This document shows positions 1 to 50,148 of a stretch of DNA of 50,148 nt, in pieces; position 1 is the stretch's first letter; every line of letters begins with the position of its first letter. This DNA is from an uncultured Bacillota bacterium. GTDB lineage: Bacteria; Bacillota_I; Bacilli_A; RF39; UBA660. The notes under the pieces were generated by a model. The model was not told the origin of the DNA and did no database searches. It was given only the letters and a program-made list of their open reading frames with translations. A program made the position numbers and the translations under genes. The stretch spans positions 1-50,148 of the forward strand of contig CAMOYT010000006.1 of NCBI GenBank assembly GCA_946630315.1, in the 5' to 3' direction.

Positions 1-24
1 AGTACTATGTATCTAGAACAATAA
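1..24 (+). CDS. 3' end of an upstream gene (partial)
   Basis: The first 24 bases read in frame 1 as S-T-M-Y-L-E-Q followed by a TAA stop at 22-24. The stop sits at the foot of a terminator hairpin, the same arrangement as at most gene ends in this window. Too short to identify, and other frames cannot be excluded. Confidence 0.35.
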   Translation, partial: STMYLEQ

Positions 25-54
25 AAAGAAGAGTTTAAAACTTTTCTTTTTTTT
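22..54 (+). terminator. Rho-independent terminator
   Basis: Stem 24-33 pairs with 41-50 (one G-T pair), loop 34-40, followed by a T run to 54. It ends the gene that enters from the left edge. Confidence 0.7.
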
Positions 55-62
55 GATATAAT
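34..62 (+). promoter_or_regulatory. Promoter of the M18 aminopeptidase
   Basis: TATAAT at 57-62, with TTTAAA at 34-39 exactly 17 bases upstream. The -35 lies in the loop of the preceding terminator. AGGAGG at 74-79 is the ribosome binding site for the ATG at 86. Confidence 0.6.
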
Positions 63-85
63 AAAAGAGAATAGGAGGAGTAATT

Positions 86-1474
86 ATGGAAAGAGAAAAT
101 GCATGGAAAAAATATAGTGAAGAAGATATTAATATATTAAATGATATTTGTGAAGACTATAAAGACTTCTTATCTAACAATAAAACAGAAAGAGAATGTA
201 CAGAAGAAATAATAAGAAGAGTAGAAAGAAGAGGTTTCAGAAACCTAGAAGACTTTGTAGATAATAATATAGAAATACATCCTGGAGATAAAATATATGT
301 AAATAATATGAATAAGTCAGTTGCTTTATTTGTAATAGGAACAGAACCAATTACTAATGGAATGAACATATTAGGAGCTCACATTGATTCTCCAAGATTA
401 GATATTAAAGCAAACCCATTATATGAAGATACTGATTTTGCTTATTTAGATACACACTATTATGGTGGAATAAAGAAATATCAATGGGTAACTCTACCTT
501 TAGCATTACATGGAGTAGTAGTAAAAAAAGATGGAACTAAAATTAATATAAAAATAGGTGAAGATAAAAATGATCCTGTTGTTGGTATTACTGATCTTTT
601 ACCTCATCTTGGTCAAGAACAAATGAAAAAAGAAGCATCTAAAGTAGTAGAAGGCGAAAACTTAGATGTCTTAATAGGAAGTCGTCCTTTAGTTTTAGAA
701 GATGAAGAAGAAAAAGACTTAGTAAAGAAAAACATCTTATCATTATTAAAAGATAAATATGATATTGAAGAAGAAGATTTCTATTCAGCTGAAATAGAAG
801 TAGTACCAGCTGGTCGTGCACGTGATTTTGGTCTAGATAGAAGTATGGTAATGGCCTATGGTCAAGATGATAAAGTATGTGCTTATACTTCTCTAATATC
901 TTTCTTAGATACTCCAGAAACAAGTAAAACAATTAGCTGTATCTTAGTAGATAAAGAAGAAATAGGTAGTGTAGGAGCAACAGGAATGTGTTCTCACTTC
1001 TATGAAAATGCCATAGCAGATATTTGTCTACTTATGGGAGAAATTGCCCCAAATGCCGCAAGAAGAGTACTATCACACTCTAGAATGTTATCAAGTGATG
1101 TAAATGCTGCCTATGACCCATTATATGCAGATGTAATGGAAAAAAGAAATGCTTCTTATTTTGGCAGAGGTATGGCTTTCTGCAAGTTCACAGGTGCTCG
1201 TGGTAAAAGTGGAAGCAATGATGCCAATGCTGAGTATATAGCAGACATCAGAAGAATATTAGATGAAAATAATATATGCTATCAAATATCAGAACTAGGA
1301 AAAGTAGATATTGGTGGTGGAGGAACAATTGCCTATATCTTAGCAAATTACAATGTTGAAGTAATAGATTGTGGAGTAGGAGTACTAAGTATGCATGCTC
1401 CATGGGAAGTAACATCTAAAGCTGATATCTATGAGGCATATAAAGGTTACATAGTATTTTTAGAAAATGCATAA
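86..1474 (+). CDS. M18 family aminopeptidase
   Basis: Cytosolic zinc aminopeptidase that removes N-terminal residues from peptides (clostridial aminopeptidase 1/aspartyl aminopeptidase family). Seen: GAHIDSPRLDIK with metal-ligand H99, DKEEIGSVGATGM near residues 289-301 with the catalytic/ligand acidic pair, SGSNDANAEY, DIGGGGTIA, and the C-terminal SMHAPWE with ligand H437. The length of 462 residues is normal for M18. AGGAGG lies 6-7 bases before the ATG. It is monocistronic, with its own promoter and a terminator overlapping the stop. Substrate preference (acidic versus broad) cannot be read from sequence. Confidence 0.93.
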   Translation: MERENAWKKYSEEDINILNDICEDYKDFLSNNKTERECTEEIIRRVERRGFRNLEDFVDNNIEIHPGDKIYVNNMNKSVALFVIGTEPITNGMNILGAHIDSPRLDIKANPLYEDTDFAYLDTHYYGGIKKYQWVTLPLALHGVVVKKDGTKINIKIGEDKNDPVVGITDLLPHLGQEQMKKEASKVVEGENLDVLIGSRPLVLEDEEEKDLVKKNILSLLKDKYDIEEEDFYSAEIEVVPAGRARDFGLDRSMVMAYGQDDKVCAYTSLISFLDTPETSKTISCILVDKEEIGSVGATGMCSHFYENAIADICLLMGEIAPNAARRVLSHSRMLSSDVNAAYDPLYADVMEKRNASYFGRGMAFCKFTGARGKSGSNDANAEYIADIRRILDENNICYQISELGKVDIGGGGTIAYILANYNVEVIDCGVGVLSMHAPWEVTSKADIYEAYKGYIVFLENA

Positions 1475-1498
1475 AAGATTAGATTTCTAATCTTTTTT
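1473..1498 (+). terminator. Rho-independent terminator
   Basis: Stem 1474-1482 pairs with 1487-1495, loop 1483-1486, T run to 1498. The stop codon TAA (1472-1474) touches the stem. Confidence 0.8.
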
Positions 1499-1501
1499 CT
1501 A

Positions 1502-1543
1502 TGCTATAATAAACTTGGTAAAATAATAGTTTTATGTTATAAT
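1502..1543 (+). promoter_or_regulatory. Two extended -10 promoters before 1575
   Basis: TGCTATAAT at 1502-1510 lies seven bases after the terminator. A second TGTTATAAT at 1535-1543 has TTGGTA (1515-1520) 17 bases upstream. The second is the better match to a full promoter. Confidence 0.6.
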
Positions 1544-1574
1544 ATTAAAAGTTTTTAAGAAAGAGGTGTTAAAT

Positions 1575-2219
1575 ATGGAAAAAGAAGTAAGAAAAGACAT
1601 CGAAAGACATATAGAATATTTAGATGCAATCACATCAGTAACACAAGTACCAAACAATACACTAGTAATTGCAACTTCTAATAATAAGCAATGGCCTGAA
1701 TTAGAAAAAGGTCAAATATTTAGCTATGTCTATACTTTTGGTGATGAAAGATATAAAGTAAACTTAGTCGATGAAAGACTATTATATAGTTCATTATTTG
1801 CTTGGAGAGATTTAGAATTAACTAGATTATTTCAAGGAGATAATGAAACAGTAATAGATGATTCTTATGGTAAATTAGCTTTAGCTAAGAAAGAAAACTA
1901 TATAAACACTCTAAAAGTAGCAAAAGCCCTATTAAATAAAAAAGTATATTATATTGGAGAATTATATGATGAAATAAATAAAATAATTGATTACCCATCA
2001 TTTAAACTATTAACTCCAAGAAATAAAGAGAATGCTTTAAGTGAAGAATTTTTTACAGAAGAATATGTACCATTAATAAATTCATCACACAATAGACTTA
2101 ATAGAACAACTGGTAACTTAGATATTAGAGATTATCCAAAAGATATAGTAGATTTTGTAGGAGAAGATTCAATTAAAAACCCTCAAAAAGTATTGAGAAA
2201 GTATTATAAAAAGAAATAA
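1575..2219 (+). CDS. Conserved-looking hypothetical protein
   Basis: I do not recognise this 214-residue protein. It has no signal peptide, no membrane segment and no obvious catalytic motif. It is charged and mixed alpha/beta, with a Lys-rich C-terminus (KKYYKKK-like end) and the segments WPELEKGQIFSYVYTFGDE and RLNRTTGNLDIRDYP. The ATG at 1575 is preferred over GTG 1566 because AGAGGTG (1562-1568) is then a well-spaced ribosome binding site. It lies 13 bases before the next gene and probably shares its transcript with the two FAD enzymes, but this gives no firm clue to function. Confidence 0.75.
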   Translation: MEKEVRKDIERHIEYLDAITSVTQVPNNTLVIATSNNKQWPELEKGQIFSYVYTFGDERYKVNLVDERLLYSSLFAWRDLELTRLFQGDNETVIDDSYGKLALAKKENYINTLKVAKALLNKKVYYIGELYDEINKIIDYPSFKLLTPRNKENALSEEFFTEEYVPLINSSHNRLNRTTGNLDIRDYPKDIVDFVGEDSIKNPQKVLRKYYKKK

Positions 2220-2232
2220 AAGGAGTGTTATT

Positions 2233-3456
2233 ATGACTAATATCATAATTATAGGTGGCGGAGCATCTGGCTTAGTATGTGCTATAAAAGCAGCTAAAAA
2301 CAAGAATAATCATATAACAATATTAGAAAGAAATAGTGAATGTGCTAAAAAGATACTTGCAACAGGAAATGGACGTTGTAATTATTTTAATGATGATTTT
2401 ACCATAGATCACTATTTATCAAATAATAATAAAATATTAGAAAAAATAATTACTAAAGAAAACAAAGAAAAAGTATTATCTTTCTTTGAAAGCTTAGGAA
2501 TAGTACCTAAAATAAGAAATGGTTATTATTATCCATTCTCTAATCAAGCTCAAACTATAAAAGAAGTATTATTAAAAAAGATAGAATCTTTTACTAATAT
2601 TGAAATAAAAAATGATTTTTATGTTGAAAAAGTAGAAGTAAAAAATAATAGATTTAAAGTATTCGGTAAAGAAGAATTAACATCAGACATCTTAGTAATC
2701 TCAACAGGTTCATTCGCTTCTCCTAAATCTGGTAGTGACGGAAATGGCTTTAAATTATTAAAAGAGTTTAATCTACGTACAGTTAAGACATTACCAGCAC
2801 TTACTGCATTAACTACCAAAGCACCATTTTTAAAAGATTGGCAAGGAGTAAGATGTGAAGTAGAATTATCTCATTATGAAGATGAACAATTAATAAGAAA
2901 AGAACCAGGTGAAGTTCAATTAACTAAAACTGGTATCAGTGGAATATGTACATTTAATATAAGTAATAGACTAATAAGAGGTCTATCTTCTCATAAAGAA
3001 GTAGTAAAAATAAACTTCTTACCATTTCTTAAAAATATATCTAAATATGAATTATTAGAATGGTTTAATAATAGAAATAGTTTATTAAATAACCCTAATA
3101 TAAAAGATAATTTAAATGCTTTATTAAACAATAAGGTAGTAGGAGTAATAACCGATATATTAAAAGTAACAAAAGAAGATACATGGAATAGTCTAAGTAC
3201 TACTAAAAAAGAAAAACTACTAAGTTTACTTACAGAATTTGAATTAGAAATAGACGGCTATCAAGATTATGAACATGCTCAATCAACAAGTGGTGGAGTA
3301 TCTCTAGAAGAAATAAATATCTTAACAATGGAATCTACTTATCCTAATTTATATTTATTAGGAGAAATATTAGATGTAGTAGGAGATTGTGGTGGCTACA
3401 ACTTAGGCTTTGCTTGGTTAAGTGGAATACTTGCCGGTACTAAATTAGGTGAATAA
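2233..3456 (+). CDS. HI0933/YhiN family FAD-dependent oxidoreductase
   Basis: Flavoprotein of the HI0933-like family (sometimes labelled aminoacetone oxidase family; the physiological substrate is not established). Seen: N-terminal dinucleotide-binding GGGASG at residues 8-13, the family signature KKILATGNGRCN near 45-56, a second FAD contact TSDILVISTGS, and the C-terminal GDCGGYNLGFAWLSG that closes the FAD site. The length of 407 residues fits the family. AGGAG lies just before the ATG. The gene is followed at once by another FAD-dependent dehydrogenase, so the two may be co-translated. Confidence 0.88.
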   Translation: MTNIIIIGGGASGLVCAIKAAKNKNNHITILERNSECAKKILATGNGRCNYFNDDFTIDHYLSNNNKILEKIITKENKEKVLSFFESLGIVPKIRNGYYYPFSNQAQTIKEVLLKKIESFTNIEIKNDFYVEKVEVKNNRFKVFGKEELTSDILVISTGSFASPKSGSDGNGFKLLKEFNLRTVKTLPALTALTTKAPFLKDWQGVRCEVELSHYEDEQLIRKEPGEVQLTKTGISGICTFNISNRLIRGLSSHKEVVKINFLPFLKNISKYELLEWFNNRNSLLNNPNIKDNLNALLNNKVVGVITDILKVTKEDTWNSLSTTKKEKLLSLLTEFELEIDGYQDYEHAQSTSGGVSLEEINILTMESTYPNLYLLGEILDVVGDCGGYNLGFAWLSGILAGTKLGE

Positions 3457-3457
3457 T

Positions 3458-5026
3458 ATGTTACGCATTAATAATATAAAAATAAGTATTTTAAATGATA
3501 ATGAAGAATACTTAGTAAAAAAACTAAATAAATTATTAAATACTAAAGTAAAAATAAAAAACATCGTAAAAAAGTCCCTTGATGCTAGAGATAAAAATAA
3601 TATTTTATATGTTTATGAATTAGATATAGAAGTATCTAATGAAGAAAGATATCTAAATAATAAAAATATAATAATTACTCCAGAAGAAAAATATATTTTT
3701 CCAGAGACTAATCTAGACAAAAATATAAGACCAATAATAATAGGTAGTGGTCCAGCTGGATTATTTGCTTCCTATATATTAGCAGAAAATGGTTATAAGC
3801 CAATTATCTATGAACAAGGTGAAGAAATAGATAAAAGAGTAAAAACAGTAGAAGAATTTTTAAATACTAATAAATTAAATCCTCTAAGTAATATCCAATT
3901 TGGTGAAGGGGGAGCAGGAACTTTCTCAGATGGTAAATTAAATACTTTAGTAAAAGATAAATCATTTAGAGGTAAAAAAGTATTTGAAATATTCATAGAA
4001 AATGGAGCACCACAAGACATTATGTATATTAATAAACCTCATATTGGTACAGACTTATTAAGAAATATAATAAAAAATATGCGCAATAAAATAATAGAAT
4101 TAGGTGGAGAATTTCATTTTAATTCAAAATTAACAAATATTATTATTGAAAATAACAAAGTAAAAGAAATAGAAATTAATAACCAAGAATTAATTCCATG
4201 TCCAATTCTTTTATTAGCAATCGGCCATAGTTCAAGAGATACTTTTTATTTATTAAAAAATAAAAATATTAATATGGAAAATAAACCTTTTGCAGTAGGA
4301 TTAAGAATAATGCATGATCAAGAATTAATAAATAAGAGTCAATATGGTAAACTAAGTAATTTATTACCACCTGCTAATTATAAATTAACTTATACAACTA
4401 AAGATAAAAGAGGCGTATATTCATTCTGCATGTGTCCTGGTGGTTATGTAATAAACTCATCTAGTGAAGAAAACAGATTAGTAGTAAATGGAATGAGTAA
4501 TCATAATAGAGATTCAAAATCAAGTAATAGTGCCATAGTAGTAACAATAAATGAAAAAGACTATGGAACTAACTTATTAGATGGAATTACTTATCAAAGG
4601 CATTTAGAAGAATTAGCTTATAATATAAAACAAGGATCTATTCCAATCCAATCATATGAAGATTTTATAAACAATGTAGAGAATAAAAGTAAAAGTAATG
4701 TAGTAAAAGAAATAAAAGGTTCATATGAATATGCTAATTTAAATAAAATATTACCAGAATATATAAGCAATTCTATAAAAGAGGCCATGCCTGAGTTTGA
4801 TAAGAAAATAAAAGGTTTTGCAAGTTCTAATCCATTATTCTTAGGAATAGAGTCTCGTACATCTTCACCAGTTAGAATATTAAGAAATGAATACGGTCTA
4901 TCTAATATAGAAGGTATATATCCATGTGGTGAAGGAGCTGGTTATGCTGGAGGTATAACAAGTGCAGCCATCGATGGAATAAAACAAGCTGAGAATATAG
5001 CTAAAAATAAACTATTCTTTAATTAG
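3458..5026 (+). CDS. COG2509-type FAD-dependent dehydrogenase
   Basis: Predicted cytosolic flavoprotein of 522 residues. Seen: an N-terminal small alpha/beta region (about 1-90), then RPIIIGSGPAGLFASYIL with GSGPAG at residues 96-101, the family block IQFGEGGAGTFSDGKLNT, RIMHDQ, and the C-terminal GEGAGYAGGITSAAIDG flavin-closing motif. Substrate unknown. The ATG at 3458 is chosen because AGGTGA (3447-3452) lies 5-6 bases upstream; this start is one base after the stop of the previous gene, implying translational coupling. A GTG at 3449 would overlap that gene and lacks a ribosome binding site. Confidence 0.88.
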   Translation: MLRINNIKISILNDNEEYLVKKLNKLLNTKVKIKNIVKKSLDARDKNNILYVYELDIEVSNEERYLNNKNIIITPEEKYIFPETNLDKNIRPIIIGSGPAGLFASYILAENGYKPIIYEQGEEIDKRVKTVEEFLNTNKLNPLSNIQFGEGGAGTFSDGKLNTLVKDKSFRGKKVFEIFIENGAPQDIMYINKPHIGTDLLRNIIKNMRNKIIELGGEFHFNSKLTNIIIENNKVKEIEINNQELIPCPILLLAIGHSSRDTFYLLKNKNINMENKPFAVGLRIMHDQELINKSQYGKLSNLLPPANYKLTYTTKDKRGVYSFCMCPGGYVINSSSEENRLVVNGMSNHNRDSKSSNSAIVVTINEKDYGTNLLDGITYQRHLEELAYNIKQGSIPIQSYEDFINNVENKSKSNVVKEIKGSYEYANLNKILPEYISNSIKEAMPEFDKKIKGFASSNPLFLGIESRTSSPVRILRNEYGLSNIEGIYPCGEGAGYAGGITSAAIDGIKQAENIAKNKLFFN

Positions 5027-5036
5027 AATAGTTTTT
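5009..5036 (+). terminator. Rho-independent terminator overlapping a stop codon
   Basis: A perfect 10-base stem, 5009-5018 with 5025-5034, then T's to 5036. The TAG stop (5024-5026) is built into the hairpin. Confidence 0.85.
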
Positions 5037-5046
5037 GTGTTATAAT
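5018..5046 (+). promoter_or_regulatory. Promoter of the MYG1-family gene
   Basis: Extended -10 TGTTATAAT at 5038-5046, only a few bases after the terminator T run. TTTAAT (5018-5023), in the hairpin loop, is 17 bases upstream. Confidence 0.6.
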
Positions 5047-5070
5047 ATAGCTACTTCAAGGAGTGAGAAA

Positions 5071-5973
5071 ATGCTAAAAATAGTTGAAAAAATAGAAGAA
5101 GCTAATTGTATAACACATAGTGGAACTATGCATGCTGATGAAGTATTTGCAACTGCTTTTCTAGAAATATATTTAAAATCAGTAAAAGTATACCGTACTA
5201 ATAATATTAATCCAGATGACTATGAAGATAAATTAGTATATGATATTGGTCGAGGAAAATTTGATCATCATATGGAAGATGTACCTAAAAGAGAAAATGG
5301 TATACCATATGCTGCCTTTGGCTTATTATGGAAAGAATATGGATTGGACTTATTAAAAAAGACTAATGTAACTAATCCAGAAGAAGTTTTTACCGCAATA
5401 GATAAAGACTTTGTTGAAGGAATAGATGCTGTAGATAATGGAACATTTCCTAAAATAGATGCTCCATACAATGTAAAAACAATAAGTGATATTATTAAAA
5501 TATTTAATCCGAGCTATGATTCTGGTCAAGATGAAGACACTCAATTTTTTAGAGCTTGTAGTGTTGCAAAAACAATATTTACAGAAGAAATATTTTCACA
5601 AGAAGCTAAGATAAAAGCTAAAAAAATAGTCGAAGAAAAAATAAAAAAATGTAAAAAGAAATATCTAATATTAGATGAATATCTACCATATGAAGATGTT
5701 TTATTAAATAGTGAAGAAGCAAGTGAAATAGCTTTTGTAATATTCCCATCTAATAGAGGTGGCTTTGCTATTAAAACAGTTCAAAAAAGTAAAGAAGATC
5801 GTACATATCGTGTCGATGTACCAGAAGAATATTCTGGTTTAGAAGGAAAAGAATTAGAAGAAAAATCAGGAATAAAAGGTTTTACTTTCTGTCATAGAAC
5901 ACGCTTCATGATGAGTGCTAAAAGTAAAGCAACAGCCATAAAAATAGTAAAGAGTATTTTACAAGAAGAATAA
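5071..5973 (+). CDS. MYG1/UPF0160 family DHH-like hydrolase
   Basis: Member of the MYG1 family, related to DHH phosphoesterases; the human homologue is a 3'-5' RNA exonuclease, while the bacterial role is unknown. Seen: THSGTMHADEVFATA with H16, H21 and D23, then YDIGRGKFDHH (D59, D65, H66, H67), which give the metal site, and a C-terminal FCHRTRFMM block. 300 residues, a normal length. The ATG at 5071 has AAGGAGTGA (5058-5066) upstream; the longer GTG-initiated reading frame from 5035 overlaps the promoter and is rejected. Confidence 0.88.
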   Translation: MLKIVEKIEEANCITHSGTMHADEVFATAFLEIYLKSVKVYRTNNINPDDYEDKLVYDIGRGKFDHHMEDVPKRENGIPYAAFGLLWKEYGLDLLKKTNVTNPEEVFTAIDKDFVEGIDAVDNGTFPKIDAPYNVKTISDIIKIFNPSYDSGQDEDTQFFRACSVAKTIFTEEIFSQEAKIKAKKIVEEKIKKCKKKYLILDEYLPYEDVLLNSEEASEIAFVIFPSNRGGFAIKTVQKSKEDRTYRVDVPEEYSGLEGKELEEKSGIKGFTFCHRTRFMMSAKSKATAIKIVKSILQEE

Positions 5974-5991
5974 TTAATTTTACTTTAACTA

Positions 5992-6020
5992 TTGTTAAAA
6001 TATCTTAAAATATTTATAAT
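5992..6020 (+). promoter_or_regulatory. Promoter of the 6050-yceD-rpmF operon
   Basis: TTGTTA (5992-5997), 17-base spacer, TATAAT (6015-6020). No clear terminator follows the previous stop, so some read-through from 5071 is possible. Confidence 0.6.
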
Positions 6021-6049
6021 TAAATATGGATAGAAAATGAGGTGTAATT

Positions 6050-6622
6050 ATGTATTATAATTATCGAAAAGAAAGAATAAAAAATATAATAATAATTGCT
6101 TTAATTTTATTAGTAGCAGTAGTATCTACTCACTATATTTATTATAAATTTAAAGATGAAAGAAACATAGATTATAATTCTACATCATTAGAGATAACAT
6201 ATCATGAAAAAACAGGTAATAAACTAACTCTAGATAAAGTAACACCATTATCTGACTCAGTAGGTCTAAGCCAACATCCTTATTCATTTACTATAAAAAA
6301 TAACTTAACAGAAAGCGTTAATTACAAAATTATAATTAAGGATGATACAGAGACTATATTAGAAGATAATTGTGTAGATAAAAAAATATCTAAAGATTTG
6401 TTACGTATATCTATAAAAGAAGGTAAAAAAGAAAATAAAGTATATAAATTAAGTGAATTAGAAGATGGAGTATTACTAGATACTGATCTAGGTGCTTTAC
6501 AAGAAGAAGAGTTTTCAATTCATTTATGGGTAACAAGAGAAGAAGAAATAGAAAAGAGTAATCTTCATTATCATGGATTAATAGAAATAGTAGAAGAAAA
6601 CAACTCAGTTGCAATGAGGTGA
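6050..6622 (+). CDS. Membrane-anchored extracellular beta-domain protein
   Basis: 190 residues: a basic N-terminus, one hydrophobic segment at about 12-31 (IIIIALILLVAVVSTHYIYY), then an exported domain. The domain has the pattern PYSFTIKNN...NYKIIIKD and IHLWVTREE...HYHGLIEI, resembling the beta-sandwich domains of camelysin/TasA-type surface proteins; this is a fold guess only. No sortase signal is present. The gene ends four bases before yceD, with its last codons forming the yceD ribosome binding site, so a surface protein sits in a ribosomal-protein operon. Function unknown. Confidence 0.7.
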   Translation: MYYNYRKERIKNIIIIALILLVAVVSTHYIYYKFKDERNIDYNSTSLEITYHEKTGNKLTLDKVTPLSDSVGLSQHPYSFTIKNNLTESVNYKIIIKDDTETILEDNCVDKKISKDLLRISIKEGKKENKVYKLSELEDGVLLDTDLGALQEEEFSIHLWVTREEEIEKSNLHYHGLIEIVEENNSVAMR

Positions 6623-6626
6623 TAAC

Positions 6627-7112
6627 ATGGATATAGATTTAAGCTTATTACACAGTAAAACAAAAGAGGAGATAGATATATCTGGTACTTATACAATTCC
6701 AGAAGACTATTATAATAATACTGATGTACTAAGTCTAAATGATATAGAAGTAGAAGGAAAAGTAATAGAAAAAGAAGATGAAGAAGATTTAGACTTAACA
6801 AATGACTATTGTATATGTACTATCAAAGGTAATATGAAAATAAAAGATTCAATATCTTTAGAACCAGTTGATTATCCTTTTTCTATAGAATATGACGATT
6901 TTTTAGAACAAAATTGCAAAAAAAATGAAAATACACTTGATATATTTCAATTTTTGTGGGAAAATATTGTACTAGAGGTCCCCCTAAGATTCTCTCAGGT
7001 TAAAGATCTCAGTGAATTTCATGGGGATGGATGGAAATTAATAAGCGAAGAGGAACACATCTCTTCAAATAATCCATTTGCAAGAATTTTAAAAGATTAC
7101 AAAGAGGAGTGA
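6627..7112 (+). CDS. yceD: YceD/DUF177 family protein
   Basis: 161-residue member of the DUF177/YceD family, involved in 23S rRNA accumulation and usually encoded just before rpmF, as here. Seen: acidic middle region, then [18 protein letters not shown] and [11 protein letters not shown], the conserved C-terminal part. The Cys motifs of some homologues are absent. AGGTGA (6614-6619) precedes the ATG. Codons from 6975 to 7066 (GTC, CCC, CTC, GGG, CAC) differ sharply from the A/T-ending codons used elsewhere and coincide with two hairpins, described separately. Confidence 0.82.
6978..7066 (+). promoter_or_regulatory. Two hairpins inside the 3' end of yceD, before rpmF
   Basis: Hairpin 1: 6978-7000 pairs with 7006-7028. 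There are 19 pairs in 23 positions (three G-T), all four mismatches are single 1x1, and the loop is TAAAG (7001-7005). Hairpin 2: 7047-7052 pairs perfectly with 7061-7066. Both lie in coding sequence with unusual G/C-rich codons, 50-140 bases before rpmF. A candidate regulatory or processing element for rpmF; the function is inference. Confidence 0.5.
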
Positions 7113-7117
7113 TAAGT

Positions 7118-7324
7118 ATGATGAAATTAGACATTCAAATGTTTGCTGTTCCTTTTAGAAAAGTTTCAAAAACAAGAAAAAGATTAAGAAGAAGTCACAA
7201 TGCAATGGAACTACCTGGAACAACTAAATGTCCAGAATGTGGTGAAATGATTAAACCACATAGAGTATGTCCAAAATGCGGAAGCTACAAAGGAAAAAAA
7301 GTAGTAGAAAAAGAAGAAGCTTAA
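7118..7324 (+). CDS. rpmF: 50S ribosomal protein L32 with a Prp-like leader peptide
   Basis: Small zinc-binding large-subunit protein of 68 residues. Seen: [15 protein letters not shown], then CPEC (C38, C41) and CPKC (C51, C54). Ordinary L32 begins M-A-V-P-F-R; here an extra MMKLDIQM precedes F-A-V-P-F-R. This leader nearly equals that of L27 in this window (KLDIQLFA), which is the recognition sequence of the protease Prp. ATG 7118 is chosen over GTG 7109 because GAGGAG (7104-7109) then has eight bases of spacing; ATG 7121 is an alternative. Downstream of yceD by five bases. Confidence 0.93.
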
Positions 7325-7338
7325 TGCTTCTTTTTTTT
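7311..7338 (+). terminator. Rho-independent terminator after rpmF
   Basis: Stem 7314-7320 with 7326-7332 (extendable), loop 7321-7325 containing the TAA stop, then T's to 7338. Confidence 0.85.
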
Positions 7339-7365
7339 GCTATTATACTAAAATTATAGTATAAT
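7337..7365 (+). promoter_or_regulatory. Promoter with overlapping inverted repeat
   Basis: TTGCTA (7337-7342), 17-base spacer, TATAAT (7360-7365). A perfect 9-base inverted repeat, ATTATACTA (7342-7350) and TAGTATAAT (7357-7365), spans the spacer and the -10 and could be an operator. AGGAGG follows before ATG 7391. Confidence 0.6.
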
Positions 7366-7390
7366 TATATAAGATAATAGGAGGAGTATT

Positions 7391-8938
7391 ATGAATAAGA
7401 ATATAGGTATTTATATTGTATTTATCATTGTTATTTTTATTGGTATTTCTTATTTTATTAATATAAACAAAGTATCTAATACTACTTCTATATCTTTTTA
7501 TCCTACATGTAGTATTAGTGAAGAAGATACACCATATTCAATTAATGGAGTAAAAGAATGGACTACTTCACCAAGAACAATTTCTATTAATTGCCAAGAT
7601 AAAGATAATAATTGTCTTCAAAAAGAGTATACTGCTACTTTTAAAGAAGATGGTTTAATTAATTACATAACTATATCTGATACAGATGGTAATAAAAAGA
7701 AATGTGCAGTTACTACATATATAGATAAAACAAAACCAGAAATAATAGTTAGATTATTCAAATTAGATGAAGAAGGAACAAAAAGTGGTAGACCAATAGG
7801 AGAATTCTCTTCTAATGAAAAAGCAATTATCGAAACAAAAGATATTAAAAATAATATTAATGGTTATTTAAATAATGAATATTACCCATATGGAGTATAT
7901 ATTGAAGTAGAAATAAAAGATAATTTATCTTTAAAAAATTATATCTATGAAGAAAAAGAAAATGAAAAGTTTGTAATAAAAGATAAAAAGAATTATCAAG
8001 ATAAACAAACTACTAAAGAAAAATTAATAACAGATGATACTCTTCATTACATTTTAGAACAAGAAGGAGAAGAAACTAGTAAAATTACTTTAGTAGATGG
8101 AGCTAATCATAAATCTGAAATAACAATTAATCTTTTATTAGATAGGACACCACCAACAATACCTACAGTAAAAATGTATAAATGGAAAGATAATAATACT
8201 AAGCCAACTAATTCTACATCTTTAGAAGAATATACATCTAATGAATGGACATCTGAAAAGATATATACAGAGCCAATTAATTCTAAAGATGAAATATCAG
8301 ATAATATAACATATTTGTTTAATTCATCAGGTACAACAACTTTGTTTAAAGGATTCTCTGATAAAAGTAGAAACATAACATCTCAAGGAATATCTAAAAT
8401 ATCATATCAAGCTTGTGATGAAGCAAAAAACTGTTCAAAACCTAGTCCAGAACAAATAATAAAAATAGATCGAACTGGACCTTACTTTGAACCAATAATA
8501 ACTTCATCTAAAAGCAAATATAATACTAAAACAATTAACTATTCATTTACTGCTAAAGACGCATTAAGTGGAGTAGAAAAATATTGTATTGGAATAGATA
8601 AAGAATGTACTCCTAATATTAGTACTTTAGATAATAAAAATATAGAAGTTAAAGATTATGACTTAAAAGTAAATGATTATGATGGTTCTATTAAAAAAAT
8701 ATATCTATGTGTAGCAGATAAAGTAAATAATGTTATTTGCCACAATACTGAATATAAAGTATATAAAAAATGTTCAACTACAGTAATTAAAGAAAAATGT
8801 CTTACTTATAGTACATGTAATTGTAAGACTAACAAATCATTTGCAGATAAAGAAATTACAACTATAGATAAATATTTAAACATCACATGTGATACATCAA
8901 CTAAAATAAATGACTGTTCAAAAAAATGTAGGTGTTAA
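7391..8938 (+). CDS. Membrane-anchored Ig-like surface protein, Cys-rich tail
   Basis: 515 residues: one N-terminal hydrophobic helix (about 4-23), then an exported region. Residues about 38-200 match, block for block, residues about 240-410 of the giant prepilin downstream: a Cys-containing domain ending CAVTTYIDKTKP, followed by the NGYLNNEYYPYGVYIE region. Further Ig-like segments begin with LDRTPPTIPTVKMY and IDRTGPYF. The last 60 residues are Cys-rich (CNCKTNK, CSKKCRC). No LPXTG or prepilin motif, so it is probably held by the N-terminal helix. Likely a partner or sensor of the pilus-like neighbour; this is inference from shared domains and adjacency. Confidence 0.75.
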   Translation: MNKNIGIYIVFIIVIFIGISYFININKVSNTTSISFYPTCSISEEDTPYSINGVKEWTTSPRTISINCQDKDNNCLQKEYTATFKEDGLINYITISDTDGNKKKCAVTTYIDKTKPEIIVRLFKLDEEGTKSGRPIGEFSSNEKAIIETKDIKNNINGYLNNEYYPYGVYIEVEIKDNLSLKNYIYEEKENEKFVIKDKKNYQDKQTTKEKLITDDTLHYILEQEGEETSKITLVDGANHKSEITINLLLDRTPPTIPTVKMYKWKDNNTKPTNSTSLEEYTSNEWTSEKIYTEPINSKDEISDNITYLFNSSGTTTLFKGFSDKSRNITSQGISKISYQACDEAKNCSKPSPEQIIKIDRTGPYFEPIITSSKSKYNTKTINYSFTAKDALSGVEKYCIGIDKECTPNISTLDNKNIEVKDYDLKVNDYDGSIKKIYLCVADKVNNVICHNTEYKVYKKCSTTVIKEKCLTYSTCNCKTNKSFADKEITTIDKYLNITCDTSTKINDCSKKCRC

Positions 8939-8950
8939 GCTACATTTTTA
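8922..8950 (+). terminator. Probable terminator
   Basis: Perfect stem 8922-8931 with 8940-8949, the stop codon TAA (8936-8938) in the loop. The trailing T run is interrupted by AAA, so termination may be partial and some read-through into the prepilin gene is likely. Confidence 0.6.
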
Positions 8951-9015
8951 AATTTTAGTATAAAAAAAGTTGAGTATTTACGTGAAAAAATAGAATATTA
9001 AAATAGGGTGATTGC

Positions 9016-12000
9016 ATGAATATAAATAATAAAGGATTTACTATGGTAGAGTTATTAGCAGCAGTTGCTATTTTAGCAATAATTTCAGGACTTGCTATTA
9101 GTGGAGTATCACGCATTTTATCTAAAGCCCATGAAGAATATTATAAAAGTACTGAAAAGAATCTTGTTCTAGCAGCACAAAGCTATGTACAATCAAACAA
9201 ATCTAAATTACCAAAAATAATAGGTAAAAAGACTAAAATAACTGCAAAAGAGTTAAGAGAGGCTAACTATTTAAAAAGTGATTTAACTACTTATAACGGA
9301 AAGACTAAATGTGATGAAGAAAAAACATATGTAAATGTCTTTAAATATGGTAAATCAGATTATTCATATACAGCATATTTAACATGTAAGCCAGATAGAG
9401 AAGCAAAAGAACAATTAAAAGATGATACTCCAACACTTGATGTTAAATTTCCAGGAAATTATGAAGAGTTAAGAACAGCTAATGTAACAATAGATATACA
9501 AGGAAGTGGCGATAGTACTGTTAAATTATTGAGTTATACTTATACACTTTATTATTTTGACAATAATACTAATAAATATGTTCAATTAATGAGTTCAGGA
9601 AGCGTAGAAAGTAGACAATTGAGTGTTAGTAAAACAATAAATTTATCAAAATATACATTGCATGGAAGTAAAAGAATAAAAGTAGTAGTATCTGCAACCA
9701 ATATCAATGGTAATAGTAAAAGTGGAGCATTTATGAATGATTATCAAGATAAAACTCCACCATCTTGTGATATAAAAGATGTCGATAAACCAAATACGCC
9801 AAAAGGAGTAAAGAAATGGGTCAATGATAAAAGAACTATTACTGTAGGTTGTGATGATCATGATGGATCAGGTTGTGAAAAAGAAAAATATACTAAAACA
9901 TTTACAAATAATAGTATAACTGGATTCATAACAATAAAAGATGTAGAAGGTAATACAAGAAAATGTGAAGTAACAACTTATATTGATAAGACAGCACCTA
10001 CATTAACAGTTAATATTTATAAAGCAAACTCTCATGGAAATAAAACAGGAGATGTCTTAAAGAGTGTAACAGTAAATAATAAAAATAAAAATGATACTAT
10101 TAAATCAAGTAATTTACCAAATAATAATAATGGTTGGTTAAATAAAGCAAAATACCCATATGGTATAGTAATAGAAACAATAACAACTGATGATATAGCA
10201 CTAAGACAAATCCTTGTAGAAGAAAATGCTAAGAATATAAAGAAAGATTCAAGTAATAGAAAAACATTATCTACATTATCAAATATAACGCATCCATATG
10301 AGTTCCCTAATGCAGAAACAAAAGCAGTTAAAAATAATAATCCAGATAAAGATACAGTAGGAACAAGAAGGCAATTAGTAGACGAAGGTTCAAGATATAC
10401 AAAAATTACAGTAAAAGATGGATTTCAAAATACTGTAACAGTAACACTAGAAATGGATATTGATAGAACAGAACCAAATGCCCCAACAGTAAATGGTTAT
10501 CAAAAGATTAGTAAAGATAGTCCACCAAACCATGAAACAGGTCTAGCTGGATATACATTTGATACATGGCTAAAAGGCTGGGTATTAACAAAGGCAAGTA
10601 CATCAACAGATAGCATGTCAGGATTAGAAGGTTATTTCTTAACAACATCTGGTCAAGGAAATAATGATGTAACAGATAGTAGACAAGTTTATAGAAACGT
10701 AAATATAGAAGAAGGAACAGTAACAATCAAGTATAGAGCAAGAGACTATGCAGGTAACTGGTCATCATATACTACAAAAAAAGTAAAACTTGACAGAAAA
10801 GGTCCAACAGCTCCAACCGTTAATGGTTATAAGAAAAACAATGCAACAGATGTATCATCAGCAAGTGGCTTATCAGCATACACATTTGATACATGGCTAA
10901 AAGGCTGGGTATTTACAAAAGCAAGTTCATCAACTGATGGAGGCTCAGGAGTAGAAGGCTATTATCTAACAACATCAGGACAATCAAATGATGTAATAGA
11001 TAAAAGACAAGACCATAGAAATGTAAATGTATCCGAGGGAACAGTAACAATCAAATATCGAGCAAAAGATAATGTAGGTAATTGGTCAGAATATACTACA
11101 AAAACAGTAAAACTAGATAGAGTAGCACCAAGCGCTCCGACAGTAAATGGATATCAAAAAATTGATAAGGAAGATCCACCAAACCATGAAATAGGCTTAA
11201 GTGCATACACATTTGATACATGGTTAAAAGGCTGGGTACTAACAAAAGCAAGTTCATCAACTGATGGAGGTTCAGGAGTAGAAGGATATTATCTGACAAC
11301 ATCAGGTCAAGGAGATAATGATGTAACAAATAGTAGGCAAGTATATAGAAACGTGAATGTATCCGAGGGAACAGTAACAATCAAATATCGAGCAAAAGAT
11401 AATGCAGGAAATTGGTCAGATTATACAATAAAAACAGTAAAACTAGATAGAAAAGCACCAAGTTCCCCAACAGTAACTGGTTATAAAAAATCAAATGATA
11501 CTAATGTTTCTAGTTCAAGTGGTCTTTCAACACATGATAGTGACACTTGGTTAAGTGGTTACTTATTTGTACAAGCATCTGGTTCATCTGATGGCGGTGT
11601 TGGAGGTGTTAAATACTATTTAACAACATCAGGGCAACCAACAGATGCAACTAACAGTCAACAATCAGGTAGAAATGTAAACAATGAAGGAACTGTTACA
11701 GTTAAATATAAAGCCTGTGATTCATTATCTAATTGCAGTAGTTATACCGAATATAAATCGAAATTGGATAGAACAGCTCCAGATGCCACAGTATCTCTTG
11801 AGGGTTCTAATGGAGAAAGTGACTGGAATAAAGTAAAATATAAATGTACTGACGATAGAAGTGGATGTAAAGTATATAAAGACTATAAAACAATAAATTT
11901 AACCAGTGATTTGAGTTTGGCTTTAGAAGACAACGCAGGAAATAAAGCCACTAAAAAACCAGTTCAATATGCTAAGTTATATTTAGTTCATATTGTCGGA

Positions 12001-12378
12001 AAGACAGGTAGTCCACCAAATTATTCTTCACGTTCTAGTGCTGTAGATAGTAGTGAAACAGAAACAGTTCAATTCATAAAAAATATGAATACAGGTACAA
12101 CAAAAAGAGACACAGTCGCAACATTTAAAATGGAATTTAAAGTAGACGGAAAGAAATTTGTAGGTAAACCAAATGGTTTTGACGATGACCCAATCACAGG
12201 AGGATATTGGACTAATTCTTCAAGTGGTTGCGGTAAAAGTGGTGAAAAATTTGCCATTTGGTCAGACATAGAACCAAATATGATACATGATAAAAAAATG
12301 TACTCATGTTACTACTGCAGAAAATGCTCTTCAAACAAAATTTTATGTAGTAATGGTAAATCTTGTAGTAATAGTTAA
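9016..12378 (+). CDS. Giant prepilin-type protein with four Ig-like tandem repeats
   Basis: 1120 residues. The N-terminus MNINNKG|FTMVELLAAVAI is a class III/type IV prepilin signal: a short basic leader, cleavage after G7, F8, conserved E12 (position 5 of the mature protein) and a hydrophobic helix to about residue 32. A pilin-like head follows to about 135 with a Cys pair. Next come a beta-domain, the Cys domain shared with the 7391 protein, and four repeats of 107-110 residues (residues 483-917) each starting with a DR-x-x-P-x-x-P-T-V motif. The C-terminal Cys-rich region has CYYCRKC. Normal pilins have 120-200 residues. Likely processed by the peptidase at 39110. A role as pilus-tip or surface adhesin is inferred. 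Confidence 0.82.
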   Translation: MNINNKGFTMVELLAAVAILAIISGLAISGVSRILSKAHEEYYKSTEKNLVLAAQSYVQSNKSKLPKIIGKKTKITAKELREANYLKSDLTTYNGKTKCDEEKTYVNVFKYGKSDYSYTAYLTCKPDREAKEQLKDDTPTLDVKFPGNYEELRTANVTIDIQGSGDSTVKLLSYTYTLYYFDNNTNKYVQLMSSGSVESRQLSVSKTINLSKYTLHGSKRIKVVVSATNINGNSKSGAFMNDYQDKTPPSCDIKDVDKPNTPKGVKKWVNDKRTITVGCDDHDGSGCEKEKYTKTFTNNSITGFITIKDVEGNTRKCEVTTYIDKTAPTLTVNIYKANSHGNKTGDVLKSVTVNNKNKNDTIKSSNLPNNNNGWLNKAKYPYGIVIETITTDDIALRQILVEENAKNIKKDSSNRKTLSTLSNITHPYEFPNAETKAVKNNNPDKDTVGTRRQLVDEGSRYTKITVKDGFQNTVTVTLEMDIDRTEPNAPTVNGYQKISKDSPPNHETGLAGYTFDTWLKGWVLTKASTSTDSMSGLEGYFLTTSGQGNNDVTDSRQVYRNVNIEEGTVTIKYRARDYAGNWSSYTTKKVKLDRKGPTAPTVNGYKKNNATDVSSASGLSAYTFDTWLKGWVFTKASSSTDGGSGVEGYYLTTSGQSNDVIDKRQDHRNVNVSEGTVTIKYRAKDNVGNWSEYTTKTVKLDRVAPSAPTVNGYQKIDKEDPPNHEIGLSAYTFDTWLKGWVLTKASSSTDGGSGVEGYYLTTSGQGDNDVTNSRQVYRNVNVSEGTVTIKYRAKDNAGNWSDYTIKTVKLDRKAPSSPTVTGYKKSNDTNVSSSSGLSTHDSDTWLSGYLFVQASGSSDGGVGGVKYYLTTSGQPTDATNSQQSGRNVNNEGTVTVKYKACDSLSNCSSYTEYKSKLDRTAPDATVSLEGSNGESDWNKVKYKCTDDRSGCKVYKDYKTINLTSDLSLALEDNAGNKATKKPVQYAKLYLVHIVGKTGSPPNYSSRSSAVDSSETETVQFIKNMNTGTTKRDTVATFKMEFKVDGKKFVGKPNGFDDDPITGGYWTNSSSGCGKSGEKFAIWSDIEPNMIHDKKMYSCYYCRKCSSNKILCSNGKSCSNS
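10462..11766 (+). repeat. Four tandem Ig-like coding repeats (330, 324, 330, 321 bases)
   Basis: Units: 10462-10791, 10792-11115, 11116-11445, 11446-11766. Units 1 and 3 share a YQKI...PPNHE insert, units 2 and 4 share a YKK-N...VSS-SGL insert, an A-B-A-B order. All contain DTWL-G, LTTSGQ and a (K)Y(R/K)A(K/R)D type motif. Units 2 and 3 share long nearly identical DNA stretches. Confidence 0.9.
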
Positions 12379-12403
12379 AAGAATGACTAAGTCATTCTTT
12401 TTT
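12377..12403 (+). terminator. Rho-independent terminator
   Basis: Perfect 11-base stem 12377-12387 with 12391-12401, loop TAA, then T's. It ends the prepilin gene. Confidence 0.85.
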
Positions 12404-12411
12404 GTTATAAT
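12403..12411 (+). promoter_or_regulatory. Extended -10 promoter of addB
   Basis: TGTTATAAT directly abuts the terminator T run. No good -35 is seen. AGAGGTGA lies just before ATG 12428. Confidence 0.55.
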
Positions 12412-12427
12412 AAAAGAGGTGATTTAT

Positions 12428-14725
12428 ATGAATAGATTAATAGTTTGTCCTAATAATGAAAAAGAAAAAATATTAGAAAAATTATCTAAAGATAAGATAC
12501 TACATAATATAAAATTTATGACAAAAGAAGAATTTATTAATAATTATTATTTTTCATATAATGATAATGCACTATTTTATCTAATGAATAAATATAATTT
12601 ACATATAGATGTTGCTAAAGTATATTTAAAATATTTATATGTAATAGATGAAAATAAATCTTATAAAAATACTAAGTTAAATAATTTAAAAGATATAAAA
12701 AATGACTTAATAACTAATAAATTATTAGTATTTAATAAAGCCTTTAAAAATAGTATTAAAAATACAAATATAGAAGTAAAGTCTTATTATGATTTAGAAA
12801 AATATGAAGAAGAATTATTAAATTATACTAATAATTTAGAATTAATTAATGTATCTAAAGATATCTATTCATTTAATAATATAGAAGAAGAAATAAACTT
12901 TGTAGCACTAAAAATAATAGAATTAATAAATAATAATATTGATATTAATAAAATATATATCTGCAACTTATCTAATGATTATTACTATAGTATTAATAAA
13001 ATATTTAGTTATTATAATATCCCCATAAACTTAGATAATAAAAATACTATTTATAGTACTAAAGTTGTAAAAGACTATCTAGAAACAAAAGAATTAGATT
13101 TAGAAGATACTAAAAAGTCTATTATTAATAAAAAGATAATTAATATCTTAAAAGATTTAAATAGTATTGATTCTAATTCTAAAGAGTATGAAACAATTCT
13201 TTTAGATAAGTTAAAAAATACCTATCTACCAATCAAAAAAATGAATAATGCTATAAATATAAGAGATATATATAAAGAAGAGTTCAATGATGATGAATAT
13301 ATCTTTATACTAGGATTTAATAATAACTTCTTAAATTTAAATAATGATACTGATTATTTAACAGATAAAGATAAAGAAGAAGTAAGTATGTATTCAACTA
13401 ATTATTTAAATAAAAGAAAGAAAGCTACTTTATCTAATATTTTAAATAATATAAAAAATATTACTTTATCTTATAGTAATAACTCTCCATTTAATACATA
13501 TTATAAGTCATCTCTAATAGATGAATATAGCTTAGAAGAAAAGGTAATTGATAATGATAAATATAATTATTCAAATATTTATAATAAATTAAGATTAGGA
13601 GAATACTTAGATAATTTCTATATTTATGGAGAAAAGGCTTCTAACTTAACTAAATTAAATAATACATATAAAATACCATATCGAGAATATTCTAATAATT
13701 ATTCTGGTATAAATAATGATACATATTTAAAACATCTCCCATATCCACTAAATTTAAGTTATACGTCATTAAATACATATAATGAATGTCATTTTAAATA
13801 CTATATAAGATATGTCTTAAGACTAGAACCATATGAAGATAAATTTAGTACTTTTGTAGGATCAATGTATCATGAAATATTGACATTATATAAAAAGACT
13901 AATTTTAATTTTGAAGAAGTATATAAAGAGTATTTAGAAAAGAAAGAATTATCTTTAAAAGAAAGATTATTATTAGTAAAAATAAAAGAAGACTTACTAT
14001 TATTAATTGATAAATTAAAAGAACAACAAAAATTAACTAATTATAATGAAGAATTATATGAAAAAAAATTAGAAGTACCATTAGATAAAGAAGTAGCAGT
14101 AAATATAATAGGTTATATTGATAAAATAATGTACTATAAAGAAGTAGAAGATATGTATTTCTCAATTATAGACTATAAAACAGGTACCATAGATACTCAT
14201 ATAGAGCCAATGAAATATGGTCTTCATATGCAACTACCAGTATATCTTTATTTAATACATTATTCTAAAGCTTTTACTTCTCCAATATTTACTGGAATCT
14301 ATTATCAAAACATTTTATTTAATTATCCTAAATGGAGTAAGAATCTTGAAAAAGAAGAAGAGACAAAATATTTGTTACAAGGTTATTCTACAACTAATTT
14401 AGATATTTTAAATCGTTTTGATAAGACATTTGAAGATTCTAAATTAATTAGAAGTATGAAATATGACAATGATAAGTTTGGACCATATACTAAAACAATT
14501 GATGATGATGAATTAATTAATTTAGTTAAATATACAAAAGATATTATCAATAAAAATGTTGATGAAATTATCTCAAGTGATTTTACTATTAATCCTAAAA
14601 TATATAATGGTAAAAATGTATCATGTGAATTTTGTAATTTTAAAGATGTATGTTACAAAAAAGATGATGATAATATCTATTTAGATAAAGTAGAAGACTT
14701 ATCATTTCTAGGAGGTGAAGAGTAA
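12428..14725 (+). CDS. addB: AddB/RexB-type helicase-nuclease subunit
   Basis: Subunit B of the AddAB complex, which resects double-strand breaks for recombination. 765 residues, shorter than the roughly 1150 of Bacillus AddB. Seen: degenerate N-terminal helicase-like region without a Walker A motif, and a C-terminal PD-(D/E)XK nuclease: LSYTSLNTYNECHFKYYIRY (first cluster Cys), GSMYHEIL, IIGYIDKI, IIDYKTG, then CEFCNFKDVC giving the remaining Cys of a 4Fe-4S cluster. ATG 12428 has a good ribosome binding site; a longer frame from 12287 would overlap the prepilin gene and the terminator. Its TAA overlaps the addA ATG by one base. Confidence 0.85.
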   Translation: MNRLIVCPNNEKEKILEKLSKDKILHNIKFMTKEEFINNYYFSYNDNALFYLMNKYNLHIDVAKVYLKYLYVIDENKSYKNTKLNNLKDIKNDLITNKLLVFNKAFKNSIKNTNIEVKSYYDLEKYEEELLNYTNNLELINVSKDIYSFNNIEEEINFVALKIIELINNNIDINKIYICNLSNDYYYSINKIFSYYNIPINLDNKNTIYSTKVVKDYLETKELDLEDTKKSIINKKIINILKDLNSIDSNSKEYETILLDKLKNTYLPIKKMNNAINIRDIYKEEFNDDEYIFILGFNNNFLNLNNDTDYLTDKDKEEVSMYSTNYLNKRKKATLSNILNNIKNITLSYSNNSPFNTYYKSSLIDEYSLEEKVIDNDKYNYSNIYNKLRLGEYLDNFYIYGEKASNLTKLNNTYKIPYREYSNNYSGINNDTYLKHLPYPLNLSYTSLNTYNECHFKYYIRYVLRLEPYEDKFSTFVGSMYHEILTLYKKTNFNFEEVYKEYLEKKELSLKERLLLVKIKEDLLLLIDKLKEQQKLTNYNEELYEKKLEVPLDKEVAVNIIGYIDKIMYYKEVEDMYFSIIDYKTGTIDTHIEPMKYGLHMQLPVYLYLIHYSKAFTSPIFTGIYYQNILFNYPKWSKNLEKEEETKYLLQGYSTTNLDILNRFDKTFEDSKLIRSMKYDNDKFGPYTKTIDDDELINLVKYTKDIINKNVDEIISSDFTINPKIYNGKNVSCEFCNFKDVCYKKDDDNIYLDKVEDLSFLGGEE

Positions 14726-17700
14726 TGGCTTGGACTAAAGAACAAGAAGAAGCAATAAATGCTGAAGGAAAAAACATAATAGTATCAGCTGGAGCAGGTT
14801 CAGGAAAAACTGCTGTCTTAACTGCAAGAGTAGAGCGAAAACTCCTAGAAGGAACTCATATTAACGAATTATTAGTTCTAACTTTTACTAATGCTGCCGC
14901 AGCAGAAATGAAAGAAAGAATTAGAAAGACTATTAATAAAAATAAAGACTTAGAAAAAGAAAAAGATCTAATAGATCAATCATATATTACTACTTTTGAT
15001 GCTTTTAGCTTAGCTATGTTAAAAAAATATCATACTAGATTAAATATAACTAATAATATTAAAGTATGTGATGAAGTATCCTTAGAATTAAAGAAAAAGG
15101 AAATATTAGAAGAAATATTTAATGAATATTACTTATCTCCCAAACAAGACTTTATAAAATTAATAAAAGACTTTTGTCTAAAAGATGATAAGGAATTATT
15201 AGATTATATATTAGCTTCTTATAAAAAAATAGAAATTAAATATAACAAAGAAGATTATATAAATAACTTTATGTCTTATTTTGCAGAAGTAGTAAAAAAT
15301 ACACCTAAAGAATATGAAAAATTATTATTAAATAAAATATCTGATATTAATAATTTAATAAAAGATATGTCAGAATACTTTGATGGAGAATACATAGAAA
15401 AAGTTAAAGATAATTTTAAAAAATTATTAGAAGCTACTTCATATAAAGAAATTTTAAATGGAATAGACTACAACAATAGATTAAATGTTCCAAAAGGTAC
15501 AGAAGAAGCTGGAAAAACACTAAAAGCTAATATCTTTGGACTTGCTAAAGAAATAAAAGATTTATGTCTATATAGTAATTTAGAAGAAATGCAAGAAGAG
15601 ATTTTATCAACAAAATCAAATGTTGAAGTACTAATTACTATCATTAGAGAACTACATACTAGATTAACTACTTATAAACAAGAAAATGATATATTTACCT
15701 TTAATGATATAGCTCATCTAGTAATAAAAGTAATAGAAGATAATGATGATATTAGAGAAGAATTAACTAATAGTTTTAAAGAAATACTAGTAGATGAATA
15801 TCAAGATACATCAGATACACAAGAGAAGTTTATATCATTAATATCTAATAACAATGTCTATATGGTAGGAGATATTAAACAATCAATCTATCGTTTTAGA
15901 AATGCTAATCCAAACATCTTTAAGTATAAATATGAAACCTATAGAGATACTGATCAAGGTATAAAAATAGATTTACTTAAAAATTTCCGTTCACGTGATG
16001 AGGTTTTGGCAAACATAAATCTAATATTTGATCAGTTTATGGATGCTGAAATAGGAGGAGCAGCCTATAGAGATAGTCATAGAATGATATTTGGTAATAA
16101 TACCTATATTGAAGAAGGAAAGACAAATCAAGATTACAATATGAATATTATTACTTATAATAAAGATGACTTAGATAAAGTAACTAAAGAGGAAGAAGAA
16201 GCTTTTATAATAGGAAATGACATCAAAGAAAAAATAGAAAACCACTATCAAGTCTTTGATAAAGATGAAAAAGAATTAAGAGATATTACATATAATGACT
16301 TTGTAATATTATTAGATAAATCTAAAAACTTTGATTTATTTAAAAAAATCTTTGAATATTTAGGAATACCACTAACTATTTTAAAAGAAACTACTCTTAA
16401 TAAAGATAATGATATTTTAGTAATAAAAAGTCTTTTAAAACTATTAATATCAATTAAAAATAATAATATAGATAAATATTCATTCTTAAGTGTGTCTAGA
16501 AGTTATTTATATAAGATAAGTGATGAAGAAATATATGACTATTTAATAAATGATAAACTTGAAGAATCAGACTTATATAAAGAATGTTTAGAATTAGTTA
16601 CTGATATAGATTTAATTACACCATCACAATTCATAAATAAAGTATTAGATTATTTTAATTATGATGAAAAACTATTAGAAATAGGTAATATTAAATCATT
16701 TAGAACTAGATTAGAATATTTAATTAATTTAGTAAAAGATTATGAAAACTTAGGTCATACTATCTATGATTTTGTAGATTATTTAGATGAAATATTTGAT
16801 AGTAGCCTAGATTTAAAATTTAATATTAATAGTGAAGTAGAAAATAGCGTCAGAATAATGACTATACATAAATCTAAAGGATTAGAATTCCCAGTATGTT
16901 ATTTTGCTAACTTTTCATCTCACTTCAATATTAGAGAATTATCAGAAAAGATTATTTTAGATAATAAGTATGGTTTTGTTTTACCTAAAGTAGCTAATTA
17001 TTATAAAGATACTATTCTAAAAACTTTATTAAAAGAACAATTTAAAAGAGATGAAATAAGTGAAAGAATAAGACTTCTTTATGTAGCACTAACTAGAGCA
17101 AAAGAAAAAATGATCATTGTACTTCCAGAAGAAGAAGAGACTATATTTCATGACTTTGTCCCAACCTATGAAAGAATAAAATATAATTCTTTTGAAAGTA
17201 TTATGAAGTCAATTTATACATCACTATTACCATTTGTTACAAAAACAAATGTAGTTGGAACAAAAGATTATTTAAAAGCTATAAAGAAAGAAAAACTAGA
17301 AAAAACTAATGATGTAGTAGAAGTAAAAGAACTGGAAATAGCTTCTACTGAATTAGAAGAAACACACTATTCTAAAGAAAGTCTTCATATTATAACTAAA
17401 GAAGAACAAGATAAGATGGATTTTGGTACTAAAGTTCATGAAGTATTAGAATTAATTGATTTCAATAATCCTAATTATGAAGACTTTGATATCTCAAATG
17501 ATATTAAAAATAAAGTATCCAGCTTTATAAATAGTGATTTTCTAAAACCATATCTAAAATCTAATTTATATAAAGAATATGAGTTTATCTATCAAGAAGA
17601 TAATAAAATAAGTCATGGAATAATAGACTTACTAATAGAAACAGATAATGAAATGATTATAGTTGATTATAAATTAAAAAATATAGATGATGAAGCATAT

Positions 17701-17811
17701 GATAAACAACTAAATGGATATAGAAAAGTAATAGAAGAAAAGACTAACAAAAAGACATCTTGTTACTTATATTCAATAATAGATGAAAAGAAGAGGGAAG
17801 TATTATGCTAA
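14725..17811 (+). CDS. addA: AddA helicase-nuclease subunit
   Basis: UvrD-family ATPase/helicase with a C-terminal nuclease, partner of AddB. 1028 residues, somewhat short for AddA (about 1230). Seen: Walker A AGAGSGKT at residues 22-29, LVLTFTNAAAAEMKERI, Walker B ILVDEYQDTSDTQ, MVGDIKQSIYRFR, NFRS, RIMTIHKSKGLEFPVC (motif V), LLYVALTRAKEKM (motif VI), and a C-terminal nuclease with GTKVHEVLE, HGIIDLL and IIVDYK. AGGAGGTGA (14710-14718) precedes the ATG. The end overlaps the next gene by seven bases. Confidence 0.95.
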   Translation: MAWTKEQEEAINAEGKNIIVSAGAGSGKTAVLTARVERKLLEGTHINELLVLTFTNAAAAEMKERIRKTINKNKDLEKEKDLIDQSYITTFDAFSLAMLKKYHTRLNITNNIKVCDEVSLELKKKEILEEIFNEYYLSPKQDFIKLIKDFCLKDDKELLDYILASYKKIEIKYNKEDYINNFMSYFAEVVKNTPKEYEKLLLNKISDINNLIKDMSEYFDGEYIEKVKDNFKKLLEATSYKEILNGIDYNNRLNVPKGTEEAGKTLKANIFGLAKEIKDLCLYSNLEEMQEEILSTKSNVEVLITIIRELHTRLTTYKQENDIFTFNDIAHLVIKVIEDNDDIREELTNSFKEILVDEYQDTSDTQEKFISLISNNNVYMVGDIKQSIYRFRNANPNIFKYKYETYRDTDQGIKIDLLKNFRSRDEVLANINLIFDQFMDAEIGGAAYRDSHRMIFGNNTYIEEGKTNQDYNMNIITYNKDDLDKVTKEEEEAFIIGNDIKEKIENHYQVFDKDEKELRDITYNDFVILLDKSKNFDLFKKIFEYLGIPLTILKETTLNKDNDILVIKSLLKLLISIKNNNIDKYSFLSVSRSYLYKISDEEIYDYLINDKLEESDLYKECLELVTDIDLITPSQFINKVLDYFNYDEKLLEIGNIKSFRTRLEYLINLVKDYENLGHTIYDFVDYLDEIFDSSLDLKFNINSEVENSVRIMTIHKSKGLEFPVCYFANFSSHFNIRELSEKIILDNKYGFVLPKVANYYKDTILKTLLKEQFKRDEISERIRLLYVALTRAKEKMIIVLPEEEETIFHDFVPTYERIKYNSFESIMKSIYTSLLPFVTKTNVVGTKDYLKAIKKEKLEKTNDVVEVKELEIASTELEETHYSKESLHIITKEEQDKMDFGTKVHEVLELIDFNNPNYEDFDISNDIKNKVSSFINSDFLKPYLKSNLYKEYEFIYQEDNKISHGIIDLLIETDNEMIIVDYKLKNIDDEAYDKQLNGYRKVIEEKTNKKTSCYLYSIIDEKKREVLC

Positions 17812-18224
17812 AAATATGCTTTGTATGCTTAGGCAATATTTGTAGATCACCTATGGCAGAATTTATTATGAAAGCTAAAGTAAAAGATAATAATAATTAT
17901 TTAATAACATCAAGAGCAACATCATATGAAGAACAAGGTAATGATATGTATCCACCAGCAAAGAAAAAACTAGATGAGAAACATATTCCATATACTAAAC
18001 ATACAGCAACTAGATTAGAAAAAGATGATTATGATAAATTTGATGTTTTCTATTGCATGGAAGATTCTAATATTAATAATGTATTAAGAATATTTGGAAG
18101 TGATCCAGAAAACAAAATAAAAAAATTACTACCAAGAGATATAGCAGATCCTTGGTATACAGGCAATTTTGATATTACATATAATGACTTGGTAGAAGGA
18201 ATAGATAAGCTAATACAAAAATAA
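17805..18224 (+). CDS. Low-molecular-weight protein-tyrosine phosphatase
   Basis: 139-residue cytosolic phosphatase of the LMW-PTP fold. Seen: P-loop C8-LGNIC-R14-S (CX5R), and the general acid loop DIADPWYTG near residue 116. Family members dephosphorylate phosphotyrosine proteins, often bacterial tyrosine kinases of polysaccharide synthesis, or low-molecular-weight phosphoesters; the target here is unknown and no kinase gene is nearby. It starts inside the addA 3' end (TATT-ATG), so it is translationally coupled to addA, an arrangement without obvious functional logic. Confidence 0.92.
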   Translation: MLKICFVCLGNICRSPMAEFIMKAKVKDNNNYLITSRATSYEEQGNDMYPPAKKKLDEKHIPYTKHTATRLEKDDYDKFDVFYCMEDSNINNVLRIFGSDPENKIKKLLPRDIADPWYTGNFDITYNDLVEGIDKLIQK

Positions 18225-18250
18225 AAAGTTTCAATTATTTGAAACTTTTT
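18223..18250. terminator. Bidirectional terminator between convergent genes
   Basis: Perfect 12-base stem, 18223-18234 with 18239-18250, loop TTAT. It is A-rich on the left and T-rich on the right, so it works both ways. The minus-strand stop codon (18235-18237) lies in the loop. Confidence 0.85.
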
Positions 18251-18870
18251 TCATTATAATCTTCTACAATTTTAACACCTTTATATCTTGAATCATTATT
18301 AATTTCATCTATTAATTTAGAACCTTTAGTAAAGTGAAAAGTAAGATCACTAAAACCTTCTTCAGCTCCTATCAAAGATATGGGAATATTTTTAACAGTA
18401 CTTGGAAAATAAACATCATGCATATAACAATCCAAAAATGCGTTTTCATCAAATGCTTCTACACCTTCTAAAAAAACAAATGTCTTAGCATTAACAAAAG
18501 CAAAGCTGTTACGTCCTATTTTTTTTACTGTCCCAGGTACTATAACAGTCTCAACTTTTTGTGCATGACAGCAGTCCCAAGCAATAGCATCAGGAGCAAT
18601 CTCTTTAACGCTATTAGGTATTACTAATTTTTTCTCTAATCCAAAGTAAGCAATTAACTTATCATCCTCTATAACAAATCCATCTTTATCAATCTTTTTA
18701 AAATCATTTAATGTCTTTTGCTTAAATTTATCATCATAAATATTAGATAAGCATTGATTAAGATTATCTTTCATTCTTTTATTATTAAAATCAGGCCTTA
18801 TCAATAATAAAATACCTAATACAATCAATATAATTATCGTAATAATAATTATAATTATCTTCCTTTTCAT
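18235..18870 (-). CDS. Membrane-anchored BspA-type leucine-rich repeat protein
   Basis: 211 residues. A basic start is followed by an isoleucine-rich helix (about 4-25), then an exported region. From about residue 82 the sequence shows LRR_5/BspA-type repeats: LVIPNSVKEIAPDAIA, TVIVPGTVKKIGRNSFAF, TFVFLEGVEAFDENAFLD and VYFPSTVKNIP. Such domains mediate surface binding in many gut bacteria; the ligand here is unknown. It follows pyrH by one base, so it is co-transcribed with UMP kinase. Confidence 0.8.
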   Translation of the reverse strand: MKRKIIIIIITIIILIVLGILLLIRPDFNNKRMKDNLNQCLSNIYDDKFKQKTLNDFKKIDKDGFVIEDDKLIAYFGLEKKLVIPNSVKEIAPDAIAWDCCHAQKVETVIVPGTVKKIGRNSFAFVNAKTFVFLEGVEAFDENAFLDCYMHDVYFPSTVKNIPISLIGAEEGFSDLTFHFTKGSKLIDEINNDSRYKGVKIVEDYNEKSFK

Positions 18871-18871
18871 A

Positions 18872-19570
18872 TTATTTCACCAAAGTACCAATATCTTCAC
18901 CTTTAATAACTTTTATTAAATTACCTTTTTCTAATATATTAAATACATATATTGGGATATTTTCTTCCATACATAGAGAAATAGCCGTCTTATCCATTAC
19001 ATTTATATCTTTAGCAATTACATCTTTATAAGCAATCTTTTTAAACTTCTTAGCATCATTAAACATTAATGGATCTTTATCATAAACTCCATCTACTTTA
19101 GTAGCTTTAATAAGTAAATCTGCTCTTACTTCACAAGCTCTTAAAGCACTAGCTGTATCAGTAGAGAAGAATGGACTACCAGTACCACATCCAAATATAA
19201 CAACTCTTCCTTTTTCCATATGTCTAATAGCTCTATTCTTAATATAGAATTCTGCTATTTGTCGCATCTCAATACCAGTTTGTACTCTACAGTCAACTCC
19301 TATTTGTCTAAAAGCATCTCCTAGAGCTAAAGCATTCATAGTAGTACCTAACATCCCAATATAATCAGATGTAGCTCTATCCATAAACTCATTAGATTTT
19401 CCTCTCCAAAAGTTTCCGCCACCAACAACAATACCAAAACTAGCTCCTAATTCTACACATTCTTTAATTTCTTCAGCAATTTCTAAAACTCTATTGAAAT
19501 CAATACCAGATTCTTTCTTTCCACCTAGAACCTCACCACTTAACTTTAATAAAAATCTCTTATATTTCAA
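18872..19570 (-). CDS. pyrH: UMP kinase
   Basis: Hexameric amino-acid-kinase-fold enzyme phosphorylating UMP to UDP. 232 residues. Seen: LLKLSGEVLGG at residues 7-17, the phosphate-binding VVGGGNFWRG, the UMP/allosteric segment RATSDYIGMLGTTMNALAL, GCGTGSPFFSTDTASALRA, ATKVDGVYDKDP. The start codon is TTG (19570-19568); AGGAGGGA (19584-19577) sits eight bases upstream and the N-terminus aligns with the family, so TTG is preferred. In most Bacillota pyrH sits with tsf and frr; here it is paired with an LRR gene. Confidence 0.96.
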   Translation of the reverse strand: MKYKRFLLKLSGEVLGGKKESGIDFNRVLEIAEEIKECVELGASFGIVVGGGNFWRGKSNEFMDRATSDYIGMLGTTMNALALGDAFRQIGVDCRVQTGIEMRQIAEFYIKNRAIRHMEKGRVVIFGCGTGSPFFSTDTASALRACEVRADLLIKATKVDGVYDKDPLMFNDAKKFKKIAYKDVIAKDINVMDKTAISLCMEENIPIYVFNILEKGNLIKVIKGEDIGTLVK

Positions 19571-19598
19571 AAAAAATCCCTCCTAACTTATTAAAAAT

Positions 19599-19607
19599 AT
19601 AATATCA
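19599..19607 (-). promoter_or_regulatory. Possible pyrH promoter
   Basis: On the minus strand TGATATTAT (extended -10) lies about 15 bases before the pyrH ribosome binding site. There is no clear -35. The stretch 19608-19694 holds nothing else I can name. Confidence 0.35.
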
Positions 19608-19694
19608 TAAAACTTGTAAAAAATAAAAAAATATCATATAATATTCCAAGAGATGAGTTAGATATAAAAAATCCTTGAAAAATAAAGGAAAAAG

Positions 19695-19724
19695 TTGACA
19701 TTAAAAGTCCTAATATGCTATAAT
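19695..19724 (+). promoter_or_regulatory. Strong promoter of the rplU-prp-rpmA operon
   Basis: Consensus TTGACA (19695-19700), 18-base spacer, extended TGCTATAAT with TATAAT at 19719-19724. The best promoter match in the window, fitting a ribosomal operon. Confidence 0.85.
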
Positions 19725-19730
19725 CTAACT

Positions 19731-19815
19731 GTTTGACGCCTCATGCTCAAACCGCATTGAAAAGGTTTTAAACGAATTTCGTACCTTAAAAGCGAGTCTT
19801 AAGTTTAAAATAAAG
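19731..19815 (+). promoter_or_regulatory. L21 leader RNA
   Basis: The 5' untranslated region of rplU matches the expected position and appearance of the Bacillota ribosomal L21 leader. A closing stem GACGC (19735-19739) with GCGAGTC (19792-19798, one bulge) encloses AAACC...GGTTT and a conserved-looking G/C-containing core in otherwise A/T-rich DNA. Presumed autogenous control by L21. The class is assigned from memory and position; a covariance search would settle it. Confidence 0.7.
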
Positions 19816-19826
19816 GAGGTATGTAC

Positions 19827-20126
19827 ATGAACGCCGTAATTAAAGTTGGTGGAAAACAATATTACGTAACTGAAGGTTCAGAAATTTTTGTAGAAAAATT
19901 AAACGCTGAAGCTGGTGATGTTGTTAGCTTCAATCAAGTATTAGCACTTGATAGTAAAGTAGGTAGTCCTTATCTTACTGATGTTACTGTTGAAGGAGAA
20001 GTCCTAAAAAATGGTAAAGCTAAGAAAATTAAAGTTTTCAAATACAAATGTAAAGATAGATCTAACCGTAAGAAACAAGGACATAGACAACCTTATACTA
20101 AAGTTAAAATAACTAAAATTGCTTAG
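19827..20126 (+). CDS. rplU: 50S ribosomal protein L21
   Basis: 99 residues. Seen: NAVIKVGGKQYYVTEGSEIFVEKL at the N-terminus and the basic KCKDRSNRKKQGHRQPYTKVKI at the C-terminus that contacts 23S rRNA. ATG 19827 is preferred over ATG 19821 because AAAGGAGGT ends at 19820, which leaves no spacing for the first ATG. First gene of the L21-Prp-L27 operon. Confidence 0.97.
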   Translation: MNAVIKVGGKQYYVTEGSEIFVEKLNAEAGDVVSFNQVLALDSKVGSPYLTDVTVEGEVLKNGKAKKIKVFKYKCKDRSNRKKQGHRQPYTKVKITKIA

Positions 20127-20127
20127 T

Positions 20128-20430
20128 ATGATAAAAGTAAACGTATACAAAAAAGATAATCAATATACCAAGATAACTTTTAACGGACATGCAATGTTTG
20201 CTAGTCGAGGAAAAGATATCGTATGTAGTGCAGCAAGTAGCATTTTAACAACAACAGTAAATGGTATAATTAGATTTGATAAAGGTAGTCTAAGTTATAA
20301 AATGGAAAAAGATGGTTTTGTAATAGAAAATATTAAAACAGACAAAACTACTCAAACCTTAATTGAAAATATGGTTGAACTATTAAAAGAGTTGGAAAGT
20401 GAATATCCAACAAATATTGAAGTAAAGTAA
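20128..20430 (+). CDS. prp: Prp cysteine protease for ribosomal leader peptides
   Basis: 100-residue YsxB/Prp protein, which cleaves the N-terminal leader of L27 in Bacillota. Seen: the catalytic His in FNGHAMFAS (H21) and Cys in DIVCSAASS (C33), at the spacing known for the family. It starts one base after the rplU stop with no visible ribosome binding site, so translation depends on coupling to rplU. The TTG at 20119 is rejected as it lies inside rplU. It should process the L27 encoded just downstream, and possibly the L32 at 7118. Confidence 0.93.
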
Positions 20431-20441
20431 GGAGGAGAATT

Positions 20442-20732
20442 ATGAAATTATTAAAATTAGATATCCAATTATTTGCTCACCACAAAGGGCAAGGATCTAC
20501 ATCTAATGGTCGTGATTCTGCAGGACGTAGACTAGGAGCAAAAGCAGCTGACGGACAATTAATCACAGCTGGTTCTATAATATATCGTCAACGTGGAACA
20601 AAGATTTTCCCAGGAACTAACGTTCGTCGTGGAAATGATGATACACTTTATTCTACAGTTGATGGAATCGTTAAATTTGAACGCTTAGGAAGAGATAAAA
20701 AACAAGCTTCAGTTTATCCAGTAGGAGAATAA
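20442..20732 (+). CDS. rpmA: 50S ribosomal protein L27 with Prp-cleaved leader
   Basis: 96 residues. The leader [12 protein letters not shown] precedes [14 protein letters not shown]; Prp is known to cleave after the FA of this motif, exposing the mature N-terminus that reaches the peptidyl transferase centre. The rest ([37 protein letters not shown]) is canonical. AAGGAGGAG lies 6 bases before the ATG. Last gene of the operon before a strong terminator. Confidence 0.97.
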
Positions 20733-20735
20733 TAT

Positions 20736-20759
20736 AAAAGAGCCATTAGGCTCTTTTTT
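20736..20759 (+). terminator. Rho-independent terminator after rpmA
   Basis: Perfect stem 20736-20744 with 20749-20757, loop ATTA, T run to 20759. Confidence 0.9.
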
Positions 20760-20795
20760 AAATATTAAATTAGTAAAGATTTTAGGGGGGTAAAA

Positions 20796-22010
20796 ATGAC
20801 TAATATAGATAATATACTAAATCCAGAAGAATCTTTTAAGTCATATCAAGATATATTAATTGATAAGTATTTAGAAGACTATGGAGAAGAATTTGAAAAA
20901 ATAATTAGAAGCAGAATAGATAGAACATTATACTTATTTGATTCTAATCCAATTGATACACTAAAATTCTTATTAGATAATGAAGATAAAATACATGATA
21001 ATAATTATTTTGCTGAAGTAGAAAAAAATTATTATAATTACCAAAAACTAAAAAGAAGAATAACTCAAAAATTAGAAAAAGATTATTATGGCAGATTATC
21101 TCACTTTTTTAATATTAGTTCTTATCCAATAAGAGAAGATATCTTAAAATTAGATTATCAATCTTATAATTTAGAAAATACAGCTTTATTAAAAAATGAT
21201 AGTGTAAATGATGATATAAAAAATAAAATAATTAGAAGACAAAATAAATATCTAGAAGCATGTAAAGAAGCTCATGTAGAGCCATTAACTAATCCAGTAT
21301 ATATAAATATATTAGAAAAAGATAAAGAGATAATAGAAAAGCAAAAAATGAAATACTTATTATCTCATAGTACATGGGGTAAAAGAATAATAAGAAAGTT
21401 TAGGGAACATGATAAAAGAATTGATATTGATGATATAGTCAATATAATGTTACAAAAAGAAGTAGGAGCAGCTAATTTCAGATTAGATAACAATTTTAAA
21501 GCAACAACAAGTATAGTTTATTATCCAATAATGAAAAATACTCGTCTAAAGAGTTTAGATAGAATGTTTTTTCATGAAAATAGACACGTAGTAGAAGCAG
21601 GAAGAGATAGTGTTGGACTAAATACACATCTAGGTAATAAATATCAATTAATAAATGAAATAAGAACAGAAAAACATGCAATTGAAGATGCTAATGAATT
21701 AAAAAAGAAAGTTCTTTGGTCAAATGATCAAATGCCAGAAAACTCTTATAATGCTTATGAACAATTATTTCCATATACATTTACATTTTATGAAGATAAT
21801 AGATCATTATTAGATGATATTGCTATATCAGGAGATATAGGTTTCTTAGAAGATTATTATGGAAAAGAAGAATTAGAAAGCTATGAGCAATTTTTAAAAG
21901 AATCTCTAAAAGTTTTAGCAGATAATCATTATAAATATCAAAGCACAGAGAAAGAAGAAGAAGCATTTCAATTAGTTCATAATTTAAATAGAAAAAATCT
22001 TATGTTATAA
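20796..22010 (+). CDS. Putative zinc metallopeptidase-like protein (HENRH)
   Basis: 404 residues, no signal peptide or membrane helix. I do not recognise the family. Residues 260-264 read H-E-N-R-H, an HExxH zinc motif, inside MFFHENRHVVEAG. Twenty-four residues on, INEIRTEKHAIE (N287, E288, T291, E292) resembles the third-ligand helix of gluzincin-type peptidases. The first 230 residues are helical, charged and Lys/Asp/Asn-rich. GGGGGG lies 5-6 bases before the ATG. It occupies the spot between rpmA and obgE where Bacillus carries spo0B. Peptidase activity is inferred from motifs alone. Confidence 0.65.
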   Translation: MTNIDNILNPEESFKSYQDILIDKYLEDYGEEFEKIIRSRIDRTLYLFDSNPIDTLKFLLDNEDKIHDNNYFAEVEKNYYNYQKLKRRITQKLEKDYYGRLSHFFNISSYPIREDILKLDYQSYNLENTALLKNDSVNDDIKNKIIRRQNKYLEACKEAHVEPLTNPVYINILEKDKEIIEKQKMKYLLSHSTWGKRIIRKFREHDKRIDIDDIVNIMLQKEVGAANFRLDNNFKATTSIVYYPIMKNTRLKSLDRMFFHENRHVVEAGRDSVGLNTHLGNKYQLINEIRTEKHAIEDANELKKKVLWSNDQMPENSYNAYEQLFPYTFTFYEDNRSLLDDIAISGDIGFLEDYYGKEELESYEQFLKESLKVLADNHYKYQSTEKEEEAFQLVHNLNRKNLML

Positions 22011-22037
22011 TTATAAAGAATAAAGTAGGTGATAGAA

Positions 22038-23312
22038 ATGTTTGTCGATGAAGTAGAAATAAGAGTCGAAGCTGGTAATGGTGGAGATGGATGTACTGCT
22101 TTCCGTCGTGAAAAATTTGTAGAAATGGGTGGACCATTTGGCGGTAATGGTGGTCATGGACAAGACATAGTATTTAAAGTAGATGAAGGATTACATACTC
22201 TACTAGATTTAAGATATCAAAAAACTATAAAAGGCCAAAAAGGAGAAAATGGTAAAGGTAAAAATCAACATGGAAAGAGTAAAGAACCATTAGTTGTAAA
22301 AGTACCACAAGGAACAGTAGTTACCGATCTAGATACTGGCCTAATAATAGCTGATTTATCAAGAAAAGATCAAGAAGAAATAATTGCTAAAGGCGGAAGA
22401 GGAGGTCGTGGAAACACTGCCTTCAAAACTCAAACTAATACAGCTCCAGATTACTCTGAAAATGGAGAAGAAGGAGAACAAAAAAATTTAAAAGTAGAAG
22501 TTAAAATGTTAGCCGATGTTGGCTTAGTAGGACTACCAAGCGTTGGTAAGAGTACTATAATCTCATGTGTTTCTAAATCAAAGCCTAAAATTGCAGCCTA
22601 TCATTTTACAACATTATCTCCAAATTTAGGAGTAGTAAAATCTAGTGATGGAAGAAGTTTTGTAATGGCAGATCTTCCTGGATTAATCGAAGGAGCAAGT
22701 GAAGGAGAAGGACTAGGAGATAAATTCCTAAGACATATAGAAAGAACTAGAGTAATAGCTCATGTTATAGATATGTCTGGTAGTGAACTAAGAGATCCAT
22801 ATGAAGACTATTTATTAATTAATAAAGAATTAGAAGCATTCAATGAAAAATTAATGAAAAAGCCAATGATTATTATTGCTAATAAAATGGATATTGAAGG
22901 CGCTAAAGAAAACTTAGAAGCATTCAAGAAAAAAGTAGATTGTGAAATCTATGAAGTAAGTGCTGCACAAAATAAAGGATTGCAACAAGTAGTTGATCAT
23001 TTAGCTGATCTATTAGATACAATACCAAATAATCCATTATATGATGATTCACAAATAGAATCACATGTACTATACAAATTCAAAAAAGAAGAACCATTTA
23101 CAATTTCAAGAGATGATGATGGTACTTGGGTAATTGAAGGTAAAGAAATAGAAAGAATATTTAAAATGACTAAATTCAACTCAGAAGAAGCCATTTATAG
23201 ATTTGCTAAAAAACTAAGACGTATGGGAATAGATGATAAATTACAAAAACTAGGAGCCGAAGAAGGAGATCAAGTAAGAATATTAGACTTCTACTTCGAT
23301 TATAAAGATTAA
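22038..23312 (+). CDS. obgE: Obg family GTPase
   Basis: Essential ribosome-associated GTPase (50S maturation, stringent response). 424 residues: glycine-rich Obg fold at 1-158 (GNGGDGCTAFRREKF, GGPFGGNGGHGQDI, GGRGGRGN), G domain with G1 GLPSVGKST, G3 DLPGLIEGASEGEGLG, G4 NKMD and G5 SAA, and a C-terminal OCT domain of about 80 residues (WVIEGKEIERIFKMT). ATG 22038 with TAGGTGA upstream is preferred to GTG 22029. TAATG overlap with the following gene. Confidence 0.97.
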   Translation: MFVDEVEIRVEAGNGGDGCTAFRREKFVEMGGPFGGNGGHGQDIVFKVDEGLHTLLDLRYQKTIKGQKGENGKGKNQHGKSKEPLVVKVPQGTVVTDLDTGLIIADLSRKDQEEIIAKGGRGGRGNTAFKTQTNTAPDYSENGEEGEQKNLKVEVKMLADVGLVGLPSVGKSTIISCVSKSKPKIAAYHFTTLSPNLGVVKSSDGRSFVMADLPGLIEGASEGEGLGDKFLRHIERTRVIAHVIDMSGSELRDPYEDYLLINKELEAFNEKLMKKPMIIIANKMDIEGAKENLEAFKKKVDCEIYEVSAAQNKGLQQVVDHLADLLDTIPNNPLYDDSQIESHVLYKFKKEEPFTISRDDDGTWVIEGKEIERIFKMTKFNSEEAIYRFAKKLRRMGIDDKLQKLGAEEGDQVRILDFYFDYKD

Positions 23313-24001
23313 TGATAATATCTACATTTAATATAAAAAATGATATAAAAAAATATTCTAAATCTAAAGAAAAAGAAATATTAAAATATCTAAAAGATAA
23401 TAAAATAGATATTTTAAATTTACAAGAATTATATAAACCATTATATAAAGATTTAAAAAAAGACTTAGAAAATACTAAGTATCATATTAATAATATCTTT
23501 AGATATAGATTTCCACTATTATTTAATCTTATCAATGAATCTACTCCAATAATTACAAATAAAAATGTCTTATATACAAAAACTTATTGGTTACCACATT
23601 ATCCATCACTATTACATAGAATAATTACTAAAACTGTAATAGAAGATAATAATGAATTAATATCAATCTATAATACTCATCTAGATTATAAATACGATAA
23701 AGTAAAAGAAAAACAATTAAATAAAATACTTAATATTATTAAAAAAGATAATAATAAGATTATTCTAACAGGAGATTTTAATTTAAAAAATAACAAAGAA
23801 ATATTTAATAGATTTGTCGATGAATTAAATAGATTAGATATTTATAGAGTAGAATTAAATGACAAGACTTTAAAACAGTCTAAATATCATCGTGCCATAG
23901 ATCATATATTTTTATCTAAGTCATTTGAAGTAACAAAAAAAGAAATAGTAACAGACTTAAAAATAAGTGATCATTACCCACTGTTAATAGAGATAAAATA
24001 A
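23312..24001 (+). CDS. Endonuclease/exonuclease/phosphatase-fold hydrolase
   Basis: 229 residues of the EEP superfamily (DNase I/Mg-dependent phosphoesterases). Seen in order: STFNIKN (N7), LQELY (metal-binding Glu), IYNTHLDYK, LTGDFNLKNN, AIDHIFLS and the terminal SDHYPLLIE, which make the complete active site. No signal peptide, so cytosolic. Substrate (nucleic acid, lipid headgroup or other phosphoester) is not evident. It overlaps the obgE stop as TAATG, so it is coupled to obgE. Confidence 0.85.
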   Translation: MIISTFNIKNDIKKYSKSKEKEILKYLKDNKIDILNLQELYKPLYKDLKKDLENTKYHINNIFRYRFPLLFNLINESTPIITNKNVLYTKTYWLPHYPSLLHRIITKTVIEDNNELISIYNTHLDYKYDKVKEKQLNKILNIIKKDNNKIILTGDFNLKNNKEIFNRFVDELNRLDIYRVELNDKTLKQSKYHRAIDHIFLSKSFEVTKKEIVTDLKISDHYPLLIEIK

Positions 24002-24021
24002 TACATTTGTATTATTTTTTT
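23995..24021 (+). terminator. Rho-independent terminator overlapping the stop
   Basis: Stem 23995-24004 with 24009-24018, loop ATTT, T run to 24021. Stop TAA at 23999-24001 is inside the left arm. Confidence 0.85.
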
Positions 24022-24035
24022 GTTTATGCTATAAT
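24007..24035 (+). promoter_or_regulatory. Promoter of 24058
   Basis: TTGTAT (24007-24012), in the right arm of the terminator, 17-base spacer, extended TGCTATAAT with TATAAT at 24030-24035. Confidence 0.65.
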
Positions 24036-24057
24036 ATAGCGCATTGGGGGCATTTAT

Positions 24058-24750
24058 ATGAGGACAAGCATAGAATTAATAAAACAACAAGATCGTATAT
24101 TAAAATTTTTAGCAAAACATCCAGACTATTTTGACGAATGGGAAAAAATGCATATAAGAAGTGGTAGTAAAATAGACTATTCTGGTAAATTTATACCAGA
24201 TATTATGCGTGAATTATTTGCTGAATTAGATTTATTTAAAGAAGATGAAGATATTTATCAAGGCTTTTTAGATTTATTAAAACAAGAATTTGATATTAAT
24301 CAAGATATAGTAGAAATAGGTGGAGGAATCATTCCTAATCTAGCTAAGAGAATTGCTATGGCACAAGAAAAAGGAACTGTAACAGTATACGATCCAAGAC
24401 TAGGAACAACAAAAACAGATATCCCTAATTTAAAACTAAGAAAAGAAAAATTTACTTTGTCTACAGATATTTCAAAAGCTGGACTTGTAGTAGCATTTAT
24501 GCCATGTGAAGCAACAGAAACAATAATTAGAAGTGCAACTTCAAATAAGAAAGATTTTATGCTTGGTTTCTGCGAAGGTGGACCACATGGAGATATATTT
24601 GATTTCTATGAATCAGATGATGAATGGTTACATGCAATGTTATATTATGCAGAAAACCAAATAGAATCAAATAACTTAGGAACATTACAAAAAACATATT
24701 TTAAAAAATATCATGATCCATATCCAATAGTATGGAATAAGAGAGATTGA
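24058..24750 (+). CDS. Rossmann-like protein, possible methyltransferase fold
   Basis: 230 residues, cytosolic, family not recognised. After a helical N-terminal part (1-80), DIVEIGGGIIPNLAKRIA followed by VTVYDPRLG looks like motif I and the acidic end of strand 2 of a class I SAM-dependent methyltransferase. A third strand, AGLVVAFMPCEATETII, and FCEGGPHGD follow. No catalytic NPPY-type motif is present. The ribosome binding site is an unusual GGGGG (24045-24050). Its stop TGA is shared with the -35 of the next promoter. Enzymatic role uncertain. Confidence 0.65.
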   Translation: MRTSIELIKQQDRILKFLAKHPDYFDEWEKMHIRSGSKIDYSGKFIPDIMRELFAELDLFKEDEDIYQGFLDLLKQEFDINQDIVEIGGGIIPNLAKRIAMAQEKGTVTVYDPRLGTTKTDIPNLKLRKEKFTLSTDISKAGLVVAFMPCEATETIIRSATSNKKDFMLGFCEGGPHGDIFDFYESDDEWLHAMLYYAENQIESNNLGTLQKTYFKKYHDPYPIVWNKRD

Positions 24751-24775
24751 CAAAATAGACATTTTATGTTATAAT
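24747..24775 (+). promoter_or_regulatory. Promoter of the riboswitch transcript
   Basis: Consensus TTGACA (24747-24752), overlapping the upstream TGA stop, 17-base spacer, extended TGTTATAAT with TATAAT at 24770-24775. Confidence 0.8.
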
Positions 24776-24783
24776 ATAGACTC

Positions 24784-24893
24784 GTAAATGGGAGTAGTCC
24801 TTAAATGTATTAATACGTCACTACGTTAGAAATAACCGTATTAATAAGATGTAATTCTGGACAAGACTTTTACTATAAAGGTCTTGTCTTTTA
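24784..24893 (+). promoter_or_regulatory. yybP-ykoY (manganese) riboswitch with terminator
   Basis: The aptamer shows the class hallmarks: TGGGAGTAG at 24789-24797, TACGTCACTACGTTA with a GAAA-capped stem and ACCGTA (24814-24840), and ACAAGAC at 24861-24867, matching the GGGGAGUAG...CGUCA...CCG...CAAGAC core of known members. P1 is 24784-24790 with 24867-24873. The 3' P1 strand is also the left arm of a terminator, 24862-24871 with 24877-24886, followed by T's. Metal binding would stabilise P1 and block termination, an ON switch. Mn2+ as ligand is established for the class. Confidence 0.88.
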
Positions 24894-24951
24894 TTTTACT
24901 TTTTTAGTTATGCAAGGCCTTTATAAAACTAAATATAAGGAGGTATGAATA

Positions 24952-25398
24952 ATGGAAAAAGTAAATGTATTTTTAGGAGGAACATGTGCTGATTCAACAT
25001 GGAGAGAAGAATTAATGCCAATGCTAAGTGAACAAGTAGAAGCATTTAATCCAGTTGTGCCAAATTGGACACCAGAATGCCAAGCAGTAGAAGACTTTCA
25101 TAGACAAACAGATGATGTAATAGTATATGTAATTACTCCAGAAGGAGAAGGTTTCTATAGTTTCGTAGAAGTAACAGATGATAGTAACAAGAGACCAGAA
25201 TCAACAGTATTATGTGTACTAGAAAGTGCCAATGGAAAAAGTTTTGAAGGTCATACTCTAAAATGCGTAAGAAAAACAGCTAAGTTAGTTGCTGAAAACG
25301 GAGTAATGGTATTTTCTGATTTACAATCTTTAGCAGCATATCTAAACACAATGTCTAAAGGTCAAATAAACATAAATAAAAATTTAATAAAGAAATAA
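24952..25398 (+). CDS. Nucleoside 2-deoxyribosyltransferase-like protein
   Basis: 148 residues. The N-terminus VFLGGTCADSTWREELMPML, then DDVIVYVITPEGEGFYSFVEVTDD, is typical of the Nuc_deoxyrib_tr_2-like Rossmann domain that binds nucleosides or nucleotides; catalytic Glu/Asp candidates lie in EGFYSFVE. Whether it is a transferase, hydrolase or pure binding protein is unclear. AAGGAGGT (24937-24944) sets the ATG at 24952. It is the only gene before the next terminator, so it alone is under the manganese-type riboswitch, an unexpected pairing. Confidence 0.75.
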   Translation: MEKVNVFLGGTCADSTWREELMPMLSEQVEAFNPVVPNWTPECQAVEDFHRQTDDVIVYVITPEGEGFYSFVEVTDDSNKRPESTVLCVLESANGKSFEGHTLKCVRKTAKLVAENGVMVFSDLQSLAAYLNTMSKGQININKNLIKK

Positions 25399-25404
25399 TA
25401 ATAT

Positions 25405-25431
25405 AAAAAAGCAAGATTCTTGCTTTTTTTT
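25405..25431 (+). terminator. Rho-independent terminator
   Basis: Stem GCAAG (25411-25415) with CTTGC (25419-25423), extended by A-T pairs, then a long T run. Confidence 0.85.
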
Positions 25432-25448
25432 ATTGTTTTTATTATAAT
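25420..25448 (+). promoter_or_regulatory. Promoter of the HPt-REC gene
   Basis: TTGCTT (25420-25425), lying in the right arm of the preceding terminator, 17-base spacer, TATAAT (25443-25448). Confidence 0.65.
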
Positions 25449-25476
25449 TAATTTTAGAATAGATGAGGTGCAGAAG

Positions 25477-26274
25477 ATGAGAAGTGTAGAGTATTTAAAA
25501 AATAATGGTGTTGACATAGATAAAAGTCTAGAATTATTCGGCGACATGGGGACCTATAATGAAACAGTAGGAGAATACTTAGTAGGATTGCCAGATAAAA
25601 TAAATAAATTAACTACTTATTTAGATAATAAAGATATAAATAATTTTACTATTTTTGTTCACTCAATAAAAAGTGATGCTAAATACTTTGGCTTTACTAA
25701 ATTATCAGATATGGCTTTAGAATTTGAAGAGCATGGAAAAGTAGGAGATATTTTCTATATTAATGAACATTTTACAGAACTAGTAACAGAAGCTAATAAA
25801 TCATTAGTAATAGTAAGAGAATATTTAAATGGAACTGATGACGTACAAGAAGAAGCTCCAGCTTCAAATAATGTAGAACCATATCAAAACAAGACCATAT
25901 TAGTAGTTGATGATTCAAATATAATAAGAAACTTTGTCAAAAGAATCTTTAGTGAAGAATATGCTGTTGGAACTGCAAGTGATGGACAAGAAGCTATAGA
26001 TATTATTACAGCAAATATGAATAATGAAAACATAGTTGCGATCCTATTAGATTTAAATATGCCACATGTAGATGGTTTTGCTGTACTTGATTTTATGAAA
26101 GAAAACAACTTATTAAAACAAATGCCAGTATCTATTATTTCCGGAGACTCTTCTAAAGAGACAATTGATAGAGCTTTTACATATGGAATAGTAGATATGC
26201 TAGGAAAACCATTCAATAATAATGATGTAAAATCAGTAATAGAAAAAACTATGTTTTATAAAGAAATGCAATAA
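25477..26274 (+). CDS. HPt-receiver phosphorelay protein
   Basis: 265 residues. An N-terminal helical HPt-like domain (about 15-115) has FVHSIKSDAKYFGF with phospho-acceptor candidate H62. A linker follows, then a receiver domain from about 141: TILVVDDSNIIRN (acidic pair), LLDLNMPHVDGF with phospho-Asp D192, VSIISGDSS, and DMLGKPFN with the conserved Lys. No DNA-binding output domain and no kinase nearby, so it is an intermediate relay or adaptor. ATG 25477 has GAGGTG upstream. It lies 17 bases before the VirB2-like gene and may be co-transcribed with it. Confidence 0.87.
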   Translation: MRSVEYLKNNGVDIDKSLELFGDMGTYNETVGEYLVGLPDKINKLTTYLDNKDINNFTIFVHSIKSDAKYFGFTKLSDMALEFEEHGKVGDIFYINEHFTELVTEANKSLVIVREYLNGTDDVQEEAPASNNVEPYQNKTILVVDDSNIIRNFVKRIFSEEYAVGTASDGQEAIDIITANMNNENIVAILLDLNMPHVDGFAVLDFMKENNLLKQMPVSIISGDSSKETIDRAFTYGIVDMLGKPFNNNDVKSVIEKTMFYKEMQ

Positions 26275-26291
26275 TAAAGGAAGATGATAAT

Positions 26292-27494
26292 ATTAATACA
26301 TGTACAGATGCAGCTCTTTCTAATGGATTAGGTGTAGTAAAAGGCATATTAAATATTATACATATTATTGTTCCAATTATATTATTAATATCTTTAACTA
26401 TAACTATAGTCAAATTAATAACTTCACCAGACGATAATAAAAAAACATACAAAAAAATTTTTAATACTATTATAGCAACAGTAACTGTATTTTTTATTCC
26501 TATGCTAATAGATTTATCTATGGAAATGGTAGGTAATAATACTCATATAAGTTCTTGTTGGATAAATGCATCAACACCAAGTTATTTATCACAATATATT
26601 AGATTAAATGATAATGACAGTAAACATTTTCTTAGTGATCCTAGGAATTATGAAAAAGGTGATGCCAAACAAATGGGTGCAGTACCAGCTAATAGTATAA
26701 GTAATAAAAGTGATTATGCCAATAAAAGACTAAATGTTGTCAAGGCTATATCTACTAACAATAACAATCCAAGTTCAGGATTAGGTGATGGAAGAAATAG
26801 ATATCGAGCTGTCCAAGCAGCGTGCTATACAGGAAAATATGCTGTATATGCCCAAAATAAAAACTATGGTAGTATTGAAAGCTCTAGTAGAGGTGGAAGA
26901 GTATGTTGGTCAGACATGGCAACTGATCGTCTAGAAGGCTGTGTTGAATTAGGAAGTGAAGCAGGTCACATGGATGGACTAGCTTTTGATAATGACCGTG
27001 GCTATATATTAAAAACATCAAGTAAAAATGGCTTAATACTAATAGATAATGGGACAAGAAAGATAGCTGGTTATTCTAAAATATCTTCAAGTCACGTTGG
27101 TATAACATATGTACCATCTATTCATATGCTAGTTGGTTATGGAGGAGGGAAATTACATTTCTATCAATATAATCAATCTAATAACACATATGAAAAACGT
27201 AAAGAAGTAACACTACAGAATTGGAATGGTGATTCAATCCAAGGAATTGGAACTGATGGAACTAATATTTTCATAGCTGATTCATCACCATATAGTAGTT
27301 ATAGAGCTCTATATACGTATAGTTTAAATGGTATTAAGTTAGAGACACATTCATTTGGTAGTGGTTTTGGTTCAATGAGTGATGAAGTAGAAGCCGCCTT
27401 TGCCGATAATAATGGTAATTTATATTTAGCTTGCCCACAAGGTATCGGTAGAGTAACAAATTATAAAGCTAATATCATTGGTTTAAATGCATAA
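26292..27494 (+). CDS. VirB2-like two-helix membrane module fused to a secreted domain
   Basis: Reading frame 26262-27494 has no ATG, GTG or TTG until ATG 26502, which lies inside the second membrane helix. AGGAAG (26278-26283) is eight bases before ATT 26292, so AUU initiation is proposed, giving 400 residues. Residues 1-78 hold two hydrophobic helices separated by a basic loop (TSPDDNKKTYKK), as in TrbC/VirB2-like pilin subunits. The remaining 320 residues are predicted exported, with repeated G-x-D/N blade-like strands (DGLAFDNDRGYIL, GIGTDGTNIFIADS, AAFADNNGNLYLACP), suggesting a beta-propeller. Alternatives: a one-base deletion after ATG 26284, or a real start at 26502. Confidence 0.65.
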   Translation: MNTCTDAALSNGLGVVKGILNIIHIIVPIILLISLTITIVKLITSPDDNKKTYKKIFNTIIATVTVFFIPMLIDLSMEMVGNNTHISSCWINASTPSYLSQYIRLNDNDSKHFLSDPRNYEKGDAKQMGAVPANSISNKSDYANKRLNVVKAISTNNNNPSSGLGDGRNRYRAVQAACYTGKYAVYAQNKNYGSIESSSRGGRVCWSDMATDRLEGCVELGSEAGHMDGLAFDNDRGYILKTSSKNGLILIDNGTRKIAGYSKISSSHVGITYVPSIHMLVGYGGGKLHFYQYNQSNNTYEKRKEVTLQNWNGDSIQGIGTDGTNIFIADSSPYSSYRALYTYSLNGIKLETHSFGSGFGSMSDEVEAAFADNNGNLYLACPQGIGRVTNYKANIIGLNA

Positions 27495-27520
27495 AGAAAG
27501 AAACTATTCAGTTTCTTTTT
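27495..27520. terminator. Bidirectional terminator between convergent genes
   Basis: Stem 27495-27504 with 27511-27520 (one G-T), loop TATTCA, T-rich to the right and A-rich to the left. Confidence 0.65.
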
Positions 27521-27842
27521 CTTTTTCTCTAATATTTAATTTATCTCCAATATCTAAGTATTTACAAGAACCAAGTGGTAAGAAATAAGTATATTTAGCT
27601 TTGATTCTAATAAAATATTTTTCAGATTTAACATTCTCCATCATATCAATAACAATATCATCTTTATCAGTAATAACAATATCAACTCTTTGACATAAAA
27701 AATTAGTAGTAATAAACTTCTTATTAGGAAAACATACTCCATAATCGATTGGTTCTAGTACAAATTTTAAGCCTTTAAATCTTTCTTTGAACTTAGTAAG
27801 TTTTAAAATATTAATCTTTTTACCATGTAATTTTAAATACAT
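27504..27842 (-). CDS. DUF192-like protein
   Basis: 112 residues, no signal peptide. The pattern GLKFVLEPIDYGVCFPNKKFITTNFLCQRVDIVITDKDDIV, then YFLPLGSCKYLDIGDKL, follows the layout of the DUF192 family (a small beta-barrel; GL-M, fW-nt, pLDi-fid-g, LPLp-G-GD). Many DUF192 proteins are exported, this one appears cytosolic. Function of the family is unknown. It is a single minus-strand gene, divergent from 27929 and convergent with 27494. Ribosome binding site GGTGAT lies upstream on the minus strand. Confidence 0.6.
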   Translation of the reverse strand: MYLKLHGKKINILKLTKFKERFKGLKFVLEPIDYGVCFPNKKFITTNFLCQRVDIVITDKDDIVIDMMENVKSEKYFIRIKAKYTYFLPLGSCKYLDIGDKLNIREKEKETE

Positions 27843-27877
27843 AATATCACCATCTTAATTATATCAAATAAATATTA

Positions 27878-27906
27878 TTGATAAAAGTGGCAATATACAA
27901 TATAAT
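27878..27906 (+). promoter_or_regulatory. Promoter of 27929
   Basis: TTGATA (27878-27883), 17-base spacer, TATAAT (27901-27906). Confidence 0.65.
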
Positions 27907-27928
27907 AAATTAAAAGTAGGTGCATAAA

Positions 27929-28645
27929 ATGGCGGATGAAACATTATCAATGACAGAAGCAAAGAAAATACTTGATGAATCAGCTTCTGCAGTAATTAGG
28001 TTTGAAACTAAATTAATAAATAATGGCGAGGATTTTGAAGAAAAATTATCTAAAATATGGGAAGATGAATATGCCGTAAGCTTTATAAAAGAATTTTGGA
28101 GTAGAATGCAGAATTTAATACAAAATACTGAAATGAATTATACAAGTTATGCTATGACAATAAAAGAAATAGCAGAAGCTTATGCTAAGACAGGTGGGGT
28201 GCAACCTCTTATTGTTCTAGAAACTCAATTACCAAAAAATATGGCTGCTAAGGCACCAACAGTAATAGGAAAAGTACAAAATCACTTTCCTCTATCTGAT
28301 GAATTTGGTTTTAAAAATATTGAAACAGGACCAAACGAATGTGGAGATCTATTTGATGAAGCATTATCTTCCTTAATAAACATTGCCGGAGAAGTAGCAG
28401 CTGATTTGGATAAAATTAATGCATTTGGAAATCAAGAGGTAAAAAGTAATATAGAAGGTTATTTTAAATCAATTCTCCAAAATACTATGATGATTTATAC
28501 TAGAATGAAAACAGAATCTAGAAATAAAATATATGCTGCTGCCAATAAATACAAAAAAACTGGAGAAGAAGCAACTAGTGCTGTTCCTACAATAGAAGAG
28601 GTAGATGATGATTTCCTTAAAGGAAAAAATATAGTAAATCAATAA
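27929..28645 (+). CDS. All-helical hypothetical protein
   Basis: 238 residues, no signal peptide or membrane helix, not recognised. Acidic and predicted all-alpha: a region with KIWEDEYAVSFIKEFWSRMQNLIQ, then IKEIAEAYAKTGG, a central IVLETQLPKNMAAKAPTVIGKV, and a long C-terminal coiled helix to EEVDDDFLKGKNIVNQ. Size and the paired Trp residues faintly resemble WXG/LXG type VII substrates, but no W-x-G motif or secretion tail is present. ATG 27929 with GTAGGTG upstream is preferred to GTG 27920. Own promoter; transcribed towards yebC. Confidence 0.7.
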   Translation: MADETLSMTEAKKILDESASAVIRFETKLINNGEDFEEKLSKIWEDEYAVSFIKEFWSRMQNLIQNTEMNYTSYAMTIKEIAEAYAKTGGVQPLIVLETQLPKNMAAKAPTVIGKVQNHFPLSDEFGFKNIETGPNECGDLFDEALSSLINIAGEVAADLDKINAFGNQEVKSNIEGYFKSILQNTMMIYTRMKTESRNKIYAAANKYKKTGEEATSAVPTIEEVDDDFLKGKNIVNQ

Positions 28646-28682
28646 AAGAAACTATAAAGTATTTTATTTTTTTCTTAAAACA

Positions 28683-28691
28683 TGATATTAT
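28683..28691 (+). promoter_or_regulatory. Extended -10 promoter of yebC
   Basis: TGATATTAT, with a weak TTTATT 17 bases upstream (28663-28668). GAGGAGGT lies before ATG 28722. Confidence 0.5.
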
Positions 28692-28721
28692 AAGAACGTA
28701 ATAAATTGAGGAGGTAATAGA

Positions 28722-29444
28722 ATGAGTGGACATTCAAAGTGGGCAACAATTCATAGAAAAAAGGGATTGTTAGATGCTGCACGTGGAAAAGTATTCCAAA
28801 AATTAGCCAAAGAAATTATGGTAGCAGCAAAAGGTGGAAGTCCTGATCCAGCACAAAATGCAGCTCTACGTTTAGCAGTAGATAAAGCAAAAGCACAAAA
28901 TATGCCAAAAGATAATATTCAAAAAGCAATTGAGAAAGCTACTGGTGGAACAGATGGAGCAAATTTCGAAAGTGTAAGATATGAAGGTTATGGCCATGGT
29001 GGTGTTGCATTCATGGTTGATTGCTTAACTGATAATCGTAATCGTACAGCAGCAAGTGTAAGAAGTGCATTTACAAAAGCAGGTGGAAACTTAGGAACTG
29101 ATGGCTCAGTTGCTTATATGTTTGAACGTCGTGGTTCTATCGTAATTGCTGATGCATATGATGAAGATACTATGATGATGACTGCACTAGATGCTGGAGC
29201 ACTTGACTTTGAACATATAGAAAATAGTTATGTTATAACAACTGATCAAAACTCTTTTACAGCAGTAAAAGATGCTTTAGAAGCAGCTGATGTAAAAGAA
29301 TTTGAACAATGCGAATTAACATATATACCAAATATGGAAGTTGAACTAGATGAAGAAGGAAAAGAAAAAATCTATAAACTAGTAGATAATCTAGAAGACA
29401 ATGATGATGTTCAAGATGTATATTATAATTTAAAAGAAGATTAA
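28722..29444 (+). CDS. yebC: YebC/TACO1 family protein
   Basis: 240 residues. Canonical YebC start MSGHSKWATIHRKKG, followed by KAKAQNMPKDNIQKAIEKATGG, YEGYGHGGVAFMVDCLTDNRNRT, and LGTDGSVAYMFERRG. YebC-type proteins were first called transcriptional regulators; recent work links them to ribosomal translation of proline-rich stretches. Relevant here only in that PilC at 37567 has a Pro/Ala/Gln-rich segment (inference). Followed after 12 bases by a membrane protein in the same transcript. Confidence 0.96.
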   Translation: MSGHSKWATIHRKKGLLDAARGKVFQKLAKEIMVAAKGGSPDPAQNAALRLAVDKAKAQNMPKDNIQKAIEKATGGTDGANFESVRYEGYGHGGVAFMVDCLTDNRNRTAASVRSAFTKAGGNLGTDGSVAYMFERRGSIVIADAYDEDTMMMTALDAGALDFEHIENSYVITTDQNSFTAVKDALEAADVKEFEQCELTYIPNMEVELDEEGKEKIYKLVDNLEDNDDVQDVYYNLKED

Positions 29445-29456
29445 AAGGAGAATATT

Positions 29457-29996
29457 ATGGCAAATAAAGAAAAGTTAACTAAAATTAATAATGAATTAAA
29501 AGTTTTTATTAATGAATCTAGTTTCATTTCTATGAAGTGTCGTAATAAATTATTAAAGTATTTTTCAGAAGATTTTAAAGTTAATTTAGATATATCTAAT
29601 TATAAAAATGTTGACTTAAAATTAAAAGAAGATGGGACTGTAATTTATAGAGAAGATACTTATAAATCAGATATTTCATCTTTTGAAGAATTAGAAGAAA
29701 GATATACTTCTTTTAAAGAAAAAGCAGAAAAATTAATATCTAAAAAAGAAATAGATTTTAATAATATGAGTAATATGAATAATGTTACTAATTTGCTTAT
29801 AGTAATAGGTTTAATAATGCTATGTATTATTATCCTAATATTTGGAATTATTGCCTTAATATCAGGCGATTGGTTTGATTGTTTATGGTTTGTAGTAGTT
29901 TTTGTTCCATGGATATTTCCTAAACTAAGAAATTCTCTACAAAATAGATTAATTCAAGCCAAAAATTATTTAAAAAGCTTGCTAAAGAAAGTATAA
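29457..29996 (+). CDS. Two-helix membrane protein, unknown
   Basis: 179 residues. The N-terminal 110 residues are soluble and charged with helical stretches (FEELEERYTSFKEKAEKLI); two membrane helices follow at about 111-133 (LLIVIGLIMLCIIILIFGII) and 138-155 (WFDCLWFVVVFVPWIF), then a basic tail. No signal peptide, so the N-terminal part is probably cytosolic. Not recognised. AAGGAG precedes the ATG, 12 bases after yebC. Confidence 0.7.
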   Translation: MANKEKLTKINNELKVFINESSFISMKCRNKLLKYFSEDFKVNLDISNYKNVDLKLKEDGTVIYREDTYKSDISSFEELEERYTSFKEKAEKLISKKEIDFNNMSNMNNVTNLLIVIGLIMLCIIILIFGIIALISGDWFDCLWFVVVFVPWIFPKLRNSLQNRLIQAKNYLKSLLKKV

Positions 29997-30010
29997 TACT
30001 TTCTTTTTTT
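29984..30010 (+). terminator. Rho-independent terminator with the stop codon as loop
   Basis: Perfect stem 29984-29993 with 29997-30006. The TAA stop (29994-29996) is exactly the three-base loop. T run to 30010. Confidence 0.85.
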
Positions 30011-30012
30011 AT

Positions 30013-30041
30013 TTGTTTCAAATACATATTTATAGTATAAT
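30013..30041 (+). promoter_or_regulatory. Promoter of the acyl-CoA ligase gene
   Basis: TTGTTT (30013-30018), 17-base spacer, TATAAT (30036-30041). Confidence 0.65.
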
Positions 30042-30059
30042 AAACGTTGGTGATATATT

Positions 30060-31898
30060 ATGAGTAGAAATTTAAAAGCCCCATGGCGCAAATTTTATGA
30101 TGGAGAAAAGGCTAATCTAGAGTATCCTGATTTTTCAGCCTATAAATTAATTGAATATACAGCAAGTAAACATCTTAATAATATTAGTTATAACTATTTT
30201 GGAAATAAAAAGACATATCATGAGTTTTTAAAACAAATTGATGAAGTAGCAAGATCTTTTAAAGCCATAGGAGTAAAGCATAAAGATGTAGTAAGTATTT
30301 GTATGCCAAATACTCCAGAAGGAATAATTTCTTTCTATGCTGCTAATAAAATAGGTGCAATAGCATCTATGATACATCCATTATCAGCAGAAAATGAAAT
30401 TAAACATTATTTAAATATTTCCAAAACAGAATGGCTAATAACTATCGATTTTACAGTAGAAAAAGTAGCTAAAATAATAAAGGAAACTAAAGTAAAAAAA
30501 GTAATTAGTGTAGGTGTAGGAGAATCAATGCCAATACATCTAAAATCTTTATATGCAGCAACTAATGTTCATAAAACATTACTATCTCTTAATCCAATCA
30601 ATTATTTAAATGAAGCATATAATGAATCTCATAAAAAAATGATAAGTTGGAAAGAATTTATTAGATTAGGTAAAGAATATAAAAAAGAAATAGATGATGA
30701 TTTTAAAGGAAGAGATATAGCAGCAATCCTTTATTCAGGTGGTACAACAGGAACACCAAAAGGAGTTAAGTTAACTAACTTAAATCTTAATGCATCAGCT
30801 ATGCAAAACTTTGAACATGTAGCTTGCTTAAAAGATAAAGATAAAGTACTTGCTATTATGCCTATATTCCATGGCTTTGGTTTAAGTGTATGTATTCATT
30901 GTGTTCAATACTTTGGTGGTACTAGTATTTTGCTTCCACAATTTAATGCTAAAACATTTGATAAAATTGTAAAAAAATATGAACCTAATGTATTAGTTGG
31001 AGTACCAACACTATTTGAAGCAATAACTAATAATAAAAACTTCAATCATATGAAATTAGACTATTTAACATGTGTCATATCAGGTGGAGATTCTCTATCA
31101 GTAGAATTAAAGAAAAAATTTGATGCATGGCTAGAAAAACATCATTCTCCAACAACTATAAGAGAAGGTTATGGACTTACTGAATGTTGTGCAGCATCAT
31201 GTTTTACACCTCTAAACTACTATAGAGAGGGAAGTATAGGTATACCATATCCTGATACATATTATAAAATTGTAAAAGATGGAACTGAAAAAGAAGTACC
31301 ATATGGAACACCTGGAGAGATAACAATCACAGGACCTACTGTAATGGATGGCTATATTAGAAATAGAAAAGAAACAAAACAAACTCTTCGTAAACATAAA
31401 GATGGACGTATTTGGTTACATACTGGAGATGAAGGAGTAATGGATGAAGATGGTTTTGTATACTTCAAAGGTCGTCTAAAGAGAATGATTATTACATCTG
31501 GTTATTGCGTATATCCAAATAACATTGAAAATGTAATAGATTCACATCCTAAAGTACGTATGAGTTGTGTAATAGGAATACCACATCCATATAAAGTAAC
31601 TGTTGCTAAAGCTTTCATAGTTTTAAAAGATGGAGTAATGAAAACAGATGAATTATTAGATGAAATAAAAGCTTTAGTAGAACAAAACTTAGCAAGATTC
31701 TCTTGGCCATATGATTATGAATTCAGAGAAGATTTACCAAAGACAAGAATAGGTAAAATTGCTTATAATGTTTTAATGCAAGAAGAAGAAATGAAAAATA
31801 AAAATAAGAAGTTTACAGATACTAAAGAAGAGTTATTAGAACAAGTAGTTGGAGAAGACAAAACAGATGAGCTAATTAAAAAAGTAGAAGATAGATAA
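30060..31898 (+). CDS. AMP-forming acyl-CoA synthetase family protein
   Basis: 612-residue adenylate-forming enzyme that should activate a carboxylic acid, probably a fatty acid, as acyl-AMP and then as a thioester. Seen: P-loop YSGGTTGTPKGVK from residue 225, IMPIFHGFG, EGYGLTECC (motif A5), TGDEGVMDEDGFVYFKGRLKRMI (A7/A8), and the catalytic Lys in TRIGKIAYN. No carrier-protein gene is adjacent. Chain-length preference cannot be told. GGTGAT lies before the ATG. A single-gene unit between two terminators. Confidence 0.9.
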   Translation: MSRNLKAPWRKFYDGEKANLEYPDFSAYKLIEYTASKHLNNISYNYFGNKKTYHEFLKQIDEVARSFKAIGVKHKDVVSICMPNTPEGIISFYAANKIGAIASMIHPLSAENEIKHYLNISKTEWLITIDFTVEKVAKIIKETKVKKVISVGVGESMPIHLKSLYAATNVHKTLLSLNPINYLNEAYNESHKKMISWKEFIRLGKEYKKEIDDDFKGRDIAAILYSGGTTGTPKGVKLTNLNLNASAMQNFEHVACLKDKDKVLAIMPIFHGFGLSVCIHCVQYFGGTSILLPQFNAKTFDKIVKKYEPNVLVGVPTLFEAITNNKNFNHMKLDYLTCVISGGDSLSVELKKKFDAWLEKHHSPTTIREGYGLTECCAASCFTPLNYYREGSIGIPYPDTYYKIVKDGTEKEVPYGTPGEITITGPTVMDGYIRNRKETKQTLRKHKDGRIWLHTGDEGVMDEDGFVYFKGRLKRMIITSGYCVYPNNIENVIDSHPKVRMSCVIGIPHPYKVTVAKAFIVLKDGVMKTDELLDEIKALVEQNLARFSWPYDYEFREDLPKTRIGKIAYNVLMQEEEMKNKNKKFTDTKEELLEQVVGEDKTDELIKKVEDR

Positions 31899-31910
31899 TT
31901 CTACTTTTTT
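31880..31910 (+). terminator. Rho-independent terminator
   Basis: Stem 31880-31889 with 31899-31908, the stop TAA (31896-31898) in the loop, T run. Confidence 0.8.
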
Positions 31911-31924
31911 AATACAATTAAATA

Positions 31925-31933
31925 TGATATAAT
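31925..31933 (+). promoter_or_regulatory. Extended -10 promoter of 31952
   Basis: TGATATAAT; only T-rich DNA at the -35 position. AGGTGAGA lies before ATG 31952. Confidence 0.55.
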
Positions 31934-31951
31934 TACAATAGGTGAGACTAC

Positions 31952-33007
31952 ATGAAAAAGAATAAAAAAATTAGTTTTTTATTACTAATAATAGTACTAT
32001 TATTAGGAGTAGGATATGCACTATTAACTTCACAATTAAGTATTAATGGAGTATCTACTATTAATAATGCTACTTGGAATGTATATTGGAATAATGTTCA
32101 AATAGATACTGGTAGTGTAACTGATGTAACTATTCCCGCTAGAATAAAAACTGGAAAAACAGAAGTAGAATTTAATGTTAAACTTAATACACCAGGAGAT
32201 TACTATGAATTTACTGTTGATGCCGTGAATGCTGGTACAATTGATGCCATGGTTGGCAGTTTTTCAAAAGGAGTATATGCATCAGATGGAATAACAGCTA
32301 AAGAATTACCAGATTATTTAGAATATACTGTTACCTACGGAGATAACAATCTCATTGAAAATAAACATTTACTTGCTGCCAATTCAACTGCAACATACAA
32401 AGTAAGAGTCTCTTTCAAAAGAGATATTAATGCTTCACAATTACCTAGTACAGATGAGAATCTTGTATTTAAGTTTGAAGTAAATTATGAGCAAGCAGAT
32501 GAAACAGCTGAAGATATTTCTAATTCATTCTGTCCTGGATGTGTCTTTTTACTAGGCAATATAGATGAAGATTTCTATTATGGAGAACATGCCTCAGTTT
32601 TAACTGATGACCAATATACTGATGATTATACAGAAACAATAGACCCTGAAAGAGAAGAGTGCTTTATTGGAATGAAATTAGATAATAATAACAAAGTAGA
32701 AAAAGCGTATAATTGTGTATATGCAAATCACACACCATACTGTATAGAAGGTATAACAAGCGAATCACAAATAGAACAAAGAATTAATAGTTTATTATCA
32801 AATAATTTGTTTACACTTGATCATAATTCTAGTGCTGGATATTCCTTTGACTTTGGGGAGATAATGCTAGTTACTGTAAGTGCTAATGGTACTATTGAGT
32901 CTTATTTAAAAGAAAGTGTAGATTATGATGTTGGTGTTTGTCATGTGGATAATTCATATGATGATAGTTTTGGCCCAGCTGGAAGATTTGGACATTATTC
33001 TAGCTAA
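31952..33007 (+). CDS. Camelysin/TasA-like secreted surface protein
   Basis: 351 residues. KKNKK start plus hydrophobic helix (about 6-24) ending near GYALLTSQLSING, typical of the signal region of camelysin/TasA-type proteins. The next 150 residues show the family-like beta pattern: WNVYWNNV, VEFNVKLNTPGDYYEFTVDAVNAGTIDAMVGSF, and LLAANSTATYKVRVSFKRD. From about 190 a Cys-containing domain follows (FCPGCVFLLG, EECFIGM, YNCVY, PYCIEG, GVCHVD). TasA/CalY proteins form matrix fibres in Bacillus; here no SipW-type peptidase gene is adjacent, so fibre formation is only a possibility. Confidence 0.7.
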   Translation: MKKNKKISFLLLIIVLLLGVGYALLTSQLSINGVSTINNATWNVYWNNVQIDTGSVTDVTIPARIKTGKTEVEFNVKLNTPGDYYEFTVDAVNAGTIDAMVGSFSKGVYASDGITAKELPDYLEYTVTYGDNNLIENKHLLAANSTATYKVRVSFKRDINASQLPSTDENLVFKFEVNYEQADETAEDISNSFCPGCVFLLGNIDEDFYYGEHASVLTDDQYTDDYTETIDPEREECFIGMKLDNNNKVEKAYNCVYANHTPYCIEGITSESQIEQRINSLLSNNLFTLDHNSSAGYSFDFGEIMLVTVSANGTIESYLKESVDYDVGVCHVDNSYDDSFGPAGRFGHYSS

Positions 33008-33029
33008 AAAGCCATAATATAAAAAATAT

Positions 33030-33059
33030 GTTCGATATAATTGATTATCGAACTTTTTT
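33030..33059 (+). terminator. Rho-independent terminator
   Basis: Perfect stem GTTCGATA (33030-33037) with TATCGAAC (33046-33053), T run to 33059. Confidence 0.85.
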
Positions 33060-33069
33060 GTTTTATAAT
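33041..33069 (+). promoter_or_regulatory. Promoter of ruvA
   Basis: TTGATT (33041-33046), inside the loop of the terminator, 17-base spacer, TATAAT (33064-33069). Confidence 0.65.
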
Positions 33070-33088
33070 AAATAATGGAGTTGATAAA

Positions 33089-33652
33089 ATGTACGATTAC
33101 ATAATTGGAAAGATTACTAATATAAAAAATAATGCTATTGTTGTAGATAATAATGGAATAGGATACTTAGTCTATGTATCTAATCCATATTCTTTTGAGT
33201 TAAATAAAGAATATAAAGTATATATCTATCAACAAATAATGGAAGATGCTAATAACCTATATGGTTTTAAAACTATTGAAGAAAAAGAATTATTTTTAAA
33301 ACTAATTAGTGTTAAAGGATTAGGTTGTAAAATGGCTCTTCCAATTCTTGCTGTAGGATCAATAGATGGAATAATGGATGCCATAGAAAGAGAGAATGTA
33401 TTATATCTTAAGAAATTTCCAAAAATTGGTGATAAATTAGCTAAACAAATAGTATTAGATTTAAAAGGAAAACTAGAATTTATTGGCGTAGGAATTTCAG
33501 ATGATGAAGTAGAAACATCTAATGAATTAAGAGAAGTTCTATTAGGACTAGGTTATAAAGAAAAAGAACTAAAGCCAGTACTTGCTAGAGTAGACACATC
33601 TCTTCCTATAGAAGGACAAGTAAAAGATGCCCTAAAATTATTATTAAAATAA
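33089..33652 (+). CDS. ruvA: Holliday junction DNA-binding protein RuvA
   Basis: 187 residues: N-terminal OB fold (YIIGKITNIKNNAIVVDNNGIGYLVYV), helix-hairpin-helix region (LISVKGLGCKMALPILA, FPKIGDKLAKQIVLDLKGKL), and a C-terminal three-helix domain that contacts RuvB. It binds four-way junctions and loads RuvB. ATG 33089 has GGAGTTGAT upstream; the longer frame from 33041 runs through the terminator and promoter and is rejected. First gene of ruvA-ruvB-34671-queA. Confidence 0.95.
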   Translation: MYDYIIGKITNIKNNAIVVDNNGIGYLVYVSNPYSFELNKEYKVYIYQQIMEDANNLYGFKTIEEKELFLKLISVKGLGCKMALPILAVGSIDGIMDAIERENVLYLKKFPKIGDKLAKQIVLDLKGKLEFIGVGISDDEVETSNELREVLLGLGYKEKELKPVLARVDTSLPIEGQVKDALKLLLK

Positions 33653-33664
33653 GAGGAGGTATAT

Positions 33665-34666
33665 ATGAAAGAAGAAAGTATTATAAAAAATTATGATTTA
33701 TTTGATGATAAAACCTTAGATAATACAATTCGTCCTGAATCAATAGCTGAATATATTGGACAAAACGATGTCAAAGAAAATATAAAAGTCTTTGTTGAAG
33801 CAGCTAAAATGAGAGATGAAGCTCTAGACCATGTCTTATTATATGGTCCACCTGGACTTGGAAAAACAACACTTGCTTTTATTATTGCCCATGAATTAGG
33901 TACACATATAAAAACAGCAAGTGGACCAAGTATTGAAAAAAGTGGAGATTTAGCAGCAATATTATCTTCCCTAGAACCAGGTGATGTATTATTTATAGAT
34001 GAAATTCATCGTATGCCAAGATATATAGAAGAAATACTATATCCAGCCATGGAAGATTTTTCACTTGATATAATAGTAGGTAGTGAAGGAAATAGTAGAA
34101 ACATAAAAATAGATTTACCTCCATTTACACTTGTGGGAGCCACAACAAGAGCGGGCGATTTATCAGCACCATTACGTGACCGTTTTGGAATAGTATCAAA
34201 GCTACAATTTTATACAATAGAAGAATTAAAAGAAATAATTAAAAGAACAGCTCGAGTATTAAAAATAGAAATAGAAGAAGATGCTGCCGAAGAATTAGCA
34301 AAACGTAGTCGTGGTACTCCAAGAATTGCTAATAGATTATTTAAAAGAGTTAGAGATTTTGCTATGGTAGAAGGAATGTCTTCTATAGATAAAGAAATAA
34401 CTGAACAAGCTCTATCTAAATTAAAAGTAGATAAGATGGGACTAGATAATACCGATCATGAATTATTACTAGCAATTATTAATAAATTTAATGGTGGCCC
34501 AGTTGGTATTGAAGCTCTTGGTAGTTCAATAGGAGAAGAAGTAACAACAATAGAAGATGTATATGAACCATATCTACTACAAATGGGCTTGTTAAAAAGA
34601 ACTTCACGTGGTAGAGTAGTAACAGATAAAGCATATGAAGTATTGGGAATAAAAAAGGAGAAATAA
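33665..34666 (+). CDS. ruvB: Holliday junction branch-migration ATPase RuvB
   Basis: 333-residue AAA+ motor. Seen: Walker A GPPGLGKT (residues 61-68), Walker [11 protein letters not shown], sensor region [21 protein letters not shown] with the arginine finger, and a C-terminal winged helix ([21 protein letters not shown]). AAGAGGAGGT lies before the ATG, 12 bases after ruvA. With RuvA it migrates Holliday junctions left after AddAB-initiated recombination. Confidence 0.97.
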
Positions 34667-34670
34667 TAAG

Positions 34671-35258
34671 ATGAAGAAAAGACAAGCATTTGAAGATGTA
34701 AAAACAAAAGAAGATTTAATAAAAATGTTTCAAAAAAACATTGAATACTTAATAGAAGGCTATATAAATGATGCGACTGCAACAACAGTAATAGTCAAAT
34801 CATTATCAATGACTGATGAGCAAGCAAAAAAATCTTTGTCTTTTCTTCATCATGTTGATACTAAATTAAACTTTGCTGGACAAGCAGATTTTAATAAAAG
34901 ACATAAAATTCCAACTATAGTAGCTGGAATGAACTATATCATAAATCATGAAGAAGAAGTACAAGATCTATCTTTAGATGAATTAATGGTTTTAGCAAAA
35001 ATATCAAGTATTGAAGATGAACAAGAATATAATAACTTACTAACTATTTATACTAAAAACATATTAAGTGAAATAACTTCTCGTGATAATAGATATGGTT
35101 TTAGAGAGTTTTTTGCAACTATCGTAGAAAAACTACATGGAGAAGGAAAAACAGAACAAGAAATATTAAAATATTTACAAAGTAATAATAATGAATCATT
35201 AATAGAAGAAGCAATAAGCTATGATAATGAACTATTAAAAAGTTGGGGGTTAAGTTAA
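34671..35258 (+). CDS. Helical hypothetical protein in the ruv-queA operon
   Basis: 195 residues, cytosolic, not recognised. Predicted all-helical, acidic; segments [47 protein letters not shown] and [21 protein letters not shown]. No catalytic motif. AAGGAGAAA overlaps the ruvB 3' end, four bases separate the two genes, and its TAA overlaps the queA ATG (TAATG), so all three are co-translated. Any role in recombination or tRNA modification is only suggested by position. Confidence 0.75.
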
Positions 35259-36295
35259 TGACAGTAGAAGAGTTCAATTATGATTTACCAGAAGAATTAA
35301 TAGCTCAAACTCCTCTTAAAAAAAGAGATGAATCAAGACTATTAGTTTTAGATAAAAATACTGGTAAGATTATTCATAAACATTTTTATGATATTATCAA
35401 TTATTTAAGAGAGGGAGATACCTTGGTATTAAATGATACTAAAGTATTACCTGCTAGATTAATTGGTGAAAAAGAAGAAACAAAAGCTGTAATAGAAATA
35501 TTACTACTAAAAAACATTGAAAATGACATTTGGGAATGCTTAGTAAAACCAGCTAGACGTATTAAAGTAGGTACAATAGTATCTTTTGGAAATGGCAAAT
35601 TAAAAGCCAAATGTATTAAAGAAGAAGATGAAGGAATAAGACATTTTGAATTATTATATGATGGAATCTTATTAGAAATATTAGAAGAATTAGGTACAAT
35701 GCCACTTCCTCCATATATTCATGAAAAACTAGAAGATCAATCAAGATATCAAACTGTCTATGCTAAAGAAGTAGGTAGTGCTGCAGCACCAACTGCTGGA
35801 CTTCATTTTACAAAAGAACTTTTAGAAGAAATCAAAAATAAAGGTATAAATATTGCCTACGTCACACTACATGTTGGATTAGGTACATTTAGACCTGTAC
35901 AAGTAGATAATGTTGAAGACCATGAAATGCATTCAGAATATTATCATATGACTAAAGAAGTAGCAGATTTATTAAATAAAACAAAAGCTTCAGGAAATAG
36001 AATTATAGCTGTAGGAACTACATCAACAAGGACATTAGAAACTATTATGTCAAAACACGATAACTTTGTAGAATGCAGTGGTTGGACTAATATCTTTATC
36101 TATCCTGGATATAAGTTTAAAGCAATAGACTCATTAATTACTAATTTCCATTTACCAAAATCAACATTAGTAATGTTAGTAAGTGCTTTAGCAGGTAAAG
36201 AAAACATCTTAAATGCCTATAAAGTAGCAGTAGAAGAAAAATATAGATTTTTCTCATTTGGTGATGCTATGTTTATTACAGATTTAGATAAATAA
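35258..36295 (+). CDS. queA: S-adenosylmethionine:tRNA ribosyltransferase-isomerase
   Basis: 345 residues. Transfers and isomerises the ribosyl group of SAM onto preQ1 in tRNA to give epoxyqueuosine. Seen: [85 protein letters not shown] and [17 protein letters not shown], a complete QueA. ATG 35258 is used, with a G-rich GGGGG (35234-35238) about 20 bases upstream as the only candidate site, so coupling from 34671 is likely. Works with tgt downstream. Confidence 0.96.
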
Positions 36296-36315
36296 GAGTA
36301 TTAAAGCTCTTTTTC
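36293..36315 (+). terminator. Weak terminator after queA
   Basis: Short stem AAGAG (36294-36298) with CTCTT (36307-36311) and a T-rich tail; the stop overlaps the left arm. Confidence 0.55.
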
Positions 36316-36329
36316 TTTTGCTTATAAAA

Positions 36330-36338
36330 TGATATAAT
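36330..36338 (+). promoter_or_regulatory. Extended -10 promoter of tgt
   Basis: TGATATAAT; no convincing -35. AAAGAGGTGA lies before ATG 36365. Confidence 0.55.
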
Positions 36339-36361
36339 AAGTTGGACAAAAAAAGAGGTGA

Positions 36362-37497
<1,136 letters not shown>

Positions 37498-37527
37498 ATT
37501 TTTGTTGTTTTATTTTTTAAAAAGCTA

Positions 37528-37536
37528 TGATAAAAT
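37528..37536 (+). promoter_or_regulatory. Probable pilC promoter
   Basis: TGATAAAAT extended -10; no clear -35. GGGAGGA (37553-37559) is the ribosome binding site. Confidence 0.45.
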
Positions 37537-37566
37537 TATAGTTGAATAAAATAGGGAGGAATGCAT

Positions 37567-39090
37567 ATGGCTTTATTCAGTAAAAAAGAAAAAAAAGCAC
37601 CTAAAGATAATAAGCAAGTTGCACCACAAACTACTGAACAACAAGTAGCACCAGCTGCAGCACAACAACAACAAGCACAAGCACCAGCGGCAGTACCACA
37701 GCAAGCTCAGGCGCCAGCAGCAACTCCCCAAACTGCTCAAGCAAATCCAGCAGTAGCATCAATTGCTTCTCAACAAGCAATGTATAATAATACAATGCCT
37801 GGAGCAAATGGACCTACTCAACAAGAAATATCTTTACCTGAAGAATCATCTGTAGAAGCAGAATCTAGAGCAAAAATAGCAAGGCCAGTTATTCATTATC
37901 GTTATAAGATAATAAATACACAAGGAAAGAAAGAAGAAGGAACATTTGATGCTGAATCAGAAAATGATGTAAGAAATTTCTTAATGTCACAAGACTATCA
38001 AGTCTTAGAAATAAAAGTAAGAGATAAATTTGATATAGATATTGGCTCATCTAAATTAAAAGCAGCTGACTTATCTTTCTCTCTTACACAATTATCTACA
38101 TATTTAAAAGCTGGTATTCCATTAGCTGATGCTGTAAGAATATTAGCTAAACAATCAAACAAAAAGAACTTAAAGAAAAGTTTCCAACAATTAGTATATC
38201 AATTACTAAAAGGAGAAAGTTTCTCAGATGCAATGTTAATGCAAGGAGACTTATATCCTAAGCTATTAATAAACATGGTAAAAACAGCTGAAATGACAGG
38301 AGATTTACCATCTATACTTGATGATATGGCTGAATACTATACATCTATGGATCAAACAAGAAAACAAATGAAATCAGCAATGACTTATCCAGTTGTAGTA
38401 TTAGTAATAGCTTTTGGAGTTTTAATATTCATGTTAACTTACTTGGTACCTCAATTTGCATCTATGTTTAAAGAAAATGATGCTGAAATGCCAGTTTTAA
38501 CAACAACAATATTATCTCTAAGTGAATTTGTAAAAACAAAATGGTGGCTATTACTTTTAATTATAGGTGTAATAGTAGGTGGATTTATTTACTTATATAA
38601 AACACAAATTAAATTTAGAACAGCTATACAAACCTTCTTAATGCATTTACCTGTTGTTAAAGATATTATTATTTATAATGAGATAGCAAACTTTACTAAG
38701 ACATTTGCTTCATTATTAAATCATGGTGTCTTTATTACAGATAGTATGGAAATTTTAAGTAAAATAACAAATAATGAAATTATGAAAAGAATAATCAGTC
38801 AAACATTGACCAATCTGGCTAAAGGAGATACCGTATCATCTGCTTTCAAAGGTCAATGGGCAATACCAGTTGTAGCATATGAAATGATAGTAACAGGAGA
38901 AACAACTGGACAATTAGGAACAATGATGGAAAAAGTAGCATCACACTTTCAAATGTTACATAAGAATGTTATTGATCAGATGAAATCATTAGTAGAACCA
39001 ATTATGATTTGTTTCTTAGCAGTAATAGTTGGTATCATCTTATTATCAATTATTCAACCAATGTTCTCAATTTATAGCCAAATTAAATAA
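37567..39090 (+). CDS. pilC: Type IV pilus/type II secretion inner-membrane protein PilC
   Basis: 507 residues. GspF/PilC platform protein that couples the assembly ATPase to pilin polymerisation. Residues about 10-95 are a low-complexity Ala/Gln/Pro-rich segment (AQAPAAVPQQAQAPAATP) not found in typical members. Then a small beta-domain (VIHYRYKIINTQGKKEEGTFDAESENDV), and two T2SSF domains (LSFSLTQLSTYLKAGIPLADAV and IANFTKTFASLLNHGVFI) with hydrophobic segments near 275-297, 325-347 and 477-500. ATG 37567 is chosen over ATG 37561 for spacing to GGGAGGA. Prepilin peptidase follows; no ATPase gene in the window. Confidence 0.92.
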   Translation: MALFSKKEKKAPKDNKQVAPQTTEQQVAPAAAQQQQAQAPAAVPQQAQAPAATPQTAQANPAVASIASQQAMYNNTMPGANGPTQQEISLPEESSVEAESRAKIARPVIHYRYKIINTQGKKEEGTFDAESENDVRNFLMSQDYQVLEIKVRDKFDIDIGSSKLKAADLSFSLTQLSTYLKAGIPLADAVRILAKQSNKKNLKKSFQQLVYQLLKGESFSDAMLMQGDLYPKLLINMVKTAEMTGDLPSILDDMAEYYTSMDQTRKQMKSAMTYPVVVLVIAFGVLIFMLTYLVPQFASMFKENDAEMPVLTTTILSLSEFVKTKWWLLLLIIGVIVGGFIYLYKTQIKFRTAIQTFLMHLPVVKDIIIYNEIANFTKTFASLLNHGVFITDSMEILSKITNNEIMKRIISQTLTNLAKGDTVSSAFKGQWAIPVVAYEMIVTGETTGQLGTMMEKVASHFQMLHKNVIDQMKSLVEPIMICFLAVIVGIILLSIIQPMFSIYSQIK

Positions 39091-39109
39091 AAGAATAGGA
39101 GGAGTAATT

Positions 39110-39877
39110 ATGGAATTAATATATTTAATTACTCTTTTTCTTTTAGGAACATTATGTGGATCCTTCTTTACAGTAGTAGGACTGCGTTTACCTAAAGGAG
39201 AGAACTTTATAACTAATCACTCACACTGTGATAATTGTAACCATAAATTAAGTTTTCTAGATATGATTCCAATATTATCATTTCTCTTTTTAGGAAGAAA
39301 ATGTAGATATTGTAAGAAACCAATAAGTAGTCTATCTACATATATGGAATTCTTTACTGGAATATTATTTGCTCTAGCATATTATGTATTTGGATTCAGT
39401 ATCCAACTATTAATAGCTTTAGGAATAGTAGCAATGTTAATAATAATAGCTGTATCTGATATAACATATTTAATAATACCAGACAGTCTATTAATATTCT
39501 TTGGAATATATTTCGCAATATTACAATTTATTCATTTAGGATTTAGACAAGGTATGTTAATGCTATGTTCTGGATTATTTTTGTTTCTAATAATGTATTT
39601 TATTATGGTTATAGGAAATAAAATATTTAAAAAAGAATCACTCGGTGGAGGAGATATTAAAATGATGTTTGTCTTTGGTATCTTACTAGAACCATTACTT
39701 GGAACAGCTGCAATATTCTTAGGAAGTGTTCTAGCCTTACCAATTTCCATCTTTTTATTAAAAAAACATATTGGTAATGTAGTACCATTTGGTCCATTCC
39801 TACTTATTGCTTTAACATTTATTTACTTCACTGGAATAACAACAGCAGACATTCTAAACTTTTTAAGAATGGTATAA
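39110..39877 (+). CDS. pilD: Prepilin peptidase (leader peptidase/N-methyltransferase)
   Basis: 255-residue polytopic membrane aspartyl protease. Seen: N-terminal helix, cytosolic zinc domain with C40-DN-C43 and C65-RY-C68, then six or so helices containing the two catalytic aspartates D117 (IAVSDITYLIIPD) and D182 (LGGGDIKMM). The zinc domain suggests a bifunctional protease/methyltransferase. It should cleave after G7 of the 9016 protein and G5 of the 49489 protein. AGGAGG lies seven bases before ATG 39110; the frame from 39029 overlaps pilC and is rejected. Confidence 0.95.
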   Translation: MELIYLITLFLLGTLCGSFFTVVGLRLPKGENFITNHSHCDNCNHKLSFLDMIPILSFLFLGRKCRYCKKPISSLSTYMEFFTGILFALAYYVFGFSIQLLIALGIVAMLIIIAVSDITYLIIPDSLLIFFGIYFAILQFIHLGFRQGMLMLCSGLFLFLIMYFIMVIGNKIFKKESLGGGDIKMMFVFGILLEPLLGTAAIFLGSVLALPISIFLLKKHIGNVVPFGPFLLIALTFIYFTGITTADILNFLRMV

Positions 39878-39878
39878 T

Positions 39879-39907
39879 AAAAGAAAGATTAATTCTTTCT
39901 TTTTTTT
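39879..39907 (+). terminator. Rho-independent terminator
   Basis: Stem 39879-39888 with 39894-39903, loop TTAAT, T run to 39907. Confidence 0.85.
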
Positions 39908-39945
39908 CATATATGTATTAAGATAAATATATAGGTGGTGATAAC

Positions 39946-41247
39946 ATGAAAAATCTTACTATTTTACCAGCAGATACTTATATAGTAATAAATAAAACAG
40001 TAATTACAGAAAAAGATCGTAAGATTATTTCTATGTTATATCAACCAATTATAGGTTTTACAGCAACTTCACTTTATTTAACTCTAATAGATGATTTAGA
40101 TAAACAAGAAGTGATGAGTGATGACCTAACACATCATCATTTAATGGCTACTATGCAATTAAAATTAGAAGATATTATTATAGCTCGTGAAAAACTAGAA
40201 GCAGTAGGATTATTAAAAACTTACATAAAGAAAGAATCAATTAACCATTATGTATATTTATTATATTCTCCAATTTCAGCTAACGAGTTTTTTAATCATC
40301 CAATATTAAACATAGTCTTATACAATAATCTAGGTAAACATGAATATGAAAGAATACTAAATTATTATAAAATACCAAGAATTAATTTAAAAGATTATGA
40401 AGAAGTAACTAAATCATTTGATGATGTATTCCAATCAGTAAGAGGAACAATACTTGAAGCAAATGATGATATTACTAAACAAGATAGTAACAATATTTTA
40501 ATAAATAAAGGAATAGACTTTAACTTAATAATATCATCTATTCCAGAAACACAAATAAATGATAAGTGCTTTAATAAAGAAACTAAAGATTTAATAAATG
40601 CCTTAAGTTTTACATATAATCTAAATACATTAGATATGCAAGGCTTAATTAGAAACGCTATTAATGAGAAAGGTTTAATTGATAAAACAGTACTTAGAAA
40701 GAGTTGTAGAGACTACTATCAATTTGAAAATAATGGTAATCTACCGACACTTATATATAATAAACAACCAGATTTCTTAAAGAAACCAAAAGGTGATAAT
40801 TCTAAATGGGCTAAAATGGTTTATACTTTTGAAAATCTTACCCCATATCAATTTTTAAAAGCAAAATATAAAGGTGCTGAACCTACTGATAGAGATAAAA
40901 GACTAATAGAAAACTTATTAGTTGAACAAAAATTAAATCCTGGAGTAGTAAATGTTCTAATCGCCTACATCTTAAAAATAAATAATGAACAATTGAAAAA
41001 GAGTTATGTAGAAACTATCGCTGGTCAATGGAAAAGATTAAATATTGAAACAGTAGAAGAAGCTATGAGATATACTGAAAAAGAACATAAAAAATTAAAG
41101 AAAATGGTAACAAAAGACACTAAGAAAGCATCTCCTAAAAAAGAAGAAGCCCAAACACCAGTTTGGTTTGATCAAGAACAAAAAGTAAATGAAACTTCCC
41201 AAGAAGAGGAAGAAGAGATGGACAAGATTTTAAAAGAACTTATATAG
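39946..41247 (+). CDS. dnaB: Replication initiation/membrane attachment protein DnaB (DnaD-like)
   Basis: 433 residues of the Bacillota DnaB helicase-loader family, not the replicative helicase. N-terminal winged-helix part: LPADTYIVINKTVITEKDRKIISMLYQPIIGFTATSLYL. C-terminal DnaD/DnaB2-type domain: PYQFLKAKYKGAEPTDRDKRLIENLL and YVETIAGQWKRLNIETVEEA, the known Y-x3-IA-x2-W pattern for single-stranded DNA binding. An acidic/basic tail follows. In Bacillus dnaI lies next; here it is absent from the window. GGTGGTGA lies before the ATG. Confidence 0.88.
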   Translation: MKNLTILPADTYIVINKTVITEKDRKIISMLYQPIIGFTATSLYLTLIDDLDKQEVMSDDLTHHHLMATMQLKLEDIIIAREKLEAVGLLKTYIKKESINHYVYLLYSPISANEFFNHPILNIVLYNNLGKHEYERILNYYKIPRINLKDYEEVTKSFDDVFQSVRGTILEANDDITKQDSNNILINKGIDFNLIISSIPETQINDKCFNKETKDLINALSFTYNLNTLDMQGLIRNAINEKGLIDKTVLRKSCRDYYQFENNGNLPTLIYNKQPDFLKKPKGDNSKWAKMVYTFENLTPYQFLKAKYKGAEPTDRDKRLIENLLVEQKLNPGVVNVLIAYILKINNEQLKKSYVETIAGQWKRLNIETVEEAMRYTEKEHKKLKKMVTKDTKKASPKKEEAQTPVWFDQEQKVNETSQEEEEEMDKILKELI

Positions 41248-41258
41248 TTCTTTTTTTT
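41232..41258 (+). terminator. Rho-independent terminator
   Basis: Stem 41232-41239 with 41247-41254, loop containing the TAG stop, T run to 41258. Confidence 0.8.
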
Positions 41259-41290
41259 GTGTCAATATATGTATATTTTACATATAATTT

Positions 41291-41319
41291 ACGTATAAAT
41301 TGACATTTTATGTTAAAAT
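41291..41319 (+). promoter_or_regulatory. Probable promoter of the HD-domain gene
   Basis: TGTTAAAAT (-10 at 41314-41319). The 22 bases 41302-41323 match the promoter region 24758-24779 at 21 positions. An AT-rich 8-base inverted repeat, TATATGTA (41266-41273) with TACATATA (41279-41286), lies upstream. Confidence 0.45.
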
Positions 41320-41349
41320 ATAGTAGTAGAGAAAAAGGAGGAGAAGAGC

Positions 41350-41865
41350 ATGTTTAAATATAGCAACAAAGAATTTAAGAGTATTATTAGTACTTATATC
41401 ATGCATCCAGTCTTTCAAGAGATGAAAGATTTTAGTCATCATGGACATACTAGATATGATCATTCTCTTCGTGTTGCTTATCACACTTATAAAGTAACTA
41501 AAGCACTACATTTAAATTATAAAGAAGCAACAGTAGCAGCTCTATTACATGACTTCTTTACTGATGAAGTAATAGCCGAAAAATCAATTAATAGAATGAG
41601 ACATCATCCAAAAGTTGCTGCTAAAAATGCCTCTAAGTATTTTTCTATAAATGAGAAACAAAAGAACATGATAGAAACTCATATGTTTCCAGTTACTCTA
41701 AGTCCGCCAGCATATTTAGAAGGTTGGCTATTAGACCTTATAGATGATGTAGTTGCTATATATGAAAAAGTAACTTCTCTAGAAAATAGTAAAAAAGCTT
41801 ATCCAAAGAAAAGATTAAATCCAGTAACATCAATTCTATTATTAATAATAACAGTCTTTAAATAG
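41350..41865 (+). CDS. HD-domain phosphohydrolase
   Basis: 171 residues. Seen: HHGHTRYDHSLRVAYHTYKV, then AALLHDFF with the HD dyad H67-D68, HHPKVAAKNA and a late DLIDD, so the metal-binding set of an HD hydrolase is complete. Substrate unknown; nucleotide or cyclic-nucleotide phosphoester hydrolysis is typical. It ends with a short hydrophobic segment (TSILLLIITVF) that might touch the membrane. AAAAGGAGGAG lies before the ATG. Single-gene unit. Confidence 0.85.
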   Translation: MFKYSNKEFKSIISTYIMHPVFQEMKDFSHHGHTRYDHSLRVAYHTYKVTKALHLNYKEATVAALLHDFFTDEVIAEKSINRMRHHPKVAAKNASKYFSINEKQKNMIETHMFPVTLSPPAYLEGWLLDLIDDVVAIYEKVTSLENSKKAYPKKRLNPVTSILLLIITVFK

Positions 41866-41888
41866 AGCTTTTTCAAGCTCTTTTTTTA
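41864..41888 (+). terminator. Rho-independent terminator
   Basis: Stem GAGCTT (41865-41870) with AAGCTC (41875-41880), loop TTTC, T run. TAG stop overlaps the stem. Confidence 0.85.
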
Positions 41889-41900
41889 AATAAAATATTA

Positions 41901-41909
41901 TGCTATAAT
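41901..41909 (+). promoter_or_regulatory. Extended -10 promoter of the pyrophosphatase gene
   Basis: TGCTATAAT, with only the terminator T run at the -35 position. Confidence 0.6.
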
Positions 41910-41932
41910 TTTTATGAAAGAAGGAAATGGGT

Positions 41933-43546
41933 ATGAAAAAAACATATATTTTTGGACATAAAAAACCAGATAGTGATTCAGTTTTATCAGCAATCGCATA
42001 TTCATATTTAAAAAATCAATTAGGTGATAATACAGAACCACGTATCTTAGGAGATATAAATAAAGAAACAGCATATGCTCTAAAATATTTTAATTTACCA
42101 GAACCAAGATACTTAAATGATGTTAAATTACAAATAAAAGATATTAATTATCATAAAGGTTTTGTTATTCAAGACATAGATTCTATCTATAAAGGATATC
42201 AAATGATGATTAATGAAGGTCTAACAGGTATTCCAGTAATTAAAAAAGATGGAACTTTCTCTGGATTAATTACTATGAAAGACTTATCAAAAACAGTAAT
42301 ATCCGAAACAATAGAAGACTTATATACATCATATAGTAATTTAATGTCAGTATTAAAAGGTGAAGAAATCCTACATTTTGATGATGAAATAATAGGTAAA
42401 CTTTTTGTAGCAGCTTTTAAAAGTACGCATATTTTAAATGAATTTAAAGCCGAACAAAATACTATTTTTATTGTAGGAGATCGTCATAGCGTCATAGAAT
42501 ATGCTATAGAATCTTGTGTTAAATTAATAATCATAACTGGAAATTGTGAAATAAAAGCTGAACATATAGAATTAGCAAGACAAAATAAAGTAAATATTAT
42601 TCGTACTCAATATGATACATATCATGTAGCACGTCTAGTTACATTAACGAATTATATTAAAACATTAATAAGAAGTTATAATCCTACTAAGTTCGATGAA
42701 AATGATTTCGTAGATGATGTAGTAGACATTAATAATAGATTAAAACATACTAATTACCCAATAGTAAATAAACAAGGTAAATGTCTAGGTCTATTAAAAA
42801 TAACTGACTTATCAGAGAAAAAACCAAAAGAAGTAATATTAGTAGATCATAATGAAAAATTACAAAGTGCTGATGGTATAGAAGAAGCCCATATTCTAGA
42901 AATAATAGACCATCATAACTTAGGTAGTATTACAACCTCAACTCCAATTAACTTTAGAAATATGGCAGTAGGATCTACTTGTACAATTGTCTATACTTTA
43001 TTCAAAGAAAGAAATATAGATATACCAAAAGAAATAGCTGGGGCACTAATATCTGGAATATTATCTGATACTTTAATATTAAAGAGTCCAACTGCTACTA
43101 AAAAAGATAAAGAAGCAGTAGAAGAGTTAGCTCTTATTGCTGAAATAAATTATCAAGAATATGGCATGGATTTATTAAAAGCAGGTACATCATTAGATGG
43201 AATGACTACTCAAGATGTATTATTTAATGATTATAAATTATATGATATTAATAATAAGAAATTTGCTATTGGTCAGTTCTTTACTATGAACTTTGAAGAA
43301 ATAGAAAAAGATCTTAATAATTATATTAACGTTTTAAATAAAGAAGCAGAAGCTAATAACTTCCAATTAGTAGCTCTTTATGTAACAGATATAGTTAAAA
43401 ATGGTAGTTATGTAATATACAATTCAAAAGCAGAAGGCATAATGAAAATAGTTTATGAAGATTCATATGAAGGATACTTTGTAGAAGGATGCCTTTCTCG
43501 TAAAAAACATATTGTACCATTAATCATGAGTGTATTAGAAAACTAG
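41933..43546 (+). CDS. ppaC: CBS-domain family II inorganic pyrophosphatase
   Basis: 537 residues. Mn/Co-dependent DHH-family pyrophosphatase: FGHKKPDSDS (H9, D13, D15), VDHNE, EIIDHHNLGS (DHH motif), and a C-terminal DHHA2 domain with CLSRKKHIVP. Between about residues 65 and 300 a regulatory insert holds a CBS repeat (IDSIYKGYQMMINEGLTGIPVI), a DRTGG-like domain, and a second CBS repeat (FVDDVVDINNRLKHTNYPIV), which in relatives binds AMP/ADP, ATP and diadenosine polyphosphates. ATG 41933 is chosen over ATG 41927 for spacing to GAAGGA. Co-transcribed with 43556. Confidence 0.94.
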   Translation: MKKTYIFGHKKPDSDSVLSAIAYSYLKNQLGDNTEPRILGDINKETAYALKYFNLPEPRYLNDVKLQIKDINYHKGFVIQDIDSIYKGYQMMINEGLTGIPVIKKDGTFSGLITMKDLSKTVISETIEDLYTSYSNLMSVLKGEEILHFDDEIIGKLFVAAFKSTHILNEFKAEQNTIFIVGDRHSVIEYAIESCVKLIIITGNCEIKAEHIELARQNKVNIIRTQYDTYHVARLVTLTNYIKTLIRSYNPTKFDENDFVDDVVDINNRLKHTNYPIVNKQGKCLGLLKITDLSEKKPKEVILVDHNEKLQSADGIEEAHILEIIDHHNLGSITTSTPINFRNMAVGSTCTIVYTLFKERNIDIPKEIAGALISGILSDTLILKSPTATKKDKEAVEELALIAEINYQEYGMDLLKAGTSLDGMTTQDVLFNDYKLYDINNKKFAIGQFFTMNFEEIEKDLNNYINVLNKEAEANNFQLVALYVTDIVKNGSYVIYNSKAEGIMKIVYEDSYEGYFVEGCLSRKKHIVPLIMSVLEN

Positions 43547-43555
43547 GAGGAATCA

Positions 43556-44068
43556 ATGACAGAAAACTTAGTAAAATCAATAGTTGGCTTATTTGGAGGT
43601 TTAGCAACCATTCCATTTGGAAAAGAATTAATAGTTTTTGCAATTTCCTTAATGCCAATATTAGAATTAAGAGGAGGATTAATAGCAGCCTCACTATTAG
43701 GTTGCAATCCAATAACTAGTTATATCATTGCTATTATTGGTAATATAATACCAGTACCATTTATATTATGGTTTATAAATGCTATTATTGAAAAAATGCG
43801 TAATAGTAAAAGATTTAACAAAGTAGCCAAATGGCTAGATAAAAAGATTATTAAACATAAAGGTAGAATAGAAAAATATGGTTTTTGGGGTTTAGTATTC
43901 TTTGTAGGAATCCCCCTACCAGGTACAGGAGCATGGACTGGATGCCTAATTGCAGCATTCTTAGAAATGGATAGAAAGAAAGCCTTTTTAGCAGCAATGA
44001 TAGGTATATTTATGGCAAGTATTATAATGATGCTGCTATCTTTTGGCTTATTAAAAGCATTTATATAG
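43556..44068 (+). CDS. COG2426 small multidrug export-like membrane protein
   Basis: 170 residues with about five hydrophobic helices. The signature LMPILELRGGLIAASLLG and the loop GIPLPGTGAWTGCLIAA match the Sm_multidrug_ex/COG2426 family. The transported substrate is not established for the family and the export label is historical. AGGAGGAATCA lies before the ATG, nine bases after the pyrophosphatase gene; coupling to pyrophosphate metabolism is possible but unproven. Confidence 0.85.
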   Translation: MTENLVKSIVGLFGGLATIPFGKELIVFAISLMPILELRGGLIAASLLGCNPITSYIIAIIGNIIPVPFILWFINAIIEKMRNSKRFNKVAKWLDKKIIKHKGRIEKYGFWGLVFFVGIPLPGTGAWTGCLIAAFLEMDRKKAFLAAMIGIFMASIIMMLLSFGLLKAFI

Positions 44069-44077
44069 AGGTGTTAT

Positions 44078-44836
44078 ATGTATAGTTTTTTCCATTTATT
44101 TTTATCATTTTTAATATATTCTATAATAGGATATTTTGTAGAAATAATTACTATATACATAAATTTTGGACAAATATCATTTCATCGTGGCTTTTTATTA
44201 GGACCATACTTACCTGTGTTTGGAATAGGCGGAATATTAATGAATGTCTTATTAAGTAAGTATGTAGATGATCCAGTTGCACTTTTCTGTATGGCTATGA
44301 TTCTATGCACTTTAGTAGAGTATTTTGCCTCACTAATCTTAGAAAAACTATTTAAATTAAGATGGTGGGATTATCAAGAAAAAAAATTTAATCTTAATGG
44401 TAGAGTCTGCCTAGAAAATGCTGTAGGATTTGGAATAGGTGGAGTAATATTTCTTAAATTTATGAATCCAGCAATAACAGGTTTTCTAGATAGTATGAAT
44501 CATAATTTACTAATAGTTATTGGTATAATTTTATTTATAATATTTATAGCAGACTTATCATTTACTCTAAATAGTTTAATGTTAATAAAAATAGACTTTA
44601 ATGAATACTTACATAAAGATGCCACAGAAGAAGTAAAAAAACAAATAAAAGATAGATTAGAAAAAGACTTATTTGGTAAAATGCATATATTTAAAGCTTT
44701 CCCTAAAACAACATATCATGATAATAAAATACTAGATCAATTCAAAGAAAAATTATTTGAAATAAAAAAGGAAAGAAAATTACAAAAATTAAAAAATAAG
44801 AAAAAAGAAATAAAACATAGTAAAAGAGATTTTTAA
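44078..44836 (+). CDS. Putative ABC-type permease-like membrane protein (CmpB family)
   Basis: 252 residues, six hydrophobic segments. The family signature is clear: FHRGFLLGPYLPVFGIGGI, LVEYFASLILEKLFKLRWWDYQEKKFNLNGRVCLENA (ABC_trans_CmpB, PF06541-like). No ATPase partner is encoded here and transport is not demonstrated for the family. The C-terminal 60 residues are a highly basic Lys-rich cytosolic tail. AGAGGTG lies before the ATG, nine bases after 43556; last gene of the operon. Confidence 0.85.
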   Translation: MYSFFHLFLSFLIYSIIGYFVEIITIYINFGQISFHRGFLLGPYLPVFGIGGILMNVLLSKYVDDPVALFCMAMILCTLVEYFASLILEKLFKLRWWDYQEKKFNLNGRVCLENAVGFGIGGVIFLKFMNPAITGFLDSMNHNLLIVIGIILFIIFIADLSFTLNSLMLIKIDFNEYLHKDATEEVKKQIKDRLEKDLFGKMHIFKAFPKTTYHDNKILDQFKEKLFEIKKERKLQKLKNKKKEIKHSKRDF

Positions 44837-44847
44837 TCTCTTTTTTA
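44822..44847 (+). terminator. Rho-independent terminator
   Basis: Perfect stem 44822-44831 with 44835-44844, loop TTT, T run. TAA stop lies in the right arm. Confidence 0.85.
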
Positions 44848-44849
44848 AT

Positions 44850-44878
44850 TTTACTTTATTATAAATATTTGATAATAT
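44850..44878 (+). promoter_or_regulatory. Possible promoter of the phosphohexomutase gene
   Basis: TTTACT (44850-44855), 17-base spacer, TAATAT (44873-44878). AGGAGGA follows before ATG 44898. Confidence 0.45.
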
Positions 44879-44897
44879 AAATAATAGGAGGAATATT

Positions 44898-46277
44898 ATG
44901 AATTATAAATATAAAAAAGATATCAATGAAAATATATTTAGAGGATATGATATACGTGGAATAGTCCCAACTGAGATTGATGAAGATAGTGCTTATACTA
45001 TTGGATTAGGTTTTGGTTCTCATATTAAAAGAATGGGCATGACTAAATGTGTAATTGGTCATGACAATAGATTAAGCTCTGAAAGCTTAGTAAAAGCTCT
45101 AAAAGAAGGTATTAAAAGTACTGGTATTAATATTATAGATATTGGCCTAGTAACAACACCAATGTATTATTATGCATGCATTAAGCTAGAAGTATATAGT
45201 GGTGTAATGGTAACAGCATCACATAATCCAAAAGATGATAATGGATTTAAATTTGCATTTGATAAAAATGGAAATTGTAAAGGCCAAGAAATTCAAGATT
45301 TCTTAAAAGAAATTCAAGAAGGTAATTTTGAAACAGGAGAAGGAACAGAAGAAGAGTATAATATAAGACCTGATTATTTAGAATTATATAGAACTAATCT
45401 ACACTTCGGACCAAGAAGAATAAAAGTAGTAATAGATCCAGGTAATGGAACTACTGCTATTATTGCAGAAGAACTATATAAAATGTTCCCAATTGATGTA
45501 ATTACAATTAATGGAGAAAGTGATGGACACTTCCCAAATCATCATCCAGATCCATGTGTAGAAGCAAATCTTGAACAATTAAAAGAAAAAGTTGCTGAAG
45601 TAGGAGCCGATGTTGGACTAGGTTTTGATGGAGACGGAGATAGATTAGGTGTTATTTCCAATACATATCAATTTATCCCAACAGATAAATATATGATTAT
45701 CATTGTAAGAGATCTTATTAATAAAGTAGAAAAAAAGGAATTCTTATATGATGTTAAGTGTTCTAAGTCACTAAGTGATGAAATAGAAAGATTAGGTGGC
45801 AAAGGGCTATGTTATCGTACTGGTAATTCATATACAAAAGCCAAAGTAAGAGACGAAGATTTACCATTCGGTGGAGAATTATCAGGACATGTTTATTTTA
45901 GAGATCGTTGGCCAGGATTTGATAGTGGACTATATGCTGGATTAAGACTATTAGAAATCCTATCTAATACTAAGAAAACATGTGATGACCTACTTGCTGG
46001 AATAAATGAATATTATTCAACAGAAGAATTAAAATTCAAAGCTACTGATGATACTAAATTTGATGTAGTAAACAAAGTTTTAGAATATGCTAAAGAAAAA
46101 AATTATAAATTTAATGATATAGATGGAGTAAGGGTAGAATTTGATGATGGATGGGCTTTAGTAAGAGCATCTAACACAGGTCCTAATATAACAGCTCGTT
46201 TTGAAGCAACTACAGAAGAAAGACTAGAAGAATTACAAAATGAATTTATAGGTAAAATAAATGAAAACATTAACTAA
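44898..46277 (+). CDS. manB: Phosphomannomutase/phosphoglucomutase
   Basis: 459 residues, alpha-D-phosphohexomutase superfamily. Seen: FRGYDIRG, phosphoserine loop VTASHNP with S108, metal loop GFDGDGDR, sugar-binding loop GGELSGH, and phosphate-binding RASNTGPNITARFEA. It interconverts mannose (or glucose) 6- and 1-phosphates for sugar-nucleotide synthesis. Mannose versus glucose preference is not certain, though GELSGH with this overall length suits bacterial PMM/PGM. The 3' end overlaps the next gene by 17 bases. Confidence 0.93.
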   Translation: MNYKYKKDINENIFRGYDIRGIVPTEIDEDSAYTIGLGFGSHIKRMGMTKCVIGHDNRLSSESLVKALKEGIKSTGINIIDIGLVTTPMYYYACIKLEVYSGVMVTASHNPKDDNGFKFAFDKNGNCKGQEIQDFLKEIQEGNFETGEGTEEEYNIRPDYLELYRTNLHFGPRRIKVVIDPGNGTTAIIAEELYKMFPIDVITINGESDGHFPNHHPDPCVEANLEQLKEKVAEVGADVGLGFDGDGDRLGVISNTYQFIPTDKYMIIIVRDLINKVEKKEFLYDVKCSKSLSDEIERLGGKGLCYRTGNSYTKAKVRDEDLPFGGELSGHVYFRDRWPGFDSGLYAGLRLLEILSNTKKTCDDLLAGINEYYSTEELKFKATDDTKFDVVNKVLEYAKEKNYKFNDIDGVRVEFDDGWALVRASNTGPNITARFEATTEERLEELQNEFIGKINENIN

Positions 46278-46950
46278 AAGAGCCTATGTTTTTAAAATGA
46301 ATCTCTTACCAGCTAACATCTTTTCCTTTGCTATATTTGTCATTTTAATAGCATTTACTTATTTTTTAGGTATACCTCTATATCCAACAGATATGAATGT
46401 TGCACTATTATTCCTATTATTAATACTATATTTAATGTTACATGAATTATTACATGGATTAGGTTATTTAATTGGTGGTACTAAAAGAGAAAATATCATC
46501 TATGGAATAGCCTTAGAAAAAGGAATACTATATGCTATGGCAAATCAAGAACTAGATAAAAAGAATATTTTAATATCACTACAAATGCCATTTGTAGTAA
46601 TAGGAGTAATAACATATATTATAGGAGCAATTATCTCTTCACCATTACTAGTAACATTATCAATTGTTAACTTAATGGGTGCATCAATGGATTTAGTAAT
46701 GTTTTTCTATATTTTAAAATTAAATAAAGATACAACTTATTCTGAATCAGGAGAACCAGATGAGTTTGTCTTAATCACTACAGACAACTTAGAAGAGAAA
46801 AAAAGTCTATTCTTTAGAATTAAAGAAAACAAAAAATATAAAGAATCAGACTATGTATTTGAAAAACAAAAAAGATTAAGAGTATCTAAAGAATCAATTA
46901 TATTCTTGTTAGCATTCTTAGGATTAGGTTTACTTGTAACATTATTGTAA
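46261..46950 (+). CDS. DUF3267 membrane metallopeptidase-like protein
   Basis: 229 residues with four to five membrane helices. HELLHGLGYL (H61, E62, H65) is an HExxH zinc motif in a hydrophobic helix, as in DUF3267 proteins, which are distantly like site-2 proteases. A candidate third ligand is the Asp in GASMDLVMFF. A basic cytosolic segment (about 160-205) precedes the last helix. No substrate is known. Its ATG lies within the phosphohexomutase 3' end with no strong ribosome binding site, so it is translationally coupled. Confidence 0.82.
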   Translation: MKTLTKRAYVFKMNLLPANIFSFAIFVILIAFTYFLGIPLYPTDMNVALLFLLLILYLMLHELLHGLGYLIGGTKRENIIYGIALEKGILYAMANQELDKKNILISLQMPFVVIGVITYIIGAIISSPLLVTLSIVNLMGASMDLVMFFYILKLNKDTTYSESGEPDEFVLITTDNLEEKKSLFFRIKENKKYKESDYVFEKQKRLRVSKESIIFLLAFLGLGLLVTLL

Positions 46951-46976
46951 AGTACATTTATATGTACTTTTTTTAT
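46949..46976 (+). terminator. Rho-independent terminator
   Basis: Perfect stem 46949-46957 with 46962-46970, loop TTAT, T run to 46975. TAA stop overlaps the left arm. Confidence 0.85.
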
Positions 46977-46990
46977 TTTAATTAATATAC

Positions 46991-46996
46991 TATAAT
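46991..46996 (+). promoter_or_regulatory. -10 element of the small membrane protein gene
   Basis: TATAAT with only the T run of the terminator at the -35 position. AGGTGAT lies before ATG 47013. Confidence 0.5.
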
Positions 46997-47012
46997 AAAA
47001 ATAGGTGATAGT

Positions 47013-47198
47013 ATGGAACAAACTAAAAGTAAAAAACCAATATTCTATATATTAATATTAGGCTTTGTCTTAATTTTAGCAGCCGTATTAAATATGTTTT
47101 TAAATGATCCCTATAATAATTCTTCAACAAATAGTCAAACATCATCAGAACCAGAAGTAGAAGAAGATATACCAATAGTAGAAGATATAGTAGAATAG
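47013..47198 (+). CDS. Small single-pass membrane protein
   Basis: 61 residues: a basic N-terminus (MEQTKSKK), one hydrophobic helix (about 10-30, IFYILILGFVLILAAVLNMF), then an Asn/Ser/Thr- and Glu/Asp-rich exported tail ending in EEDIPIVEDIVE. No lipobox. It has its own promoter, ribosome binding site and terminator, so it is a real gene rather than chance. Function unknown. Confidence 0.7.
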   Translation: MEQTKSKKPIFYILILGFVLILAAVLNMFLNDPYNNSSTNSQTSSEPEVEEDIPIVEDIVE

Positions 47199-47215
47199 CA
47201 ATGTAAAAAAGCGTT

Positions 47216-47249
47216 AAAGAAGTAAGTAGTTCATACTTTACTTCTTTTT
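47216..47249 (+). terminator. Rho-independent terminator
   Basis: Stem 47216-47228 with 47234-47247 (one bulged T), loop GTTCA, T run. Confidence 0.8.
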
Positions 47250-47253
47250 ATTA

Positions 47254-47311
47254 TGTTATAATCTTTTTTGTAAGAAAAATATTTACATAATAAAAATAAA
47301 TATGATATAGT
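47254..47311 (+). promoter_or_regulatory. Two promoters before helD
   Basis: First: extended TGTTATAAT at 47254-47262. Second: TTTACA (47282-47287), 18-base spacer, TATAGT (47306-47311) preceded by TGA. Either could produce the helD leader transcript. Confidence 0.5.
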
Positions 47312-47378
47312 GTAGTAGACGTTTCGCGAAAAACTTATATTTTTGTTTGGGGTACTACATAAAAATATGTGGTTTTTT
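47311..47378 (+). promoter_or_regulatory. Candidate attenuator and operator in the helD leader
   Basis: TGTAGTA (47311-47317) can pair with TACTACA (47353-47359). The second strand also forms the left arm of a hairpin, CTACATA (47355-47361) with TATGTGG (47366-47372), followed by TTTTTT, a terminator. The two structures exclude each other. A 10-base perfect palindrome, TTTCGCGAAA (47322-47331), just after the second -10, could instead be a repressor site. No match to a riboswitch class I know. Confidence 0.5.
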
Positions 47379-47424
47379 CTCGTTTGTTTAGTTTTCTAAT
47401 AAATATAGGAAATAGGAGGTATTT

Positions 47425-49455
47425 ATGGCAATTAGTGAAATTGAATTTCAAAAAGAAAAGAAAATATTAAAAAAAGTACATAAGCTCTTAGGAGACACCT
47501 TAGATTCCCTTGGAGAAAACGTAATTGAGGACGAAGAACAATTAACTGAATTTAAAAAGATGATGTGGGAAAATTCATCATCCTTTGATGAAGCAGAAAT
47601 GCAACAAGTAATGGCTGCAACTGCTCAAGAAGCATCTAAAGCACTACAAAAGAGAGAATATTTTAGAAGACTTAATAGAATCAAAAACAAGCCTTATTTT
47701 GCATCAATAGTCTATAAAGATGATGATGGTTCAATTCAAAATATTTATATGTCTTTAACATATTTAAAAGATGATAATTACAATAATATATTATATGATT
47801 GGAGAAGTCCTATATGCAGTCTTTTCTATGATTATGAAACTGGACCATGTGAATACAAAGCACCTGGTGGAACATTCCATGGTGAATTAAAAAGAAAAAG
47901 ACAATATAAAATAGAAAATAATAAACTACTAGGAGTATTTGATAACTCACTAAATATTGATGATGAAGTCCTACAAGAAGTATTAGCAACTGAATCATCA
48001 GAAAAAATGAAAAATGTAGTAAATACTATTCAACAAGAACAAAATAAAGTAATTAGAAACTTAGAAGATAATAACTTAATCGTTCAAGGAATAGCAGGAT
48101 CAGGAAAAACAACTGTTGCTCTTCATAGAATAGCCTTCCTTCTATATCAACTAGAAAGATTAAATAGTAATAATATATTAATATTTTCACCCAATAATAT
48201 CTTTACAGAGTATATATCAGATGTACTACCATCTCTAGGAGAAGCTAATACCTTACAAACAACTTTTGCTGATTACTTATCAAGCTTTATTACTGAGTAT
48301 AAAGATGTAGAAAACTTCACAGACTTTGTCTCACGATATTACTCCTATAAGGAAGAAAATGAAGAATTAGTAAGATATAAACAAAGTGATGAAATAATAT
48401 CTGACTTATATAATTATTTAAATGAATATATAGAAAATGCCAAAGTAATTAATTCATTTACAGAAGGTGAAGTACACAAAGTAGATAAAGATGAAATAAA
48501 TGAAATGATTCATTATAAATATGATCGAATGCCTCTATTTGAAAGAATGCAAGAAATTGCTAAAAAACTATCAAGTACTTTCTATAAAGGAAGCAGTAAA
48601 AAAGTTAAAACATTTGAAAAATTATTGAGAGAAAATGCAAACTTTAAAAAAGATTATAAAGAAATATATAAAAATTTCTGGACAAGTAATTATACAAAAA
48701 TGAAATTACCAGAATCATTAATAAAATCTTTTATAAATAAAGATACTATTAATTATGAAGATGCTTTATTATTTGCTTTTATAAAAGGTACACTAGAAGG
48801 ATTCTTATATGAAGCTAATATAAAGCAAGTAATAATAGATGAAGCTCAAGATTATAATAGATTACAATATATAATAATATCTAATATCTTTAGAAGAGCT
48901 GATTTTACAATACTTGGAGATATTAATCAAAATATTAATCCATACTATTCTTATAAATCATTAGAAGATTTAAAAGACTTATTTAAAGGAGAAAGTAAAT
49001 ACTTAGAATTATTAAAAACATATCGTTCATCTCCTGAAATAATAGCTTATACTAATAAAATACTTAATCTAAAACATGTTAATGCTATAAGAAGAGATAA
49101 TAATAAACCAGTAATAATTAGAAAAAATTTAAGTGATTTAAAAAAGTCTTTATTAGAAGATATTAAGTATTTACAAGATACTTATAAAAGTACAGCTATT
49201 ATTACAAAAGATAATAAAGAAGCAGAAAAATTATATAAATTATTAAAAGATGATTTAAAAATATCTTTAGTAGGAGCAAACTCTAAGAAATTTAATAAAG
49301 AATTAATAATAATTCCTGCTTATGTATCAAAAGGATTAGAATTTGATAGTGTAATAATTTATAATGATAGAGATAATTCATATCGTAATAATGAAAGAAA
49401 TCTATTATACGTTGCCTGTACAAGATGTCAACATGAACTAATTATATATAATTAG
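47425..49455 (+). CDS. helD: HelD-like UvrD family RNA polymerase-recycling helicase
   Basis: 676 residues. N-terminal coiled coil (about 1-90) as in HelD, then SF1 motor: Walker A GIAGSGKT (222-229), FSPNNIFTEYISDVLPSLGE, VIIDEAQDYNRLQY (Walker B), ILGDINQNINPYYSYKSL, AYVSKGLEFDSVIIYN, NLLYVACTRCQHELIIY. HelD proteins remove RNA polymerase from DNA or nucleic acid and can give rifamycin tolerance in some bacteria. Shorter than Bacillus HelD (774). AGGAGGT lies before the ATG; unusually long leader (see 47311-47378). Confidence 0.92.
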   Translation: MAISEIEFQKEKKILKKVHKLLGDTLDSLGENVIEDEEQLTEFKKMMWENSSSFDEAEMQQVMAATAQEASKALQKREYFRRLNRIKNKPYFASIVYKDDDGSIQNIYMSLTYLKDDNYNNILYDWRSPICSLFYDYETGPCEYKAPGGTFHGELKRKRQYKIENNKLLGVFDNSLNIDDEVLQEVLATESSEKMKNVVNTIQQEQNKVIRNLEDNNLIVQGIAGSGKTTVALHRIAFLLYQLERLNSNNILIFSPNNIFTEYISDVLPSLGEANTLQTTFADYLSSFITEYKDVENFTDFVSRYYSYKEENEELVRYKQSDEIISDLYNYLNEYIENAKVINSFTEGEVHKVDKDEINEMIHYKYDRMPLFERMQEIAKKLSSTFYKGSSKKVKTFEKLLRENANFKKDYKEIYKNFWTSNYTKMKLPESLIKSFINKDTINYEDALLFAFIKGTLEGFLYEANIKQVIIDEAQDYNRLQYIIISNIFRRADFTILGDINQNINPYYSYKSLEDLKDLFKGESKYLELLKTYRSSPEIIAYTNKILNLKHVNAIRRDNNKPVIIRKNLSDLKKSLLEDIKYLQDTYKSTAIITKDNKEAEKLYKLLKDDLKISLVGANSKKFNKELIIIPAYVSKGLEFDSVIIYNDRDNSYRNNERNLLYVACTRCQHELIIYN

Positions 49456-49464
49456 CTCATTTTA

Positions 49465-49473
49465 TGATATACT
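49465..49473 (+). promoter_or_regulatory. Extended -10 promoter of the 49489 prepilin
   Basis: TGATATACT; no clear -35 and no terminator after helD, so read-through is possible. AGGTGAT lies before ATG 49489. Confidence 0.45.
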
Positions 49474-49488
49474 AAAATAGGTGATAGT

Positions 49489-50148
49489 ATGAAGAATAAA
49501 GGTTTTACATTAGTTGAATTATTAGTGGCGATTAGTATACTTGCTATACTTACAGTTATCGCAATGCCAGTATTAAGAGCTTTTCAAACAAGTAATGATA
49601 AAAAACAATATGAAAGTTATGCTAAAAGTGTTTCTAGTAGTGCAAAACTTTATAATGATGCATATTCTGATGACTTATTCGGTAATTTAGATAGTGGATG
49701 TCAAAAAGTATCTTTAACTGAAATGATTAATAAAGATATGGCTAAAGATATTGCTTTAAAAGATATTACTTGTAATAAAACAGATAGTGATAGTTATGCT
49801 TTAGTTTGGAAATTTAGGGATGAATACTCATACAATACAATTGTTAATTGTTATAATTCTAGTGATGTTTTGCAGTATACAGAAGGAGAAGAACTAGCAG
49901 AGAAATGTCTATCTACAACAAAGAAACCAGAATTATCTGTAACTGTTAATCAAAATGAAGATAAGAATAGTAAAAAGAAAAGCGTAAATATCATATTAAG
50001 TGATGATTTTGGTTTTACTGCTAATCAAGAAATAGAATATTTATGGAGTACTACTAAAAATGATACTGGAACAGGTTTAGGATCATATACAAATTATAAA
50101 TATAATAATAGTTATATAAAAAGAGTAGATAAAACAGTAACATTAACA
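49489..50148 (+). CDS. Prepilin-type protein (3' end cut by the window)
   Basis: At least 220 residues, open at the right edge. MKNKG|FTLVELLVAISILAILTVIA is a textbook prepilin signal: cleavage after G5, conserved E10 (position 5 of the mature protein), hydrophobic helix to about residue 28. The head contains Cys residues (GCQKV, ITCNK, IVNCYN, EKCLS) and then an Ig-like segment from about 155 (PELSVTVNQNEDK, VNIILSDDFGFTANQEIEYLWS), so it too seems a long multi-domain pilin-like protein related in plan to the 9016 gene. Probable substrate of the peptidase at 39110. Confidence 0.85.
   Translation, partial: MKNKGFTLVELLVAISILAILTVIAMPVLRAFQTSNDKKQYESYAKSVSSSAKLYNDAYSDDLFGNLDSGCQKVSLTEMINKDMAKDIALKDITCNKTDSDSYALVWKFRDEYSYNTIVNCYNSSDVLQYTEGEELAEKCLSTTKKPELSVTVNQNEDKNSKKKSVNIILSDDFGFTANQEIEYLWSTTKNDTGTGLGSYTNYKYNNSYIKRVDKTVTLT

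Follow-up and report, generated by a model that had tools for sequence, protein, structure and literature searches.

The window, the whole 50,148-nucleotide stretch of DNA from an uncultured Bacillota bacterium that was analysed, carries at 24784-25398 a single-gene unit: a structured RNA leader, a gene for a nucleoside 2-deoxyribosyltransferase-like (NDT-like) protein and a second terminator. Every part described for this unit in an earlier sequence-only reading is present, and the NDT-like gene is indeed the only one before the next terminator (25405-25429), in support of its being the sole target. The stop codon of the preceding gene overlaps the -35 element of the promoter, the transcript is expected to start at about 24782, and the structured leader of 92 nt begins about 7 bases past the promoter end (24775). 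A similar promoter also precedes the other NDT-type leaders. The features of the locus are as follows.

24747 to 24775, + strand: sigma-70 promoter TTGACA-17-TATAAT, 12 of 12 consensus matches
24783 to 24874, + strand: yybP-ykoY-type aptamer, from covariation, alignment and covariance model R3 (see below)
24784-24790 with 24867-24873, + strand: helix P1.1
24790-24797, + strand: L1 core, GGGAGUAG
24797-24800 with 24859-24862, + strand: helix P1.2
24808-24817 with 24837-24846, + strand: helix P3.1
24818-24825, + strand: UCACUACG, with loop L3 at 24818-24824, in which A24820 is the equivalent of the Mn-binding A41
24825-24828 with 24833-24836, + strand: helix P3.2
24859 to 24889, + strand: intrinsic terminator of 14 bp, followed by T's
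24859-24872, + strand: 5' arm of the terminator (segment A), holding the 3' strands of P1.2 and P1.1
24876-24889, + strand: 3' arm of the terminator (A')
24894 to 24905, + strand: U-rich element UUUUACUUUUUU, able to pair with codons 2-5 (24955-24965) in the predicted fold
24913 to 24925, + strand: segment A'', CAAGGCCUUUAUA, complementary to the terminator 3' arm (24874-24886)
24937 to 24943, + strand: Shine-Dalgarno sequence AAGGAGG
24952 to 25398, + strand: NDT-like protein of 148 aa, PF15891, from Pfam and the predicted NDT fold
25405 to 25429, + strand: terminator closing the single-gene unit after the NDT-like gene

The encoded protein matches PF15891 (Nuc_deoxyri_tr2) with 39.6 bits against a curated cut-off of 30, and its structure model has good confidence (pLDDT 86). 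The predicted fold resembles those of 4mcj, which has the nucleoside deoxyribosyltransferase fold (Z 13.4, 119 residues, rmsd 2.3), and of YtoQ (8of6; Z 12.9, 122 residues, rmsd 3.2), while sequence identity to the two is only 11-14%. No sequence relative was found among solved structures, the best E value being 0.07. Residues invariant in the NDT-like protein include E73, D54 and D55. The model thus agrees with an NDT fold, and the protein may have a corresponding enzyme activity. A search of 346 genomes from throughout the class gave no copy of the gene outside the host's family. One leaderless NDT-like gene stands last in an operon of vWA, Halogen_Hydrol, unknown and TelA genes (L013:78-4435); a tie to TelA operons was considered and rejected, as TelA occurs in 20 of 39 genus genomes with no clear association.

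The leader shares its core with the yybP-ykoY riboswitches (RF00080; L. lactis yoaB, E. coli mntP and alx). It contains the two class-conserved loops, GGGAGUAG in L1 and UCA...CG in L3, the latter with the Mn-binding adenosine at A24820, and these loops are set in the two legs that characterise the known members, P1.1-L1-P1.2 and P3.1-L3-P3.2. Unlike those members, it does not build the usual four-way junction: P2 is absent because the 5' linker, at 7 nt, is too short, and the 3' linker hairpin (P4) is weak, with at most 3 bp. In most of the leaders compared, P4 is not clearly above shuffles, and in the alignment other leaders of the host's family form a P2 hairpin but lack P4. A four-way junction with P2 and P4 is typical of the class, though apparently not obligatory. 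Since exporter leaders such as L087 are also very short where P2 would sit, membership of the class seems not to depend on this arm. The window leader further differs from the known members in scoring below the Rfam model, in its NDT-like target and in an extra segment, A'', at the ribosome site.

The structure of the leader is not due to chance. The folding z-score is -3.65, better than all of 200 shuffles; across nine distinct homologous leaders 95.8% of the cells of the aptamer structure are paired, and 10 pairs have changed on both sides, a number reached by none of 500 shuffles. To these is added its standing as the sole match in the window of a covariance model built from exporter leaders, described below.

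Membership of the yybP-ykoY class had been proposed from the sequence, with a covariance score below threshold named as the result that would speak against it. The score is indeed below threshold: RF00080 gave no match in the window or at the NDT loci, either at its gathering cut-off of 45 bits, which is a detection threshold and not a biological feature, or at E <=10. E. coli alx and mntP are experimentally proven Mn2+ riboswitches. At the gathering cut-off the same model also misses both of these (L116:10374-10475 and L117:7464-7574), as well as exporter leaders of other Bacilli, and it sees six of 20 exporter-type places in other families, all below the cut-off. Because proven members and other Bacilli exporter leaders fail in the same way, the cut-off is unusable as a criterion here, and the low score does not refute the assignment. 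The wider consequence is that the Rfam cut-off hides many real yybP-ykoY members, not only in Bacilli but also in E. coli.

Three purpose-built covariance models give a clearer picture. R1, built from the nine NDT leaders that were collected via the protein, finds further leaders in 19 of 39 genus genomes and nine of 145 family genomes, and does not reach alx or mntP. R2, built from 41 leaders, matches in 27 of 338 genomes from the host's family and in 83 of 296 class genomes; its best matches in other families precede P-type cation ATPases and CaCA-like exchangers, and cation exporters are the classical targets of yybP-ykoY switches. R3 was built from 18 such ATPase or exchanger leaders, all outside the host's family, at loci picked with R2, which had itself been trained on the host's family, so that the sampling is not fully independent; 20 of the 24 pairs in its alignment covary. 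Within 30 kb of E. coli loci R3 recognises only the proven members mntP (37.3 bits, E 3e-8) and alx (24.0 bits, E 2e-4), and in the 50-kb window the leader under study is the only match (73.4 bits, E 2.9e-18). The other eight NDT leaders are all matched as well (51-68 bits), as are leaders at 38 further loci of the host's family (42-69 bits). Together with the core motifs and the overlap with the terminator, this reciprocal result makes the place of the window leader in the yybP-ykoY class well supported.

The expression platform follows the layout known for the class, in which the 3' strand of P1.1 lies within the terminator and the metal stabilises P1.1, so that the terminator is blocked (PMC6754395, PMC11087558). 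In the window the 3' strand of P1.1 (24867-24873) is shared with the terminator stem up to 24872, the same arrangement as in the L. lactis switch, and the published mechanism appears to apply directly. The computed overlap upholds the competition between P1.1 and the terminator that had been read from the sequence; the direction of switching is what we infer from it. When the ligand is absent, segment A would pair with A' and transcription would end at about 24890. A metal ion held between L1 and L3, most likely Mn2+ bound via A24820, would allow P1.1 to form, the terminator would then be blocked, and the NDT-like gene would be transcribed; the switch thus very probably turns this gene on. Overall, the best reading of the leader, with a probability of roughly 0.78, is that of a P2-less member of the yybP-ykoY metal-ion riboswitches, an ON switch that works on transcription and serves one NDT-like gene.

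The conserved core makes Mn2+ the most likely ligand. In L. lactis, A41 coordinates Mn, and backbone phosphates make the other contacts to the ion (PMC9190785); the equivalent of A41 is A in 39 of the 41 aligned leaders, the window's A24820 among them. U occupies this position, as ACU or UCU in L3, in four leaders (L043:1501-1598, L063:1501-1597, L064:1501-1597 and L048:475-565), three of which are followed by genes of one lipoprotein family. These four may differ in ion specificity, which, as a few leaders of the host's family have no A41 equivalent, may vary within the group. Could the window leader use the same fold to sense a different divalent ion, or a cue such as pH? Breaker and colleagues anticipate that some yybP variants have an altered ion specificity, because some of the associated genes are a misfit for Mn2+ (PMC7266159), and the genes behind the leaders in the host's family are mostly not concerned with metal transport. 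However, the window leader retains both L1 GGGAGUAG and L3 UCA with the A41 equivalent, and phosphates can supply the other contacts, so a retuned switch at this locus is rather unlikely.

It is far less probable that the leader simply attenuates transcription, or gives a small RNA that ends at the terminator and acts in trans, and that its aptamer-like part senses nothing. This idea draws on SSRC10 (RF02617), a Streptococcus leader RNA that shares the L3/P3 core and the terminator with the window leader, is filed in Rfam as an sRNA and not as a riboswitch, and was detected on Northern blots (PMC3675131). Its model matches only other leaders of the host's family, at 32-40 bits and below the cut-off. 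Yet SSRC10 itself has the yybP-ykoY core and stands directly ahead of a putative calcium transporter (PMC3675131), so that it is probably the terminated leader of a yybP-ykoY-type riboswitch. In addition, a simple attenuator would not require such conservation of the L1/L3 core, and leader and gene remain together. An SSRC10 match is seen at L040:1480-1576, and a second, degenerate leader copy with a weak match (33.8 bits) lies just 3' of the first at L039:1633-1735.

The leader and the NDT-like gene are conserved as a unit. Ten of the 11 NDT-like loci found carry the leader, and the pair recurs in nine species with a distance of about 77-80 nt from aptamer end to start codon, no gene in between, and flanking genes that are almost entirely different, shared ones being essentially limited to the pair L018/L019 and the near-identical L009. 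The classical targets are exporters, and leaders of the host's family at L070, L072 and L073 still precede CaCA or P-type ATPase genes; nevertheless, that the window holds a relic from which an exporter gene was lost between switch and NDT-like gene, the second objection foreseen for the sequence-only reading, is scarcely credible, because the unit recurs in such differing contexts with this gene-free spacing, under covariation of the leader, and no relative has an exporter there. One NDT-type leader (L030:1501-1594, 100 bits) has no NDT-like reading frame in the 1.5 kb behind it and has perhaps a lost or broken target.

To our knowledge, Mn2+ riboswitches have been described almost exclusively in connection with metal transport, and no deoxyribosyltransferase was found in the literature retrieved on yybP-ykoY riboswitches. 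The host's family offers a broader range. The first genes behind its leaders are NDT-like genes (9), 'GEH' lipoproteins (9), 'HAHKY' lipoproteins (5), SPFH genes (4), a group of four unknown proteins, NfeD (2), CaCA exchangers (2), a P-type ATPase (1) and many single unknowns, with up to six copies of the switch per genome. Given that the same switch precedes lipoproteins, SPFH and other unrelated genes, the suggestion of a specifically Mn-linked nucleotide function at this locus has lost ground. The distribution suggests that the switch may have extended its range from genes for metal pumps to many unrelated ones in this group of uncultured gut and rumen bacteria. Since diverse yybP targets were already suspected (PMC7266159), the window switch is a variant and not a new kind: a well-supported member of the Mn2+ riboswitch class, invisible to Rfam, with an unusual target. 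With the conserved switch standing before NDT-like and other non-transport genes, one can ask by experiment which functions of the cell respond to the ion that it senses, and whether other signals are sensed by some of its copies.

Moreover, the region beyond the terminator may hold a second layer of control. Segment A'' is complementary to A' and, through its CCUUUAUA, also to the Shine-Dalgarno region. The A'-A'' complementarity exceeds shuffles in all ten NDT-type leaders (p 0.003-0.02 each) and shows covariation: at three pairs both partners have changed, a result reached by 2 of 500 shuffles. Of 43 other leaders in the host's family, 18 have A'' too; outside the family it occurs in only three of 24, two of them before SPFH genes. 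Being transcribed past the termination point, A'' can have no influence on termination, and a role in translation or stability is therefore the natural guess. In read-through RNA the freed A' could pair with A'', which otherwise could pair with the Shine-Dalgarno region in a hairpin also covering the first codons. The U-rich element can pair with the first codons at p <=0.01 in six of the eight NDT leaders evaluated, the window's own value being left out of this shuffle test, and fits its own coding start best in L029 and L033. The pairing of A'' with the Shine-Dalgarno region is mostly not significant against shuffles in the NDT leaders, and in equilibrium folding A'-A'' clearly frees the Shine-Dalgarno sequence in only two of nine, the window's not among them. 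A translational layer through A'' is thus possible, and less firmly indicated than the transcriptional one.

A wider picture can be sketched tentatively, at somewhat less than even odds: in the host's family, a yybP-ykoY switch taken out of metal export to form a separate regulon, comprising the NDT-like enzyme, SPFH/NfeD membrane proteins and several lipoprotein families, with up to six copies per genome, some of them altered at the residue that binds Mn, together with a two-level platform where a single RNA segment would govern termination and, via A'', translation.

Some further observations concern individual loci. In one genome with six copies of the switch (G088), two lie about 0.5 kb apart on one contig (L054:894-981 and L054:1501-1589). 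T-box leaders stand near riboswitch loci at L018:5144-5326 and L042:530-726 (94.6 bits; 88.1 bits, just below the cut-off). SPFH/Band_7 genes, found behind leaders L089:1501-1604, L098:1501-1603, L040, L053, L055 and L027, are a non-transporter target common to two different families.
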